A stretch of DNA of 64,000 nt from Pseudooceanicola onchidii (GTDB lineage: Bacteria > Pseudomonadota > Alphaproteobacteria > Rhodobacterales > Rhodobacteraceae): positions 62,001-126,000 of the forward strand of contig NZ_SPUW01000002.1 of the NCBI RefSeq assembly GCF_004959925.1. Direction: 5' to 3'. The position numbers and the translations under genes are program-made. Shown here piece after piece: positions 1 through 64,000 of this stretch. Within the stretch, counting starts at the first letter, position 1. Each line of letters opens with the position of its first letter. Under the pieces are notes generated by a model, which saw only the letters and a list, made by a program, of their open reading frames with translations, was not told where the DNA came from and ran no database searches.

Positions 1-98
1 TGGAATGTAGGGAAAGATACGGTCGATACAAAACCGCACGCGACTAAACCGGAAGCTAATGCTCCCGGCGCGCATTTTCGCTCCTCGATGAAACCGGG

Positions 99-518
99 CT
101 AATCGCTGCCTGGGGATCGCTCGAGGCCGCTCGCAGTCAGAGCCTTCCGGACACGCCGAGCCTCCGACAGCCGTTTATGCGCAGAAATGGAATCCAGAGA
201 AGCGAAGAAGCCGTGAACATGTTTCCCTTCCGGAAGGATGCGCCACCCCAAGGCCTCCAGCGCCTTCTCAAGGTCATGGCGAGCCTCTCTCCGGACTTCT
301 CGGGCTTCGCAGGAGGGCTCCACATGTGCGATGTCGAAGTCCTCGCACGAATAGTGCCGCTGGATCTCTACCCACCGCACTCTGCCGGGGCGCTCGACAT
401 CATACCAGCTGAGCACAGCGACGACATCCACCCGAAGCTGGGCGGCCGCCTTTGTCGTCCGCGCCATTTGCTCTTCCATCGACAGTTCGGGGCCCGAGTG
501 ATCTTTATCTTGCGGCAT
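99..518 (-). CDS. Unknown small protein, fifth gene of the Tn7-like operon
   Basis: This 139-residue soluble protein is not recognised. It overlaps the end of tniQ by 14 bp, so it is very probably co-translated with the transposition genes. It has a polar N-terminus, a central stretch rich in Trp/Tyr/His (about residues 38-60), and a strongly charged helical C-terminal half with many Arg/Glu. There is no signal peptide or membrane segment. In Tn7 the gene after the TniQ-family gene encodes a target-choice protein (TnsE, about 540 residues). This one is far smaller and shows no resemblance by eye, so only the position is suggestive. It could be an accessory targeting factor, a regulator, or the first cargo gene. 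Confidence 0.6.
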   Translation of the reverse strand: MPQDKDHSGPELSMEEQMARTTKAAAQLRVDVVAVLSWYDVERPGRVRWVEIQRHYSCEDFDIAHVEPSCEAREVRREARHDLEKALEALGWRILPEGKHVHGFFASLDSISAHKRLSEARRVRKALTASGLERSPGSD

Positions 519-2304
519 GTTCCAGCCTTTCGCCTACGTGCATGAGACGCGCGAAATGGGCGACGGAGAGCAGATGACCTCTCGCCGTTTTTCCGACGGT
601 TTTCGCACCAACCGGTGAAATGCCCCGTCCGGCGAGGCGCGAGATGAGAGCCCGGGATGTCGTTTGGCACTGTTCAGCAACATCCGCGAGCACGAGGTAT
701 TTCTGCTGGAACTGCGCGAGATCCTCTGGGGCGATCAGCCACGCATCAGCGCCGCCTACGCGACCTTGAGTAGACGGAAGTAGTCCCGCCGCGCACCAAT
801 GCGTAACACATTCCGGCCTCCAGCCTGTTATCTTCGCGACTTCTCCCGCAGTCATTGCGCTCGGTGCGCCTTGTGCAGCCAGCAGGTCCGAGATCTCCTT
901 TTCGGAGAACAGCGCATCGCCAAGACGCTGTCCGCTGTCGAAGTGGCGCGCATGGATAGTCCCTGATTTGATCGCCCGGAACACCGCCAGAAGTGCCTTT
1001 TTGTCAGTGGTCCTTCGTAGAGTCAGGTCGCGAAAGGCAATCGTCGGTTCTTCGATGTCCCAGGTCGGAGCCAGATTCTTTCGGATCACGAAAACCCTCC
1101 GGGTCAGGTCGTCCCGATCGAAGCCCCCCGCGACGCATGGATGACGAACATTGACATCGACCGCTGCCACGACATGCGCCTCGAGAAGCAGTTCGAACTG
1201 CTTTCGACCTACCCCCAGAAACTCGCGAGCCCGCGTCTTGTCGAGCATTTGCGACCGCAAGATGCGAGTGGCCTCGATATCCGAGCGCGCGACTATCGTG
1301 TGGACATGCCCAGTGCCGGATCGCGCCAACCGCCCGTTCATCTTGCCGGTCCTGACGGCATCGACAATCCGTTCCGCCCGGATACCCAACTTTTTTGCTC
1401 CTTCGGCTGCGCTCACCCATGCGCCTTCTCCGGAAGCGCCCGCCAACCGATACGCGTCCCCGCAGATAGCCCCAGCCATATGGAGGCAACGCTCTTGGAG
1501 AGCATCCGCGACGGATCCGGTCTGTTTCATCAGTCCTTGATACCAGGACCCCAGACGCGCCGCCGCCGTTTGCCCGTCCGCTTCCGGGGCATCCCAGAGG
1601 TCCTGCACATGACCATCGAATGCCGTCGGCCAGTCGAACAGCAGCGGTTCGACCGTGCCGATCATCTCGCGGGCTTCCGCTAAGGTTTTTGGAATACCGT
1701 CTTTTCCCGGCTTCCCGGTTCGCGTGGACCGCATCGCCGAAGCCAGGAACCACACCGTCCGTGCTACAGATCGGTCAGAGCCGCCCTCCAGGTCGAAACC
1801 GACGATATTTGCGGGGAGTCCCGCGATAGCACGAGAAATCTGGACTGCGCCGTCAGTCGCGAGGATCTGTGGAGCGTCAGCGTAGTGCGCTCCGCAAATG
1901 CAGCTCGCATGTCCGTCGTCCGTCACCCTCAGCGGGGACTCGCAGCCGGGGCAGGTCTCGAGCAGTTCTGTGCCGTGCACAGCGCATGCGGAAACAAGCG
2001 CGTGCCGCCATTCCTTGCGGCGCGGGCGACCCGCGGCGAGGCATGCCGGACAGACTGGGTCCGCGTGCATACGATGAAACCGCCAGTCCAATGCCGGGTC
2101 CGTCGGGCGGCTGCGCGGGAGGAGCGGTTCAAGGAGCTGGAACTCTACCCCCAGCGCCACAGCCAGGTTTTCTGCGTTTTCCACCAACGGCCGCCCATAA
2201 GGACAGCCAATGTCGGTAAGGAACCCGCCCAGGTCCGGATATCCCTCGGCATCGGAGAGACGCTTTAGAAATCCCAGGAAGCTTTCGTCGCGCTGGGGGA
2301 TCAT
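505..2304 (-). CDS. tniQ: TniQ/TnsD-family target-selection protein
   Basis: 599 residues. The N-terminal domain has the TniQ hallmark (DESFLGFLKRL near residue 7) followed by a zinc-binding region with Cys85-x2-Cys88, Cys107/His110, Cys118-x2-Cys121 and Cys135-x-Cys137. It should bind target DNA and recruit the TnsC ATPase. The length is closer to TnsD (about 500) than to the roughly 400-residue TniQ of CRISPR-associated elements. The C-terminal half (about 296-590) reads by eye as about five successive units, each helix, LG/TG turn, recognition helix, short wing and a closing D-L/D-I-type helix, around 296-345, 352-401, 424-476, 483-534 and 536-590. This resembles MerR/excisionase-type winged helices. 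It overlaps tnsC by 4 bp. Family call firm; the module count is my inference. Confidence 0.85.
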   Translation of the reverse strand: MIPQRDESFLGFLKRLSDAEGYPDLGGFLTDIGCPYGRPLVENAENLAVALGVEFQLLEPLLPRSRPTDPALDWRFHRMHADPVCPACLAAGRPRRKEWRHALVSACAVHGTELLETCPGCESPLRVTDDGHASCICGAHYADAPQILATDGAVQISRAIAGLPANIVGFDLEGGSDRSVARTVWFLASAMRSTRTGKPGKDGIPKTLAEAREMIGTVEPLLFDWPTAFDGHVQDLWDAPEADGQTAAARLGSWYQGLMKQTGSVADALQERCLHMAGAICGDAYRLAGASGEGAWVSAAEGAKKLGIRAERIVDAVRTGKMNGRLARSGTGHVHTIVARSDIEATRILRSQMLDKTRAREFLGVGRKQFELLLEAHVVAAVDVNVRHPCVAGGFDRDDLTRRVFVIRKNLAPTWDIEEPTIAFRDLTLRRTTDKKALLAVFRAIKSGTIHARHFDSGQRLGDALFSEKEISDLLAAQGAPSAMTAGEVAKITGWRPECVTHWCAAGLLPSTQGRVGGADAWLIAPEDLAQFQQKYLVLADVAEQCQTTSRALISRLAGRGISPVGAKTVGKTARGHLLSVAHFARLMHVGERLEHAAR

Positions 2305-3290
2305 GCCGCCGTGACCTCGTCTTCGGCATGCTGGAATACATGCAGTTCATTGGCGGAGTTCGGATTGGGCAAGCGAAGGCCCGCGTCCCGCATGACCATG
2401 GCATAAGATCTCGCCAGGACGGTGTCCTGTGGCACCTCGGGCCCGAAAATCGCCGGCATATCGGAAGACGTTTGGAGGCGCGTGGACGCTCCCTTTTGCA
2501 GGTCCTGACGCAACAACACTTCCAACGTGAGACGGCTCTTCAGGGCCGCTTCGATCAGCTCTACGACCAATCCGACCCGCCCCCCGGTCGCGGCATAGAG
2601 ACGCCGCGTCATATCGAGTGGATCGAATTCCAGCTCGATACCCACGTCCGCCAGATGGTCGAATATCGAGTAGGTCACCGCGACGAATTCTTGCCGGTCC
2701 TCTTGGTCTGACCACCGATAAGGCAACAGATAGATCGACGCCATCGAACGCGCCGAAAGCTGTTCATTCTGATCGATGAGCCTCTGAAATTTGGGCAAGC
2801 CTGTCAGGATCACGACGGCTCCGGATTGATCAATGACCGTCTTGATGTGATCCGCTGCGCCCCTCCTGGTGAGGTTTGCGCCTGGTTCGGCACAGTGGCT
2901 GCATTCGTCGAGCACGATATATTTGATACCGCGCTGATAAATGAGCTCCTGGACCCGATCCTGGAGCACCGCCAGCTTGGTGTTCGGAGCGACCCGCGCG
3001 CCCATCGCTCGGATGATCGCCGCATAGATTTCTGCGTCGTTTGGTTTCGGACGGATGAATCCTTGAATTAGATCCGGCGTCGGCAACATGTAACCCGGAC
3101 CAGCGCTTTCAGTGACCAGCTCATTGCAGATCGCCTCGACCAGATCTGTCTTGCCTACCCGCGTCGGTCCGAGCAACGGAATGCAAGTCCCGTGAACGCC
3201 CGCGAGCTTGATCGCGTCCCGCAGCGCAGCCATCGCGGCATCATACCGTGCATGGGAAATTCGAAGGTTCTTCAACGGTGCTTCGAGCAT
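2301..3290 (-). CDS. tnsC: TnsC/TniB-family AAA+ ATPase, transposition regulator
   Basis: 329 residues. Walker A is GPTRVGKT (residues 41-48) and Walker B is YIVLDECSH (about 124-132), the pattern of the TniB/TnsC AAA+ family. It should polymerise on target DNA in an ATP-dependent way and bridge the TniQ target complex with the TnsAB transposase. The length fits TniB (about 300) better than Tn7 TnsC (555), so the long TnsA-binding tail of Tn7 TnsC is reduced here. It starts 5 bp after tnsB and its stop overlaps the tniQ start by 4 bp, indicating one transcript with coupled translation. Confidence 0.9.
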   Translation of the reverse strand: MLEAPLKNLRISHARYDAAMAALRDAIKLAGVHGTCIPLLGPTRVGKTDLVEAICNELVTESAGPGYMLPTPDLIQGFIRPKPNDAEIYAAIIRAMGARVAPNTKLAVLQDRVQELIYQRGIKYIVLDECSHCAEPGANLTRRGAADHIKTVIDQSGAVVILTGLPKFQRLIDQNEQLSARSMASIYLLPYRWSDQEDRQEFVAVTYSIFDHLADVGIELEFDPLDMTRRLYAATGGRVGLVVELIEAALKSRLTLEVLLRQDLQKGASTRLQTSSDMPAIFGPEVPQDTVLARSYAMVMRDAGLRLPNPNSANELHVFQHAEDEVTAA

Positions 3291-3295
3291 GTGTG

Positions 3296-5227
3296 TCAGC
3301 CTCGCATTGTTATTTTGTTGCGTTTTGTGGGGATTTGGACCGGCAGCATCGCCACCGCCGGTTCGATGGGATTGTCCTGCACCACACGCGTTGAACTTTT
3401 CCGGACGATTTCCTTGTCCCTGTGGACCCGCCGCGCCTCTTCGCCGGCCTTTGCCATCTTCGACTTCTTCTTGCGGGGGGCGTGGTGCATGCCCTCGACA
3501 AGTGCTGCCAGCGCTTCATGCGCGGAGAAGTAGTCCTCCGGCTTTCGGCGGTTCGCCGCCAGAATGCGATCTCGTTCCGCCGCGGTCAGGGGTGGCATTT
3601 CGGGGTTCTTGCAAGGGACTGTAATGGCCTTGCCCGTATCGGGATGCACCACGATCACCGTTCGAATGTCCCCGGGGTTCGTCCAGACGTCCAGCTGGAC
3701 TGTATTCGGATTATTGCGGTGAATCTGTGCCAGGTCCCACGACCAGTATTGCACGCGGCCCACCTCAATGCCGTAATGGAACAGGCAACGCTTTTCGCGG
3801 ACACAATAGAACATCTGGATGAGCTCGTTCCGGCTCAGCGGCTCGGGCACATGTGCCAAGGTCAGAAGTCGCTTCCAGCTTTCGGTCGGCGACTCCGAAC
3901 GCCGGAGCGGCGACTGAACGCTGCGTCGAGGCAGCCTGCCATAAATATCGAAACGCCAGCGCTGAAGCATGCTCGCGAAGTCTTCGAAGGTCAGGCACGC
4001 CTCATCTATCGCCTTCGCCGTTCGTGTCTGGGCGGGCATCAACTGCGTCTGTGTTGTGCCAGGCAACGTAGTCACAAAGGTCTTCAACGTTCTCATCCCG
4101 CGTTCCACAAACGGCTTTTTCTCCGGATGACCGGGGATATTTTTCTGGAGTTCGACGCCCGTTACTTCCAGCAGCCGTTTTATGATTTCGCCGCCGTTCT
4201 CCGACCCCTGATCCGCCACAACCGTCAGCGGATTCCCTTTCACTCGAACGCGGTTTTGGATTCCATGGAGGTCGAAGAAGGCATCATCAGGCCCTGTCAT
4301 TGCCTCGAATAGCGCGGCTACGGTCGACGCACCGGTTGGCGGCGCGAGCGATACCACCTGACCGACGATAAAACCGGTTGCTGCATCGACCACGATCGTT
4401 ACCCAGGGCCGGACGAGGTTGCCTTCGTATACGACGAAAATATCCGCTTGAGTGGAGTCGATCTCCAGCCGGTCAAAAGCATAGTCGACCTTTTGAAACC
4501 TGCCTGCTTGTCGGAGCAACGGGCGTGCAGCTTTCGCTCCCATTCGAGACTTCAGAGCATCCTCGTGGACGACATAGTCGCGAATGATCGCTTCTACCGA
4601 TTTCCGTCCACATGCTTCGGGTTTGCGACCGTCCGAAATGCATTTTTTTGTGTATTTTTCGCGCGCTGTATTTGCCACGTAGGTGACAGTTACCGCATCC
4701 GACCTCAGGAAATGGTTTTCTATGACGTCGAGAACGATTTCCTCGAATAGTTCATCATGGCGCGGCTCAAAGTATCCTGAGTTGGCCGACCGCCCGTCCA
4801 CAAGACCGATGTGACCTTTCAGATGGACCCGCTTTCGCCAATTCTGGATCGTGCGGACTGCCGGCATCTCGGCCGCGTAAGATGCGAACCTCTCATCCAG
4901 TTTTAGTTGCTTCTGGGTTTGCTCGATAACCTGAGGCCATTTCATCCCCTCGGACTGGAAGCCTTCAACGAGCTCGAGGAGGCGTTTGCGATAAGACGCT
5001 TCGACCTTCTCCTCAGGGCTCAAGACACGCCCCTCAAATTCAGGTTCCTGGCCGTCGGACACGTCACCACGTGAAATCGCATCGTGGAACTCCTCCAGCG
5101 TGATCTCCGACTGATGACTGTCCAATTCAATGCAGACAGCAGGTCGACCGGAAACGCGCCCAATGACCCTGTAGATTTCGCCATCCAATCGCAGATGACG
5201 CCCGTCGACTTTCTGAACAACGGTCAT
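3296..5227 (-). CDS. tnsB: TnsB/TniA-family DDE transposase
   Basis: 643 residues. The retroviral-integrase-like core shows the catalytic triad: Asp257 (in LEIDST), Asp339 (in VADQGSENGG) and Glu375 (in FVERGM), followed by a Mu-transposase-type C-terminal beta-barrel region. The N-terminal about 230 residues contain helix-turn-helix-like segments expected to bind the transposon end repeats, such as RTIQNWRKRV near residue 125. It catalyses 3'-end cleavage and strand transfer. It overlaps tnsA by 4 bp (ATGA). Length and residues look intact, so the enzyme is likely functional. Confidence 0.93.
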   Translation of the reverse strand: MTVVQKVDGRHLRLDGEIYRVIGRVSGRPAVCIELDSHQSEITLEEFHDAISRGDVSDGQEPEFEGRVLSPEEKVEASYRKRLLELVEGFQSEGMKWPQVIEQTQKQLKLDERFASYAAEMPAVRTIQNWRKRVHLKGHIGLVDGRSANSGYFEPRHDELFEEIVLDVIENHFLRSDAVTVTYVANTAREKYTKKCISDGRKPEACGRKSVEAIIRDYVVHEDALKSRMGAKAARPLLRQAGRFQKVDYAFDRLEIDSTQADIFVVYEGNLVRPWVTIVVDAATGFIVGQVVSLAPPTGASTVAALFEAMTGPDDAFFDLHGIQNRVRVKGNPLTVVADQGSENGGEIIKRLLEVTGVELQKNIPGHPEKKPFVERGMRTLKTFVTTLPGTTQTQLMPAQTRTAKAIDEACLTFEDFASMLQRWRFDIYGRLPRRSVQSPLRRSESPTESWKRLLTLAHVPEPLSRNELIQMFYCVREKRCLFHYGIEVGRVQYWSWDLAQIHRNNPNTVQLDVWTNPGDIRTVIVVHPDTGKAITVPCKNPEMPPLTAAERDRILAANRRKPEDYFSAHEALAALVEGMHHAPRKKKSKMAKAGEEARRVHRDKEIVRKSSTRVVQDNPIEPAVAMLPVQIPTKRNKITMRG

Positions 5228-5931
5228 AGCGGAAGCACCTCAAGATGTGCGGTCGACCCCGCCGAAGGCATGAGGACGGTCCGGTCATTGAACGGTTTCT
5301 GATCCAGTGTTGCTGCCAAGTAGCCTTCGCGGATCGCGGTATAGACGCTGTTCCTGCTAAACCCGAGGTCTTCGATTTCTCGAAAAAGAAGACTGCTCGG
5401 GCAGTCATCGATCAGCCAAGAGCGCTGCTCAGCGCTCAGAGGAACTGTCGGCGACACTTTCAGAGTCCGGAGATTGCGCTGAAGCGGTCGCGGCAGCATG
5501 CCTTCGGTGACTATCGCATACCGGTGACCGTAGTCGGCCATCGCGATAGGAACTGCACTGAAAGTCGGATGCCGCTGGAGGAACCGGGTATGCTTGCTTT
5601 CGACGAAGACCTTTGAACCGTCGACGAGTTCCAACAGGAAATCCGGTGTATAGCACCAAGGCCTGTAGCGGGTTCCACGCACGGCATCCATGAGAGCCTG
5701 TTTCGAAGGGTAGGCGTCGCCAGTATTGAGATCGAACGTGCATGGCTGCGGACGGACGCGGCGCACCCGGGGATCGAGATCTGCCGCGATCAGGGTGATC
5801 GACTCGAGTTCACTCTCCGTGTCAACGATCCCGAAAGCTTTGCTGGAGGTCTGACGGTTAACCTTCTTTTGCAACCCTCTCCTGTAAATCGTGCGTGCTG
5901 GATCGTTGTATTTGTCGTCGTCGCCCATCAT
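5224..5931 (-). CDS. tnsA: TnsA-family endonuclease
   Basis: 235 residues. A restriction-endonuclease-like core is visible: acidic residues in TESELES (39-43), Asp97 in YTPDFLLEL, and Glu111-Ser-Lys113 in VFVESKH, matching the E...D...(Q/E)xK arrangement of TnsA. The C-terminal part has a winged-helix-like stretch (FREIEDLGFSRNSVYTAIREGYL, about 185-207). TnsA cuts the 5' ends so that the element moves by cut-and-paste. It is the first gene of the operon; the minus-strand TATATTAT-like stretch about 110 bp upstream could be its -10 element. Confidence 0.85.
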   Translation of the reverse strand: MMGDDDKYNDPARTIYRRGLQKKVNRQTSSKAFGIVDTESELESITLIAADLDPRVRRVRPQPCTFDLNTGDAYPSKQALMDAVRGTRYRPWCYTPDFLLELVDGSKVFVESKHTRFLQRHPTFSAVPIAMADYGHRYAIVTEGMLPRPLQRNLRTLKVSPTVPLSAEQRSWLIDDCPSSLLFREIEDLGFSRNSVYTAIREGYLAATLDQKPFNDRTVLMPSAGSTAHLEVLPL

Positions 5932-6124
5932 TTCTTCGCCCCTTCAGTTGATCGGAATCGTTCTCGTGGGCGAATGAGGCAACGCGTAGGCACAAATTCT
6001 ACCAAAATATAACGGAGGCAAAATTTCTGTTAAGCATCAGAAAGTACACAATAATATACATACTTTTTCTTGATTTCGACGATAAAAATCCAGAAACGTC
6101 TTTTCTAAGATGATGTCCTGCTTT
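5932..6124. other. AT-rich transposon end and tnsA promoter region
   Basis: This non-coding stretch is clearly richer in A/T than both neighbours, especially around 6000-6125, as is usual for a transposon end that carries transposase binding sites and the promoter of the transposition operon. Short TGATTT-type motifs recur near 6072 and 6150, but they are too weak to be called TnsB sites. Confidence 0.45.
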
Positions 6125-6154
6125 AATCACATAGCCCTATAGGGCTATGTGATT
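6125..6154. repeat. 30-bp perfect palindrome
   Basis: A perfect inverted repeat without spacer: each arm is AATCACATAGCCCTA or its complement. It sits about 10 bp inside the proposed transposon terminus. There is no strong T-run on either side (GATTTTCGG on the plus side), so a terminator role is possible but not typical. A site for a dimeric protein is also possible. Confidence 0.8.
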
Positions 6155-6447
6155 TTCGGTCGACAGATTTGCGGAATTGCCTGATTCTGTCTGAAAGACT
6201 CGGGTCAACCCTGAAAGGCGGCCGACAAGCCCGGGAATTCCCAGGACTCCAAGGTCGATGTGGCTCGACCGACGGCGAAATGCTATACTGATGCTGTCAA
6301 GCTACGCTTGACGATCGTTGTGCGTGTGGCAGAAGCGTTGGACTATGGAGCAGATTGTTCTGGGTTTCCCGGTGCCAGGCAGCTGGCATAAGCCACTGGA
6401 AGACCAAGGAGCCGAAGGCGGCAAGAGTAAGTAGTCCGCGGCAGTTA

Positions 6448-6663
6448 ATGAACGGGCGTCGGACCTGCTACAAAAACTCGATGGTGGAAGCGTTCTTCAA
6501 CACCATCAAATCGGAGCTGATCTGGCCGGTTGCATGGCAATCCCGCCAGCCGGCGGAAAACGTTATCGCCAGATACATCCACGTGCACCTCTCCCCCATC
6601 AGGCCACATTCCTTGCTCGGCTACCAGAGCCCTAACTCATTCGCGCGGAAGGCAAGGAAGTGA
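6448..6663 (+). pseudogene. IS3-family transposase (OrfB) C-terminal remnant
   Basis: The frame encodes CYKNSMVEAFFNTIKSELIW and then ARYIHV...RPHSLLGYQSP, the C-terminal hallmark of IS3-family OrfB integrases, including the Glu of the DDE triad in MVEAFF. The first two catalytic Asp residues, the helix-turn-helix OrfA and the terminal inverted repeats are not visible. The surrounding 6230-6440 has no recognisable transposase sequence. Only about 70 codons survive, so this is a dead fragment marking an older insertion next to the Tn7-like element. Confidence 0.8.
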
Positions 6664-6817
6664 GCTAAACGCTCTCCACCGAAGCCGGACAAGTCCAAAT
6701 TGCGTCGTCAGCTTTGCAAGACATCGGGCCCGCGATTGAGCCTCTCGGAGGACACAGCGACAGCTCTGCCGTTCAGCCTCTGGAGTTCGCAGTTCGCTAC
6801 GCCCTAATAGGAATTCG

Positions 6818-7594
6818 TTATTCAAATTCCGCTTGTTCGCCCAACACTGTCTCTGAAAGCACCTCGGCGGCTTCGAGCAGATGCGGCACGAAGTTCGATA
6901 GCTTGCCGAATGAAACCCTCGCCGTGGGCACGGACACGCCGAGGCAGGCGATCAGATCGCCTTTGGGCGTCACGATTGGAACTGCGCAGCCGACGACGCC
7001 TGAAACGAACTCTTCGTTCGACGCGGCCCACCCCTGCCTCTTTGTCTGGTTCAGGACCGTCATCAGGTCCTCGTGGTCGGTTACTGTGTTGGGCGTGTAT
7101 CGAACCAGCTCGAGTGAATTGACAAGCTTCTCCCGGGCCCGCGTTGGCATCAGGCTGAGGTAGATCTTGCCCGTCGACGTGCAATGAAGCGGCGCATCGC
7201 TCCCCGGGTCAAATTGCAGCCCCTGCACGCTCGCCACTCGAACGCTATCGACATAAACGACGCGGTTGTTTCGGACCAAACCTATTTCGCACTGCTCACC
7301 TATCTTCTCAGAAAGCGACTGAAGAACGGCATGGCGGCGCGCTGTTCGGAAAGAGGTGCTGATGGTTTTCGCCGCGAGCGTGACCAATTGGTTCCCTACC
7401 GTGAACCTCTTGGTGCCAAGCGCGCGCTGCAAGAGCATCCGCGCCTCCAAGTTGCCTACAAGACGGTGCGCTGACGGAAGTGGGATATCGAGTTCCTCGG
7501 CGATCTCCGATATGGCCAGAGGCTTCTTGCTCTGCGCCACGACATTCAGGATCGCGAAGACCCGGTCGATCGGTGAATCTGCATCACGAGTCAT
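6818..7594 (-). CDS. IclR-family transcriptional regulator
   Basis: 258 residues, normal for the family. The N-terminal winged helix-turn-helix (residues about 8-65, with AISEIAEELDIPLPSAHRLVGNLEA) is followed by the IclR effector-binding domain (about 80-250). It is probably the local regulator of the upstream aminotransferase-gltIJKL-aspA-formaldehyde dehydrogenase operon, from which it is separated by 158 bp. A possible operator lies just upstream at 7612-7626, with a near copy in front of the aminotransferase gene. The effector cannot be read from the sequence. Confidence 0.9.
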   Translation of the reverse strand: MTRDADSPIDRVFAILNVVAQSKKPLAISEIAEELDIPLPSAHRLVGNLEARMLLQRALGTKRFTVGNQLVTLAAKTISTSFRTARRHAVLQSLSEKIGEQCEIGLVRNNRVVYVDSVRVASVQGLQFDPGSDAPLHCTSTGKIYLSLMPTRAREKLVNSLELVRYTPNTVTDHEDLMTVLNQTKRQGWAASNEEFVSGVVGCAVPIVTPKGDLIACLGVSVPTARVSFGKLSNFVPHLLEAAEVLSETVLGEQAEFE

Positions 7595-7611
7595 TCTGTA
7601 TGTCCTGAATT

Positions 7612-7626
7612 CTCTTTATTCGATAC
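7612..7626. promoter_or_regulatory. Candidate IclR operator, copy 1
   Basis: CTCTTTATTCGATAC lies 18 bp upstream of the iclR start. It matches 11 of 15 positions with CTCGATAAACGATAC at 14796-14810, upstream of the aminotransferase operon. Shared sequence before both transcription units suggests a common regulator, most simply IclR itself. Confidence 0.4.
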
Positions 7627-7752
7627 AATGACTTCCGATTATAGAGAAATCAATAGCGCCTCCATGAACCCGACGTGAACTCATCTTTGGTGGCGTGCCG
7701 CGCGACCCCAGAACGAATTGGCCTGTTGGGCCGCGCGGTTTCGAAGGCCAGC

Positions 7753-8880
7753 TTAGAACTCGACGACTGCCCTGATCGACTTGCCCTCGTGCATGAGATC
7801 GAAGCCATGGTTGATCTGATCAAGGGTCAATTTGTGCGTGATCATCGCGTCGATCTCGATCTTGCCGTCCATATACCAGTCGACGAACTTGGGAACGTCA
7901 GTCCGCCCTTTGGCACCGCCAAAGGCCGTGCCCTTCCAGACGCGTCCGGTCACGAGCTGGAAGGGGCGTGTCGAGATTTCGGCTCCCGCCGGGGCAACGC
8001 CGATGATCACCGATACGCCCCAGCCGCGGTGCGAGCATTCCAGCGCGTCACGCATGACGCTAACGTTGCCGGTCGCGTCGAAGGAGTAGTCGACGCCGCC
8101 AATCTGGTCCGCGCCGCGCTTGGTGAGATTGACGATCTCCTGCACCGTGTTCTCGACCTTCGAGGGGTTCACGAAGTGGGTCATGCCGAATTTCTTCGCC
8201 ATCTCGGCCTTGTCGTCGTTCAGGTCGACGCCGATGATCATGTCCGCACCGGCCATGCGCAGCCCCTGGATAACATTGAGTCCGATGCCGCCCAATCCGA
8301 ACACGGCAGCGGTCGATCCGATCTCGACACCCGCGGTATTGATCACCGCGCCGATGCCGGTCGTCACACCGCAGCCGATGTAGCAGATCTTGTCGAAGGG
8401 GGCGTCGTCGCGGACCTTGGCCAGCGCGATTTCGGGCATGACCGTGTGGTTTGCGAAGGTCGAGCACCCCATGTAGTGGTAGATCGGGGTGCCATCCAGC
8501 ATCGAGAAACGGGTGGTGCCGTCCGGCATCAGACCTTTACCCTGGGTGTTGCGGATTGCGGTGCAGAGGTTGGTCTTGCCCGACAGGCAGGACGGACATT
8601 CCCGACATTCGGGGGTGTAAAGAGGTATCACGTGGTCGCCCGGTTTCAGGGTGGTCACGCCCTCTCCGACCTCGACGACGATGCCGGCCCCTTCATGTCC
8701 GAGGATGCAAGGAAAGATGCCTTCAGGGTCGGCGCCCGATCGCGTGAATTCGTCCGTGTGGCACAGGCCGGTAGCCTTGATCTCAACCAGAACCTCTCCG
8801 GCTTTCGGGCCATCAAGTTCGACTTCCATGATCTCGAGGGGCTTCCCGGCCGCAACGGCGACAGCAGCTTTGGTGCGCAT
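7753..8880 (-). CDS. frmA: S-(hydroxymethyl)glutathione dehydrogenase / class III alcohol dehydrogenase
   Basis: 375 residues from the ATG at 8880; a longer in-frame extension to 9135 overlaps aspA and is not credible. Catalytic zinc ligands Cys40 and His62, the structural zinc cluster Cys92/95/98/106 and a GLGGIG dinucleotide-binding turn mark the class III family. It oxidises S-hydroxymethylglutathione (formed from formaldehyde and glutathione) with NAD and usually also reduces S-nitrosoglutathione. It lies 53 bp after aspA and reads as the last structural gene of the operon. The pairing with an acidic amino-acid uptake system is unusual and suggests that the pathway releases formaldehyde, or that the gene was recruited for detoxification. 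Confidence 0.93.
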
Positions 8881-8933
8881 GGTTTTTCCTTCATGTCTTG
8901 AGTATTTGAGAGTGTCGGCGGTGCCGAACCAGG

Positions 8934-10349
8934 TCAGATCGGGCGCGTCAGTCGTTCCGGATCGGTCACCTGATTGGCCAAGTCCTCGGAAAGATCGGGG
9001 ATCTCGCCCAAAAGGTCCCGGACGCTGCGTCCGGTTGTCAGAACCTGCTTGGCGAGCGTGGCCGCCCGATCGTATCCTATGATCGGTGTCAAGGCGGTAG
9101 CGACCGCTGCACCTGCGTTCAGGTGCCTGGCGCAATCTGCTTCATTGGCGGTAATCCCGACAACGCAATGAACCCTCAGCGTGTTCGCGGCATTCGTCAA
9201 AAGTGACAAGTTGTTGAGGATATTGAAGCAGATCACTGGCTCCATGACATTGAGCTGCAACTGACCGGCCTCGGCCGCCAACGTGATCGTGAGATCGGTG
9301 CCAATCACCTGGAATGCGACCTGGTTCACCACCTCTGGGATAACCGGGTTCACCTTACCCGGCATGATCGACGATCCGGGTTGCATGGGAGGCAGGTTGA
9401 TCTCGTTCAGTCCCCCGCGTGGCCCGCTGCTCAGCAGGCGAAGGTCGTTGCAGATCTTGGACAGCTTCGTTGCCAGACGTTTGGTCGTCCCCGAGAACTG
9501 CACGAAAGCACCGGTGTCCCAGCAGGCCTCCACCAGATCGGCGGCGGGCACCATCGGCAGACCCGTAAGCTGCGCAAGCTCCTGAACCGCACTTTGGCTG
9601 TATCCGGGCCTCGTATTGATACCTGTGCCGATCGCCGTGCCGCCCAGATTGACCTCGAGAAACAGCGCCGCGGCTTCCTTCAGGCGCAACACGTCTTCTC
9701 GCAGGGTCGATGCGAAGGCGTGGAACTCCTGCCCCAAAGTCATGGGCACTGCATCCTGAAGCTGGGTCCGTCCCAGTTTCAATACGGGCGCGAAAGCTTT
9801 CGCCCGTTCTTCAAAAGCGTCTGCAAGCTGGGTGACCGCAGCCACCAATTTCTTGTAACGCAACAAGATCGCCAAACGGATCGCCGTCGGGTAGACGTCG
9901 TTCGTCGATTGCGACAGGTTCACGTGGTTGTTGGGATGCACCCGCTCGTAGTCAGCCTTTTGCAGACCCAGTTTCTCGAGCGCGATGTTGGCGATCACCT
10001 CGTTCGCATTCATGTTCGTCGAAGTTCCGGCACCGCCCTGGAAAACGTCGACAGGGAACTCGGCTGCATGATGGCCCGCAATCAGCTCATCGCAAGCGTG
10101 CTCGATCGCGTCTGCGATCCCGGGGTCGATGAGGTCAAAGGCCAGGTTCGCCCTTACTGCCGCTTTCTTCACGTATCCCAGTGCCTTGAGAAGATCGGGA
10201 AAATCGGACAGCTTCGTGCTGGAGATTTCGAAGTTCCGGATGGCGCGCGCGGTCTGAGCCCCATAGTAGGCTTGCACCGGAACCTCGACCGGTCCAAGGC
10301 TGTCGGCTTCTTGCCGAAACGCCCCGGCATCTGCAAAAGCGGATGTCAT
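8934..10349 (-). CDS. aspA: Aspartate ammonia-lyase (aspartase)
   Basis: 471 residues. The fumarase/aspartase signature [11 protein letters not shown] is at 325-335 and is followed by [15 protein letters not shown], the aspartase rather than fumarase version. The blocks [15 protein letters not shown] (104-118) and [17 protein letters not shown] (193-209) also match aspartase. It converts L-aspartate to fumarate and ammonia. The start overlaps the gltL stop by one base (TGATG), so translation is coupled to the transporter. That makes import and deamination of aspartate one functional unit. A lyase acting on an N-substituted aspartate is possible but not needed. Confidence 0.92.
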
Positions 10350-11101
10350 CAGTGGAGAACCTGCTGAAGGAAGGCCCTGGTGCGGTCATTCTCGGGGGCG
10401 CCGAAGAAGGTCTGCGGATCGGCCTCCTCGATCTTCTGACCGCCGTCCATGAAGACCACGCGGTCTGCGACCTGCTTCGCGAAGCCCATTTCATGGGTCA
10501 CGCAAAGCATTGTCATACCCTCTTCCGCGAGGCCGATCATCGTATCGAGGACTTCCTTGACCATCTCCGGGTCCAGTGCGGACGTCGGCTCGTCGAACAG
10601 CATGACACGCGGCTCCATGCAGAGCGCGCGCGCGATGGCGACCCTCTGTTGCTGGCCACCCGACAGTTGCCCGGGATACTTCTTGGCCTGATCCGGGATA
10701 CGCACCTTCGAGAGGTAGTGCATCGCCCGATCTTCAGCCTCTGCTTTGCTCAGGCCGCGTGCGCGGCGCGGCGCGAGCGTGCAGTTTTCCAGGATGGTCA
10801 GGTGCGGGAACAGGTTGAAGCTCTGGAACACCATCCCGACTTCGCGGCGCACCTTGGCAATATCGCGTTCAGCGCCAGTCAGTTCCTGGCCTTCAACGAC
10901 GATGCTGCCGGCGTCATGCTGTTCGATCCGATTGATACAGCGGATCAGTGTCGACTTGCCGGAGCCGGACGGGCCGCAGATGATGATGCGCTCGCCCTTG
11001 CGGACAGAGAGGTTCACCTTCTTCAGGGCTTCGAAGGTGCCATAGCGCTTACAGACATCGATCATCTCGACGACATTGGTGTTTGCGTTTGATTGGTTCA
11101 T
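10349..11101 (-). CDS. gltL: Glutamate/aspartate ABC transporter ATP-binding protein
   Basis: 250 residues. Walker [10 protein letters not shown] is at 43-51, the signature LSGGQQQR and Walker [13 protein letters not shown] follow, and the H-loop is in CVTHEMGF. The length and the polar amino-acid subclass features match GltL/GlnQ. It powers the GltJK permease. Spacing to gltK is 14 bp. Confidence 0.9.
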
Positions 11102-11115
11102 GACTGTCTCCGACT

Positions 11116-11808
11116 TCAGCGGGTCGTTGCGATGCGGGTCCGCTTTCGTAGGACCGCGACGAGTTGAGACGCCGAGGTGCAGATGACCAGGTAGACCAAG
11201 GCGATAAAGAGATACATTTCGACGAGCGTCCCGTTCAGCTGGGCGATCTTCGACGCCGCCCCGGTCAGGTCAGTGAGCGAGAGCACGTAGACCAGAGACG
11301 TGTCCTGAAAGAGGATGATGGTCTGGTTCAGGATGATCGGGCTTGTGATCCGGAACACCTGTGGCAGCACGATCGAGCGATAGGTCGTCGCCGTGGACAG
11401 GGAGAGAGCCTTGGCAGCCTCGTATTGCCCCTTGTTCACGGACCGCAGGCCGACACGGATGATTTCCGAATAGTAGGCTGCCTCGAACAGCGAGAAGGTG
11501 ATGATGGCAGTCCACAATCCCCCGATTGGCACGGGCCGACCGCTGTTCATCATCGCCCCAATGATGAGAGGCACCAGGAAGAAGAACCAGAAGAGGACCA
11601 TGATCAGCGGGATGGATCGCATGATCGCGACATAGACTTTCGCCAAGGGGGACAGGACCGGCACCTCGAGATGCTGGACCAGTGCAAGAGCGACCCCAAG
11701 GACAAGCCCGGCCGCGAAGGCCACAACCGTCAGGGTGAGCGAGAACTGAAGACCCTTCCAGAGATAGGGAAGGGCGTCTGCCACAACCGAGAAATCCAAG
11801 CCGTTCAT
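11116..11808 (-). CDS. gltK: Glutamate/aspartate ABC transporter permease GltK
   Basis: 230 residues from the ATG at 11808, which overlaps the stop of gltJ by 4 bp; a longer open frame to 12522 is an artefact inside gltJ. It has about five membrane helices and the EAA loop ([22 protein letters not shown]). It forms the inner-membrane channel with GltJ for acidic amino acids. Confidence 0.9.
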
Positions 11809-12572
11809 GCTGCACCTCGCTTTCCGAAAAGTCCGAACAACGGCTTCCGGGCAGGTTTGGAAGGGGATGTTCCGGGGATGTGATATTTGGCGTCGATCCA
11901 GAGCATCAGGCGATAGGCCACCAGGGCGAGCAGGAGATAGATGATCGTCGCCGAAGCGAAGGCACCAAATGTCTGGAAGGTATTCTCCGAAATCTGGCGG
12001 GCTTGGGCGGTCAGCTCCAGAAGCCCGATCGTCAGGGCCACGGACGTGTTCTTGTAGATGCCCATCACCTCGCTTGTGAGGCTGGGAATGATCAAACGCA
12101 ACGCCTGCGGAACGACCACGAAGCGGCGGGTATCCAACTGGCTGAGGCCGAGGGCGGCCGCCGCCTCTTCCTGTCCCTGCGGCAAGGCTTCGATGCCTGC
12201 GCGAACCTGTTCCGCGACACGGGCCGCCGTGTAGGTGCCCAAGCAGAGCAATGCGGGAAAAAACGCACCCCATGGCGGTGGCAGTTGCTTGACCCAGGTT
12301 CCAAGCCCGGTCGGCAGCAACTCGGGCAGGACGAAATACCAGAGGAACATCTGCACCAGAACCGGGATGTTCCGGAAAATCTCGACATAAAGTCGCGAGA
12401 GCGCGGCAATGACCCTGCTCTTGCTGGTCCGACCGACCCCAACCAGCACCCCGATGGCGAAGGCGATCCACCATCCGATGAAAGCAAGAGCGAGAGTCCA
12501 GCCCAGACCCGACAGAAGCCATTCGAGATATAGCCGTCCATCAAAGCCACGTTGGAATAACACGTCAAACAT
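11805..12572 (-). CDS. gltJ: Glutamate/aspartate ABC transporter permease GltJ
   Basis: 255 residues with hydrophobic helices spaced as in the HisM/GltJ family. The EAA loop is QEEAAAALGLSQLDTRRFVVVPQ. The C-terminal tail (YHIPGTSPSKPARK) is a little longer than usual. It is separated from the upstream binding-protein gene by 56 bp containing a stable hairpin, so it may be expressed less than gltI. Confidence 0.9.
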   Translation of the reverse strand: MFDVLFQRGFDGRLYLEWLLSGLGWTLALAFIGWWIAFAIGVLVGVGRTSKSRVIAALSRLYVEIFRNIPVLVQMFLWYFVLPELLPTGLGTWVKQLPPPWGAFFPALLCLGTYTAARVAEQVRAGIEALPQGQEEAAAALGLSQLDTRRFVVVPQALRLIIPSLTSEVMGIYKNTSVALTIGLLELTAQARQISENTFQTFGAFASATIIYLLLALVAYRLMLWIDAKYHIPGTSPSKPARKPLFGLFGKRGAA

Positions 12573-12592
12573 TCGGCTTTCCCTGTCGTAGG

Positions 12593-12617
12593 TCCGGCCC
12601 CGCGACGCAGGGCCGGA
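12593..12617 (-). promoter_or_regulatory. Intercistronic hairpin between gltI and gltJ
   Basis: A perfect 8-bp stem (TCCGGCCC/GGGCCGGA) encloses a 9-base loop just after the gltI stop. There is no U-run, so it is better read as an mRNA-stabilising or partial-attenuation element, of the kind commonly found after periplasmic binding-protein genes that need high expression. Confidence 0.6.
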
Positions 12618-12628
12618 TTAGGCTTGGG

Positions 12629-13516
12629 TTACTCGACGGAGTCGCTCGGATTTGCGACGCGCTCTTTCAGGGCTTCGCTCATCGGGAAGTCGAGGTTCTG
12701 GTTCTTCGGCGGAATCGGCTGCATGAACCATTTCTCGTAGGCCTGGGTAAACTCACCCGACGCCATCATGTCGGACAGCACACCGTCCACCAGCGCCTTG
12801 AACTCGGCGTCATCCTTCGCGAACATCAGGCCATAGTAGATCTTGTCGTAGCTGTCGGGAAGGAAGGCCAGCGTGCTGGGGTCCGACGCCGCGGCGCGAA
12901 GTCCGGCGAGCAGGATATCGTCTTCGAGGAACGCCTTGGCACGGCCAGACGTCAGCATCAGGAACGATTCCGCATGGTCCTTCGCCTGCACGAGGTTGAG
13001 GTCGAGGCCGTCGGTCGACATCTGCTGGGCAAAACCAACGGCATTGGAGCCCTGGGTCGCAACGACGGTCTGCCCTTTCAGGTCGGCCGCTTCCTTCAGG
13101 CCACTGGCGCTCATGGTCAGCCAGGCCGGCTGGCTCACGAAGGTCGCGACGCTGAACGAGACCTGTTCCTGACGGGTCTTGTTGTTCGCAGTGCCGCCGC
13201 ACTCGATGTCGACCGTGCCGTTCTGGATCAGGGGGATCCGGTTGGAGGAGTTGACGGGAACATAGTTCACGTCGATTTCCTCGCCCAGATCGGCCTCGAT
13301 CTTGGCAACGATCTTCTCGCACAGGTCCAGCGAGAAGCCGACGGGCTCCTGGTTGGCCCCAAGGTAGGAGAAGGGGATCGAGGCCTCACGATGACCGATC
13401 GTGATGGACCCGTTGTCCTTGATGCGATCAAGCGTGACGCTATCCGCGCTGGCCGCCGAGGCGGCAACCATCAGGACAGCAGCGATTGCAGAGGTTGCTT
13501 TGGTGTTGGACTTCAT
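12629..13516 (-). CDS. gltI: Glutamate/aspartate ABC transporter substrate-binding protein
   Basis: 295 residues from the ATG at 13516, which begins a clear signal peptide (MKSNTKATSAIAAVLMVAASAASA). An extension to 13576 lacks this logic. The mature protein resembles E. coli GltI throughout: IGHREASIPFSY, NRIPLIQNGTVDIECG, KDHAESF, and the ending KWFMQPIPPKN. It binds acidic amino acids in the periplasm and delivers them to GltJK. Confidence 0.9.
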   Translation of the reverse strand: MKSNTKATSAIAAVLMVAASAASADSVTLDRIKDNGSITIGHREASIPFSYLGANQEPVGFSLDLCEKIVAKIEADLGEEIDVNYVPVNSSNRIPLIQNGTVDIECGGTANNKTRQEQVSFSVATFVSQPAWLTMSASGLKEAADLKGQTVVATQGSNAVGFAQQMSTDGLDLNLVQAKDHAESFLMLTSGRAKAFLEDDILLAGLRAAASDPSTLAFLPDSYDKIYYGLMFAKDDAEFKALVDGVLSDMMASGEFTQAYEKWFMQPIPPKNQNLDFPMSEALKERVANPSDSVE

Positions 13517-13580
13517 GGTTCTCTCCCTGTTCGGAGTTGATGACACGGGCTCGCCTTCTCTGCGGCAAGCCCGCAAGAGC

Positions 13581-14732
13581 TCACGCAGCGATGCTGGCGA
13601 GTTTTTCGTCGGCGACCTTCAGGAACCGATCGATGTCAGCGGCATCGCTGAACATTCCCAGTGAAATGCGAATTCCGTCCCGTTCGGGCGAAACGCGAAC
13701 ATTCATTCTCTCGAGGAACGGCACCCACTCGTCCGCTGGCAGGGCCGCCACGTAGATGTGGGGCGCGCGGGCCTTGCGGTCGCGGGGCCCCACGAGCTTG
13801 ACCCCAAGCTTGTCGAGGCCCGCGATCAGGCGGTCCCCAAGGTCGTAGCAATGCGCCTCGATCTCGTGAACGCCGACCTCGTTGATCAGGTCGAGCGCCG
13901 CTCCGAGCGCCATGGCGCCCGGAAGGTTGAAGTTGCCGATCTCGAAACGGCGAGCCGTTGCGGCAAGCGCCATGTTGTCGTGGCGGGCGATGAAATCGGC
14001 CGGCGGGTTTTCCACCGTGATGGCGGCCATGTAGGCCGGTTTTGCGTCGGCGAATTCCCGGTTCCAGTAAAGGAAACCCAGACCCTGCGGGACGAGCAGC
14101 CCCTTGTGCGTTCCGGACCCGACGAAAGTCGCACCGATGGCCTTCACATCGACGGGAGTGACCCCGATGCCCTGCATCACGTCCACGACAAAGTGGATCC
14201 CGCGTTCGCGGCACAGGCGTCCGACACTCGCGACGTCGAACAGGTGTCCGGCATGGAAGGTGACCAGGGACATCGAGATCGCCTTGGTGTTGTCCTGCAC
14301 ATACTGTGCGACATACGCACCATCGACACGCTCCGGCATCGGAACGAAGCGAGTGGATACACCGTTCTGTGCGAGATTCATGAATGCATAAGCGTTGTTG
14401 GGATGATCTCCCTCCAACATTAGAACCTCGTCGCCCTCCTTCAGCCCGAGGGCGTTCGCCGCGATATTCATCGCCTCGGAGGTGTTCTTGGTGAACGCGA
14501 TCTCTTCAGGCGATGCATTGATGAACGACGCCAGTTTGCGGCGCGTCTCTTCCATCTCGTCGATCCAGCCGGATTTCGGACCGGCATCTTCGAAGGACGA
14601 CGCGATGAACTGTTCAAGCTTCTCCTTTACCGGCACGCACATCGGAGCCTGAAAGCCGCTGTCAAGGTAGGTGATCTTCTTGGACGACGGGAACACATCT
14701 CTCAGCCCGGCTACGTCGTAGGATTTTGCCAT
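13581..14732 (-). CDS. Class V aminotransferase, PLP-dependent (cysteine desulfurase-like fold)
   Basis: 383 residues. The PLP lysine is Lys210 in GSGTHKGLL, and Asp184/Gln187 in VVDVMQ fit the cofactor-contacting pair of the class V fold. The family includes cysteine desulfurases, isopenicillin N epimerase-like enzymes and serine-glyoxylate aminotransferases. I see no clear active-site cysteine loop of a true sulfurtransferase, so an aminotransferase, lyase or epimerase role is more likely. It is the first gene of the operon with gltIJKL, aspA and frmA, 64 bp before gltI, so it probably acts on the imported amino acid or a relative of it. The substrate is unknown. Confidence 0.8.
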   Translation of the reverse strand: MAKSYDVAGLRDVFPSSKKITYLDSGFQAPMCVPVKEKLEQFIASSFEDAGPKSGWIDEMEETRRKLASFINASPEEIAFTKNTSEAMNIAANALGLKEGDEVLMLEGDHPNNAYAFMNLAQNGVSTRFVPMPERVDGAYVAQYVQDNTKAISMSLVTFHAGHLFDVASVGRLCRERGIHFVVDVMQGIGVTPVDVKAIGATFVGSGTHKGLLVPQGLGFLYWNREFADAKPAYMAAITVENPPADFIARHDNMALAATARRFEIGNFNLPGAMALGAALDLINEVGVHEIEAHCYDLGDRLIAGLDKLGVKLVGPRDRKARAPHIYVAALPADEWVPFLERMNVRVSPERDGIRISLGMFSDAADIDRFLKVADEKLASIAA

Positions 14733-14795
14733 TTTCTCACTCTCTCGCTGATCGGTCGCGCCTGATCGGCATGATCGATTTTCGAAAATAAATAT

Positions 14796-14810
14796 CTCGA
14801 TAAACGATAC
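14796..14810. promoter_or_regulatory. Candidate IclR operator, copy 2
   Basis: CTCGATAAACGATAC lies about 65 bp upstream of the aminotransferase start, inside an AT-rich promoter-like stretch. It also overlaps an imperfect TATC...GATA dyad, and a perfect ATTTTCGAAAAT palindrome lies close by (about 14778-14789). It is the partner of the iclR-proximal copy at 7612-7626. Confidence 0.4.
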
Positions 14811-15527
14811 TTGGAGTGAGCCCCGCCCGTGCGTCCAGAGTATTTTTCACAGAACGTTAGTATTTATTCCGTTTTTTAAGAATTATTTCCTTGTTCAGTT
14901 TGAAACGCCTGCGCGGGAAGCAAGGTAGCCAACTACAAATACAGCTCGGTGCGTCCGGAAGGTTGCTGGAGCGTGTGCCTCACCAACACCTGCAAGACGC
15001 TGTCGGCTTGACGTAGGTGTCACGCGATGCCTTTTCCCACAGCGCGATCGGATAAAACGTCCCGAATGCATTGCATTATCCCGATGGCGTCACCAGCCCG
15101 CCATCGGGGGACAGCCGGGAAAATCCGGCTTCCGAAACTCCACGGTTGGGGAGCAGTGCAATCGGAGAACAGGCTAACCTCAAACCGCGAACTTTTCAGG
15201 GGAGCAGGTTAAGCCCGATTGCCGAACGACGACGGCAGAGTTCGTTCGGAAGATTATTCGAACGCCGCGACCGCTTACCGGTCCAACCCCGGACCCCACG
15301 CACGAGCTTCACAGACTGTATATAAGTAATGCCGGACATGCCGAGCTCTGAGATCCGTGCTGCTATGCCCGGCATTAGAAGGTGAGCATCGCCAGTTTCC
15401 GGGCTGAGACCATGCTACACGACTCTCTCGGGTGGATGACTTCAAAAGCACCGCCACTGGGTCCAACCCTGACGGTAAATGTGGATCAGGCGATTTTTGG
15501 TCCGCTTACAAAGCAACACCGGCAATG

Positions 15528-15557
15528 AAACCTCTCGAATATTCCTTCGAGAGGTTT
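15528..15557 (+). terminator. Terminator-like hairpin in the leader of the repeat-protein gene
   Basis: A 12-bp perfect stem (AAACCTCTCGAA with its complement) closes a 6-base loop and ends in TTTTC. It lies about 80 bp before the start at 15640. It could end an upstream small transcript or act as an attenuator in the leader; the U-run is short. Confidence 0.5.
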
Positions 15558-15639
15558 TCAGGAAGTAAATCTTTCACTAATTGTATCTCAAAAAGGCGTG
15601 GTGGCATCTTCGACGCGAGCTCAAATTAGAGAGATTGAA

Positions 15640-15999
15640 ATGACAAAATTCCTACTTATCGTTTCTTCCGTATCAGTCCTTGCTATGGGTCCCAGCATCG
15701 CTGGAGCCCAAAGCTACAGTTGCTCGACTGATAGCTTTGGAACAACGCGATGCAGCGACGGCAGAACTTATTCAACAGATTCTTTCGGAACAACGCGCGA
15801 TAACCACGGGAATTCTTGGTATACTGACTCCTTCGGAACCACGCGTGGGAGTGATGGAAGCGTATACTCTACTGACTCCTTTGGAACAACCCGCGACAAC
15901 TATGGAAATAGTTGGTCTACAGATTCCTTCGGAACAACGAGAGGAAGCAACGGAACGTCTTGCTCCACTGATTCCTTTGGCACAATGCGATGCTACTGA
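15640..15999 (+). CDS. Small exported protein of six 16-residue STDSFGTTR repeats
   Basis: 119 residues. The ATG at 15640 starts a signal peptide (MTKFLLIVSSVSVLAMG, cleavage probably after AGAQ). The rest is six repeats; the Asp of each TDSFGT core falls at residues 31, 47, 63, 79, 95 and 111, an exact 16-residue period. The linkers alternate between xSDG/xSNG and DNxGNSW types. The first and last repeats carry CSTDSFGT(T/M)RC, so cysteines cap both ends while inner repeats have none. Codons for the core differ between repeats while the amino acids stay the same, which indicates selection on the protein. A small disulfide-capped beta-solenoid is a reasonable guess. Function unknown; small TDSFG-repeat proteins occur in other proteobacteria. 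No partner gene is evident. Confidence 0.75.
   Translation: MTKFLLIVSSVSVLAMGPSIAGAQSYSCSTDSFGTTRCSDGRTYSTDSFGTTRDNHGNSWYTDSFGTTRGSDGSVYSTDSFGTTRDNYGNSWSTDSFGTTRGSNGTSCSTDSFGTMRCY
15724..15990 (+). repeat. Six tandem 48-bp coding repeats
   Basis: Coding repeats of exactly 48 bp spanning the STDSFGT(T/M)R cores. Third codon positions vary (for example gatagc, gattct, gactcc for Asp-Ser), so the array is old rather than freshly expanded. Confidence 0.8.
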
Positions 16000-16027
16000 A
16001 TCAGACCGCAAAATCTCTACGTGAATT

Positions 16028-16053
16028 AAGCCGCGCTGAATTCAGCGCGGCTT
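16028..16053. terminator. Bidirectional hairpin between convergent genes
   Basis: A 26-bp perfect palindrome with arm AAGCCGCGCTGAA lies between the repeat-protein gene and the convergent hydrolase gene. It can fold as a GC-rich hairpin on either strand. T-runs are weak, so termination strength is uncertain. Confidence 0.65.
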
Positions 16054-16090
16054 CAACATTTACTGTCAGGGGCTGGCCACTGGGTCTGTC

Positions 16091-17632
16091 TCAGGTCATC
16101 TCACGCACGAGCATCAATTTTGGTTTCTCGGTGAACGCACCATTTACATTTACGCGCCTGATAAGCGTCACCTTTCCAGATGATAGCTCGAAATCGAAGT
16201 TATCTCTAAAAGCCGTTTCAACATACTGACATGCGACTCGAAAGACGTTCGGAGCGACCCATCCAGAGGTGGCGACGACATGCAGCAATTCAGGTTCGTA
16301 GCCGTGATGTAGACCAAATCCGGGCATTGAAGTTGTGCCTTTGTTGTAGCGTCCAGCAACTCCTGCTTCGATGACGTGGAACTCGCCGTGAACCATTAGT
16401 GTCAAAATACAATGGTCCTGATCAATTTCGAGGGACACAGAAGAGACGCCATCGACATTGGCATCGACGGCGAATGTTCCCACGAGGGAAGCGGCATCGA
16501 CTGGTTCGTCCACTTGGTTTGGCAGTAGACTTACTGTCAGCCCACTCTGTCTCGCCCGGAGGTGGTCGTCGACGGCCGCCCCTCCCGGCACGCCGAAGAG
16601 ACTGTCGAGATGCTGCCAGATGATTGGAGGAAGGCCGACATCCGGTCGGCTGATCGAACCAGGAACAGCCGCGGTCGTGGCAATTACGGCGTCAAGCTCG
16701 GGGAAAACGAAGATATACTGGCCGAACGCCCCGAAGGCGAAATAGCCAGGCTTTCCGGGCAGAACCCACCAGTGCAAACCGTAAGGGTTTGATCCGGTCG
16801 GGGCAGACGCTTGGGCGGCCCACCCCGCCGGAAGCAGCCTTCGCCCGTCCCACATGCCGTCGTTCAGATAAAGAAGTCCGAGCTTGAGGATGTCGGATGT
16901 CGTGGCGCTCGCACCGTTGCCACCGGGATTTATCCCCTCCGGTCCCGCATCCCAGAGCAGTGAGGTCATCCCCGCGGGCTTGAACAAGCGATCGCGCAGA
17001 TAGTTGGCCATCGGCATGCCCGTCACACGCGAGATGATGGCAGAGAGCATGAAGCTCGTGGCGCTGGAATACTGGAACCTTTCTCCCGGTTCGTGGGGAA
17101 CCGGGATCTTGAGAAATTCATCCACCCAACTGGTCGGAATGCTGCGCCAGACTGAGCCTGACACACCCCTGTCGTGTCCGGAGGTCTGACTCAAAAGATG
17201 CCTCACACGCATCCGGGAGAGGTTGCCGGACCCGAATTTTTCAATTCTCTCTGGGAAGTAGGTGGAGACGAGCGCGTCCAGATCAACCAGCCCTTCGCCG
17301 ACGGCAATTCCAACCGCCGTGGATGTGAAGGCCTTGGTCACCGAGTGAAGCATGTGGGTCCGCTCAGGCTCGTAGGGTTGCCACCATCCTTCGACCGCAA
17401 CCTTTCCATGGCGCGCAATCATCAGGCTGTGCATTTCGATGCCTGCCGCATCCAAAGCATCGAGCAAAGCCTCAACGGCGGGTGAGGAAACACCGACAGC
17501 TGTCGGTGTGCATCTTTCCAGTCCGTCGTTCGACGCCCCTGCCTGTATGTCATTCATCGCTTCGACCATCGTCTGCACCCTGCCTGTAGTTTTGGCTGCG
17601 GCCCCGAAGACAGGTCCGCAGCCGAATATCAT
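16091..17632 (-). CDS. Beta-lactamase-family (class C fold) serine hydrolase
   Basis: 513 residues. The nucleophile motif S-x-x-K is SVTK (in HMLHSVTKAFT, about residue 96), and the second motif is Y-S-S in FQYSSATSF. A C-terminal extension of about 130 residues follows the catalytic domain. Such proteins are usually esterases, amidases or D-aminopeptidases rather than antibiotic-destroying enzymes. No export signal is obvious. The ATG at 17632 sits one base after the stop of the binding-protein gene. A later ATG at 17569 is an alternative start. It is the last gene of the GntR-permease-ATPase-binding-protein operon, so it may hydrolyse the imported ester or amide. Confidence 0.8.
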   Translation of the reverse strand: MIFGCGPVFGAAAKTTGRVQTMVEAMNDIQAGASNDGLERCTPTAVGVSSPAVEALLDALDAAGIEMHSLMIARHGKVAVEGWWQPYEPERTHMLHSVTKAFTSTAVGIAVGEGLVDLDALVSTYFPERIEKFGSGNLSRMRVRHLLSQTSGHDRGVSGSVWRSIPTSWVDEFLKIPVPHEPGERFQYSSATSFMLSAIISRVTGMPMANYLRDRLFKPAGMTSLLWDAGPEGINPGGNGASATTSDILKLGLLYLNDGMWDGRRLLPAGWAAQASAPTGSNPYGLHWWVLPGKPGYFAFGAFGQYIFVFPELDAVIATTAAVPGSISRPDVGLPPIIWQHLDSLFGVPGGAAVDDHLRARQSGLTVSLLPNQVDEPVDAASLVGTFAVDANVDGVSSVSLEIDQDHCILTLMVHGEFHVIEAGVAGRYNKGTTSMPGFGLHHGYEPELLHVVATSGWVAPNVFRVACQYVETAFRDNFDFELSSGKVTLIRRVNVNGAFTEKPKLMLVREMT

Positions 17633-17633
17633 G

Positions 17634-18701
17634 TCACTTGAAAGCCTTGGACCAGCGAGTCACCACGTCGGGCCAGCTGTTCACGACGTCGCGGTCATAG
17701 CTGTAGTAGATCAGGTTCTCTTCGCCGATCTTGTCGGCCGCTGTCTTCAGCACGGGGAACGGCAAATCGCCTTGTTCGACGTCCTCGCGGTAAGGTGTCA
17801 ATCCACGCTTGGCGAGCGCGATCTGACCCTCTTTCGAAAGCATTAGATCAAGGACGATCTTGGCAGTATTCGGGCTTGTCGCCGCCTTGGTCACAGCTGC
17901 ACCTTGAAGCGAAACCGGTGTGCCGTCCGTGATGTAGCTCCACCCGACCAGCTGCTGCACCTCTGGCTTGGACAGCGAAATTAGGCTCACGCTGTTGAAG
18001 AAGAAGGCCAGATCGTATTCGCCAGTCATAACCTTCTCGCGTTGGACGCCGGCGCCACTTTCAGGCCGCGTCGCCGAGCCGATGATATCGAGGACGTCCC
18101 ACGTGTTGTCGTCCTTCTGAAGCCAGGTGGCGAACATCGCTGTGCCAAAGGAGTTGGACGACGCGTCATAGGTCGACACCTTGCCATTCATCTTGGCGGG
18201 GTCCGCCTGGATCATCTCGGCAATGCCGTGCAGCGAGTCCGGCGGCGTCGGTAGTGTGATCTTGTTGTAGACCATGATCGCCGGGCTCGCGGACACCGTA
18301 TAGAGGCCGGGCTCGGGATTGCTCCACTCCGGCAAGGCGTCGCTCTCGACAGAAACGTAGGGCTCGATCTCGCCCCGGTCGATGAACTCGGCATAGCGGT
18401 TCGGCGCGGTTGTAGAGATCAGGTCAGCCGTCCGAGTTTTGGAGCCGGACTCGGCGTAGTAGCGTTCCCAAAGCTCGTCACCCATGTCAGTGGTTTCCAT
18501 CTTCACCCATGGGTAGGTCTCCGCGAGGAGCGCGATGAAGTCATCCCAGATGAAGGTGGGCAGGTTGGAATATACCAGCAGCCCATCCTCCTGTTTGGAG
18601 GCCTCGATCATCGCCTGATACTCGGCGCTCTGCTTGTCCTGCCCGAAAGCGGACGTGGCAATGGTAACGGCGAGGAGCCCGCCGATCAGTATCTTCTTCA
18701 T
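17634..18701 (-). CDS. ABC transporter extracellular substrate-binding protein (Fe/polyamine/phosphonate type)
   Basis: 355 residues with an N-terminal signal peptide (MKKILIGGLLAVTIATSAFG). The fold is that of the iron-binding/AfuA-like group of periplasmic proteins (cluster D type): LLVYSNLPT near the start, SLQGAAVTKAATSPNTAKIVLDLMLSKEGQ near residue 270. Members of this group bind ferric iron, thiamine, polyamines or 2-aminoethylphosphonate, so the fold does not define the substrate. The FCD-GntR regulator and hydrolase neighbours favour a carbon compound over iron. Confidence 0.8.
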   Translation of the reverse strand: MKKILIGGLLAVTIATSAFGQDKQSAEYQAMIEASKQEDGLLVYSNLPTFIWDDFIALLAETYPWVKMETTDMGDELWERYYAESGSKTRTADLISTTAPNRYAEFIDRGEIEPYVSVESDALPEWSNPEPGLYTVSASPAIMVYNKITLPTPPDSLHGIAEMIQADPAKMNGKVSTYDASSNSFGTAMFATWLQKDDNTWDVLDIIGSATRPESGAGVQREKVMTGEYDLAFFFNSVSLISLSKPEVQQLVGWSYITDGTPVSLQGAAVTKAATSPNTAKIVLDLMLSKEGQIALAKRGLTPYREDVEQGDLPFPVLKTAADKIGEENLIYYSYDRDVVNSWPDVVTRWSKAFK

Positions 18702-18736
18702 TTTCCTATTCCCTATTGGTGATTGATTGTGGTTGT

Positions 18737-18751
18737 GGTCCGTGGCGGACC
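18737..18751 (-). promoter_or_regulatory. Short hairpin between ATPase and binding-protein genes
   Basis: GGTCCG-TGG-CGGACC, a 6-bp perfect stem with a 3-base loop, lies in the 52-bp spacer upstream of the ATPase gene start codon side of the transcript order binding protein after ATPase. It sits next to the ATPase stop and may protect or partly separate the two messages. It has no U-run. Confidence 0.4.
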
Positions 18752-18753
18752 GT

Positions 18754-19815
18754 TCATCCGAAGGCGCGGACGGCGTCTTCGGGGAACTCGACGTAGCGCC
18801 CCTCGTCAGGAGTATTGGCCGGGGCTTCGACCCGGAGCGAGAGTTGCCCGATCTTCACCACGAGCAGCGAAGTTGACCCGAGATAGGATCGAGCGACGAT
18901 TTCGCAGGGTAGGGCACCTGACGCAGCCGTATCTGTAAGGCGCACGGACTCCGGGCGAATACTGACAGTGACCTGTGCGCCGGGCGCAGATTGTGCGGGC
19001 AGCGGGCCAAGGAATTGGTTTCCATCAGGGAGCCGGTAGCGGCCGCCACCGGACTCCGGCGCAACAAATTCCGCTTCAAAGATGTTGCTCGCGCCCACGA
19101 AGTCCGCGACGAAAGGATTGGCCGGGTTCATGTAAACGTCGCGCGGGGTGCCGATTTGTGAGATGCGGCCATTCTCCATGACAATTACGCGGTCACTCAG
19201 CGACAGGGCCTCCGACTGGTCGTGCGTGACGAAGATGGTGGTGATGCCGGACTTGCGCTGGATATCAGCCAACCAGAGCCTCGCCTTCTCACGGAGCTTG
19301 GCATCGAGGTTGGAAAGCGGTTCATCCAGAAGTAGGATCTTGGGGCGGTAGACCATCGTCCGCGCCAGAGCTACTCGTTGCTGCTGCCCGCCCGAGAGCT
19401 CTCCTGGAAAACGGTCGGCATACTCGGCCATGTCCACCAGTTCGAGGGTTTCCCGGATCCGGTCACGCGCGGCCTTGCCACGAATACCGTTGAGCTCAAG
19501 CGCGAAATCGAGGTTCTTGAAAACGGACATGTGCGGCCAAAGAGCATAGGACTGGAACATCAGCCCGAGCCGTCGGTATTGCGCATCAACGAAAGTGCCG
19601 GAGAGGCTGTCGTAGACCGTCGTGTCGCCGATCCGGATCGCGCCCGAAGTTGGCCGGTCCAGCCCGGCGAGCGCATTCAGAGTGGTGGATTTCCCGCAGC
19701 CCGAAGGTCCGAGCAGGGTCAGGAATTCGCCCGACCGGACATGAAAGCTGACGCCGTCCAGAGCCATGGTTTTCCCGAATGTCCGGGTCAAGTTTTCAAC
19801 AATGACATCAGCCAT
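18754..19815 (-). CDS. ABC transporter ATP-binding protein (PotA/FbpC type)
   Basis: 353 residues. Walker A GPSGCGKST (36-44), signature LSGGQQQR, Walker B ILLLDEPLSNLD and H-loop FVTHDQSEA are intact. A C-terminal TOBE-type regulatory region (about 270-350) is present, as in Fe(III)/polyamine importers. The start overlaps the permease gene by 8 bp. Confidence 0.88.
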   Translation of the reverse strand: MADVIVENLTRTFGKTMALDGVSFHVRSGEFLTLLGPSGCGKSTTLNALAGLDRPTSGAIRIGDTTVYDSLSGTFVDAQYRRLGLMFQSYALWPHMSVFKNLDFALELNGIRGKAARDRIRETLELVDMAEYADRFPGELSGGQQQRVALARTMVYRPKILLLDEPLSNLDAKLREKARLWLADIQRKSGITTIFVTHDQSEALSLSDRVIVMENGRISQIGTPRDVYMNPANPFVADFVGASNIFEAEFVAPESGGGRYRLPDGNQFLGPLPAQSAPGAQVTVSIRPESVRLTDTAASGALPCEIVARSYLGSTSLLVVKIGQLSLRVEAPANTPDEGRYVEFPEDAVRAFG

Positions 19816-21547
19816 AGAGTTTCACTCCGAAAAGGCGCGTGGCCACGGCCACGAGAATGGTGGTAAGGAGGACCTGCACGACGGCAAGCGCAGCGACGGG
19901 ACCGATGAACCCCTGTTGCCAAAGGCTGAGCATGGAGGTCCCGATCACTTCGGATCCGGGCGCCATGAGGAAGACGGCCGTCGAATAGTCCTTCACGATC
20001 AGGATCATGAGCAGCACGAAACAGGACAATAGCGCGTGCTTCTGCAAAGGCAGCAAGACGCGCGTCACCGTGACAGTCCAGCCTGCCCCGACAGATTTCG
20101 CAGCCTTGTCAAAATCCGTCGTGACCTGGAGCAGCGCGGGCGAGACGATACCGTAACCCGCGCTAAGAAAACGGATCAGATAGGCTATCAGCAGCAACCA
20201 GATAGAGTTTCGAAGGATCGACAGCCCAGGCACGAAGACCGAGGCGTAAAACACCCCGAGGCCCACAATCAGACCGGGGATAACCCGCGGCATCTGGGCA
20301 AGCCCGTCCAACCACCGCCGCAACACGAAATCCGACCGCTGCGCCACGAACGAAATCGCGGCAATAAGGATCGTGCCGAGCGCCGCCCCGAGGATCGCAA
20401 GAACTATCGTGTTCAGGATCGCGCGTCTGTAGGCATCCACGACAAAGAGATCGATATAGTTCTGCGTGGTGAAAGCGTCCATGATCGGCACGAGTGGCGT
20501 GATGATGAACGTGCCCGAGCGCAAGAAGACCGCGCCGACAATTGCGACGATCGCAAAGAAGACATAGGCGGTCATCGCGAGAAAGGCCGCCCACTTCCAG
20601 GGACCGAGCGGCAATTTCCTGAGTGCGCCAGCTTTCGGTCCGACGCCAACGAAACGGAAGGACTTTCGCAGCAGAAGCCTTTGGATCAGGAAAAGCACTC
20701 CGACGAAGGCGACCAACATGACGGCCATCGCTGCCGATAGGCCGTAGTCAGGCGTTCCCCCTGCCTGAAGCGACCGCTTGTAGATCAGCGTGGTGAGCAG
20801 GTCGATGTTGACTGGGCCGCCGATAATAAGAGGGATCGCCAGCGTCTCGACCGCATGGGCAATGTTCATGATGAAAGCGAAGATCAGGGCAGGGCGCATC
20901 AGCGGAAGGCTGATCCGTTTCAAGATCTGAAGCGTTCCAGCCCCAGTGATCCGCGCGGCGGCGTCATGGTTCGGATCCTGCTGGCGGGCGGACACGATGC
21001 AGTAGAGCGTGGTGATCGGCGCATTGGCAATCGCAGTGATCACCGCCATTCCGGTAATAGTATAAAGGTTCCAGGGGTCGTCGATTCCGGTCCACCGCTC
21101 GACGAGCAGCGTGACGATGCCGGTGGGCCCATAGGCGATTATCGCTCCGAAGCCGATCACCTGGGGCGAAAGATAAAGCGGCCAAAGCACAAGACTTCCA
21201 AGAATGCCTTTTCCGGGCATGTCGGTGCGGGCCAGCAGGACTGCGGCACCGACGCCGAAAAACATGGACAATGCGACCGTAATAGCAGTGAAAACGGCCG
21301 TCGTTCCGACGGTCGCGCGTATTTCCGGATCGGTGAATATCCGCACGAAGTTGTTCAGCGTGAACTGCGCCTCGGGGTAATAGAGAGGCTTGTCCATGAA
21401 GACCTGAAGAAGTGTCGGCGCAAGCGCCGTGGCTATGAGAAGCACAGCAATGATCGTGATTACGATCTGCGCCGTCAGCCCGTTGCTTCCGAGACGACGC
21501 CGGGACTTCGCCGATATGGACGGGTCGAGTGCGTCAGTCGCGCTCAT
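19808..21547 (-). CDS. ABC transporter permease, fused two-domain (FbpB type)
   Basis: 579 residues, two binding-protein-dependent permease domains in tandem (about 60-300 and 325-575), each with about six helices and an EAA-type loop (second: DFDKAAKSVGAGWTVTVTRVLLP). Such fusion is typical for Fe(III)-type importers of the AfuB/FbpB group. The ATG shares one base with the stop of the regulator gene (TAATG), so the regulator is the first gene of this operon. Confidence 0.88.
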   Translation of the reverse strand: MSATDALDPSISAKSRRRLGSNGLTAQIVITIIAVLLIATALAPTLLQVFMDKPLYYPEAQFTLNNFVRIFTDPEIRATVGTTAVFTAITVALSMFFGVGAAVLLARTDMPGKGILGSLVLWPLYLSPQVIGFGAIIAYGPTGIVTLLVERWTGIDDPWNLYTITGMAVITAIANAPITTLYCIVSARQQDPNHDAAARITGAGTLQILKRISLPLMRPALIFAFIMNIAHAVETLAIPLIIGGPVNIDLLTTLIYKRSLQAGGTPDYGLSAAMAVMLVAFVGVLFLIQRLLLRKSFRFVGVGPKAGALRKLPLGPWKWAAFLAMTAYVFFAIVAIVGAVFLRSGTFIITPLVPIMDAFTTQNYIDLFVVDAYRRAILNTIVLAILGAALGTILIAAISFVAQRSDFVLRRWLDGLAQMPRVIPGLIVGLGVFYASVFVPGLSILRNSIWLLLIAYLIRFLSAGYGIVSPALLQVTTDFDKAAKSVGAGWTVTVTRVLLPLQKHALLSCFVLLMILIVKDYSTAVFLMAPGSEVIGTSMLSLWQQGFIGPVAALAVVQVLLTTILVAVATRLFGVKLYG

Positions 21548-22194
21548 TACGAATCCCCCTTAATGAGACCGCGGCGCGCTTTGGAGATATGGCGGCGCAT
21601 CAGAAGCTGAGCGAGCTCGGCGTCACGGGCCCCGAGAGCGTCGATGATCTGGCGGTGTTCCCGCGTGGCCTCTTCCAATCGCTCCGGCGTCCGGCTGTGC
21701 AGCTGGTAATTCACGCGAAGGAACTTCCAGATCTCTTGACCCAGCAACTTACGCAGCTCACCGTTGCCGCTGATGCGCGCAATCTCGTCATGGAAATCGC
21801 CGATAGCCGCCAATGCCTTGGACCCCTCAGCTTCTACTCCGGCGATCCGTTCCTCGCTGGCGTTCACCCAGGCAGTAAGCGAGGCGACCTCCTCGGGCGT
21901 GATGACCTGCGCGGCGCGATAACAGGCGAGCCCCTCAAGCACTTCGCGGATTTCGAACATCTGATCGACGGCCGTGCTGGAAATGCTTGCGACCCGCATC
22001 CCGGAATACGGCACACGCTCGATCAGTTTGCGCTCTTCAAGTTTCAGGAGCGCCTCGCGTAGCGGCGCCCGACTGACGCCCAGCTCTTTCGCCAAGGATG
22101 CCTCAGTCAACTTGGTGCCAGGCAACATTTCCCCGCCCACGATCTTTGCGCCAATCGCCTCGACCAACCTCACAGGGTTCGCTTCTCCGCTCAT
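21547..22194 (-). CDS. GntR-family regulator, FadR/FCD subfamily
   Basis: 215 residues. The N-terminal winged helix-turn-helix (about 18-75, TEASLAKELGVSRAPLREALLKLEERKLI) is followed by an all-helical FCD effector domain (about 85-205), which in characterised members binds small carboxylates, often through a metal. It leads the transporter operon and is divergent from the AtuA-like operon across 132 bp holding two candidate operators, so it likely controls both arms. Confidence 0.9.
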   Translation of the reverse strand: MSGEANPVRLVEAIGAKIVGGEMLPGTKLTEASLAKELGVSRAPLREALLKLEERKLIERVPYSGMRVASISSTAVDQMFEIREVLEGLACYRAAQVITPEEVASLTAWVNASEERIAGVEAEGSKALAAIGDFHDEIARISGNGELRKLLGQEIWKFLRVNYQLHSRTPERLEEATREHRQIIDALGARDAELAQLLMRRHISKARRGLIKGDS

Positions 22195-22252
22195 ACACTC
22201 TCCGCCTTATTGTCGACCATTTTTAGATTTGTGTCGCGATAATGAGGGTTAT

Positions 22253-22269
22253 GTCAACATATTTTTGAC
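22253..22269. promoter_or_regulatory. Dyad GTCAA-N7-TTGAC in the divergent promoter
   Basis: A perfect 5-bp dyad separated by 7 bases, midway between the GntR gene and the AtuA-like gene. A possible operator; not a known consensus. Confidence 0.35.
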
Positions 22270-22282
22270 TTGTTGGCCATGA

Positions 22283-22292
22283 TTGTATACCA
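22283..22292. promoter_or_regulatory. GntR/FCD-type operator candidate
   Basis: TTGTATACCA fits the TNGTATACNA pattern reported for several FadR/VanR-type GntR proteins. It lies 35 bp upstream of the AtuA-like start, where a bound repressor could block the promoter. Confidence 0.5.
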
Positions 22293-22326
22293 TAACGTGA
22301 GCCTGACACGAAACGAGGTTTGCGAC

Positions 22327-23700
22327 ATGAGCGATATCAAGGTTGGGGTAGTTGTGCCTGCGGGCGCATTGGGCAGTGGGGTTCGGGCTGAGCAGGTTGA
22401 AGCAGGCCTGAATATGGGTGCAGTTGTCGTCGCTGTTGACGCTGGTTCGACGGATAGCGGCCCCTCCTGCCTTGCCACCGGCATCTCCAAGGTGGGTCGC
22501 GATGCGGTAAAGCGCGATTTGAAGGCAATGATGCAAGTAGCGTTGCCACGGCGAGTTCCGATCTTGATCGGCACCTGCGCAACCTCAGGCACCGATATGG
22601 GCGTCGATTGGACCCGCGAGATTGTCGACGAAGTGGCCGGTGAATTGGGGTTCGCGCCCCAGATCGCACTTATTTACAGCGAACAGGATAAAACAAGACT
22701 TTCCGCCAAGGCGCGCGACGGGCGCATCACAAGCCTGCCCCCGGCGGCCGACTACTCGGACGATGTAGCCACGGAGTGCCGCCACATTGTCGCGCTCATG
22801 GGGCCCGAACCGTTCATCGAGGCTTTGAAGCACGGCGCTGATATCGTTCTCGCCGGACGCACCACTGACGCGGCCATTCTTGCGGCTGTGCCGCTAATGA
22901 ATGGCGCAGGCGTTGCCAGCGCATGGCATGCTGGCAAAATTGCTGAATGTGGTGGCCTTTGCACCGAAGATCCCCGCGGCGGTGGTGTGTTGATCGAGGT
23001 GGGCCGTGACCATTTCGATGTTAGGCCGCTGTCGCCGGAGACCCGCTGCACACCTGAATCCGTCTCGGCCCACATGCTTTACGAGAATAGCGACCCGTTC
23101 CGGCTTTACGAACCCGGTGGAGTTCTCGATGCAACCGATGCGCGATACGAGCAGCTGGACTCTCGCACCGTTCGTGTATCCGGGTCACGCTGGGAAAAAG
23201 GGGCCTACACAATGAAGCTGGAGGGAGCGTCCTCGGGCCCATTCCAGACGATCATGATGATCGGCATTCAGGACCCCGATGTTCTCTCGGACCTTCCGGC
23301 ATTCCTCGAGCGCATGAGCGGACATCTCGATACCGTCGTGCAACGAACTTTCCCGGGCCTTGAAGGCTGGTCACTTTCCTTCAGACCCTACGGCTACAAT
23401 GCGGTCTCAGGCACGCCAGTTAAGCCCGACTACATCCCGCAGGAGATCGGGTTAATGATGATCGTTACTGCGCCGACCCAAGACTTGGCGACCCGGATCG
23501 CCAAATCGTTGAACTCCACTTTCTTTCATTTTCCACGCAAGCCCGGCATCCCTTTGCCCAGCTATGCCTATCCATTTTCACCTGCCGAGATCGAACGCGG
23601 CCAGGTGCACGAATTCCGTCTAAACCACGTCGTGTCGGTCGATGACCCGCTCGAGCTCGTCCGCCTGTCCCTTCAACCAGTAAAGGTCGCTGCGCAATGA
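22327..23700 (+). CDS. AtuA-like (DUF1446) family protein
   Basis: 457 residues from the ATG at 22327; an in-frame extension to 22270 runs into the operator region and is unlikely. The glycine-rich N-terminus (VVVPAGALGSGVRAEQVEAGL, then VDAGSTDSGPS) and the overall length match the acyclic terpene utilisation AtuA-like family, whose reaction is not well defined. It is soluble, without signal peptide. Overlapping by 4 bp with the DUF4387 gene is a known pairing; the two domains are fused in some bacteria. It probably acts in breakdown of the compound imported by the divergent ABC transporter. Confidence 0.82.
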   Translation: MSDIKVGVVVPAGALGSGVRAEQVEAGLNMGAVVVAVDAGSTDSGPSCLATGISKVGRDAVKRDLKAMMQVALPRRVPILIGTCATSGTDMGVDWTREIVDEVAGELGFAPQIALIYSEQDKTRLSAKARDGRITSLPPAADYSDDVATECRHIVALMGPEPFIEALKHGADIVLAGRTTDAAILAAVPLMNGAGVASAWHAGKIAECGGLCTEDPRGGGVLIEVGRDHFDVRPLSPETRCTPESVSAHMLYENSDPFRLYEPGGVLDATDARYEQLDSRTVRVSGSRWEKGAYTMKLEGASSGPFQTIMMIGIQDPDVLSDLPAFLERMSGHLDTVVQRTFPGLEGWSLSFRPYGYNAVSGTPVKPDYIPQEIGLMMIVTAPTQDLATRIAKSLNSTFFHFPRKPGIPLPSYAYPFSPAEIERGQVHEFRLNHVVSVDDPLELVRLSLQPVKVAAQ

Positions 23701-24011
23701 CTCGACTGAAAGATGTTGCCCGCTATGTCCGCTCCAAGAATGCCGGTCCCTTCTGGGTCACGATTGACGTTTTCTTTCCCGATGACCACACCTTCGAGGC
23801 ATGCCGCAGTCTGCCAGCCCTGTCCGCAAGGAGCATCGGAGCAATCTACGGGCGCGAGGCCGACGAGGTGAAACGCTTTGAGGTCCCGAGCCTTCGGACG
23901 ATCAAGCTCTCCTTTCCGCGCCGTTCACCCCAGGGTGCGGTCGAAGAGCGCGACATGCACAGCGGACAGTCCTATGTCCGACTGCTCGATCTGGAACTGG
24001 GAAACCTTTGA
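23697..24011 (+). CDS. DUF4387-family small protein
   Basis: 104 residues. It begins with LKDVARYVRSKNAGPFWVTIDVFFPD and has TIKLSFPRR near residue 70, matching the short DUF4387 family that accompanies AtuA-like proteins. It has no catalytic motif visible to me. It overlaps both neighbours, so it may be a subunit of an AtuA-like enzyme complex. Confidence 0.8.
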   Translation: MTRLKDVARYVRSKNAGPFWVTIDVFFPDDHTFEACRSLPALSARSIGAIYGREADEVKRFEVPSLRTIKLSFPRRSPQGAVEERDMHSGQSYVRLLDLELGNL

Positions 24012-24016
24012 CGCAG

Positions 24017-25087
24017 ATGGATGACCAAGGATGTCACGGCTCGGCCTCGAGCGAGGCATTCTTTGTCGGCGGCAGCTACGTCGACAGCCCGGTTGGAGCG
24101 ATCATGCACGGTCAGATGTTCGTCGAGGTGCTGCATCCGGACCGTCGTCGGCACCCCTGGCCAATTGTCCTGATACATGGCAGCGGCTTGACGGGCACCT
24201 GCTGGATGACAACGCCGGATGGACGTCCGGGCTGGGCGAACCGACTTCTTGATGATGGTTGGTGCGTCGCCGTTGTCGATCAGCCCACCCGCGGGCGCTC
24301 TGCCCTTCATCCTTCCCTCCACGGACCGCTGCGCGTCATGAGCCCCGAGAAGGTCGAGTTTCTTTTCACTGCATCGTCGAAGCACCTGGGTTGGCCCGGC
24401 GCTGAAAACCACACCCAATGGCCCGGCGCAGGGCATCGCGGAGATCCGCAGTTCGATGCCTTCTACGCCAGCATGGTTCCCTATATCCCTGACGCCGAGA
24501 GCGAGTGGTTGATGCGAGCCGCCGGGGCCGCTCTGCTCGACAGGATCGGGCCGGCTGTCCTACTCACTCATTCTCAAGCTGGCGCGTTCGGCTGGCTCAT
24601 TGCCGATGCCCGACCGGACCTGACGCAAGGGATCGTCGCTGTCGAGCCAGTGGGTCCTCCGCGAGACGCAGTCGATCTCCGAGGAGGCACTGCGGTAAGC
24701 CACGCACCAGCCCGGCCATTCGGGGTTACGATAGCGCCGCTGGAATACTCACCGCCGGTTTCGGAAAAAAGCCCGTTGGAATTTGAAGGTTTTGCGACCG
24801 ATTGGGCTATCTTGGGCTGGCGCCAGGCGACACCTGCTCGCCAACTGCCGAATCTCAAAAAGATTCCGACCTTAGTGATTTCAGCAGAGGCGTCATATCA
24901 CAGGATGTATGATCACCTGACAGTCGGATTTCTGCGGCAAGCGGGTGTCGAAGTGGACCACATCCTTCTTGAAGATAGAGATATTTATGGCAACGGTCAT
25001 ATGATGATGCTGGAGAAAAATTCCGACCAGATCGTCGACGTGATTTCAGGTTGGTTGGAGAGGCAATGTTCTTCCATCAAACGTTGA
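24017..25087 (+). CDS. Alpha/beta hydrolase
   Basis: 356 residues from the ATG at 24017; a TTG at 24008 overlapping the DUF4387 stop is a possible alternative. The oxyanion-hole stretch is VLIHGSGLTGTCW, the nucleophile is Ser186 in THSQAG (variant G-x-S-x-G elbow), and the final NGHMMM supplies the likely catalytic His. The GSGLTGTCW and SQAG versions resemble a subgroup of secreted-esterase-like proteins, although no signal peptide is seen here. It is the last gene of the AtuA operon and probably cleaves an ester or lactone. Confidence 0.8.
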   Translation: MDDQGCHGSASSEAFFVGGSYVDSPVGAIMHGQMFVEVLHPDRRRHPWPIVLIHGSGLTGTCWMTTPDGRPGWANRLLDDGWCVAVVDQPTRGRSALHPSLHGPLRVMSPEKVEFLFTASSKHLGWPGAENHTQWPGAGHRGDPQFDAFYASMVPYIPDAESEWLMRAAGAALLDRIGPAVLLTHSQAGAFGWLIADARPDLTQGIVAVEPVGPPRDAVDLRGGTAVSHAPARPFGVTIAPLEYSPPVSEKSPLEFEGFATDWAILGWRQATPARQLPNLKKIPTLVISAEASYHRMYDHLTVGFLRQAGVEVDHILLEDRDIYGNGHMMMLEKNSDQIVDVISGWLERQCSSIKR

Positions 25088-25090
25088 GTA

Positions 25091-25106
25091 TCTGAGACCC
25101 CTCAGA
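25091..25106 (+). terminator. Weak terminator after the hydrolase gene
   Basis: TCTGAG-ACCC-CTCAGA, a 6-bp stem with a 4-base loop, starts 3 bp after the stop and is followed by CATTGCTTTT. Position fits the end of the AtuA operon; the stem is short. Confidence 0.4.
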
Positions 25107-25389
25107 CATTGCTTTTGACAAGCAGCCCTGTCTGCTAATATTCGTAGATGACCGTTGCCGACACAATTTAGAAATCGATCTGTTTAATTGGTCGAGCGCT
25201 TTGGATTTGCGGCGAAATAGCCATTATGTGAACCGACTTGCAAACCAGTGCCGCCGTGCCGTTGGAGTTGTATGATGACAAACCCCAAAGCTAATGGGGA
25301 GTGAGGCCGTTCGCTACGATTTCCACGAGCGCCCGTCATATTCGTAAAGCGAACTGAAGAGCGCGACCTCCAATGGGAGCAGTTTGATT
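25107..25389. other. Intergenic region before the OLD-family gene
   Basis: About 280 bp without a credible gene between two convergent genes. No repeat, tRNA or clear terminator for the minus-strand gene is recognised. Base composition drops towards A/T, in line with the gene to its right. Confidence 0.4.
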
Positions 25390-27216
25390 TCAGAGACCCT
25401 GCAATAATTTCTTCAGGTGTTCTGCCACTTCTGCATCTCCTGGAAGAGCTTTCCCCAGCCCATGTCCACCTTTTAATCCTTTATCTGTGGCTGACTTGCG
25501 CACGGCTGAAAGGAGCTCTTTGCCTACATATGTGAACTCTCTGCCGCGCTCAGAAAGCTTAACTCGCGCTTCTGCCGGTCCCACATACTCAGCCTCGCCT
25601 TTTTGGTAGGCTGATATCTGTTTGACCACCTCTGTCCGTTTAGAGTTGAAGCGCTTTGCAGCATCCTTTGCGTCGAGCAGATCGCATGCGTCATTGATCA
25701 ACTCGCGGGCTTCCTCCGCAGACACAGCATACTCAAATGAAACTATGGCATCATTGATCCAGTATGACTCAATGTCTGAGCCATTTGTGAACCAGACCGC
25801 GATATCTTGATCGCTGTAAGGCTGCGCGAGAAGAGCTTGATCCTCTTGCAGCATGAAATCGCAATCTCTGTGGAGCACGATCTTCATTTTATTACCAAAC
25901 AACTGACGGAGGCCTGCGATGCTCGCTGCCGGAGGAAGGCTTGAGCTACCGCGGGCAGGCCAGATTGCGGTCTTCCGAAACAAGGTTGGCCACTGGCTGA
26001 GCAGCTTGTTCAACATGCCAACCTTATCATCCTCGGTTACCAACAGGATGCTCTTGTCCAGCAAGCCCCAACCCATGTCGCGCCGGATTTCATCAGTATT
26101 GTCGCTGGCAACCTTTCCTTGTTTCATCCAGATGAGCGTCGCATCCACCGTAAGAGCTCGAACGACACTGGGGCTGTGCGTAGTAAGCAGAACTTGGCAG
26201 TCATACTTGATGGCTGCCTCCATGAGAGCGAGAGTAAGTCGTTCTTGCACATCGGGATGAAGATGCGAATCCGGCTCATCGACCAAGAGAATCCGAGGTC
26301 GGAAATAAACCAAGTATGCAAATATCTGGATGACTTGTAGAAATCCGATACCGGCCAGTTTCAACGGCTTAAAGCGTTTGGGATCAGCAGCTTTCATCGC
26401 TTCCGTTTGAAACGCAGCATTTATTTTGTAGTCTTTTTCATCGTCGAAAGTGACTTGGAGGTTTAGAGGTCCCAAAACCCGGGATACAAGCGCCTCGACT
26501 TCTGCAAGGCTATCCCTTCCATGTGTCGACGCGGTTCCCTTGAGCAACTCCAATACATTCCTGAGAACCGTATTTGCGTCGCCTGCCGCTGCTTGGCGGT
26601 GGACAATCCTCTTGGACCGTTTTTCCTCCGACAATGGTATGCCCGCAAGTCCCGGAATGTAGGCCGAAATTTCCCGCTGCTGAGATCGTATTAGCGTCGT
26701 GATCAGATTGTTGGAGGGAACATGGACGCTGATACCTTCGTTTCGTGCGGACTTGATCCACATCGAACTTCCGATCGTCGGTGCCCCATCAATGCTTGCT
26801 TCGATTTCCAAATCCATTCTGGGAGCTGCGGCAAAGTTGCCACACTCGGTTGAATGAGAAGCATTTTTGTATTCTGGCGACGGCATGTATGTCGCTTCGA
26901 GTTCCGAAAGCGTTGAAGCCTCTGCATTTTTTGTCGCAGTTGCCGGGGATCGTGGCTCCACGCTGAGATTTCGACCACTCTGTAGCATCCAGTGAAGAGC
27001 TTGCAAGATAGAGCTCTTTCCGCTGCCATTGGTTCCCACAATGACCGTGAAATCCGACAACGGAATGGTGGTTTCCTCGATCGCCTTGAAGTTCTTGATC
27101 GTGGCTTTTGTCAGCTTCATGGCTCCGGAGCCCGAGCCAGATTTTTCGCCCGCGTTGCCAGATACATTGGCAACTTCATAAATCTGGTCGATTTCGGATG
27201 TAGCGTCGCCGCTCAT
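25390..27216 (-). CDS. OLD-family ATP-dependent nuclease (AAA ATPase plus TOPRIM-like)
   Basis: 608 residues. Walker A GTNGSGKSS is at 61-69, Walker B is ILLVDEPDSHLHPDV (about 305) and the H-loop is LLTTHSPSVV. The C-terminal half has ILLVTEDDK and IVLHRDCDF, fitting the Glu and D-x-D of an OLD-type TOPRIM nuclease domain. Relatives act in defence against phage or plasmids. No helicase partner (GajB-type) lies beside it, so it is closer to a stand-alone class 1 OLD protein. The first 32 residues are low-complexity (GEKSGSGSGA); Met33 (27120) is an alternative start. It is visibly richer in A/T than gyrB and the other neighbours, which suggests acquisition by transfer. Confidence 0.78.
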   Translation of the reverse strand: MSGDATSEIDQIYEVANVSGNAGEKSGSGSGAMKLTKATIKNFKAIEETTIPLSDFTVIVGTNGSGKSSILQALHWMLQSGRNLSVEPRSPATATKNAEASTLSELEATYMPSPEYKNASHSTECGNFAAAPRMDLEIEASIDGAPTIGSSMWIKSARNEGISVHVPSNNLITTLIRSQQREISAYIPGLAGIPLSEEKRSKRIVHRQAAAGDANTVLRNVLELLKGTASTHGRDSLAEVEALVSRVLGPLNLQVTFDDEKDYKINAAFQTEAMKAADPKRFKPLKLAGIGFLQVIQIFAYLVYFRPRILLVDEPDSHLHPDVQERLTLALMEAAIKYDCQVLLTTHSPSVVRALTVDATLIWMKQGKVASDNTDEIRRDMGWGLLDKSILLVTEDDKVGMLNKLLSQWPTLFRKTAIWPARGSSSLPPAASIAGLRQLFGNKMKIVLHRDCDFMLQEDQALLAQPYSDQDIAVWFTNGSDIESYWINDAIVSFEYAVSAEEARELINDACDLLDAKDAAKRFNSKRTEVVKQISAYQKGEAEYVGPAEARVKLSERGREFTYVGKELLSAVRKSATDKGLKGGHGLGKALPGDAEVAEHLKKLLQGL

Positions 27217-27377
27217 AGAAACATCTCGCTCGTGATATACTTCGACTTGTCAGTCGCTTTGCGCTGAATGGAAAATAGTTTTCAAAAGGCAATCTTCCCC
27301 TACTACAACATCTCTTTAGCCATCAGTCTTTCGCTGATGAATGCCGATGCCAACCAAGAACCTGCGTCTGCATACGG

Positions 27378-27433
27378 GCGCAACATTATGCGCAAATCGC
27401 GCAATCTTATGCTCACCGCGCACGATTATGCGC
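27378..27433. repeat. Three spaced 16-bp dyads beside gyrB
   Basis: Copies at 27378-27393, 27399-27414 and 27418-27433 share GCGCAnnnTTATGCGC (the middle one ends GCTC). Start-to-start spacings are 21 and 19 bp, about two helical turns. Each copy is an imperfect palindrome with GCGCA/TGCGC arms. They lie 15 bp beyond the gyrB stop and about 160 bp upstream of the OLD-family gene. Confidence 0.7.
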
Positions 27434-27447
27434 GATCCTACAAGGCC

Positions 27448-29895
<2,448 letters not shown>

Positions 29896-30029
29896 TTATA
29901 CCGTCGGCTGGGGGTCTTGTCACGCCAAAGACACAATATTTGGTGGTTTCCCGCTGCCCTTGCGGCAATGGACAAGGCCCCCGGTTTCGCTAGGCTGCGC
30001 CGCATCAGGATCGCGCATCGGAGAACCCC

Positions 30030-30644
30030 ATGATCACCCTTTACTGGACCCCGCGCAGCCGCGCCGAACGTATGTTCTGGCTGCTTGAGGAAGTGGGCCA
30101 GCCCTACCAGCTGGAGCGCTTTGATTTCGCCGATCCCAAGGCGCAACCCAGCCCCGGGTTCGCCGCCGCCAGCCCCCTGCGCAAGCTGCCCGCCCTGTCG
30201 GATGGCGACGTGCACCTGGCCGATACGGCGGCCATCGCGCTCTACCTCGCCGACCGCTACGCCATGGGGCGGCTGGCCCCGGCGCTGGATGCCGCCGCGC
30301 GGGGTCCGTACCTGTACTGGATGTTCTTCACCCCCTCGGCGCTGGAACCTGCGATTGCCGAAAAGGTCGGCGGGCTGGAACAGCGGCCGACCTCCTATCC
30401 CTGGGGCACGTTCGACCGGATGACCGACGCGTTTGAATCGCACCTGAACAGCCACGACTGGTTCGCGGGCGATGATTTCACCATGGCGGATGCGATGATG
30501 GCGGGCTCGATCGGCTATCTCGCGGCCTTCGGGCTTTATACGCCGCTGGCCCGCGTGCAGGCCTTCCTGGATCGCTGCGAACAGCGCCCGGCCTATGCAG
30601 CAGGCCACAAGCGGCTTGAGGACGCCAAGGCCGCGCTAGGCTAA
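30030..30644 (+). CDS. Glutathione S-transferase family protein
   Basis: 204 residues. The N-terminal thioredoxin-like domain (ITLYWTPRSRAERMFWLLEEVGQPY, LPALSDGDVHLADTAAIALYL) and the helical C-terminal domain (about 90-195, ending with FTMADAMMAGSIGY) are clear. It probably conjugates or reduces small electrophiles with glutathione. It stands alone on the plus strand, and its stop overlaps the convergent LysE-family gene by 4 bp. Confidence 0.88.
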   Translation: MITLYWTPRSRAERMFWLLEEVGQPYQLERFDFADPKAQPSPGFAAASPLRKLPALSDGDVHLADTAAIALYLADRYAMGRLAPALDAAARGPYLYWMFFTPSALEPAIAEKVGGLEQRPTSYPWGTFDRMTDAFESHLNSHDWFAGDDFTMADAMMAGSIGYLAAFGLYTPLARVQAFLDRCEQRPAYAAGHKRLEDAKAALG

Positions 30645-31261
30645 AGCACGGCGATCAGCAGGCCGACCCAGATCATCAGCCCCCCGGCGACCAGATTGGT
30701 GCGCCGCATCGCCCGCCCCGAAGCCAGCACCCGCCGCACCCGGTCCACCATCAGCGCGAACAGCAGGTTGCCGATGAACGGCACGGCCATGGAAATCCCC
30801 ATGATCGCCGCGACGTCCCAGGCCGTCACCTGGCTCAGGTCGAAGAACCCGGGCAGCACGCCCATGTAGAACAGGATCGCCTTGGGGTTGCCCAGGATCA
30901 CCACCAGCCCCGCGACGAACCCCGCCCACATGCCGGGCCGGGTCAGGCGGCTGTCGGCGGCGATGGTCTTGTCGGCGTTGCGGATCAGCAGGATCCCCAT
31001 GGTCAGGAACATCGCCGCGCCGACATAGCGCAGGATGGTCATGAACCCCTCGATCTGGCCGACGATCCAGCTCACCCCCAGCACCGCCAGCAACGGCCAG
31101 AGCGCATCGCCGATCACCACGCCAAGCGCCAGCGGCCAGGCGGCGTTGAACCCGCCCGACAGGGCGCGCGCGGTCAGGGCCAGCCAGACCGGTCCGGGGG
31201 TCAGGAACAGGACGAACAGCGCGCCGGCGTAAAAGGCCAGCTGAGTCAAAGTGAGGGTCAT
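30641..31261 (-). CDS. LysE/RhtB-family amino-acid exporter
   Basis: 206 residues with about six membrane helices and the family motif FLTPGPVWLALTARALSGG near the N-terminus. GNPKAILFYMGVLPGFF is the second conserved block. It probably exports an amino acid or derivative across the inner membrane. It overlaps the upstream VOC gene by 4 bp. Confidence 0.88.
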   Translation of the reverse strand: MTLTLTQLAFYAGALFVLFLTPGPVWLALTARALSGGFNAAWPLALGVVIGDALWPLLAVLGVSWIVGQIEGFMTILRYVGAAMFLTMGILLIRNADKTIAADSRLTRPGMWAGFVAGLVVILGNPKAILFYMGVLPGFFDLSQVTAWDVAAIMGISMAVPFIGNLLFALMVDRVRRVLASGRAMRRTNLVAGGLMIWVGLLIAVL

Positions 31262-31689
31262 TCAGGATCCGGTATCGTCAGGGTGCCGTCCTCGTGGACG
31301 GTCCAGAAGGGGTTGTGGGCCAGTTCCCAGACATGGCCGTCCGGGTCGGCGTAATAGCCGGAATAGCCACCCCAGAAGACCTCTTCGGGGGCTTTCAGGT
31401 TCGTGGCCCCGGCGGCCAGCGCGGCGGCAAAGGCCGCATCCACCGCCGCCCGGTCGGGAAAGTTCTGCGCCAGGGTCACCGCGCCAAAGCCAAGCGTGGC
31501 ACCCTCGCGCCCCTGGTCCTTCGCCAGATCCGCCAGCCCGAACAGCCCAAGCGCCATGCCATGCATCCGGTAGAACGCCACTTCGGGCGGCGAGGGCACG
31601 GGATCCCAGCCAAGCGCGGCGTAGAACGCCTTCGCCCGGCCCAGGTCCGCCACACCCAAAGTGATCAGGTTCACACGCTGCGGGGTCAT
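31258..31689 (-). CDS. VOC-superfamily (glyoxalase/dioxygenase fold) protein
   Basis: 143 residues: NLITLGVADLGRAKAFYAALGW at the N-terminus and YSGYYADPDGHVWELAHNP near the C-terminus, the two beta-alpha-beta units of a VOC protein with possible metal ligands His and Glu. It overlaps recF by 4 bp and the LysE gene by 4 bp. Substrate unknown; no visible functional link to recombination. Confidence 0.88.
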   Translation of the reverse strand: MTPQRVNLITLGVADLGRAKAFYAALGWDPVPSPPEVAFYRMHGMALGLFGLADLAKDQGREGATLGFGAVTLAQNFPDRAAVDAAFAAALAAGATNLKAPEEVFWGGYSGYYADPDGHVWELAHNPFWTVHEDGTLTIPDPE

Positions 31690-32804
31690 GCCGCCTCCTC
31701 CACCCGGCTTTCACCGGCCTCTTCGGTCACGCGCAGGTGCTGCGCCCGCGCGCCCAGCTCCGTGAACAGTTCCGCTCCGGTACCGGTCATCCAGGCCTGC
31801 GCGCCCAAGGCGCAGACCTCGTCATAAAGGGCAGCGCGCCGATCGGCGTCAAGATGCGCCGCCACCTCGTCCAAGAGCAGGATCGGCGGCGCCCCGAAAT
31901 CCTCGGCCAGAGCCCGCGCATTCGCCAGGATCAGCGAGATCAGCAAGGCCTTCTGTTCCCCGGTCGAGGCATCCCTGGCCGCGATCCCCTTGGCCGCCCA
32001 ATGCGCCTCCAGGTCGATGCGATGCGGCCCGATCAGCGTGCGCCCCGCACTCAGATCGCGCCGCCGCCCTTCGGCCAGCGCCCGGCGCAGCCCCTCGGCG
32101 CCGTCGGGCAGATCCCCCTCGGCATGGCGCATCGCCAGTTCCGGCGCGGGAAAGGCCGTCGCGGCATCCTCTGTCGCCGCCCTCAGCAGCTCCAGCGCCG
32201 CCGCCCGGTTCGCCATGATCTTTGCCCCGGCCTCGGCCATCTGGCCTTCCAGCGCAACGTACCAATGCTCGTCCCGCACCATGTCCTTGAGCAGCCGGTT
32301 GCGTTCGCGCATGGCCTTCTCATAGGCCAGCGATACCTCGGCATGTGATGGATCAAAGCTCAGCGTCATCCGGTCCAGGAACCGCCGCCGCCCCTCGGCC
32401 CCCTCGATCCACAGCCGGTCCATCGAGGGCACCAGCCACAGCACCCGCGCCACGCGCCCCAGCCCGGCCTGCGCCACCGCCTTGCCGTCGATACGCACGC
32501 TACGCGCCGTGCCCGGCTCTGCCATGGTTTCCAGCTCATGCACCTGGTGCAGCGACCGCAGCACGGCCGTCAGCTTCCAGCCCAGGGCCTCGGGCCGCCG
32601 GATCAGATCCTCGGCCGCCGCGCGCCGCATGCCGCGTCCGGGCGACATCATAGACACGGCCTCCAGAAGCGAGGTCTTGCCCGCCCCGTTCGGCCCGTGA
32701 ATCGCCACCGGCCGCCCGTCGGTCTCGACCACGCCGCGCCGGTAGGACCGGAAATGCGACAGGGTCAGCCGGGTCAGACACAACCGTCCCAAGCCAACCC
32801 CCAT
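31686..32804 (-). CDS. recF: DNA replication and repair protein RecF
   Basis: 372 residues from the ATG at 32804, which gives MGVGLGRLCLTRLTLSHFRSY; ATG at 32810 or an extension to 32858 is possible but reaches into a hairpin after dnaN. Walker A is GPNGAGKTSLLE, the signature-like region is STGEQKALLISLILANA and Walker B is ILLLDEVAAHLD, as in SMC-like RecF. It helps load RecA at single-strand gaps. The gene order dnaA-dnaN-recF is the classic one. Confidence 0.93.
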   Translation of the reverse strand: MGVGLGRLCLTRLTLSHFRSYRRGVVETDGRPVAIHGPNGAGKTSLLEAVSMMSPGRGMRRAAAEDLIRRPEALGWKLTAVLRSLHQVHELETMAEPGTARSVRIDGKAVAQAGLGRVARVLWLVPSMDRLWIEGAEGRRRFLDRMTLSFDPSHAEVSLAYEKAMRERNRLLKDMVRDEHWYVALEGQMAEAGAKIMANRAAALELLRAATEDAATAFPAPELAMRHAEGDLPDGAEGLRRALAEGRRRDLSAGRTLIGPHRIDLEAHWAAKGIAARDASTGEQKALLISLILANARALAEDFGAPPILLLDEVAAHLDADRRAALYDEVCALGAQAWMTGTGAELFTELGARAQHLRVTEEAGESRVEEAA

Positions 32805-32836
32805 CTTCATCTTGCCAAAAATACTCTCGCGCGACG

Positions 32837-32853
32837 CGCTGGCCGCGCCAGCG
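32837..32853 (-). promoter_or_regulatory. Hairpin between dnaN and recF
   Basis: CGCTGGC-CGC-GCCAGCG, a 7-bp perfect stem with a 3-base loop, lies 9 bp after the dnaN stop. It has no U-run and so may reduce, not abolish, read-through into recF. Confidence 0.5.
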
Positions 32854-32861
32854 GCCACCCC

Positions 32862-33980
32862 TTACACGCGCATCGGCATGACGACGTAGACCGCGCTCGT
32901 GTCGTTGCCTTCGCGCATCAGGGTCGGGTCACCGGCCGAATTGAACAGGAACACCGCGTTCTCGCGGTCCACCTGGGACGCGATTTCCAGCAGGTATTTC
33001 GCGTTGAACCCGATCTCGAGCCGCTCATCGCCATAGGCCACGGCCAGCTCTTCCTCGGCTGCGCCCGAATCCGGGGCGTTCACCGACAGGACCAGCCGGT
33101 CCTCGTCCAGCGCCAGCTTCACCGCGCGCGACCGTTCCGAAGACACGGTGGCCACACGGTCGACCGCCTTGGCGAAATCGGCGGCGTCCACTTCCATCTT
33201 CTTGGTGTTGCCCTGCGGGATGACCCGCGAATAATCCGGGAAGGTGCCGTCGATGACCTTCGAGGTCAGGGTGATGTCGGGGGTGGCAAAGCGCACCTTG
33301 GTTTCGCTGACCGAGACGGCGATCTTCATCTCGTCGTCTTCCAGTAGCTTGCGCAGCTCTCCGACCGTCTTGCGCGGCACGATCACGCCCGGCATGTCCT
33401 CGGCGCCCTCGGGCAGCTCGGCGTCGATCCGGGCCAGGCGGTGGCCGTCGGTGGCCACGCAGCGCAGCACCCGGCCGCCTTCGCCTTCGGCGATGTGCAT
33501 GTAGACGCCGTTCAGGTAATACCGCGTTTCCTCGGTGGAAATCGCGAATTTCGACTTGTCGAACAGGCGGCGCAGCACCGGCGCGGGGGCCGAGAAGTTC
33601 GAGTGGTATTCCGACGACGCCATGACCGGGAAATCTTCCTTCGGCAGGGTCGCGAGGTTGAAGTTCGACCGGCCCGCGGTGACCGTCAGGCGGCCTGCCG
33701 CGCCGTCCTCGGACAGGGTCACCATGGACCCGTCGGGCAGCTTGCGGACGATTTCGTGCAGGGTCACGGCGCTGACCGTGGTCGCCCCGGCGCGTTCGAC
33801 CATCGCCGGCGCCTTGTCGACGACCTCGATATCCAGGTCGGTGGCGCGGAACTGCACGTCGTTGCCCTCGGCCTCGATCAGCACGTTCGCCAGGATCGGG
33901 ATCGTATTGCGCCGCTCGACCACCGACTGGGCCTGGGACACCGCCTTGAGAAGCGCGGCACGTTCGATGCTGATTTTCAT
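32862..33980 (-). CDS. dnaN: DNA polymerase III beta subunit (sliding clamp)
   Basis: 372 residues, standard length, with three clamp domains. It begins MKISIERAALLKAVSQAQSV and ends with the conserved VMPMRV. It forms the ring that tethers the replicative polymerase. It is downstream of dnaA on the same strand with 186 bp between, which contains a good terminator, so it probably has its own promoter as well. Confidence 0.98.
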   Translation of the reverse strand: MKISIERAALLKAVSQAQSVVERRNTIPILANVLIEAEGNDVQFRATDLDIEVVDKAPAMVERAGATTVSAVTLHEIVRKLPDGSMVTLSEDGAAGRLTVTAGRSNFNLATLPKEDFPVMASSEYHSNFSAPAPVLRRLFDKSKFAISTEETRYYLNGVYMHIAEGEGGRVLRCVATDGHRLARIDAELPEGAEDMPGVIVPRKTVGELRKLLEDDEMKIAVSVSETKVRFATPDITLTSKVIDGTFPDYSRVIPQGNTKKMEVDAADFAKAVDRVATVSSERSRAVKLALDEDRLVLSVNAPDSGAAEEELAVAYGDERLEIGFNAKYLLEIASQVDRENAVFLFNSAGDPTLMREGNDTSAVYVVMPMRV

Positions 33981-34108
33981 GACCCCAGACTCCTGTCCCA
34001 GATTTGACCCGTGCGATGCCGGGACCGGAAAGCTACCGGTTTCATGGCGTCACACAAGTGGTTTCTTGGCTTTTTCCGATGGTTTCCGGGCAGGGTCAAG
34101 GCAACCCG

Positions 34109-34140
34109 CAAAACGAAGGGGACCGTTTCCACGATCCCCT
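34109..34140 (-). terminator. Rho-independent-type terminator after dnaA
   Basis: Read on the minus strand, AGGGGATCG-TGGAAA-CGGTCCCCT forms a 9-bp stem with one T-G pair, followed by TCGTTTT. It lies 27 bp after the dnaA stop and may separate dnaA from dnaN. Confidence 0.65.
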
Positions 34141-34166
34141 GCGTCACGTACCGGTTTTTTGGCGGA

Positions 34167-35579
34167 TCAGGCCTCGAGCGCGCGGCGCAGCATCTCGACG
34201 TCTTCGGCGATCTGGCTGTCCTGCACCTTCAGCTCTTCCACGCGCTTCACGCCGTGGATCACCGTGGTGTGGTCGCGCCCGCCAAAACGGCGGCCGATTT
34301 CCGGCAGCGACCGCGAGGTCAGCGTCTTGGCCAGGTACATCGCGATCTGGCGCGGCCGGGCAAAGGTGCGCACCCGCTTGGGCCCGATCAGGTCGGACAT
34401 GCGGATGTTGAAGTGTTCGGCGACCTTGCGCTGGATTTCCTCGACCGTGATCTTCTTGTCCGAGGCGCGCAGGATGTCGGCCAGGCATTCCTGGGTCAGG
34501 TCCAGCGTGATCTCGCGACCGACCAGAGACGAAAAGGCGAACAGACGGGTCAGCGCGCCTTCGAGGACGCGGACGTTGGTGGAAATACGGTGCGCCAGGA
34601 ATTCAAGAACGCCGGGCGCGATCTTGAGATCCGGGTACTGGTCGCGGTGCGCATCCAGCTTGCACTGCAGGATGCCAAGGCGCAGTTCGTAATCGGTCGG
34701 GTGCAGGTCAACGATCAGGCCGCACTGCATGCGGGACCGGATGCGCTCTTCCATGTCGGTCATTTCACCCGGGGCGCGGTCGCCGGACAGGATGATCTGC
34801 TTGTTCTGATCGACCAGCGCGTTGAAGGTGTGGAAGAATTCTTCCTGCGTGCTGTCCTTGCCGGCGATGAACTGGATATCGTCGACCATCAGAACGTCGA
34901 CGGTGCGGAACAGCGATTTGAAATCCATCGTGCGGCGTTCGCGGATCGCCTGGACGAAACGGTACATGAACTGTTCGGCGGACAGGTAGACCACCGTCAG
35001 CTCGGGCCGGTTCACCTGCAGTTCGTTGGCAATCGCGTGCATCAGGTGCGTCTTGCCCAGGCCGACGCCGCCGTACAGGAACAGCGGGTTGAAGGTCACC
35101 GGGCCGCCTTCGGCCACACGCCGGGCAGCGGCATGGGCCAGTTCGTTCGGCTTGCCGACGACAAAGCGGTCGAAGGTGAAACGCGGATCCAGCGGCGCGG
35201 GCTGAAGCATCGCGTCCAGGCCGGTGCGCGCGGGCGTGGCGGCAACAGCCGGGGCCGGGGCGCTGGCAGGCGCCTCGGCTGTCGGTTCAACCTCCATCGC
35301 CGCGGGGCGCGCGGGCTGGGATGCGTTGGTGTTGGCGGCCTTGTTCACGATGAACTCAAGGCGGCGGACCTGGTCGTAGACGGCAGAGACTTCGCCCAGG
35401 ATGAGATCGCCGAAATTCCGGGCGACGTAGGTGCCGGCATAAGAGTTCGGGGCGCCGATCACGGCCACGCCTTCATCCATCCGGTCAAAGACGAGGGGCT
35501 CGATCCAATTGCGATAATTGCTCTGCCCGACGTTCTTCAGCAGCTTTTCCTTGACCGTGCCCCATTGCTCTTTTGTCAT
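34167..35579 (-). CDS. dnaA: Chromosomal replication initiator DnaA
   Basis: 470 residues from the ATG at 35579 (MTKEQWGTVKEKLLKNVG); the upstream in-frame extension to 35759 is non-conserved. Domain I spans about 1-80, an Ala/Pro-rich linker about 95-145, and AAA+ Walker A GGVGLGKTHL with Walker B LMVDDIQF follows. The C-terminal DNA-binding signature GGRDHTTVIHGVKRVEEL is intact. It binds DnaA boxes at the origin. No DnaA-box cluster lies next to the gene. Confidence 0.98.
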   Translation of the reverse strand: MTKEQWGTVKEKLLKNVGQSNYRNWIEPLVFDRMDEGVAVIGAPNSYAGTYVARNFGDLILGEVSAVYDQVRRLEFIVNKAANTNASQPARPAAMEVEPTAEAPASAPAPAVAATPARTGLDAMLQPAPLDPRFTFDRFVVGKPNELAHAAARRVAEGGPVTFNPLFLYGGVGLGKTHLMHAIANELQVNRPELTVVYLSAEQFMYRFVQAIRERRTMDFKSLFRTVDVLMVDDIQFIAGKDSTQEEFFHTFNALVDQNKQIILSGDRAPGEMTDMEERIRSRMQCGLIVDLHPTDYELRLGILQCKLDAHRDQYPDLKIAPGVLEFLAHRISTNVRVLEGALTRLFAFSSLVGREITLDLTQECLADILRASDKKITVEEIQRKVAEHFNIRMSDLIGPKRVRTFARPRQIAMYLAKTLTSRSLPEIGRRFGGRDHTTVIHGVKRVEELKVQDSQIAEDVEMLRRALEA

Positions 35580-36004
35580 TTTGGTTCTGTTGCCCCCAGA
35601 TTTTCTTCGAACTTGCTCAATCGGCCTCATGGCCCGAAACACGCGCTGTAACGGCAAAGCACAGCCAGTACGGTCCCCGCAGCAGGAACACGCTCTGGTC
35701 ATACATACTTTGTCAGGACTCGCAGCGGGTTGGGTGGAACATTGTCCCCGACCACTCAACCTAAAGCTGCGAAACCCGCCTGCACCCTGGTTCGGTTCGG
35801 ATCGTCCCTAATCCGGCGTAGCGCCATTCTATGCTGGCTGTGCCGGGTGTTCCGCTCGACCGGGGTCCTTGGTGCCCCAAACAGGCGACGTGAATCGCAA
35901 GACAAGCTTTAGCAACTGCCGGGAGAGAGTCGCAACGACAAGAAGTTCTTGACTCGCAGAAGGTCGAAATCGAATCTGAATACGGTGGCAGAAGCGCCAC
36001 AAGC
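35580..36004. other. dnaA-rpsT intergenic region
   Basis: About 425 bp before the rpsT terminator, expected to hold the dnaA promoter (minus strand; TAGAAT near 35832 is a weak -10 candidate). No TTATNCACA-type DnaA box was found on either strand, so this does not look like a replication origin. Short open frames have no support. Confidence 0.5.
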
Positions 36005-36033
36005 AAAAGGGCGCCGCTTTCGCGACGCCCTTT
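36005..36033 (-). terminator. rpsT terminator
   Basis: On the minus strand AAAGGGCGTCGC-GAAA-GCGGCGCCCTTT forms a 12-bp stem (one T-G pair) with a GAAA tetraloop and a following U-run (CCCTTTTGC). It begins 26 bp after the rpsT stop. A strong intrinsic terminator. Confidence 0.88.
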
Positions 36034-36059
36034 AAACTTCAAGCAGTTGTCCGTTCGGA

Positions 36060-36323
36060 TCAGGCGATTGCCTTCACGCGGGCGGACAGACGCGACATTT
36101 TCCGTGCTGCGGTGTTCTTGTGCATGATGCCTTTGGTGACACCGCGCATCAGTTCAGGCTGTGCAGCCTGAAGTGCAGTGGAAGCTGCCGACTTGTCACC
36201 CGACGCAATCGCCTCTTCCACCTTGCGAAGGAAGGTGCGGATGCGCGAGCGGCGCGCCTTGTTGACCGTCTGACGGGCAACCATCTGACGTGCGCGCTTC
36301 TTGGATTGAGGCGAATTGGCCAT
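36060..36323 (-). CDS. rpsT: 30S ribosomal protein S20
   Basis: 87 residues, Lys/Arg/Ala-rich and helical, starting [18 protein letters not shown] and containing [22 protein letters not shown]. It binds 16S rRNA early in small-subunit assembly. It lies on the same strand as dnaA, upstream, with its own terminator. Confidence 0.97.
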
Positions 36324-36393
36324 AATTATTCCGTCCCGTGGTTAGGGTTCGTACGTTCTGAAGCCGCGCTATTAGGCCCGACTCGCCGCGAAG

Positions 36394-36999
36394 TCAACCG
36401 GGTTGCACCGGGTTATCGCCGGAATGCGTACAAACAACGAGGATCCGTGCCCCCGCATCTTCAGCCGCAGCATAAAGGTGGCCGCGACCGCTGTCGAAGT
36501 ACAGGGAATCCCCGGTGCCGAGAATCACGTCGTCCTTGCCTTCCAGCTGCACCACGACCGATCCGGACAGCACCATCAGGAACTCTTCTCCGGGGTGGCG
36601 CACCATCCGGTCGAACTGCATCTTCTCAAGCGGCTTGAGCGTGCCGAGGATCGGCGTCATGCCCTTGGCCCGCACATCGGTGAACAAAAGCTCGTAGCTG
36701 TAGTTCTCGGTCTCGAGGTGGCTGACCTCTCCGACGCGGGCCACCTCGACCCGGCCGGGCTCGAAGGTCTCTCCACGGTCGGAAAACAGTTCCGACACAT
36801 CGACGCCCAGGCCCTTCGCCAGGCCCGAGAACCGATCGTAGGTGGGCGCCATAAGGCCCCGCTCGATCTTGGAAATCGTCGAAATCGCAAGGCCGCTCCG
36901 GTCGGACAGAACCTGCAATGTAAGCCCGCGCTTCTCGCGCAGGGTTTTCACCCGGTACCCCATTTCCGTGCGACTGCGTTCGGCGGCTGGCTTTGACAT
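36394..36999 (-). CDS. XRE-family regulator with C-terminal cupin domain
   Basis: 201 residues from the ATG at 36999 (MSKPAAERSRTEMG). The helix-turn-helix (about 14-70) reads RVKTLREKRGLTLQVLSDRSGLAISTISKIERG. The cupin barrel (about 110-190) includes HPGEEFLMVLSGSVVVQLEG. Such regulators sense small molecules through the cupin. It is divergent from the sulfatase gene across 390 bp and probably controls it. An extended frame to 37050 has no better start. Confidence 0.88.
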   Translation of the reverse strand: MSKPAAERSRTEMGYRVKTLREKRGLTLQVLSDRSGLAISTISKIERGLMAPTYDRFSGLAKGLGVDVSELFSDRGETFEPGRVEVARVGEVSHLETENYSYELLFTDVRAKGMTPILGTLKPLEKMQFDRMVRHPGEEFLMVLSGSVVVQLEGKDDVILGTGDSLYFDSGRGHLYAAAEDAGARILVVCTHSGDNPVQPG

Positions 37000-37389
37000 G
37001 GCTACCCCCTTACCCCGGTCACTGGAACCGGCAGGCAGGTGACAGGTCAAATCGCCTCTGACACCCGTGCTGCCGGCATCACTTATTCACAACATGTATA
37101 CGGGTACGACCTTAATCTGGATCAATGGTCCGACGGAAGCCGCGTTTCCCTTTGCATCATACTATCCTACCGGAATAATTGAAATTTGGCCATTCCGCAT
37201 TGGCGCCCGGCGCAATCGACGCGCGCCCCCTTTTCCAGCAAAACAAGGGATCTGGTGGCGCTGGAACCGCGCGGCATCGACGCCGATCACGAAGCCGTGA
37301 ATTCTTGTGGCATCCCGACTGCATCGGCGTCCCGCTTGGCATCGCGCGGTCAGGATGCCTAACTGCGCTGCATCAAGGGGGGGATCGCC
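37000..37389. other. Divergent regulator-sulfatase promoter region
   Basis: No gene. Notable sites: TTATTCACA at 37083-37091, a perfect match to the DnaA-box consensus but single; GTATAC palindrome just after it; and a dyad CGGAAT (37171-37176) / ATTCCG (37192-37197). One of the dyads could be the operator of the XRE-cupin regulator. Confidence 0.45.
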
Positions 37390-39030
37390 ATGAACATCCT
37401 GTTCGTCATGTATGACCAGCTGAGGTTCGATTACCTCTCCTGTGCCGGGCATCCGACGCTGCAAACCCCCAATTTCGACCGGGTAGCGGCGCGCGGGGTC
37501 CGCTTTACCCAGGCGCATGTGCAATCGCCGGTCTGCGGGTCGTCGCGCATGTCCTTCTACACCGGGCGCTATGCCTCGTCCCACGGGGCGCAGTGGAACG
37601 GGTTTCCCCTGCGGGTGGGCGAGATCACGTTGGGTGATCACCTGCGCAAGCTCGGCATGGGCTGCTACCTGATCGGCAAGACGCACATGGTCGCCGACGC
37701 CGAGGGGATGGAACGCCTGGGCCTGGCCCCCGACACGGTGATCGGCGCGCGGCAGTCCGAATGCGGCTTTGACGCGGTGGTGCGCGATGACGGGCTTTGG
37801 GGCGAAGGGCCGGACGGGTTCTATGACCGCAAGCGCAGCCCCTACAACGAATTCCTGAAATCCAGGGGCTATCCGTCCGACAACCCCTGGGCCGATTTCG
37901 CCAATGCCGGGCTGTCGGGCGACGAAATCGCCTCGGGATGGTTCTTCCGCAACGCCGACAAACCCGCCAACATCCGCGAAGAGGACAGCGAGACCCCCTG
38001 GCTCACCGATCGCACGCTGGATTTCCTGCGCGACGCGACCGGCCCCTGGTGCGCCCATGTCAGCTATATCAAGCCACACTGGCCCTACATCGTGCCCGCG
38101 CCCTACCATGACATGTATGGCCCCGACGACGTGCTGCCCGCCCGCCGCGATCCCGGCGAACGCGTCGATCCACATCCCGTCTATGCCGCCTTCATGGGCA
38201 ACAAGATCGGCCAAAGCTTTTCCCGCGACGAGGTCCGCGCCAAGGTCATTCCCGCCTACATGGGCCTGATAAGGCAATGCGACGATCAGCTGGGCCGCAT
38301 CCTCGACCATCTCGAGGCGACCGGGCAGATCGACGACACGATGATCGTGCTGACCTCGGATCACGGCGATTACCTGGGCGATCACTGGCTGGGCGAAAAG
38401 GACCTGTTTCACCAGCAGTCGGTCAAGGTGCCGCTGATCATCTCGGACCCCCGGCCCCAGGCCGAGGCCACGCGCGGCACCACCTGCGATGCCCTGGTCG
38501 AGGCGATCGACCTGGCCGCCACCTTTGTCGAGACCGCGGGCGGCGCCGTGCCCGACCACATCATCGAAGGTCGATCCCTTCTGCCATTTCTGCACGGACA
38601 GAAGCCCGCAACATGGCGCGAGGTCGTGATTTCCGAATACGACTATTCCGTCACGCCGATGCGGGCGCAGTTGGGCGTCGACAGTCGCGATGCGCGGCTT
38701 TTCATGGTGTTCGACGGCCGGTGGAAGATGATCCATGCCGAAGGCGGCTTCCGCTCCATGCTGTTCGACCTGGCGACCGACCCCGACGAATATCACGACC
38801 TCGGCGCCGATCCCGCGCAGGCCGATCAGATCGCGCGGCTTTATGGCCACCTGCACGCCTGGGGCCTGCGCCTGTCGCAGCGGGTCACCCGGTCCGAGGC
38901 GGATCTGGAAAAGATGCGCGGGCGCGGCGCGCGGGTCGGCATCCTGCCCTTCCTCTACGACGGATCCGAGGTGCCCGACGCCCTGACCGCCAAGTATCGC
39001 GGCAAGTCCAAGGGCGATTTCCGCGACTGA
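37390..39030 (+). CDS. Sulfatase family hydrolase (formylglycine type)
   Basis: 546 residues. The modification site C-x-S-x-R is Cys49-Gly-Ser-Ser-Arg53 in SPVCGSSRMSFYTGR, expected to become formylglycine. The metal-binding block TSDHGDYLGDHWLGEKD (about 320-335) is intact. No signal peptide, so it would act in the cytoplasm like choline-sulfatase and phosphonate monoester hydrolases. The substrate (a sulfate or phosphonate ester) cannot be chosen from the sequence. The divergent XRE-cupin regulator and possibly the SDR gene downstream form its context. Confidence 0.88.
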   Translation: MNILFVMYDQLRFDYLSCAGHPTLQTPNFDRVAARGVRFTQAHVQSPVCGSSRMSFYTGRYASSHGAQWNGFPLRVGEITLGDHLRKLGMGCYLIGKTHMVADAEGMERLGLAPDTVIGARQSECGFDAVVRDDGLWGEGPDGFYDRKRSPYNEFLKSRGYPSDNPWADFANAGLSGDEIASGWFFRNADKPANIREEDSETPWLTDRTLDFLRDATGPWCAHVSYIKPHWPYIVPAPYHDMYGPDDVLPARRDPGERVDPHPVYAAFMGNKIGQSFSRDEVRAKVIPAYMGLIRQCDDQLGRILDHLEATGQIDDTMIVLTSDHGDYLGDHWLGEKDLFHQQSVKVPLIISDPRPQAEATRGTTCDALVEAIDLAATFVETAGGAVPDHIIEGRSLLPFLHGQKPATWREVVISEYDYSVTPMRAQLGVDSRDARLFMVFDGRWKMIHAEGGFRSMLFDLATDPDEYHDLGADPAQADQIARLYGHLHAWGLRLSQRVTRSEADLEKMRGRGARVGILPFLYDGSEVPDALTAKYRGKSKGDFRD

Positions 39031-39070
39031 CACCGGGCGGAGCTGTAACGGTTTGGAAAGGGTTGGTCAG

Positions 39071-39092
39071 GCGCCCCCTGCCAAAGGGGCGC
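39071..39092 (+). terminator. Hairpin after the sulfatase gene
   Basis: GCGCCCC-CTGCCAAA-GGGGCGC, a 7-bp stem 41 bp after the sulfatase stop, without a U-run. Possibly a Rho-dependent or stabilising end. A second small inverted repeat, GCTAATG/CATTAGC, is at 39194-39219 in the same intergenic region. Confidence 0.4.
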
Positions 39093-39264
39093 GCGTCCTG
39101 CCCCGAACGGACCGCGCAAACCGCCGGGGCGTTTTGCGCGGCTCTGCCCGTTTCGCAGGCAAAGCCCCCGGCAGCACCCCTTCGATAAGCTGAGCTAATG
39201 GATTCCGAAATTCATTAGCGCTACTTATGACGTCAGGATTTCCCCTAAGAATCAGCGCCTTGAA

Positions 39265-40053
39265 TCAGGTCTCGCGAAACCCGCGCTGGAACTTGGCCAT
39301 CCCGCCGATCCAGCGCCCATAGTTGGCCGCTTTCGCCTCGATATACTCTTGCACCTGCGGGTGCGGCAGGATCAGGAACTGGTCGTTCCGGATGCCGTCC
39401 AACGCGCTTTCGGCCACGGCCTCGGCGGTCAGAACCCCGTCGCCGGATTGCGGCCCGCTGTCGCCGATCCCGCTGAGCATGGGGGTCGCAACCCCTTGAG
39501 GACAAAGGATAGATACGCGAATTCCCTCGTCCTTGTGGGAAATGGCAAGGTTCTCGGCAAAGCCCACGGCGGCGTGTTTCGTGGTCGAATAGGTGGCGCT
39601 GCCGATCTGGCTTAGCAGGCCTGCCGCGCTGACCGTGTGCAGGAAATATCCGCCACCGCGCGCGATCATCCGGGGCACCAGCACCCGGGCCGCGTGGACA
39701 TGCGCCATGACATTGACCTCCCAGGCCAGCTGCCACTCCTCCGCCGTCGCGCCGGCCGCGTTTTCCACTTTAAGATCAAAGGCATTGGCGATGCCGGCGT
39801 TGGAACACATCAGATCCACCGGGCCCTCATCGGCCTCGATCCGGTCGATCATCGCCTCGATCGCCGCGGCATCGCGCACGTCGACCTGCAGCCCCGTGCC
39901 GCCGATCTCATCCGCCACCGCCCGGGCGTTGTCGCCATTCAGGTCACAGACGCAGACATGCTTGGCCTCGGCGGCATGTAATGCCCGTGCCAGCGCCGCG
40001 CCGATCCCCTGGCCACCGCCGGTGACGATGGCAACCTTGCCCTTGATCTCCAT
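39265..40053 (-). CDS. Short-chain dehydrogenase/reductase (SDR)
   Basis: 262 residues, classical [18 protein letters not shown] cofactor turn (about 11-25), CSNAGIAN, and catalytic YSTTK (about 155). Asp at the end of beta-2 (CVCDLNGDN) favours NAD over NADP. Substrate unknown. It lies between the convergent sulfatase and the enoyl-CoA hydratase on the same strand as the latter (57 bp apart), so it could belong to either context. Confidence 0.88.
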
Positions 40054-40110
40054 GGTTCCCTCCCCCGGAACGCTTTGATTTTACGGGCGGAACCGTGTCC
40101 GCCCGTCGCC

Positions 40111-40887
40111 TTATCTGTCGCGGAACTGCGGCTGGCGTTTTTCGAGGAAGGCGTTCATGCCCTCGGTCTGGTCGTCCGTCGCGAAGAGCGAATTGAACAC
40201 CCGGCGCTCGAACAGAAGGCCTTCGGTCAGCGGGGTTTCATAGGCACGGTTGACCGCCTCCTTCACCGCCATGACGGAGATCATCGACTTCTCGGCAATC
40301 TTCGTGGCCGCGCCCAGCGCCTCTTCCATCAGCTTCTTGGCAGGCACCACCCGCGACACGAGGCCCGAGCGTTCGGCTTCTTCGGCATCCATGAAGCGAC
40401 CGGTCAGGTTCATGTCCATCGCCTTGGATTTGCCGACAAATCTGGTCAGGCGCTGCGTCCCGCCGATGCCCGCGATGACGCCAAGGTTGATCTCGGGCTG
40501 GCCGAACTTGGCGTTGTCCCCGGCGATGATGAAATCGCACATCATGGCCAGTTCGCAGCCACCACCCAGCGCATATCCCGCCACGGCAGCGATGATCGGC
40601 TTGCGGACACGAAGGATGGCGCCGGTTTCCTCGGTGAACAGATCACCCGCGAAAACGTCGACGAAGGACTTCTCGGCCATCATCTTGATGTCGGCGCCGG
40701 CGGCAAAGAACTTCTCGGATCCGGTCAGGATGATGCAGCGGACTTTTTCGTTGGCCTGTGCGGCAGTTAGCGCATCCGCCAGTTCGCCCAGAAGGTCGGT
40801 GTTGAGGGCGTTCATTGCGTCGGGGCGGTTCAGTTTGACTGTCGCCACGCCGTCTTCGATGTCGACGATAATCGTCTCGTAAGCCAT
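40111..40887 (-). CDS. Enoyl-CoA hydratase
   Basis: 258 residues of the crotonase family. The oxyanion-hole stretch [13 protein letters not shown] (about 58-70) and the catalytic region [40 protein letters not shown] (split over about 105-145) carry the two Glu of a true hydratase. It hydrates trans-2-enoyl-CoA in beta-oxidation. This gene next to mutM/rpsT is a recurrent arrangement in Rhodobacterales as I recall it. Confidence 0.92.
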
Positions 40888-40953
40888 GGGGTAAGGGCCG
40901 TCTGTTGTGAGTGTCAGAAGCGATTCACTAACAGCTTGCCCCTTCGGATCAAG

Positions 40954-41805
40954 CTATCTTTGACATTGCGGACAGTAGAAGGACGACCGGCCCGACTGCA
41001 CGACCCGTCGAATCGTGGCCTCGCAGCCGGGGGTGCGGCAGGGCGCGCCCTCGCGCCCGTAGACATCGAAATTGTGTTGGAAATAGCCCAGTTCGCCGTC
41101 CGCCTGCCGATAATCCTTGAGCGAGGATCCCCCCGCCGCGATCGCCTCGGCCAACACGTCGCGAATGATCGGGACCAGCGCGGCAAGACGGGGCGTGGCG
41201 ATCCGGTCAGCCCGGCGCGTGGGGGCGATCCCGGCGCGGAACAGTGCCTCGCAGACATAGATGTTGCCCAGCCCGGCGACCAGTTTCTGATCCAGCAGCG
41301 CGGTCTTGATCGGGGTGCGGCGGGGCTTCACCGCGGCGATGAAGTAGTCCTCGTTGAAGGCATTGCCGAGCGGTTCCGGCCCAAGGGCCGCCAGCAGGGG
41401 GTGGCTTTCGGATTCAACCGTCGACATCAGGTCCATCGCACCGAAGCGCCTGGGATCGTTGAAGGTTATCCGCGCGCCAGACGCCATGTCGAAGACCACG
41501 TGGTCGTGTTTTTCGGCCTGCGGGTGGTCATGCACGAACTGACCAAGCGGATCGCCCGAGACCGTCATGCGGCCGGACATGCCCAGATGGATCAGCAGCG
41601 TTTCCCCCCGGTCGAGGTCGGCCAGGATGTACTTGGATCGCCGCCGCAGACGTTCGATCCGCGCGCCGGTCAGCCGTTCGGACATCCGTTCGGGGAAGGG
41701 CCAGCGCAGGTCGGGGCGGTTGACATGGGCCTGGGCGATGACCTCGCCCTCCATCACCGGGGCAAGGCCGGTGCGAACGGTTTCGACCTCGGGCAATTCG
41801 GGCAT
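40954..41805 (-). CDS. mutM: Formamidopyrimidine-DNA glycosylase
   Basis: 283 residues. It starts [10 protein letters not shown] with catalytic Pro2 and Glu3, has the Lys of [10 protein letters not shown] (about 58), the H2TH region ([18 protein letters not shown]), and the C-terminal zinc finger CRTPGC...YCPQC. It removes 8-oxoguanine and nicks the strand. It is separated by 8 bp from the upstream-lying small membrane-protein gene. Confidence 0.96.
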
Positions 41806-41813
41806 GGGGCGGC

Positions 41814-42311
41814 CTAGTAGTAGGGCTGCGCCTCAAGCAGGGCCCGGCGCAGGGTGTTGCGACCACTGAGGTATTTCAGAAGCCAGCAGCCTTCGCCACC
41901 CTGAAACCGCAGGCCCCAGGTGCCATGCAGGTTGTCGCGCACCTCGATCAGGCGTGTCAGGTCATAGTCCTGCGTGCGGAAATTCGGTCCCATCACCGTC
42001 AGGTCCGACCCCTTCAAAGTCGCGCGGAACTGCCAGACATAGGCGTTCAGCCAAGCGAGCGACGGCATCAGGATCAACCCGCCGATCACGCCGTAGACCG
42101 ACACTTGCGCGACCTCGGCCACCCGGATCAGCACGATCAGCGTCGACAGCGCCGCGATGACCCGGATCGGGATCGCGACCTCGTGAACGCTGCGTCCGGC
42201 GTCGCGCGCGATCTCAAGCCCCTCGGAGGAGAGGCGGCTGAACATCCGCATGAGCACCGCCAACAGTGCGATGGCCATGCCCAGCATGGCGTATGACAAT
42301 ACCTGCTCCAT
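41814..42311 (-). CDS. Conserved hypothetical membrane protein
   Basis: 165 residues from the ATG at 42311 ([24 protein letters not shown]), a hydrophobic N-terminal anchor; two further hydrophobic helices lie at about 48-70 and 75-95. The C-terminal about 60 residues ([30 protein letters not shown]) look like a small PH-like or beta-rich cytoplasmic domain. An extension to 42413 overlaps the ubiE start and is rejected. It is divergent from ubiE and probably co-transcribed with mutM. Function unknown. Confidence 0.7.
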
Positions 42312-42411
42312 ACCGCTTCGGTCCTTTGATGCGCCGATTTGACGGTTTGTGTCTCGCGCCCACATATGGCAGGGAACTGAGGCTTTTCTTAGGCAGGGTA
42401 AACCACCTTCC

Positions 42412-43158
42412 ATGACCGATCAGAACACGACGCATTTCGGGTTTGAAACCATCCCCGAGGATCAGAAAGCCGGGAAGGTTCAGGGGGTCTTCTCTTCTGT
42501 CGCCTCGAAGTACGACGTCATGAACGACGCGATGAGCCTGGGCATCCACCGCATCTGGAAGGACGCGATGATGGATTGGCTGGCACCCCGCGCCGGGCAG
42601 CGTCTGCTGGATGTCGCGGGTGGGACCGGCGATATCTCGTTCCGGTTTCTCAACCGTGCGGGGTCGGGCCATGCCACGGTGTGCGACCTGACCGAACCGA
42701 TGCTGGTCGCGGGGCGCAAACGGGCCGAGGCGGCGCAGATGGCCGACAGCCTGGACTGGGTGGTGGGCGACGCGATGGCCCTGCCCTTTGCCGACAGCAC
42801 CTTCGATGTCTACACGATCAGCTTCGGCATCCGGAACGTGACCCGGCCGCTTGAGGCGCTGAAAGAGGCCTACCGCGTGTTGAAACCCGGCGGCCGTCTG
42901 ATGGTTCTGGAATTTTCGCAAATTCCGACACCGGCGCTGCAATGGGCCTATGATCGCTACTCCTTCAACTTGATCCCGCTGCTGGGACAGGTGATCGCAA
43001 ACGACCGAGACAGCTATCAGTACCTGGTCGAATCCATCCGCAAGTTTCCCGATCAGAATACCTTCCTTGGCATGTTGCGCGAGGCCGGGTTCGAACAGGC
43101 GAAATACCGCAACCTGACCATGGGGATCGCGGCGCTTCATTCGGGCTGGAAGATCTGA
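42412..43158 (+). CDS. ubiE: Ubiquinone/menaquinone biosynthesis C-methyltransferase UbiE
   Basis: 248 residues from the ATG at 42412; an upstream extension to 42349 is not conserved. SAM motif I is [13 protein letters not shown] and the family blocks [17 protein letters not shown] and ISFGIRNV are present. It methylates 2-polyprenyl-6-methoxy-benzoquinol in ubiquinone synthesis. The stop shares one base with the ubiB start (TGATG). Confidence 0.96.
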
Positions 43159-44693
43159 TGCGCGGCCCGCACAACATCTGGCGGCTGGTCCGCACGGGCG
43201 CCACGCTGGAACGGACCGGCGCGATGAAGGTGATCCTTGATGCGTACGACGCACCGCCGTTGTTGCGCATGGCCGCCCGGGTGGCCGGATGGCCGTTTCA
43301 GTGGTTGGGCCACAAGGGCGATCCGTCCATGCCGCCCGCCACCCGCGCCCTGTCGGCGCTCGGACCTGCCTACATCAAGTTCGGGCAGATCCTGTCGACG
43401 CGGCCCGATCTTGTCGGGGAAGACCTGGCGACACAGCTGCGCGTCCTGCAGGACCGTCTGCCCCCGTTTTCCCGCGACGTCGCGCAGAAGATGGTCGAGG
43501 CCGAACTGGAACGGCCACTTGATACTGTCTTTTCTGAATTTTCAGAACCTATCGCCGCGGCCTCGATCGCGCAGGTGCACAAGGCCCGCCTGACCGAGAC
43601 CGGTGAAGAGGTTGCGGTCAAGGTTCTGCGCCCCGGCATCGAGCGCGCGTTCCACAAGGACGTCGACGCCTTCTATCTTGCCGCCTCGATCATCGAATTC
43701 CTGTCTCCGGCGTCGCGCCGCCTGCGCCCTTCGGAGGTGGTCGAACACTTCGATGGCGTGGTGCGCGGAGAGCTGGACCTTAGGCTGGAGGCCGCGAGCG
43801 CCTCGACCTTTGCGTCCAATACCGAGGGGGACGAAAGCTTTCGCCTGCCCGCGATCCGCTGGCAGGAAAGCGGCCGCCGCATCATGACCATGACCTGGGC
43901 CGAGGGCGTGTCGCTTGGTGACAATGCCGCGCTGGATGCGGCCGGGCATGACCGCGCGAAGCTGGGCGAACATGTGCTGACGCTGTTCCTGAACCATGCA
44001 CTTCGGGATGGGTATTTCCACGCCGACATGCACCAGGGCAACCTGAAGGTCGCCGCGGACGGGGCGATCATTGCCTATGATTTCGGGATCATGGGCCACA
44101 TCGACGAATACACCCGCCGCGTATACGCCGAGATCCTCTATGGCTTCATCAAGCGCGATTACATGCGCGTCGCGATGGTGCATTTCGAGGCCGGCTACGT
44201 CCCGGCCGATCAGGATGTCGACGAATTTGCCCGCGCCCTGCGCGCCGTCGGAGAGCCGATCTTCGGCATGGATGCCACCCGCATCTCGATGGGACGTCTT
44301 CTTTCATATCTTTTCGACGTGACTGAAAGATTTGGAATGGAAACCCGGACCGAGCTGATCCTGCTGCAGCGCACCATGGTTGTCGTCGAAGGCGTCGCCC
44401 GGTCGCTGTCGCCACAGATCAACATCTGGGAGGTCGCGCGCCCCGTTGTCGAAGACTACATCCGCCGCAGTCTTGGCCCCGTGGCGCTGGCCCGCGACCT
44501 GAAGAAGACGGCCGAGGTCCTGACACGTTTCGGCCCCCGCCTGCCGATGCTGGTGGAACGCAGCCTGATGCATCAGATGGCCCAGATTGAGCAGCGCCGA
44601 CCGGCACCGTCACGGGCGCGATACCTGTGGCTGGGCGCGGGCGGCGTGATCGGAGCGGCTGTCGCGGTCGGGGCTATGGCACTGCTCGCCTGA
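43158..44693 (+). CDS. ubiB: UbiB, ABC1-family atypical kinase/ATPase for ubiquinone synthesis
   Basis: 511 residues. The signature KxGQ motif is in PAYIKFGQILSTRPDL, the Ala-rich nucleotide loop is PIAAASIAQVHKA, and the catalytic region HADMHQGNLKV...AYDFGIMG is intact. The C-terminus has a transmembrane hairpin or helix (LWLGAGGVIGAAVAVGAMALL). It is translationally coupled with ubiE. Its last 20 bp overlap the convergent phosphotransferase gene. Confidence 0.95.
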   Translation: MRGPHNIWRLVRTGATLERTGAMKVILDAYDAPPLLRMAARVAGWPFQWLGHKGDPSMPPATRALSALGPAYIKFGQILSTRPDLVGEDLATQLRVLQDRLPPFSRDVAQKMVEAELERPLDTVFSEFSEPIAAASIAQVHKARLTETGEEVAVKVLRPGIERAFHKDVDAFYLAASIIEFLSPASRRLRPSEVVEHFDGVVRGELDLRLEAASASTFASNTEGDESFRLPAIRWQESGRRIMTMTWAEGVSLGDNAALDAAGHDRAKLGEHVLTLFLNHALRDGYFHADMHQGNLKVAADGAIIAYDFGIMGHIDEYTRRVYAEILYGFIKRDYMRVAMVHFEAGYVPADQDVDEFARALRAVGEPIFGMDATRISMGRLLSYLFDVTERFGMETRTELILLQRTMVVVEGVARSLSPQINIWEVARPVVEDYIRRSLGPVALARDLKKTAEVLTRFGPRLPMLVERSLMHQMAQIEQRRPAPSRARYLWLGAGGVIGAAVAVGAMALLA

Positions 44694-45537
44694 GCGCGTC
44701 GAGCTCCAGATCCGCCCCGCGGGCCGTTGCCACCCGCCCGTTTTCAAGCGACCACATCGCATAGGCCGCCATCCTGAGATGGTGGAACGGCGCAAGCCTG
44801 CGGTAACGCTGGACGACATCCGGATCAGGATAGGCGGCCAGGAATGTCGCGGCCGCGTCGCTTGGCAGCGCCACCCCGTAGGCGGACTGCATCGACGGCG
44901 ACAGCACCATCGCAAGATCTTCGGCCGGGTCGCCCAAGGCAGGGCATTGCCAGTCGATCATAATTGGTCCCTTCGCCCCCTGCACCACGTTCGCGGCGAC
45001 CGGATCGGTGTGGATGAACACCGGGTCAACAGCGACCACGTTCGGCGCAGACCGAAGGTCACGCAAGGCCCCGGTCAGGTCCGGATAGGACTTTGACAGT
45101 CGTGCCATCAGATCCTGGGTCTGCGCCAGAATCGCATCCGACCCTCCTGGAAGCCGACGCAGTCCGATCGGCGGCGCGGTCCGATGGACGCGGTGCAAGG
45201 CAGTCGCCAATCCGGCCAAGTCATGAAACCCCGAAGGACCAGGTTGGAATTCATAGATCAGTGCGGCGCCAAAGACCCCTTCCAGATGTGCAATCAGCCG
45301 TGGCGCCAGACCATCGGGACCCAGGGCCCGCAACGCGGCCTCTTCGGCCTTCGGGTCGTTGGGAAACAGGGGGGTCGCGAACCGCGGTTCATAAAGTTTG
45401 ACCACATGATCACCGACCCGCCAGACGCGATTGGTCAACCCGCCAGTCAGCGGCTGCCATGCCGCGCTTGGCAGCGACGCCTCTACGGCCTCAACCAGTG
45501 AGGGCGGCGGGCAGGATTTCGGCGGGGCGTGATACAT
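44674..45537 (-). CDS. APH/choline-kinase-like phosphotransferase
   Basis: 287 residues from the ATG at 45537 (MYHAPPKS). The kinase-like fold shows the catalytic loop H-T-D-P-x-x-x-N (VFIHTDPVAANVV) and the metal Asp in IMIDWQCPALGDPAEDLA. The usual HGD is changed to HTD, with the Asp kept. Substrates of the family include choline, aminoglycosides, homoserine and thiamine; none can be selected here. Its end overlaps ubiB by 20 bp on the opposite strand. Confidence 0.82.
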   Translation of the reverse strand: MYHAPPKSCPPPSLVEAVEASLPSAAWQPLTGGLTNRVWRVGDHVVKLYEPRFATPLFPNDPKAEEAALRALGPDGLAPRLIAHLEGVFGAALIYEFQPGPSGFHDLAGLATALHRVHRTAPPIGLRRLPGGSDAILAQTQDLMARLSKSYPDLTGALRDLRSAPNVVAVDPVFIHTDPVAANVVQGAKGPIMIDWQCPALGDPAEDLAMVLSPSMQSAYGVALPSDAAATFLAAYPDPDVVQRYRRLAPFHHLRMAAYAMWSLENGRVATARGADLELDALRRAVP

Positions 45538-45598
45538 CGGGCTGGTCCGGCTCCGGTCGATTGAACCGGGATAAGCCAGCACATGCCGTCACGCAAGG

Positions 45599-46246
45599 TC
45601 AGCGCAGCCCGATGACATCCGCAGCCAAGATCGTGGCACCGCCCGACAGGATCAGCCGCGTTTCCGTGCCCATGCGCCGCGCCTCGACGACCTGAGAATA
45701 GCTGGGCACGGGGTCGGTCGACAGGATCTCTCCGTCGGCCGAGCTTTCAAGTTCGAAGGTGTAATGCCCATAGGCGGCAGTCGAACCGGACATGGTCGTG
45801 CCATCCCAGTCAAAGGGGTCTTCGGTCAGTGGCAGGTCGATGCGGTCGACGACCGATCCCTTGCTATCTCTGATGACCAGAACCGCCCGATCGGCCGCAG
45901 CGGGCGGATCGGGGTTCAGCGTCACGGGGCCGCCTTCGAAGACGGAGCCAGAGGTGCTCAGCGCCTCCATCCCGACCCAGCCGGCAAGGTCGCTCATCCC
46001 CGACAGTTGGATGCGGTTCGCCAGATCCTCGAGGTGGTTGTTGGTCAGAACCTGTTGTTCCACCGAGGAAAAAGTCGCCAGCTGAACGGCGTAATCGGCC
46101 GAATCGACGGGGTTCATCGGATCCTGGTTCCGAAGCTGGGTCGACAGCATCTTGAGGAAGGTTTCGAAATCCGAACTGATGACCGCCTTGTTTTGCGAGG
46201 CAGGTTTGGAAGCTGTCGAGGTCGGCGTCGTGCTGTTGATTTCCAT
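45599..46246 (-). CDS. flgD: Flagellar hook capping protein FlgD
   Basis: 215 residues. The conserved N-terminal block is SSDFETFLKMLSTQLRNQDPMNPVDSADYAVQLATFSSVEQQ, shown here only as its parts ISSDFETFLKML and NQDPMNP. A FlgD Ig/tudor-like region follows. It caps the growing hook and is released later. It is 3 bp downstream of fliK, in one operon with it. Confidence 0.93.
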   Translation of the reverse strand: MEINSTTPTSTASKPASQNKAVISSDFETFLKMLSTQLRNQDPMNPVDSADYAVQLATFSSVEQQVLTNNHLEDLANRIQLSGMSDLAGWVGMEALSTSGSVFEGGPVTLNPDPPAAADRAVLVIRDSKGSVVDRIDLPLTEDPFDWDGTTMSGSTAAYGHYTFELESSADGEILSTDPVPSYSQVVEARRMGTETRLILSGGATILAADVIGLR

Positions 46247-46249
46247 GGG

Positions 46250-48904
46250 TTATATCCTGATGTCCATGCCGCTCTTGGCGGTTTTGAGAACGGAGCGCTG
46301 GACCTGTTCGACCGGTTCGTTTGCGGGCGTGTCGCCAAACGGGTTTCCACCGCCCCCGGAGCCACGCTGATCGGCAGTTTCCTGTCCAAAGGCGAAATCA
46401 AGGGTTCCGTAGCCAAGGTCGCGGTATTGATCGGCCAGCAGGTCGATGTTCTTCCGCATGAGATCCAGCGTCTCGGGACGTTCGGCTGTGATCATCAACG
46501 TCAGTCCGGTGTCGGAGGTCGTCAGCTGCATCCGAACGCGCCCCAACTCCTCGGGGCTCAGCGCGATTTCGACGGGCCCACCAGGTAGATGCCGCGCCAC
46601 TTGAGCAACCTGATCTGCCACGCGCGCGGCCAGGTCGGACTGTGGAGCCATAGACGGTCGAGGGGCCGCGTGGGAGGTCGTGCCATGGCTGGTTTCTCGG
46701 ATCGCGTCGGGGTGCAGATCAGGCTGATCGGCGATCGTGAGCTCGAATGGCACCTCGGGTGAAACCGCATTGCCTGCAGTGGGTTGCGGCGCGTTCAGGG
46801 GAAAGACAGTCGACATCGCTTTGGCTTGACGCTGCGTGTCATTCGACGGGATTGTCTTTGCCGCATCTTCCGGGATTTCTTTGCGGGGTGCCAACTTCGC
46901 CCGGTCGGCAGCGGCGACCGGGCGTCGCAGCTGGGGCTCGGCCGGAACCAGCGGCGACGTGGTCGGATGTGTCGCCTCTTGTTTCTGGCTTGGCAGCGTT
47001 TCCCGGTTCGCAGATTGAGCGGTGTGGTCCGACCGCTGATCACGCACCTCGGCGGATACCGCCGCGCCGTGAGTCTCAGCCTTGGCGGGCGGTTGATCAA
47101 CTTCGCTGCGCACCATTGTCACCCGATCTGTAGCCGTGGTCATGGTGATCGGGGCCGGGGCGTGTTTCACGGTCATGACCTGGCTGGTCGCTGCTGCAGG
47201 TGCGCCTTCGACATCCGCGGCCACCGGCTGCACGCGCGGTGTGTCGGAAAACAGCGGTTTGCTTGCTGTTGGCGCCGGAGAGGTGATCCGGGAAGGCATT
47301 GCGTGCGGTTCCTGTCTGGTCGCGCCAGCTTTGAGGCCCTGAGGCTGAGACTCGAACCGACCCACGTGCACAGGGTCTTGCCGGGCGTCCGCCCGCGTTT
47401 CTGGAGTATTGCTCGGCATGGGGCGCACCGGCGCCGGGTCATCCGCCGGGACAGGTCGGACCACACGTGATGCGGCATTCGGCGAAGCTCGCGTCTGGTC
47501 CGTACTCTGACGGGTCGAAGCGTCGGCGCGCGGGTCGAACCGGGCTGTTCCGCCCTCGAAATCATGCGTCGCAGGATCGCGGGGGCCTTCGCGGTCACGG
47601 TTGGGCCCCGAGGTCTTGGTCGCGAAAGACGTATCCTGTGTCCCCGGCACTCGGGACGCGGGCAGATCTTCGCGTTGTGCAGGGAGGGGGCTGCTATCGG
47701 GCACTTTGGCCGCTGGCGGATGTGACATGACCACCCCTCGGTTCCCGCCCGGGGCTTGAGCAAAGGTGTGCTGTGGCTGATGCGTTTTCTCGGCACGGCC
47801 ACGGACAGTCGTGGCCGGTGTCCACCGGCGGTCCGGACCGGCCGTCGGCGGCTGGACGGTTGGCCTGGGATCTCCGTCAGCCTCGCGCGTCGCTGGAACG
47901 CCGTCGGCGGCAATTTGAGGTCGCGGGTCTGGTGCCTGGGACCCCGTGGCACCGGCATGGTCGTTTTGTATCCCCGGCATCATTTTGGCATTGGGCGCGA
48001 CCAGCTGCGCAGCGTGGCGGTCGGCAGGAGGATGGCCCGTGTGGATCGTTCGGCTGGCCGTTTCCACCCGGGTGTCAGTTGGTGACGCGGGGGGGACAAA
48101 GGCACGATTGCGCACCGACGTGGCTTTATGAAAGGCCAGGCCCGGCTCGTTACCCAACGGAGGGGACGTCCATTCAGCAACCTGCGGGCCGGTCCGCGGC
48201 TCACTGGATCGGGCTGCCGGAGAATCCGGTTCAGGGTGTGCCTTTACCGTATCGGCGCCGATCGGGGAATCGTACCTGGGTGCAGGATTTGAGACAGGCT
48301 CGTCGATGGGTTTGGACGCAGGTCCGTCGATGGTTATTGAGCGAAAATCGACTGAACCTTGCGAGGGCGCCATCCGATGACGCTGCGCCGGGCCCCTGCC
48401 GTCAGTGGCCGGTAAGGAAACCTGTCTCACCGGAGCTGAGGCCACGTCATCGCTGATGGGTTTCGCCAGCGGCACCTCAACTGCCCCTGCGAACCTTGCC
48501 GAATGATCGGCGTCGCGCGAACGAGACCAGGCGTCACTTCTGGACGCCTCGCCACGGGGTGATTCCTGTTGCTCGACTATTGCATTTCGGGATCGGCGCT
48601 CGGCTTGAGGCCTGGCTTCCTGACCCTCAAACTCAACCGTAGTTTTATCCTTTTCTTCTCCGTTTGATCCTGAATCGCGAATCGCGTCTTCGTCAAACTC
48701 GACATCGCCGGAGTCCGGCGAATCCTCGGATTTGGTGGACGGTTGAGCCTGCCGTCGGGTCTGCGGATCGCTTGAGCCACCCTTCGGCGGCCCGTCCTGC
48801 GCGATCAAGAAAACCTTTTCAAAATCAACATCTCCCGCCTTGTCAGCCACGGGGGGGCGCATCGGCGTCTTGCCGGTCAGTACGGTCAAAAGGTCAGTTT
48901 TCAT
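46250..48904 (-). CDS. fliK: Flagellar hook-length control protein FliK (long form)
   Basis: 884 residues, much longer than the about 400 of enterobacterial FliK. Residues about 1-740 are low-complexity and rich in Pro, Ala, Thr, Ser, Asp and Arg, without repeats of fixed length. The C-terminal domain (about 770-865) holds the FliK/Flg_hook motif VEIALSPEELGRVRMQL and PETLDLMRKNIDLLADQYRDLGY in parts. The long disordered N-terminus acts as the ruler that sets hook length, and the C-terminal domain switches FlhB specificity. It is divergent from the flgJ-like gene across 110 bp. Confidence 0.88.
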   Translation of the reverse strand: MKTDLLTVLTGKTPMRPPVADKAGDVDFEKVFLIAQDGPPKGGSSDPQTRRQAQPSTKSEDSPDSGDVEFDEDAIRDSGSNGEEKDKTTVEFEGQEARPQAERRSRNAIVEQQESPRGEASRSDAWSRSRDADHSARFAGAVEVPLAKPISDDVASAPVRQVSLPATDGRGPAQRHRMAPSQGSVDFRSITIDGPASKPIDEPVSNPAPRYDSPIGADTVKAHPEPDSPAARSSEPRTGPQVAEWTSPPLGNEPGLAFHKATSVRNRAFVPPASPTDTRVETASRTIHTGHPPADRHAAQLVAPNAKMMPGIQNDHAGATGSQAPDPRPQIAADGVPATREADGDPRPTVQPPTAGPDRRWTPATTVRGRAEKTHQPQHTFAQAPGGNRGVVMSHPPAAKVPDSSPLPAQREDLPASRVPGTQDTSFATKTSGPNRDREGPRDPATHDFEGGTARFDPRADASTRQSTDQTRASPNAASRVVRPVPADDPAPVRPMPSNTPETRADARQDPVHVGRFESQPQGLKAGATRQEPHAMPSRITSPAPTASKPLFSDTPRVQPVAADVEGAPAAATSQVMTVKHAPAPITMTTATDRVTMVRSEVDQPPAKAETHGAAVSAEVRDQRSDHTAQSANRETLPSQKQEATHPTTSPLVPAEPQLRRPVAAADRAKLAPRKEIPEDAAKTIPSNDTQRQAKAMSTVFPLNAPQPTAGNAVSPEVPFELTIADQPDLHPDAIRETSHGTTSHAAPRPSMAPQSDLAARVADQVAQVARHLPGGPVEIALSPEELGRVRMQLTTSDTGLTLMITAERPETLDLMRKNIDLLADQYRDLGYGTLDFAFGQETADQRGSGGGGNPFGDTPANEPVEQVQRSVLKTAKSGMDIRI

Positions 48905-49014
48905 GTCGGCCTCGGGAATTCTTCCGGTCGGGGCCGACTATCCGGGAATTCAGTTACTCATCCTTTACCGGTTCACGGCAAAATCCAGCAATCTGATGAG
49001 AATTGGAGAGATTG

Positions 49015-49293
49015 ATGACCCCTGATCCAATCGCGACAACGGCATCGCGGCAACCCACGGTGCGCGATCAGCAGTTGCGCCGCGCGGCCGAAGACCTCGA
49101 AGCCACGTTCCTGTCGGAAATGCTGAAGTCTGCAGGCCTTGGCGAAAGCAGGTCGGCCTTCGGCGGAGGCGCGGGGGAAGAACAGTTCGCGTCGATGCTG
49201 CGCGATGAACAGGCCCGACAAATGGTGAAATCCGGGGGAATCGGTCTGGCCGAGACCCTTTTCCATTCGCTGAAGGAGCGGAATGATGACTGA
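49015..49293 (+). CDS. flgJ: FlgJ-like rod-binding protein (rod-binding domain only)
   Basis: 92 residues from the ATG at 49015, which has GGAGAG 5 bp upstream; a TTG at 49003 is less likely. LRRAAEDLEATFLSEMLKSAGLGE and GEEQFASMLRDEQARQMVKSGGIGLAE in parts are the FlgJ N-terminal rod-binding domain. The muramidase domain of enterobacterial FlgJ is absent, as known in Rhodobacter. It helps rod assembly in the periplasm. It overlaps the FlgN-like gene by 11 bp. Confidence 0.85.
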   Translation: MTPDPIATTASRQPTVRDQQLRRAAEDLEATFLSEMLKSAGLGESRSAFGGGAGEEQFASMLRDEQARQMVKSGGIGLAETLFHSLKERNDD

Positions 49294-49636
49294 GACCACA
49301 TTGTATGAATCCCTCGATGCCCTGCTGGAGCGGGAGCGGTCAGCGCTGATCAATGGCGACCTCGCGTCGATCGGTGACCTGCTGGCCGAAAAAGAGGCCT
49401 TGATGGAGCGCCTGGCCCTGGAAGGCGGGTCCGAGAAACAGGCGCTGGAACGGTTGCAGGGCAAGGCCGTGCGCAACCAGGCACTTCTGGACAGCGCGCT
49501 GCGTGGCATCCGCACGGTGGCGACCCGGTTTGCGACCCTTCGGCGCATTCGAAAGACGTTGGAAACCTACGACGAACACGGCCACAAAAGCGCGCTTCCC
49601 GCGATCACCGAAAACAAGGTGGAACGCCGGGCCTGA
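49283..49636 (+). CDS. FlgN-like flagellar chaperone
   Basis: 117 residues, mostly two long helices (LYESLDALLERERSALINGD, LLAEKEALMERL, then LLDSALRGIRTVATRFATLRRIRKTLETYDEHG in parts). This matches FlgN-type chaperones that hold hook-filament junction proteins before export. Position after flgJ and before flagellin supports it. Sequence conservation in the family is weak, hence moderate confidence. Confidence 0.7.
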   Translation: MMTETTLYESLDALLERERSALINGDLASIGDLLAEKEALMERLALEGGSEKQALERLQGKAVRNQALLDSALRGIRTVATRFATLRRIRKTLETYDEHGHKSALPAITENKVERRA

Positions 49637-49676
49637 AGGATTTTGAATCAAATCCGATGAATATGGCTAGCCCTGC

Positions 49677-49691
49677 TTAGGTTTCCATTAG
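49677..49691. promoter_or_regulatory. CtrA-like site upstream of flagellin
   Basis: TTAG-N7-TTAG (TTAGGTTTCCATTAG) departs from the CtrA consensus TTAA-N7-TTAA at one base in each half. It is 155 bp before the flagellin start. CtrA controls flagellar genes in alphaproteobacteria. Confidence 0.35.
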
Positions 49692-49845
49692 GGTCTCGCG
49701 GTCAAGGTGCCCCTGCATCCGAAAGGGTGGCGCGGCACCGGGACGAACCCGGTTCCTGCACACGTCAGAACGACAGTCTTACCCGTCCCGAACGGGGCGG
49801 ATCGCGAAACGGGCGCAAAGCGCTCAAGACTCAAGGAACCAGTAT

Positions 49846-51396
49846 ATGTCCAGCATTCTGACCAACAACAGCGCCATGGTGGCCCTGCAGACCCTGAAGT
49901 CGGTCAACAAGTCCATGGGCGAAACGCAGAGCCAGATCTCCACCGGCATGCGCGTCGCTTCCGCCAAGGACAATTCCGCCGTCTGGGCCATCTCCAAGGT
50001 GATGGAATCCGACGTGAAGGGCTTCAAGGCGATCTCCGAGAGCCTGTCGCTTGGCGAATCCACCGTTGCCGTCGCACGCAACGCGTCTGAAACCGTGACC
50101 GAGCTGCTTCAGGACATGAAGGGCAAGATCATCTCGGCCAATGAAAGCAACGTCGACCGCAACAAGCTGCAGACCGACATCGACGCCCTGACCGACCAGA
50201 TCAAATCCGTTGTCGGCGCGGCGCAATTCAACGGTCTGAACCTTCTGTCCGGCTCGGAAGACGTGAATGTTCTCAGCTCGCTCGACCGGGCGAACGACGG
50301 GACCGTGTCGTCCTCGGACATCACGGTCGCGCGTCAGGACCTGACCTTCGACGCCGGTGTCATGGGCACGGGCGCGACCCTGGGGGGCAACGTGGCCGCA
50401 ACGCTTGGCTCCAACAGCCTCGCCGGTGTCGCGGGCACGGAATTCTCCAGCTCCGGCAACACGATGACGGTTCAGCTGGCCGCAGTGACCGCGGGCGCGA
50501 GCAACACCTACAACCTGCAGGTCGCGGGTGAGACGGTGACCTTCACCTCGGCAGCTTCGGGCAACACTGCAGACAGCGTCGCCGCAGGCCTGACCGCCGC
50601 CCTGTCGGCTGCCGGGATCGAAGACATCACCGCCAGCGTCGCAACCGACACGATCACCATCACCTCGACCTCCAAGTTCGACGATGTGGAAGTCAACCTG
50701 TCGACCTCCGACTCTGCCGTAACGGCCAACGTCAACGGTGGTGGCGCGGGCGGCGCCGGTGCGGGCTTCACGGGCGAAACGATCGACTCCCGCGCCTCCG
50801 AGGTTGCCTTCTCGGCCACTGCGGCCGTCAGCGAGGGTGACGGCTATCGCGTAACCATCGACGGCACCAACTACGACTATGTCGCCGGCAAGAACGAAAC
50901 GTTCGAAGACGTCGCCAACGGCCTCAAGACCGTGATCGACGGCGCCGGGCTTGACGGTATCTCCTCCAAGGTGACCTACGACTCGGCCAACTCCCAGTAT
51001 GTTCTGCAGCTGGACAACGACGGCGCCGACGTGTCGCTGGCCGTTGACGGGAACGCGGGTGGTACCGCAACAGGTGGTCTGTCCGGCCTCGATGATCTCG
51101 ATGTCACCAATGATCAAGGTGCGGCTGCGGCGCTGACCAACATCGAGACCTTCATCGACACCTCGATCGACGCGGCCGCCGCCTTCGGTTCCGTTCAGGG
51201 CCGTATCGAAACCCAGTCGGAGTTCATCGGCAAGCTGACCGATAGCCTCAAGTCCGGGATCGGGTCGCTGGTCGACGCGAACATGGAAGAGGTGTCGGCC
51301 CGCCTGCAGGCCCTGCAGGTTCAGCAGCAGCTGTCGATCCAGGCCATGTCGATCGCCAACCAGGCGCCGCAGGCTCTGCTCTCGCTCTTCCGGTAA
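49846..51396 (+). CDS. fliC: Flagellin
   Basis: 516 residues. The conserved D0/D1 termini are present: MSSILTNNSAMVALQTLKSV and ISTGMRVASAKDNSA at the N-end, and QLSIQAMSIANQAPQALLSLFR in parts at the C-end. The variable middle contains two related domains, about residues 218-290 (YNLQVAGETVTFTS) and about 333-405 (YRVTIDGTNYDYVAG), each with a D-V-A/S-V-A-x-G-L helix, similar to flagellin IN-type units. AAGGA lies before the ATG. It is followed by a terminator-like hairpin and then flaF-flbT, which control its mRNA and secretion. Confidence 0.96.
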   Translation: MSSILTNNSAMVALQTLKSVNKSMGETQSQISTGMRVASAKDNSAVWAISKVMESDVKGFKAISESLSLGESTVAVARNASETVTELLQDMKGKIISANESNVDRNKLQTDIDALTDQIKSVVGAAQFNGLNLLSGSEDVNVLSSLDRANDGTVSSSDITVARQDLTFDAGVMGTGATLGGNVAATLGSNSLAGVAGTEFSSSGNTMTVQLAAVTAGASNTYNLQVAGETVTFTSAASGNTADSVAAGLTAALSAAGIEDITASVATDTITITSTSKFDDVEVNLSTSDSAVTANVNGGGAGGAGAGFTGETIDSRASEVAFSATAAVSEGDGYRVTIDGTNYDYVAGKNETFEDVANGLKTVIDGAGLDGISSKVTYDSANSQYVLQLDNDGADVSLAVDGNAGGTATGGLSGLDDLDVTNDQGAAAALTNIETFIDTSIDAAAAFGSVQGRIETQSEFIGKLTDSLKSGIGSLVDANMEEVSARLQALQVQQQLSIQAMSIANQAPQALLSLFR

Positions 51397-51404
51397 GGGC
51401 CCTT

Positions 51405-51430
51405 GGGCGGGCCGCATAATGGGCCCGCCC
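51405..51430 (+). terminator. Hairpin after fliC
   Basis: GGGCGGGCC-GCATAATG-GGCCCGCCC, a 9-bp GC-only stem with an 8-base loop, starts 9 bp after the flagellin stop, followed by TTCG. Likely ends or stabilises the abundant fliC mRNA. Confidence 0.7.
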
Positions 51431-51471
51431 TTCGCCGCCCCGACCCTTATTGATACCCGGAAGGACAGAAC

Positions 51472-51846
51472 GTGACCGTACATTCCCTGGCGCAGCGCGC
51501 CTATAGTGAGGCCGCGGCGCCCACTCGGACCCCTCGTGGCACCGAATACGACGTCATGGCGCGCGTGACACACCGGCTGATCGCCGGTGCCCGCAAAGGC
51601 CGCAAAGGCTTTGCCGAACTTTCCCGTGCCATTCACGACAACCGGCAGCTTTGGACGATCCTTGCTGCGGATGTCGCCGACACCGCCAATCCCCTGCCCC
51701 AGGACCTGCGCGCCAGGATTTTCTACCTGGCCGAATTCACCCAGGTTCACAGCCGGAAGGTCCTGCGCCGCGAGGCGACCGTGGCCCCGCTGATCGAAGT
51801 CAACACCGCCGTGATGCGCGGCCTCAGGAAAGATGGAGGAGCGTAA
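51472..51846 (+). CDS. flaF: Flagellar biosynthesis regulator FlaF
   Basis: 124 residues with a GTG start preceded by GGAAGGAC. AQRAYSEAAAPTRTPRGTEYDVMARVTHRL in parts and LSRAIHDNRQLWTILAADVA are FlaF hallmarks. In Caulobacter FlaF works as a flagellin chaperone or secretion partner and opposes FlbT. The stop overlaps the flbT start by one base. Confidence 0.92.
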   Translation: MTVHSLAQRAYSEAAAPTRTPRGTEYDVMARVTHRLIAGARKGRKGFAELSRAIHDNRQLWTILAADVADTANPLPQDLRARIFYLAEFTQVHSRKVLRREATVAPLIEVNTAVMRGLRKDGGA

Positions 51847-52250
51847 TGGGCGGACTTGTCCTGAAACTTGGTCCGAAGGAACGGGTCCTGATCAACGGTG
51901 CCGTGATTGAAAACGGCGACCGCCGGTCGCGTCTGTCGATCATGACGCCGAACGTCAACATCCTGCGCCTGCGCGATGCGATCCACCCGGATGATGCCAA
52001 CACGCCGGTGCGGCGCGTCTGCTACCTGGCGCAGCTTGTGCTGACCGGCGATGCCGATGCCGAGGACACCGAACTGCAACTTCTGCGCCGGATTGAGGAA
52101 TTGAGTCAGATCCTCACGGATCACGACAGCCGCAAATTGCTGACAGATGCGACCCAGGCCGTCCTGGCCAGCGAACACTACAAGTGTCTCAAGGCCCTGC
52201 GTGCCCTTCTTCCACGCGAAGAACGCCTGCTGAGCCCGAGGTTGGCATGA
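51846..52250 (+). CDS. flbT: Flagellin mRNA repressor FlbT
   Basis: 134 residues from the ATG at 51846 (MGGLVLKLGPKERVLINGAV). In Caulobacter FlbT binds the flagellin leader RNA and blocks translation until the hook is complete. The adjacent flaF and fliC fit that circuit. It overlaps the DUF1217 gene by 4 bp. Confidence 0.93.
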   Translation: MGGLVLKLGPKERVLINGAVIENGDRRSRLSIMTPNVNILRLRDAIHPDDANTPVRRVCYLAQLVLTGDADAEDTELQLLRRIEELSQILTDHDSRKLLTDATQAVLASEHYKCLKALRALLPREERLLSPRLA

Positions 52251-53068
52251 CCTACCAACCGATCCTCGCGGGCAGCGGCATCGTCGGCTGGAACATCCTC
52301 AACAAAACGATGGATGTGCAGCGGAAGACCTTCGATGCTAGCCCCCAGATCGTGCGGGACACCGACTATTTCGAAGCCAAAATCGGTGAGATCAAATCGG
52401 CGGAGGAGCTTGTCTCCGACCGCCGCCTCCTGCGGGTTGCCCTTGGGGCGTTCGGGCTGGGCGATGACATCAACAACAAGGCGTTCATTCAGCGCGTGCT
52501 CGAAGGTGGCACCATCGACGATGATGCGCTGGCCAACAGGCTGACCGACAGCCGCTACAAGGCCTTCGCCAAGGCGTTCGGTTTCGGTGATTTCGATACG
52601 CCAAGTACCGTACTGTCCGACTTCGGACCCAAGATCACCGAGAAATTTCGCAGGCATAGCTTCGAGATCGCGGTCGGAGAGCAGGACGACTCCCTGCGTC
52701 TTGCCCTCAACGCCGAGCGCGAGATCGTGGACCTCGCCGCGCGTAAGGTGTCGAATACCACGAAATGGCTGCAGATCATGGGCACGCCCGCCCTGCGTCA
52801 GGTCTTCGAGGGCGCGCTTGGGATGCCTTCAAGCTTTGGCCAGTTGGACATCGACCAGCAGCTTGAGATCTTTCAGGACCGGGCCGATCGGCAACTTGGA
52901 ACGGCGGAGGTCTCGGAATTGGCGGATCCCGAGATGATGACGAAGCTTGTTCAACGGTTCCTTCTGCGCAGCCAGGTCAGCGAATTCCAAACTGCCAGCT
53001 CTGGCAGCATCGCCATTTCGATGCTGCAGGGGGCGGTCAGCTTGGCAAAGTCCTTCAGGGCCGGGTGA
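52247..53068 (+). CDS. DUF1217-family flagellar-associated protein
   Basis: 273 residues from the ATG at 52247 (MTYQPILAGSGIVGWNIL). Rich in helices, with SDRRLLRVALGAFGLGDDINNKAFIQRVLEGG in parts (about 55-85) and MTKLVQRFLLRSQV near the end, typical of DUF1217 proteins in alphaproteobacterial flagellar loci. No signal peptide or catalytic motif. It is coupled to flbT by ATGA and abuts the convergent fliI stop with no spacer. Function unknown; probably assists flagellin or hook export. Confidence 0.8.
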   Translation: MTYQPILAGSGIVGWNILNKTMDVQRKTFDASPQIVRDTDYFEAKIGEIKSAEELVSDRRLLRVALGAFGLGDDINNKAFIQRVLEGGTIDDDALANRLTDSRYKAFAKAFGFGDFDTPSTVLSDFGPKITEKFRRHSFEIAVGEQDDSLRLALNAEREIVDLAARKVSNTTKWLQIMGTPALRQVFEGALGMPSSFGQLDIDQQLEIFQDRADRQLGTAEVSELADPEMMTKLVQRFLLRSQVSEFQTASSGSIAISMLQGAVSLAKSFRAG

Positions 53069-54481
53069 TCAGCCGCCAACCTTCGGCAGAGCAGGCGGCT
53101 GGCCTTCACGTCGCGGCGCTGCCGGACGTGTGGCATGCGACTGTGACGCCGGACGCGCGGTGCCCGAGCGACGCAGGATCAACCGCAACCGGTTGAAAGA
53201 ATTGGTCGTGTTCTGCGCCTCTTTCTCCGACAGGAACCCGTCCAGCTCGGGGTAGGCGCGGATCGCCGCGTCCAAATCTGGATCGCTGCCTTCGGAATAG
53301 AGGCCTGCGCGAATCATCAGTTCGTTCTGCGCATAGGCCCCAAGAAGCTTTCGGGCATGGCCGATCGCCTCGTTCTCCTGATCATCGGCGGCGGCGGGCA
53401 GGCTGCGCGACACGGATCGCAACACGTCGATTGCCGGAAAGCGCCCCCGCTCGGCTATCTTGCGGTCCAGAACCACGTGCCCGTCCAGGACCCCACGCAG
53501 GATATCCGCGATCGGTTCCTCCATGTCGGACCCCGCCACGAGTACCGACAAAATTGCCGTAATCGTTCCGCTGCCTTCGGTCCCCGGCCCCGCCCGTTCA
53601 CAGAGCTGCATGATGGTATGCGAGGTCGAGGCGGGATAGCCCCGCAGCGCCGGGGCTTCACCCGCCGCAACGGCGACTTCGCGGTGCGCTTCGGCGAACC
53701 GGGTGATGCTGTCCGCCAGGAACAGGACGTGCTTGCCCTGGTCGCGGAAGTGTTCGGCCACCGACATTGCCGTCCAGGCACAGCGGCGGCGCACCAGAGG
53801 CGACCTGTCCGACGTGGCAGCAACGACAACCGCGCGCGCCATCCCCAGATCGCCAAGGGCGTCGGTGACGAAATCCTTCAGTTCCCGCCCGCGTTCGCCG
53901 ATCAGCGCGATGACGACGACATCGGCCTCCATCCGACCGGCAAAATGCGCGAGCAGGCTGGATTTCCCGACACCGGATCCGGCGAAGAGCCCGATTCTCT
54001 GGCCATCGACGATCGGCAACATGGTGTTGAAAACGGCCATCCCGGTCTCAAGCCGCGCGCCCAACCGGCCGCGGGTCGCGGGGGCCGGCGGCGCGGCGCG
54101 CAATGCCCGGGGGGCGTGACCGCGCATCAACGGGCGTCCATCCAGCGGTTCGCCGTAGGGGTCGATGACGCGACCGATCCATCCGTCATGCGGCGCGATT
54201 CGGGCCGGGCCGATCAGCGTCACGCGGTCGCCGCGGGCGATACCATCCGTGGAATCGTCAGGAAGAACAGTGAGATGATCGCCATCGATGCGGATCACCT
54301 CTCCGCCCAGAAAGGTGCCGTCACTGCGCGCGACCCGCACCTGATCGCCCATGCTGGCGGTGGCGCCAAGCCCGGCGATGCGCAGCGCCGCGCCTTCCAC
54401 CCCATCGATCCGGCCGATCCGGCGGATCGGTGACAGGTTTTCAAGTTCGGCCTTCAGGCCAGCCAGGGCGTTCTGCTGCAT
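53069..54481 (-). CDS. fliI: Flagellum-specific ATPase FliI
   Basis: 470 residues from the ATG at 54481; a longer open frame to 54880 is antisense to flgB and rejected. Walker A is GLFAGSGVGKSSLL, Walker B is in HVLFLADSITRFAEAHRE, and the central F1-like domain is complete. It energises the type III export apparatus. It is divergent from flgB across 85 bp that contain a CtrA-like site. The Arg/Ala/Pro tail after about residue 450 is not conserved. Confidence 0.95.
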   Translation of the reverse strand: MQQNALAGLKAELENLSPIRRIGRIDGVEGAALRIAGLGATASMGDQVRVARSDGTFLGGEVIRIDGDHLTVLPDDSTDGIARGDRVTLIGPARIAPHDGWIGRVIDPYGEPLDGRPLMRGHAPRALRAAPPAPATRGRLGARLETGMAVFNTMLPIVDGQRIGLFAGSGVGKSSLLAHFAGRMEADVVVIALIGERGRELKDFVTDALGDLGMARAVVVAATSDRSPLVRRRCAWTAMSVAEHFRDQGKHVLFLADSITRFAEAHREVAVAAGEAPALRGYPASTSHTIMQLCERAGPGTEGSGTITAILSVLVAGSDMEEPIADILRGVLDGHVVLDRKIAERGRFPAIDVLRSVSRSLPAAADDQENEAIGHARKLLGAYAQNELMIRAGLYSEGSDPDLDAAIRAYPELDGFLSEKEAQNTTNSFNRLRLILRRSGTARPASQSHATRPAAPRREGQPPALPKVGG

Positions 54482-54528
54482 CTTGCGATTCCTTCGTTCG
54501 GCACAAACGGTTTCTAAAGGAATCGGAG

Positions 54529-54543
54529 TTAAGCCTTGATTGA
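54529..54543. promoter_or_regulatory. CtrA-like site in the fliI-flgB divergent promoter
   Basis: TTAAGCCTTGATTGA, that is TTAA-N7-TTGA, matches 7 of 8 consensus bases of the alphaproteobacterial CtrA box. It lies 24 bp before the flgB start and 48 bp before fliI. Confidence 0.45.
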
Positions 54544-54566
54544 AACCAATCGAGGGAGAAACCCCG

Positions 54567-54953
54567 ATGTTCAAATCGATAGACGTCCTCCGCATGGCCT
54601 CTGCCATGGCTTCGCATGCCGGGAAACGCCAAGGGGTCATTGCGGCCAACATGGCCAATGCCGACACGCCCGGATATCGCGCCCGCGATGTCACCCCCTT
54701 TACCGAAATGTATCGGTCAAAGGGCGCGACCCGCATGCAGGCGACCCGGGCGGGCCACATGTTTGGTGGCGGCTCCACGTCCCAGCCGGACGTCATCTTC
54801 GCCGACAGCAGCGATTCCAGCCCGAACGGCAATACCGTGTCGCTGGAGGAACAGATGCTCAACGGCGTCGAGGTCCGCAAGCAACACGACCGCGCGCTGG
54901 CGATCTATCGCAACGGCATGACCGTTTTGCGCGCCTCCCTCGGGCGGAGGTAA
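54567..54953 (+). CDS. flgB: Flagellar basal-body rod protein FlgB
   Basis: 128 residues from the ATG at 54567, with GGGAGAA upstream; a TTG at 54540 lies inside the CtrA-like site and is rejected. The rod-protein motif is VIAANMANADTPGYRARDV. It forms the proximal rod. First gene of the flgBC-fliEQ-flgFGAH-fliL operon. Confidence 0.94.
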   Translation: MFKSIDVLRMASAMASHAGKRQGVIAANMANADTPGYRARDVTPFTEMYRSKGATRMQATRAGHMFGGGSTSQPDVIFADSSDSSPNGNTVSLEEQMLNGVEVRKQHDRALAIYRNGMTVLRASLGRR

Positions 54954-54956
54954 CCC

Positions 54957-55349
54957 ATGTCTGATTTCAAGAATTCCCTGGCGGTATCGGCCAGCGGGCT
55001 GAAAGCCCAGGCGCAGCGTCTGCGCCATGTGTCGGAAAATATCGCGAATGCTGATACCCCGGGATACCGGCGGAAAACCGTGCCGTTTGAAAACGTTGCG
55101 GCCGCCGATGGTGCCGCGGGACTGGTGAAGACGGGTCGGGTGAAACTCGACCGGTCGCCGCTGGCGCAGGTCTATGACCCGACGCATCCCCTTGCCGGTC
55201 CGACCGGTCACTACGATGGATCAAACGTCGACCTGGTGATCGAGATCGCTGACGCGCGCGAAGCGCAGCGCAGCTACGAAGCAAACCTCAAGATGTTCGA
55301 ACAGTCGCGGCAAATGTCGTCAGACCTGATGGGACTTCTGCGCAGATAA
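54957..55349 (+). CDS. flgC: Flagellar basal-body rod protein FlgC
   Basis: 130 residues. ISENIANADTPGYRRK-type motif (SENIANADTPGYRRK) at the N-terminus and EAQRSYEANLKMFEQSRQM at the C-terminus form the rod coiled coil. 3 bp after flgB. Confidence 0.95.
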   Translation: MSDFKNSLAVSASGLKAQAQRLRHVSENIANADTPGYRRKTVPFENVAAADGAAGLVKTGRVKLDRSPLAQVYDPTHPLAGPTGHYDGSNVDLVIEIADAREAQRSYEANLKMFEQSRQMSSDLMGLLRR

Positions 55350-55361
55350 GGAACCTCCAGA

Positions 55362-55649
55362 ATGGATATTCGTGCGATCAACGCGGCCCAGAAATACGCA
55401 AATTCGCGGGCTGCAACCGACCCGACCGGCGTCCCCGGCGCTGGATCGGTCCTTGGTACTGCCATGTCGGATTTCGCCTCCACCCTGCAAGAGGGTGAGA
55501 CGCTGGCGAAGGCCGCCATGGTCGGCCAGGCGGACCCCCATGCGCTGGTGCAGGCGCTGAGCCAGACTGAACTGGCCGTCGAAACCGCCGTCACCGTGCG
55601 CGACAAGGTGGTCGAGGCCTATCAGGAAATCCTGCGAATGCCGGTCTGA
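55362..55649 (+). CDS. fliE: Flagellar hook-basal body complex protein FliE
   Basis: 95 residues, with VQALSQTELAVETAVTVRD and YQEILRMPV at the C-terminus as in FliE. It links the MS ring to the rod. GGAACC precedes the start. Confidence 0.93.
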   Translation: MDIRAINAAQKYANSRAATDPTGVPGAGSVLGTAMSDFASTLQEGETLAKAAMVGQADPHALVQALSQTELAVETAVTVRDKVVEAYQEILRMPV

Positions 55650-55652
55650 GCC

Positions 55653-55922
55653 ATGATGGAAGAGGTCATCTTCTTCGACACACTCCGGCAGGGGCTTTGG
55701 GTCGCCGTGGTCACCTCGGTCCCGATCCTGACGGTGGCGCTGGTCGTCGGCCTCGCCATAGGTCTCTTCCAGGCGCTGACATCGGTGCAGGAAATGACCC
55801 TGACCTTCGTGCCCAAACTGGTCGCCATCGTAGGGGTCTTCTGGATCTCGATGGGGTTCATGACCCAGACGCTGGTGTCGTTTTTCCACGACCAGATCAT
55901 CCCGCTGATCATCGGAGGCTGA
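55653..55922 (+). CDS. fliQ: Flagellar export gate protein FliQ
   Basis: 89 residues with two membrane helices (VAVVTSVPILTVALVVGLA and LVAIVGVFWISMGFMTQTLV) and the FliQ motif LFQALTSVQEMTLTFVPK. Part of the FliPQR export gate; its partner fliR lies at 60.6 kb, while fliP is not in the window. Confidence 0.95.
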   Translation: MMEEVIFFDTLRQGLWVAVVTSVPILTVALVVGLAIGLFQALTSVQEMTLTFVPKLVAIVGVFWISMGFMTQTLVSFFHDQIIPLIIGG

Positions 55923-55924
55923 AG

Positions 55925-56635
55925 ATGCAGAACACGACCTATACGACGCTGACCCGTCAGGTGGGCCTGATGCGCGAAATGCAGGTGGTCGCCAACAATA
56001 TCGCCAATGCGGCAACCACCGGGTTCCGGCAGGAGGGCGTGATTTTTTCCGAATTCGTGCAGCCCGTGCCCAACGGCCCGTCGGTGTCCATGGCGACCGC
56101 GCGGGTGCACGACACCTCGATGGTGCAGGGCACGCTGACACAAACCGGCGCGAGCTTCGACTTCGCGATCGAGGGCGACGGGTTCTTCCTGATTGAAACA
56201 CCGCAAGGTGAGCGACTGACCCGTTCGGGCAGCTTTTCACCCTCGGCTGAGGGCGATCTTGTAACCAACGATGGCTATCGCGTGCTGGATGCCGGGGGGG
56301 CGCCGATCTTTGTGCCTGCCGAGGGGCAGATCATGGCCGCCTCGGACGGCACGCTGTCGGTGAACGGGCAGCCGCTGGCGCAGATCGGTGTCGTCCAGCC
56401 GACCGACCCGCTGGAGATGCGGCGGGAAGGCGGGGTGATGTTCGACCCCGTTGCGGGCTTTGAACCCGTTGAAAACCCGCACGTCGCGCAGGGGTTTCTT
56501 GAAGGATCCAACGTCGATCCGGTCGGACAGATCGCGCGGATGATCAGCGTCCAGCGCGCCTATGAAATGGGGCAGAGCTTTCTGGATGCCGAGAACGAGC
56601 GCCTGCGCTCTGCCATCCAGACGCTCATGAAATAA
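55925..56635 (+). CDS. flgF: Flagellar basal-body rod protein FlgF
   Basis: 236 residues from the ATG at 55925, 2 bp after fliQ. VVANNIANAATTGFRQEG at the N-terminus and ARMISVQRAYEMGQSFLDAE at the C-terminus are rod-family signatures. It forms part of the proximal rod. Confidence 0.94.
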   Translation: MQNTTYTTLTRQVGLMREMQVVANNIANAATTGFRQEGVIFSEFVQPVPNGPSVSMATARVHDTSMVQGTLTQTGASFDFAIEGDGFFLIETPQGERLTRSGSFSPSAEGDLVTNDGYRVLDAGGAPIFVPAEGQIMAASDGTLSVNGQPLAQIGVVQPTDPLEMRREGGVMFDPVAGFEPVENPHVAQGFLEGSNVDPVGQIARMISVQRAYEMGQSFLDAENERLRSAIQTLMK

Positions 56636-56647
56636 GGAGAGAGGCCG

Positions 56648-57433
56648 ATGAGAGCCCTGAAGATCGCGGCCACGGGCATGGCCGCTCAGCAGATGCGGGT
56701 CGAGACGATCTCGAACAACCTGTCGAACATGTCCACCACCGGGTACAACGCCCGGCGCGCCGACTTTGCCGACCTGCACTATCAACAACTTGCACGTGCG
56801 GGCACGATCAATTCGGCCGATGGCACGGTGCTGCCGACGGGCATCCAGCTTGGCCTTGGTGTGCGGCCCGCGGCCGTGTCCATGCAGCTGGCCCAGGGGG
56901 CGCTGTCGCAAACCGGCGGCGACCTGGACGTGGCGATCGAGGGCAAGGGATACCTTGAAGTCACGCTGCCGTCGGGCCAGGCCGCCTTTACCCGCGACGG
57001 CGCGTTGAAGCGCAACGGCGAAGGGTTGATCGTGACCTCGGACGGCTATCCGGTCGCGCCCGAGGTGGTGATCCCCCCCGACACGCGGTCGATCGCGATC
57101 AATCCGAACGGAGAGATCTACGGCTACTTCGACGCAGGCACGCCTGCGCAGCTGCTGGGTCAGCTGAACATGGCGGGTTTCAGCAACCCCAAGGGGCTCG
57201 AGGCGATCGGGTCGAATCTGTTCACCGAAACCGAGGCCTCTGGGCCCGCCAACGTCTCGACCCCCGGGCTCGACGGGCTGGGTACGGTTCGGCAGGGGTA
57301 CCTTGAGGACAGCTCTGTCGACGCGGTGCGTGAGATCACCGAACTGATCGAGGCGCAGCGCGGATACGAGCTGAACGCCAAGGTGATTTCCGCCGCGGAT
57401 CAGATGCTTGGCGCCACGACGCAGATCCGATGA
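56648..57433 (+). CDS. flgG: Flagellar distal rod protein FlgG
   Basis: 261 residues. It starts MRALKIAATGMAAQQMRVE with NNLSNMSTTGYNARRADF, and ends with EITELIEAQRGYELNAKVIS, the FlgG signature. It forms the distal rod. Overlaps flgA by 4 bp (ATGA). Confidence 0.96.
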   Translation: MRALKIAATGMAAQQMRVETISNNLSNMSTTGYNARRADFADLHYQQLARAGTINSADGTVLPTGIQLGLGVRPAAVSMQLAQGALSQTGGDLDVAIEGKGYLEVTLPSGQAAFTRDGALKRNGEGLIVTSDGYPVAPEVVIPPDTRSIAINPNGEIYGYFDAGTPAQLLGQLNMAGFSNPKGLEAIGSNLFTETEASGPANVSTPGLDGLGTVRQGYLEDSSVDAVREITELIEAQRGYELNAKVISAADQMLGATTQIR

Positions 57434-57846
57434 TGATACGCCTGATCGCCTTTCTCACCTGCCTGGCCGCACCTGTTGCGGCGGATACGGTCGTGGCCAC
57501 ACGCACGATCCGGCCGCAGTCGATCCTCACCGCCGCCGACCTGGCGGTGCAGGACAGCGACTTTCCCGGTGGTTTCACCGGGCCGGATGCGCTGATCGGC
57601 CAGGAGACCCGGGTGGTCCTTTATGCCGGGCGACCCGTGCTGCCCGAAGACATCGGACCCCCGGCCCTGGTGGAACGCAACCAGATCGTGACACTCGCCT
57701 ATGCGCGATCCGGGCTCAACATCCGGCTCGAAGGGCGGTCGCTGGCCCGCGCCGGGGTCGGAGAGAAAGTTCGGGTGATGAACCTGCAATCCCGCGCGAC
57801 CCTGACCGGGCGCGTCCAGGACGACGGCACCGTCGTCGTCGAATGA
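57430..57846 (+). CDS. flgA: Flagellar P-ring assembly protein FlgA (short form)
   Basis: 138 residues with a signal peptide (MMIRLIAFLTCLAAPVAA). It has the SAF-like segment (RTIRPQSILTAADLAVQD) and the C-terminal GEKVRVMNLQSRATLTGRV motif. Shorter than the about 220 residues of enterobacterial FlgA, lacking the N-terminal extra domain. It chaperones P-ring protein FlgI, which is not in the window. Confidence 0.88.
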   Translation: MMIRLIAFLTCLAAPVAADTVVATRTIRPQSILTAADLAVQDSDFPGGFTGPDALIGQETRVVLYAGRPVLPEDIGPPALVERNQIVTLAYARSGLNIRLEGRSLARAGVGEKVRVMNLQSRATLTGRVQDDGTVVVE

Positions 57847-57873
57847 AACATCAATATCATCAAGGAGGATGCG

Positions 57874-58602
57874 ATGCGTCGCCTGACTCTTGTTGCGCTG
57901 TCGCTCAGCCTTCTCACCGCCTGCGGACGCCAGGATCACCTTGGCAAGGAACCCAGCTTCACGCCCTCGATGAAAAGCCTGGAGCATGCCGCAATGATGG
58001 ATCCCGGCCTGCCGTTCAGCACCGAGAAAGAGCCGCTGGTCCATTCGGCCTCGCTTTGGAACAACCATCCGCAGTCGCTGCTGGGGGATCGGCGGGCGAT
58101 GCGGCGCGGTGACATCCTGACCGTGGTGGTTGAGATTGACGACAAGGCCGAGATTTCCAATTCCACAAGCCGGTCGCGCAGCGGCAGCGAAAGCCTGTCG
58201 GTCCCGCAACTCTTTGGAATTCCCCAGATCGTTGACCGTGTACTGCCCGAAGGCGCGACATCGGCCAATGCGGTCGAGCTTGGATCTTCGTCCGACGCGA
58301 GCGGGGATGGATCCGTCCGGCGCAACGAAAAACTGACCCTGCGGATCGCCGCCACCATTGTCGAGGTCCTGCCAAACGGCGTGCTGCATATCGAAGGCGC
58401 GCAGGAGGTGCGCGTGAACTTCGAACTGCGCGAACTTGTCTTGTCCGGCTATGTCCGGCCCGAGGATATCTCGCGCCAGAACGAGATCACCTACGACAAG
58501 ATCGCCCAGGCCAAGGTGTCCTATGGCGGGCGCGGGCAGATCACCGACATGCAGCAACCGCGGATCGGCCAGCAGGTCGTCGACGCGGTCCTGCCGTTCT
58601 GA
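57874..58602 (+). CDS. flgH: Flagellar L-ring lipoprotein FlgH
   Basis: 242 residues. The lipobox LLTAC puts the lipidated Cys at residue 17. RRGDILTVVVEIDDKAEISN and VLPNGVLHIEGAQEVRVN are FlgH blocks. It forms the outer-membrane L-ring. AAGGAGG precedes the start. Confidence 0.96.
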   Translation: MRRLTLVALSLSLLTACGRQDHLGKEPSFTPSMKSLEHAAMMDPGLPFSTEKEPLVHSASLWNNHPQSLLGDRRAMRRGDILTVVVEIDDKAEISNSTSRSRSGSESLSVPQLFGIPQIVDRVLPEGATSANAVELGSSSDASGDGSVRRNEKLTLRIAATIVEVLPNGVLHIEGAQEVRVNFELRELVLSGYVRPEDISRQNEITYDKIAQAKVSYGGRGQITDMQQPRIGQQVVDAVLPF

Positions 58603-58614
58603 CGGAGGCACGAG

Positions 58615-59109
58615 ATGGGCAAACTTCTTCCCCTGATCCTCATCATCCTGGGCGTCGGAGGCGGCGCGGGGGCGGGTTTCCTTTTGAAACCCCCGCCGCC
58701 GGATCCCGCGCTGGAAAACCCCTGCGGTGAGGTCCCGCATGACACGACACCTTTGAAGCAAGAGGAGGAAGAGGTTCTTCCGGAAGACCGGGAATACGTG
58801 AAGCTGAACAACCAGTTCATCGTACCGGTCGTGGGTGAAGGGCGGGTCGAGGCGTTGGTCGTTCTGGCGCTGAGCGTCGAGGTCAAGCTTGGCGCCCGTG
58901 AAACGGTGTTTTCCCGTGAACCCAAGCTGCGTGACGTCTTCCTGCAGCAGCTGTTCGATTATGCCAACCAAGGTGGCTTCGCAGGTGTCTTTACCCAATC
59001 GAACACGCTGGACGTCCTGCGCAACATGCTGATGGAGGCCGGTGGTGACGTGCTAGGAGATCAACTTCTGGATGTGCTGATCACGGATATTGCCCGGCAG
59101 GACAATTAG
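58615..59109 (+). CDS. fliL: Flagellar basal-body associated protein FliL
   Basis: 164 residues with one N-terminal membrane helix (LLPLILIILGVGGGAGAGFLL). The periplasmic part has KLNNQFIVPVVGEGRVEALV and ends with LDVLITDIARQDN. It stabilises stator units around the motor. Last gene of the flgB operon, convergent with the export-gate operon; a weak stem ACGCA/TGCGT with GCGCC/GGCGC lies in the 54-bp gap. Confidence 0.88.
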   Translation: MGKLLPLILIILGVGGGAGAGFLLKPPPPDPALENPCGEVPHDTTPLKQEEEEVLPEDREYVKLNNQFIVPVVGEGRVEALVVLALSVEVKLGARETVFSREPKLRDVFLQQLFDYANQGGFAGVFTQSNTLDVLRNMLMEAGGDVLGDQLLDVLITDIARQDN

Positions 59110-59163
59110 GCGGTCAAGACGCAGTGGGCGCCGCGATCAGGCGCTTGTTGCGTGACGTTCGGA

Positions 59164-59541
59164 TCAATAGGCCCGGCGCGCCTGCAGCCGGGCCTCTTCC
59201 TGTTTCATTGCCAGGATGTCCTCGCTCACCTGCTTGCGGGCAAAGCTGCGCTTAAGCGTCGCGACGGCCTCGGCCTTGCGGGCCAGCACCCGGGCCAGCT
59301 GCATGTTCACTTCGGCCCGCCGCCGCATGAGCCACTTGCGCCAAGCCTCGTCCGCGCCGATTGCGCGCCAGGGGGCGTCGCCCTCAATCGCGCCTCCGAG
59401 GCTTTCGCGCAACTGGCGGTCAAGATCGTCGAGCGTGGCGCGAAGATTGGATTCCTCACGCGCCATCTCCTGCATCTTGGCAAGATCGCCTTGGTAAGCC
59501 GCGTCGGTCACGCGGCAGAGATCGCGGTAATCTGTTGTCAT
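59164..59541 (-). CDS. FliJ-like coiled-coil protein, putative
   Basis: 125 residues, almost wholly helical and charged, with two long helices separated near residues 48-58 (GGAIEGDAPW). That is the helical-hairpin shape of FliJ-type export chaperones, but no sequence signature proves it. It overlaps flhB by 4 bp and closes the flhA-fliR-flhB operon, which supports a role in flagellar export. It could also be a Rhodobacterales-specific flagellar protein. Confidence 0.6.
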   Translation of the reverse strand: MTTDYRDLCRVTDAAYQGDLAKMQEMAREESNLRATLDDLDRQLRESLGGAIEGDAPWRAIGADEAWRKWLMRRRAEVNMQLARVLARKAEAVATLKRSFARKQVSEDILAMKQEEARLQARRAY

Positions 59542-60623
59542 CGCCAGCTTTTCCTTGCCCGGACGCGCATCTGATCGGCGAACCGGATCGCAGCGGCCAC
59601 GGCGCGGTAGTGGTCGGAGGAGATCTCATGGCCGATGTCGGTGGTGGCATAAAGCGCCCGCGCCGTCGGTGGATCGGGATGGATCGGCACGGCGTTTTCT
59701 TGGGCAACCTGCCGGATCTTGGCGGCAATTTCGTCCGTCCCCTTGGCGACACAGATCGGGGCGGCGCCGGGTTCACGTGTCCATTTCAGGGCGACGGCAT
59801 AATGCGTCGGGTTGGTGATGATGACGTCGGCTTGGGGCACATCCGCCATCATCTGGTTCATCGCGATTTCCTGCCCGCGCGCACGCCGCTCGCCCTTCAT
59901 ATGCGGGTCGCCCTCGGCCTCCTTGTGTTCGTCGCGGATCTCCTTGTCTGACATCCGATGCTTGCGCAGGTGTTCGGCGCGTTGCCACAGGAAATCGATA
60001 CCCCCGATGACAAGCGCGACCAGAAGCACCACCAGCATGAAGTCGATGCTCAACCTGAGGAGGAGACCGGTCGCCAGAGTTGGATCCGTCCGGATCGTGC
60101 CGGCCATGTCGGGCAGGCGCTGAACCAGAAACATGCCAAGGATGACGGAGTAGATGAGCAGCTTGGTAAAGCTCTTGCCGAACTCGAACAGTCCATTGCG
60201 TCCGAACTTGTTCTTTGCATTCGAGATCAGAGAGATCCGCGACAGCTTGGGCATCAGCTTGGACGGGGTCACGGTAAAGCTTCGCTGCACGATCATCGCC
60301 AGGATGGAGGCCATGGCAGGAATGACGAAGAAGGGCGCGACCAACGTGCCGACGCGTGTGAAAAGCCCGCCCATCAAGGGCGCGGCGCCGTCGGTTACCA
60401 TCAGTTCGGCCATGCGATCGGCCTGGCCCAGCAGGGTTTGCAGGGCGGTCCCAAGCTCCAACAGGCTTTTGCCGCCAACTGCGGTCGCCGCCAGGATCAG
60501 CCCGCCGTAAACTGCGGCGGTCGAAACGTCCTGCGACCGCGGGATCTCCCCCTTCTTGCGCGCATCATCGAGCTTTTTCTGCGTCGGCTCGTGCGGTTTG
60601 TTGTCGTTGTCGTCGTCGCTCAC
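59538..60623 (-). CDS. flhB: Flagellar export switch protein FlhB
   Basis: 361 residues with a GTG start that overlaps the fliR stop (GTGA). It has four membrane helices (about 35-210), and the autocleavage site NPTH at about residue 270 in VIITNPTHYAVAL. Cleavage and FliK contact switch export from hook to filament proteins. The long FliK at 46.2-48.9 kb is its partner. Confidence 0.96.
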   Translation of the reverse strand: MSDDDNDNKPHEPTQKKLDDARKKGEIPRSQDVSTAAVYGGLILAATAVGGKSLLELGTALQTLLGQADRMAELMVTDGAAPLMGGLFTRVGTLVAPFFVIPAMASILAMIVQRSFTVTPSKLMPKLSRISLISNAKNKFGRNGLFEFGKSFTKLLIYSVILGMFLVQRLPDMAGTIRTDPTLATGLLLRLSIDFMLVVLLVALVIGGIDFLWQRAEHLRKHRMSDKEIRDEHKEAEGDPHMKGERRARGQEIAMNQMMADVPQADVIITNPTHYAVALKWTREPGAAPICVAKGTDEIAAKIRQVAQENAVPIHPDPPTARALYATTDIGHEISSDHYRAVAAAIRFADQMRVRARKSWR

Positions 60624-61396
60624 GGCACCGCTCCGAACGGGTTGGCGAGGACGGACATGAAGGTGTCACGCCAGACCACAAGCATGGTGGGCGCCAGCAG
60701 AAACAGCAGCGCGAGGCCGCCAAAGGTGATGACCGGCGCGCCGACGAAGGCCACCATGAGCTGCGGCATGGCCCGGTTGATGACGCCAAGTGTAAGGTTA
60801 TAAATGACCGAAACGATGACGAAGGGTGCCGCCAGCGTGAAGGCCAGGGCAAATGCGCGCGACACGCCTGCGATGCCCCATTCCGTCAGGTCCGACGGCG
60901 ACGGAAAGTGGCCCGCTGGCAAGACGCGGTAGCTTTCGATCAGGAATTCGACGGTACGGACATGCAGGCCCATCATCATCAAGAGCGCCAGCGCGCCGAT
61001 GACAAGGATATGGCCCATGGCCGGCAATGGCTCTGCCGCCGCGCCGCCCGCGATCTGTGACAGCGAGGATGACTGGGCGGCCATCGATCCAGCTGTCTGA
61101 AGCGCAAGGATCATCAGGCGAAGGGCGATGCCAAGCGCCAGGCCCGCAATGGTTTCAGTGGCGAGAAATCGCAGGAAGACCCAGAATTCCCAAGCTTTTT
61201 CCAGCGGCATCTCGGGAACCGCCGGAATTGTCACGACCGTCAGCGCAACCGCAAGACCCAGCTTGATGCGGACGGGCACGACCTCTTCCGAGAAGCCGGG
61301 AAGCAGGGCCATCAGTGCGCCGACCCGCAAGAACACCAAAAGGGCCTGCCAAAGACCGGTTTGCGCCAGGGTCATAAGCTCGGCCGCGGCGGTCAT
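60620..61396 (-). CDS. fliR: Flagellar export gate protein FliR
   Basis: 258 residues from the ATG at 61396, overlapping flhA by 4 bp; a longer frame to 61672 is inside flhA and rejected. About six membrane helices, with FLRVGALMALLPGFSEEVVPVRIK in parts at the N-terminus. It forms the export gate with FliP and FliQ. Confidence 0.94.
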   Translation of the reverse strand: MTAAAELMTLAQTGLWQALLVFLRVGALMALLPGFSEEVVPVRIKLGLAVALTVVTIPAVPEMPLEKAWEFWVFLRFLATETIAGLALGIALRLMILALQTAGSMAAQSSSLSQIAGGAAAEPLPAMGHILVIGALALLMMMGLHVRTVEFLIESYRVLPAGHFPSPSDLTEWGIAGVSRAFALAFTLAAPFVIVSVIYNLTLGVINRAMPQLMVAFVGAPVITFGGLALLFLLAPTMLVVWRDTFMSVLANPFGAVP

Positions 61397-63480
61397 GCGG
61401 CCACCACACCGACGAGCGACGGCCGCGCATCCAGCCCGATTTCCTCGAAGGCGAGGACCGGGTTGCCGATGGCCTTGGCGCTCATCACCATGCGAAGGAA
61501 CCGGCGCCGACGGGTCGAGGTTACGATCGCCGGGAAGACGCCCCGATCCCCGGCCTGGCTGACCTTTTCGGCGATATTCGCGGCGAGGGTGTTGAACAGA
61601 TCGGGGGGCAGCGCCACGTCGATGCCGCCGCGATCGCTTTCGATCTGATAGCTGGCAAAGGTCTCCTCCCACTCTGGCGCGAGCTGGATCAGCGGGATCG
61701 TACCATCGTCGCGACGCAGGTTGCCCACCAGCTGGAATCCAAGGCGCTGGCGCACCTGTTCGCAGATCCCCTCGGGCTGGGTGGTGGTCATCCGCGCTTC
61801 GGCGATGGCTTCGAGGATCAGTGGCAAATTGCGGATAGAGACCTGTTCTTCCAGCAGAAGTCGAAGCACCTGGTGCAGCAGATCCATCGGCACGCGGTCT
61901 GGTATCATCTCGTCCAGCAGCTTGCGATTTGCGTCTGACCGGGCCTTGTCGGACAGATGGGTCATCTCCTCCAGCAGGCGACGCAGTGACTTCAGGCTCA
62001 GCAGGCGCGGCAGGTTTCGCTTGATCAGTTCAAGCAGATGGGTCGCCAGGATTTCGGTTGGCGTGACCATGGTGACACCCGACAACATCGCACGATCCTG
62101 ATCGCCTTCCGGAATCCACCGCGCAGGCGCGCCATAGACCGGTTCGCTGACGTCCTCTCCGCTCGGGAGGGTGTTGCCGCCTTCGGGCAGCAGCGCCAGC
62201 ACGTGATCCTGCTTGAGCGCGGCGCGCGCGACCTCGACCCCTTGCAGGCGGACAAGGTAAGTGCCTGTGGGCAAAGACGGATCGTCCGTCAGACGGATTT
62301 CCGGAAGGATCAGCCCGAAATGGCTGGCCACGTGATTGCGCATGTTGGCGATCCGCGCATCAAGGCCCGTGCCGGGATCCAGCACCATGTCGACAAGGTC
62401 CGGAGCGAATTCGACATGAATATCATCAAGATCCAGCAGATCACCGATCGGCCGATTGGCGGGGCGCGGGTCTTCGTCGGCTTCGACTTGGGTTTCTTCG
62501 GGTCGATCCTGATCGCCCTTCCAGACCACCCAGGCGGCGCCCGCCAGGGTCAGGCCACCGGCCATGAACGGCAGAAATGGCAGACCGGGGACCAGTCCGA
62601 ACAGCATCATGAGCACGGCGACAGTCGCCAAGGCTGCGGGATGCTTGCCCAGCTGCCCGACCAACGCCAGATCGGTGGCGCCTGTCGTGCCGCCTCGCGC
62701 CAGCAACAGGGCGGAGGCGATGGAAATGATGACCGCGGGGATCTGCGTGACCAGACCGTCCCCGACCGTGAGAATTGCATAAGTTTCAAAGGCCTGACCC
62801 ATAGGCATCCCATGCACGACAATCCCCATGATCAACCCCATGACCAGGTTCAGAAGCGTGATCAGCAGGCCGGCAACCGCATCGCCCTTCACGAATTTCG
62901 AGGCACCATCGAGTGACCCGAAGAAGGTCGTTTCCTGCTGTTCCCGCTCGCGCCTCGCCTTCGCCTCGGCATGGTCGATGGCGCCTGCGGACATGTCGCT
63001 GTCGATCGCCAGCTGCTTGCCGGGCATGCCGTCCAGGGCGAAACGCGCGCCGACCTCGGCCATGCGTGCAGCGCCCTTGGTGATCACCATGAAGTTGACG
63101 ATCAGCAGGACACCGAAGACGACAAGACCCAGGAAGACGCTGCCACCCATGACGAAATTGGCAAATCCTTCAATGACATCCCCCGCCGCGCCCGTACCGG
63201 TGTGGCCCTGCCCGATGATCAGCTTGGTCGACGACACGTTCAGCGACAGGCGCAGCATCAGCGCCGCCAGCAGGATCGTCGGGAAGGCGCTGAAATCCAG
63301 TGGTCGGTCGATGAACAACGTCACGGTGAAGATCAGGATGGCCAAGGCAAAGCTGCCTGCCAGGCCGATGTCGAGCACGATCGCCGGCATGGGCAGGATC
63401 ATCATGACGATGATCGCCATGAGAGCGACGGCCAGTAGAACGGTCGGCTGGAAGAGCGCCGCGCGGGACAGGTTCGGCAT
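61393..63480 (-). CDS. flhA: Flagellar export gate protein FlhA
   Basis: 695 residues. Eight membrane helices lie in the first about 320 residues, with the FHIPEP-family loop RMAEVGARFALDGMPGKQLA and MDGASKFVKGDAVAG-like stretch (LDGASKFVKGDAVAG). The cytoplasmic C-terminal domain (about 350-690) binds export chaperones. First complete gene of the gate operon in the window, 10 bp after the transglycosylase gene. Confidence 0.97.
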   Translation of the reverse strand: MPNLSRAALFQPTVLLAVALMAIIVMMILPMPAIVLDIGLAGSFALAILIFTVTLFIDRPLDFSAFPTILLAALMLRLSLNVSSTKLIIGQGHTGTGAAGDVIEGFANFVMGGSVFLGLVVFGVLLIVNFMVITKGAARMAEVGARFALDGMPGKQLAIDSDMSAGAIDHAEAKARREREQQETTFFGSLDGASKFVKGDAVAGLLITLLNLVMGLIMGIVVHGMPMGQAFETYAILTVGDGLVTQIPAVIISIASALLLARGGTTGATDLALVGQLGKHPAALATVAVLMMLFGLVPGLPFLPFMAGGLTLAGAAWVVWKGDQDRPEETQVEADEDPRPANRPIGDLLDLDDIHVEFAPDLVDMVLDPGTGLDARIANMRNHVASHFGLILPEIRLTDDPSLPTGTYLVRLQGVEVARAALKQDHVLALLPEGGNTLPSGEDVSEPVYGAPARWIPEGDQDRAMLSGVTMVTPTEILATHLLELIKRNLPRLLSLKSLRRLLEEMTHLSDKARSDANRKLLDEMIPDRVPMDLLHQVLRLLLEEQVSIRNLPLILEAIAEARMTTTQPEGICEQVRQRLGFQLVGNLRRDDGTIPLIQLAPEWEETFASYQIESDRGGIDVALPPDLFNTLAANIAEKVSQAGDRGVFPAIVTSTRRRRFLRMVMSAKAIGNPVLAFEEIGLDARPSLVGVVAA

Positions 63481-63490
63481 TCAGGAGACC

Positions 63491-64000
63491 TCAGAACATC
63501 GGGCGGCGCGCGGCCGTCCCGTTTGCCACGGGCATCAACGATCCGGGTGTGACGTGGCCGGACCCGCTTGCCAGCAAGGGATAGGTGTTGGGCTTCGGGG
63601 CCTGTGGCGCGGGTTGCGGGGTTGGCGTGATCTGATGGTCAGGCAGAAATCGCGAAAGCACATCGACGATTCTTGACCGATATCTGTCGGCGAGCGCATC
63701 GGTGCGGGAGTGATAGGCCCCCGTTGCCGTGGTCCAGTCGCCGAACTCCTCATGCAGCGATTTCAGGAAGCGGGCCGCGTAGTCGGCGTTGGCGAACGGG
63801 TCCAGCATGTGCTGGGCCGACGCGAAGGCCCGCCCGTGCCAAGCATAGTTGATCTGAAAACAACCGACGTCGAAATTCGTGACGCCCTGAGCGACCAGAT
63901 CCTGCACTCGGGCCGCCGCGTCATTCAGGGAAGAAAAGCGCTGTCCGCGCCCTTCGGCATTCAACGTCCACGGCCAGGCCGTGACATGGGGTTTGTGATA
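63491..64000 (-). CDS. Lytic transglycosylase (SltF-like), N-terminus outside the window
   Basis: 169 residues are visible; the frame stays open to the window edge (its first visible codons read YHKPHVTAWPWTLNAEG). The SLT-type domain shows FDVGCFQINYAWHGRAF and ATGAYHSR; the catalytic Glu should lie upstream of 64000. The C-terminal about 50 residues are Pro-rich. In Rhodobacter sphaeroides a separate enzyme, SltF, opens the peptidoglycan for the rod because FlgJ lacks a muramidase domain. The stand-alone rod-binding FlgJ at 49.0 kb and the position 10 bp before flhA support the same division of labour here. Confidence 0.82.
   Translation of the reverse strand, partial: YHKPHVTAWPWTLNAEGRGQRFSSLNDAAARVQDLVAQGVTNFDVGCFQINYAWHGRAFASAQHMLDPFANADYAARFLKSLHEEFGDWTTATGAYHSRTDALADRYRSRIVDVLSRFLPDHQITPTPQPAPQAPKPNTYPLLASGSGHVTPGSLMPVANGTAARRPMF

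Follow-up and report, generated by a model that had tools for sequence, protein, structure and literature searches.

The window, a stretch of 64,000 nucleotides from a contig (called C2 here) of the marine bacterium Pseudooceanicola onchidii, carries a tnsA–tnsB–tnsC–tniQ element that extends from C2:61733 to C2:89442 (window position 27442) and measures 27,710 bases. Its features are listed below, with positions in the window unless C2 is given.

99 to 518, minus strand: orf139, an accessory gene and the last of the operon, overlapping the end of tniQ.
505 to 2304, minus strand: tniQ/tnsD-type target selector of 599 residues (ORF; Pfam TniQ and HTH_17 above cut-off; nine full-length relatives aligned, 34–83% identity).
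2301 to 3290, minus strand: tnsC, a TniB-type AAA ATPase (PF05621, E 3e-15, above cut-off).
3296 to 5227, minus strand: tnsB, a DDE transposase (IS481-type integrase core, E 7e-8, and Mu-transpos_C, E 7.5e-4, both below the curated cut-off).
5224 to 5931, minus strand: tnsA-like endonuclease (TnsA_like NF033179, E 6.9e-10, below the curated cut-off).
C2:61733, 268 bases ahead of the window start: left end of the element.
27377 to 27442, minus strand: right end of the element, with repeated TnsB-type sites and terminal TGTAGG.
27443 to 27447, no strand: 5-bp target duplication AGGCC, repeated at C2:61728-61732.
27448 to 29865, minus strand: gyrB, whose 3′ end is the attachment site (ORF; C-terminus).

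The element is Tn7-like in its genes, its ends and its position. It has tnsA, tnsB, tnsC and tniQ together (the TnsA- and TnsB-type matches being significant but below their curated cut-offs), TGT...ACA ends bearing arrays of transposase sites, a 5-bp duplication, and a fixed site beside a conserved gene that is entered in one orientation. Tn7 proper inserts at glmS, and an element at gyrB falls outside that definition. Both termini read TGTAGG in inverted orientation and are flanked by the AGGCC repeats; repeated motifs of the type GCGCATAACCGTGCGCG lie just left of the window, with inverted copies at 27377-27434. Five bases separate the gyrB stop codon from the right end, and gyrB stays whole. 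None of 10 cargo ORFs scanned against Pfam was named as a Cas protein. The cargo between 6818 and 21547 includes an IclR regulator, a fumarase-type lyase, parts of two ABC transporters, an aminotransferase and a beta-lactamase-fold protein, and a 608-residue AAA ATPase of the OLD/AriA kind, which many PADLOC defence models matched in part only, is encoded on the minus strand beside the right end (25390-27216). A perfect 30-base palindrome, AATCACATAGCCCTATAGGGCTATGTGATT, at 6125-6154, about 190 bases before the tnsA start, is a possible operator of the tns operon, and a short integrase-core (rve_3) fragment at 6355-6663 is likely the remains of an insertion sequence.

The preliminary description had reported the frame at 505-2304 as a TniQ protein with a string of winged-helix modules, and had given no strand; the ORF is real and runs on the minus strand from 2304 to 505, encoding a 599-residue TniQ/TnsD-type target selector, whereas translating the plus strand yields stops. 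The N-terminal domain that it had claimed is found by Pfam at residues 3-114 (TniQ, E 5.6e-9, above the curated cut-off), and HTH_17 matches residues 484-535 (E 8.5e-9, 36.0 bits in the whole protein, above the curated cut-off of 27). TnsD of 8v32 matched the N-terminal part of the protein. The combination of an N-terminal TniQ domain with a long C-terminal HTH array, the latter by prediction, is that of TnsD-type proteins. Among the relatives, one came from a scan of genome contigs (L004, Primorskyibacter flagellatus) and three distant ones came from plasmids, while one scan of viral contigs found no relative.

Structure prediction divides the C-terminal half into five units, and the protein is laid out as follows.

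1435 to 2304, minus strand: N-terminal half, residues 1-290, with the TniQ domain and its conserved Cys/His, then a helical region.
1249 to 1419, minus strand: module M1, residues 296-352, predicted winged helix.
1078 to 1248, minus strand: module M2, residues 353-409, predicted winged helix with a poorly defined wing (AlphaFold2; no significant family match).
871 to 1044, minus strand: module M3, residues 421-478, predicted winged-helix-like, the least regular (AlphaFold2; no family match).
700 to 855, minus strand: module M4, residues 484-535, HTH_17/excisionase winged helix.
511 to 699, minus strand: module M5, residues 536-598, predicted winged helix (AlphaFold2; no significant family match).

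The AlphaFold2 model of the full-length protein (10-row alignment, mean pLDDT 79.7, pTM 0.44) and that of the C-terminal half (13 rows, mean pLDDT 86.6, pTM 0.56) both show the same five (E)-H-H-(E-E)-H units, the placement of one module relative to another being uncertain at the latter pTM of 0.56. M2 has little wing strand and M3 carries a loop (LRRTTDKK) ahead of its long helix, so that both are less regular. M1 and M4 matched Xis, BldC and MerR proteins; the VIA-align rows cover mainly the N-terminal half, M1 and M4, and the missing rows for M2, M3 and M5 are no evidence for a new fold. These results agree with the five tandem units of MerR/excisionase-like plan that had been proposed by eye for residues 296-590, whose borders are close to those predicted here, and all ten peptides then quoted (RTGKM, EAHVV, KSGTI, AAGLLP, AGRGIS, SDIEAT, RDDLTR, EKEISDL, PEDLAQF and VAHFARL) are present in the 599-residue sequence.

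Similarity among the modules in sequence is weaker than this regularity of fold. HTH_17 scores 29.3 bits on M4 alone, which makes M4 the sole clear HTH_17/excisionase module by sequence; M1 reaches 13.1 bits here and 18.8 bits in the relative L033, below the cut-off of 27, and no match of this profile is listed for M2, M3 or M5, whose fold is predicted only. When the module profiles were compared by hhalign in local mode, three of the ten pairs exceeded the best of 18 usable control pairs (E 0.015), namely M1–M5 (E 0.0025), M1–M4 (0.0057) and M1–M2 (0.0067). The other seven did not exceed the controls, the probability was never above 12%, and global mode gave nothing, so the self-alignment that had been proposed as a check bears out the repeat for a minority of pairs, and weakly. 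The five-fold plan is thus drawn from predicted structure and alignment with relatives, with partial support from sequence. The seven dissimilar pairs would fit a C-terminal half that is one continuous, non-repetitive domain, modular in appearance only. We consider that reading scarcely credible, because both AlphaFold2 models show five repeated E-H-H-E-E-H-like units rather than a single continuous domain, and a natural exchange of DNA, described below, breaks at the M3/M4 border. UFL1, the best Foldseek match of the C-terminal model (E 2.2e-3, probability only 0.28), also speaks against it. UFL1 is a tandem winged-helix protein.

The exchange was seen when module identities were compared between gyrB-site elements. 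The TniQ of genome G544 is nearly identical to those of G605 and G554 in M4 (pairwise identity 0.91-0.94) and M5 (0.96-0.98), and far less similar in M1 (0.57-0.59), M2 (0.43), M3 (0.31-0.34) and residues 1-290 (0.44). At the DNA level, a stretch of 330 nt from the M4 start to the gene end is 94.5% identical between G544 and G605 and 90.3% between G544 and G554. With G605 the high identity continues for about 66 nt beyond the stop codon, and in the comparison with G554 it drops to roughly 0.3-0.65 on either side of the block. Judged by these alignments, this is an exchange of two whole modules, which indicates that modules can be traded, and it is the single outlier block of such kind among the full-length genes compared. 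Since G544, G605 and G554 all sit at gyrB, the exchange shows trading and not a change of target by trading. Of the suggestion that specificity changes by swapping modules, the swap is therefore plain in the DNA, while the target is gyrB in all three elements.

These data also bear on how many of the modules read DNA. M4 alone passes the family cut-off, with M1 the nearest of the rest, and M2 and M3 are the least conserved (mean pairwise identity 0.37 compared to 0.46-0.48 for M1, M4 and M5 in 10 aligned proteins), which would be expected if only one or two modules (M4, perhaps M1) read gyrB and the others were spacers or surfaces for TnsC, another TniQ copy or a host protein. Against this, the aligned length of all five modules is kept in three relatives at 17-25% identity in the C-terminal half, and the M4–M5 exchange left M1–M3 unexchanged. 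We regard a reader of one or two modules as a possibility to be taken seriously, albeit a tentative one.

An accessory partner was considered as well. The C-terminal half could serve as a platform on which a separate target selector docks, much as TnsF does on TniQ in Tn6022, and TniQ-partner systems of this kind are described in passages of PMC10293859. The gene orf139, which overlaps tniQ, is the candidate, and tblastn on the available loci found it in only three related elements (G000, which is the present one, G394 and G358). It was not found in the available loci of the other gyrB elements, and orf139 as a required partner was dropped on that result. Furthermore, a small TniQ without a large C-terminal extension is given as the hallmark of other-selector elements in a passage of Faure et al. 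(PMC10293859), whereas the TniQ here is long. Tn6022, at comM, shares with the present element a TniQ-dependent choice of site in a Tn7-like transposon, but as described in that source it has a short TniQ and a separate selector, where the presumed reader is fused to TniQ here. Docking of another selector is accordingly very improbable in our estimate.

We compared the gyrB site in 17 genomes chosen for a TniQ match. The element end lies at +5 after the gyrB stop in 13 of them and at +6 in one; the remaining three (G304, G401 and G938) have no gyrB-side end and weak TniQ matches only. In G465 the end is at gyrB (+5), yet the sole TniQ match is weak and on another contig. All 14 genomes have a different 5-mer between the gyrB stop and the element end, which argues for separate insertions. 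An identical 5-mer was found at both ends in six of the 14 family elements (G000, G358, G502, G643, G470 and G447), and four of the five duplication bases match between the ends in G394. No matching duplication was found within the stretches fetched for the other seven (G605, G544, G554, G629, G298, G465 and G073), for several of which the distal end may fall outside the stretch. Of the 13 family genomes whose TniQ match is strong, 12 have tniQ downstream of gyrB and on the same strand. The exception, G073, has a decayed tniQ on the strand opposite gyrB and beyond a second pair of ends, so that the copy touching gyrB has no tniQ of its own. The role like that of TnsD at glmS, as claimed before, is supported by the insertion of the element at a set position, 5 bp behind the gyrB stop, and by relatives that repeat the site with different flanking 5-mers.

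Some of these loci hold further ends. In G358, G643 and G470 another TGTAGG end follows directly after the distal 5-mer, with a one-base overlap in G643 and G470, and G073 has two back-to-back ends with six bases between them. Second ends within 0-6 bases in these four genomes suggest that elements pile up at the gyrB site. The idea that distance is measured from gyrB, as read from the older ends in G643 and G470, was dropped, as the newer copy lies one base inside the older end, which is not decisive. The decayed tniQ regions and following genes of G298 (L039) and G470 (L038) are 97.8% identical over 1.8 kb while their gyrB 5-mers differ, which may reflect either two moves of a recent shared element or a single old insertion whose flank has changed.

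When the family genomes were searched without regard to TniQ for a gyrB end that has TGTAGG at +5, 13 of 169 gave a match; the reversed control gave no match. Eleven of these 13 were new genomes, and for 10 of the 11 (G047 being left out) no tns genes were found behind the end in the stretches covered, three of which were ended by the contig end and the others of which were 20–40 kb. Such ends (L142-L149 and others) are probably remnants or cut contigs, or have their genes further away; one of the new ends, in G134, has no clear TnsB-type repeats. Outside the class, a TniQ match lies 13–25 kb behind gyrB and on the same strand in all four of G1221, G1041, G1335 and G1246, with end-like sequences after the gyrB stop at +6, +3, +11 and +12, respectively. 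The three elements examined there gave no matching duplication, and for the TGTCGA end of G1221 none was found with a fitting end pattern; G1064, G1280 and G1232 have no end-like sequence behind gyrB. Tandem TniQ-like genes of 294 and 467 residues, the longer with about two modules by eye, lie behind gyrB in G1246 (L056/L075, contig C100).

The last 90 coding bases of gyrB were compared among 14 hosts. The stretch encoding LMGDxVEPRRxFI keeps its first and second codon positions with few exceptions, which is partly plain protein conservation, and ATG aside no third codon position is invariant, suggesting that exact DNA identity is not needed. The reader must then tolerate synonymous change, or the readers have diverged with their hosts. 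The stop codon and the 5 bp behind it vary from site to site, so recognition most likely falls within the coding end of gyrB. Taken together, our data make it very probable that this TniQ selects the target of a Tn7-like transposon in the manner of TnsD, with five winged helices that would read the gyrB 3′ end. In this mechanism the TniQ half would recruit TnsC and the TnsA–TnsB transposase, as expected from the family, while the five tandem MerR/excisionase-like winged helices would bind the last part of the gyrB coding sequence, in a manner that tolerates synonymous changes or co-varies with the host, perhaps with a division of labour among modules. Binding there would set the insertion at the observed position, 5 bp past the stop, and leave gyrB whole.

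Two of the genomes without a gyrB-side end carry elements at another gene, which from its C-terminal sequence we take to be nrdJ, a B12-type ribonucleotide reductase. Their ends were found by terminal TGT/ACA with a shared 5-mer, as repeat clusters gave none. In G304 (L091/L024) 20 nt separate the nrdJ stop from the element end, and TACAC stands at each end of the element; in G401 (L090/L094) the distance is 27 nt, the 5-mer at each end is CGTAC and the inverted termini match. G304 encodes a 612-residue TniQ on the plus strand behind its own frames that are tnsA-, tnsB- and tnsC-like by position and size, and in G401 the weak match sits in a 621-residue TniQ. The weak match of G304 lies in a second TniQ-like frame of 577 residues, at 87608-89341 on the minus strand of contig C9, where the contig ends. 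This frame lies immediately outside the left end of the nrdJ element and has a C-terminus similar to that of G039, so elements may also stack at nrdJ. With a cut-off of E 1e-20, matches to the G401 TniQ are common, occurring in 32 of 198 family genomes. Of 34 genomes searched, 31 have nrdJ and eight have a TniQ near it on one contig: in G304, G401, G071, G123 and G009 the TniQ is 14–29 kb downstream of nrdJ on the same strand, and in G097 (C17), G039 (C11) and G042 (C9) it is 157–621 bases behind nrdJ on the opposite strand, where the elements or their targeting may be turned around.

By hhalign, the similarity of the 621- and 612-residue TniQs to the gyrB group extends from the N-terminus to within M5 (probability 99.2, E 8.6e-20). 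The nrdJ-site relatives seem to keep the overall length and plan while the target changes, and the change looks like divergence within modules rather than a different number of modules. Relatives in other hosts (L057, L064 and L010) align with the gyrB group as well (E 1.3e-39), and L010, a five-module-like TniQ on a Pseudomonas putida plasmid, is not at gyrB, its record having no gyrB.

To our knowledge, gene-finding by TnsD-type proteins is known in detail for few elements. Tn7 inserts just past the 3′ end of an essential gene and makes a 5-bp duplication, both of which are also features of the gyrB element. Its TnsD shares with the present protein an N-terminal TniQ domain and a long C-terminal DNA-reading half, putative here, but its target is glmS, whereas here the site is gyrB, 5 bp from the stop, and five MerR/excisionase-like modules are predicted. 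MerR/BldC regulators and phage excisionases (HTH_17) have the fold of M1 and M4. They are mostly single domains acting as dimers or filaments, in contrast to the five unlike units in one chain here. Another known site is parE, a paralogue of gyrB. The parE-targeting TnsD of Tn7017, a type I-F3 CAST, likewise directs protein-guided insertion beside its gene according to a passage of PMC11406308, but that CAST has two TniQs at parE, and the likeness drawn here is one of site description. The same review lists, in the part concerned, glmS, parE, comM, yhiN and tRNA genes as sites, and states that the TniQ domain interacts with TnsC. According to passages of Faure et al. 2023 (PMC10293859), TniQ/TnsD proteins are modular and the C-termini of TnsD fold into multiple HTH domains; with multi-HTH C-termini and modular selectors already on record there, what is surprising here is the site, the type of module and the swap. 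The open-licence literature, by title and abstract opening and with supplements excluded, gave no report of gyrB or nrdJ as a Tn7-like site; a passage search of the main text of PMC8649781 returned no gyrB, and the passage of PMC12452197 concerned uses gyrB for phylogeny. The gyrB site therefore appears unreported in the literature searched, and mention elsewhere is possible.

The array probably evolves by divergence within modules, and at least once an M4–M5 pair has been exchanged. A fuller modular code can be imagined, in which each of five interchangeable winged helices would recognise one portion of a long coding sequence, chiefly through first and second codon positions, and elements would switch from one conserved 3′ gene end to another (gyrB, nrdJ and others) with five modules kept, by diverging or trading modules such as M4–M5; we hold this to be unlikely as a whole. 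In summary, a defined architecture, a gyrB +5 site that has been used many times, distant relatives at nrdJ +20 and +27 and a two-module swap make the encoding of target choice by winged-helix arrays directly testable, and protein-guided insertion at selected gene ends could be developed from the gyrB and nrdJ elements.
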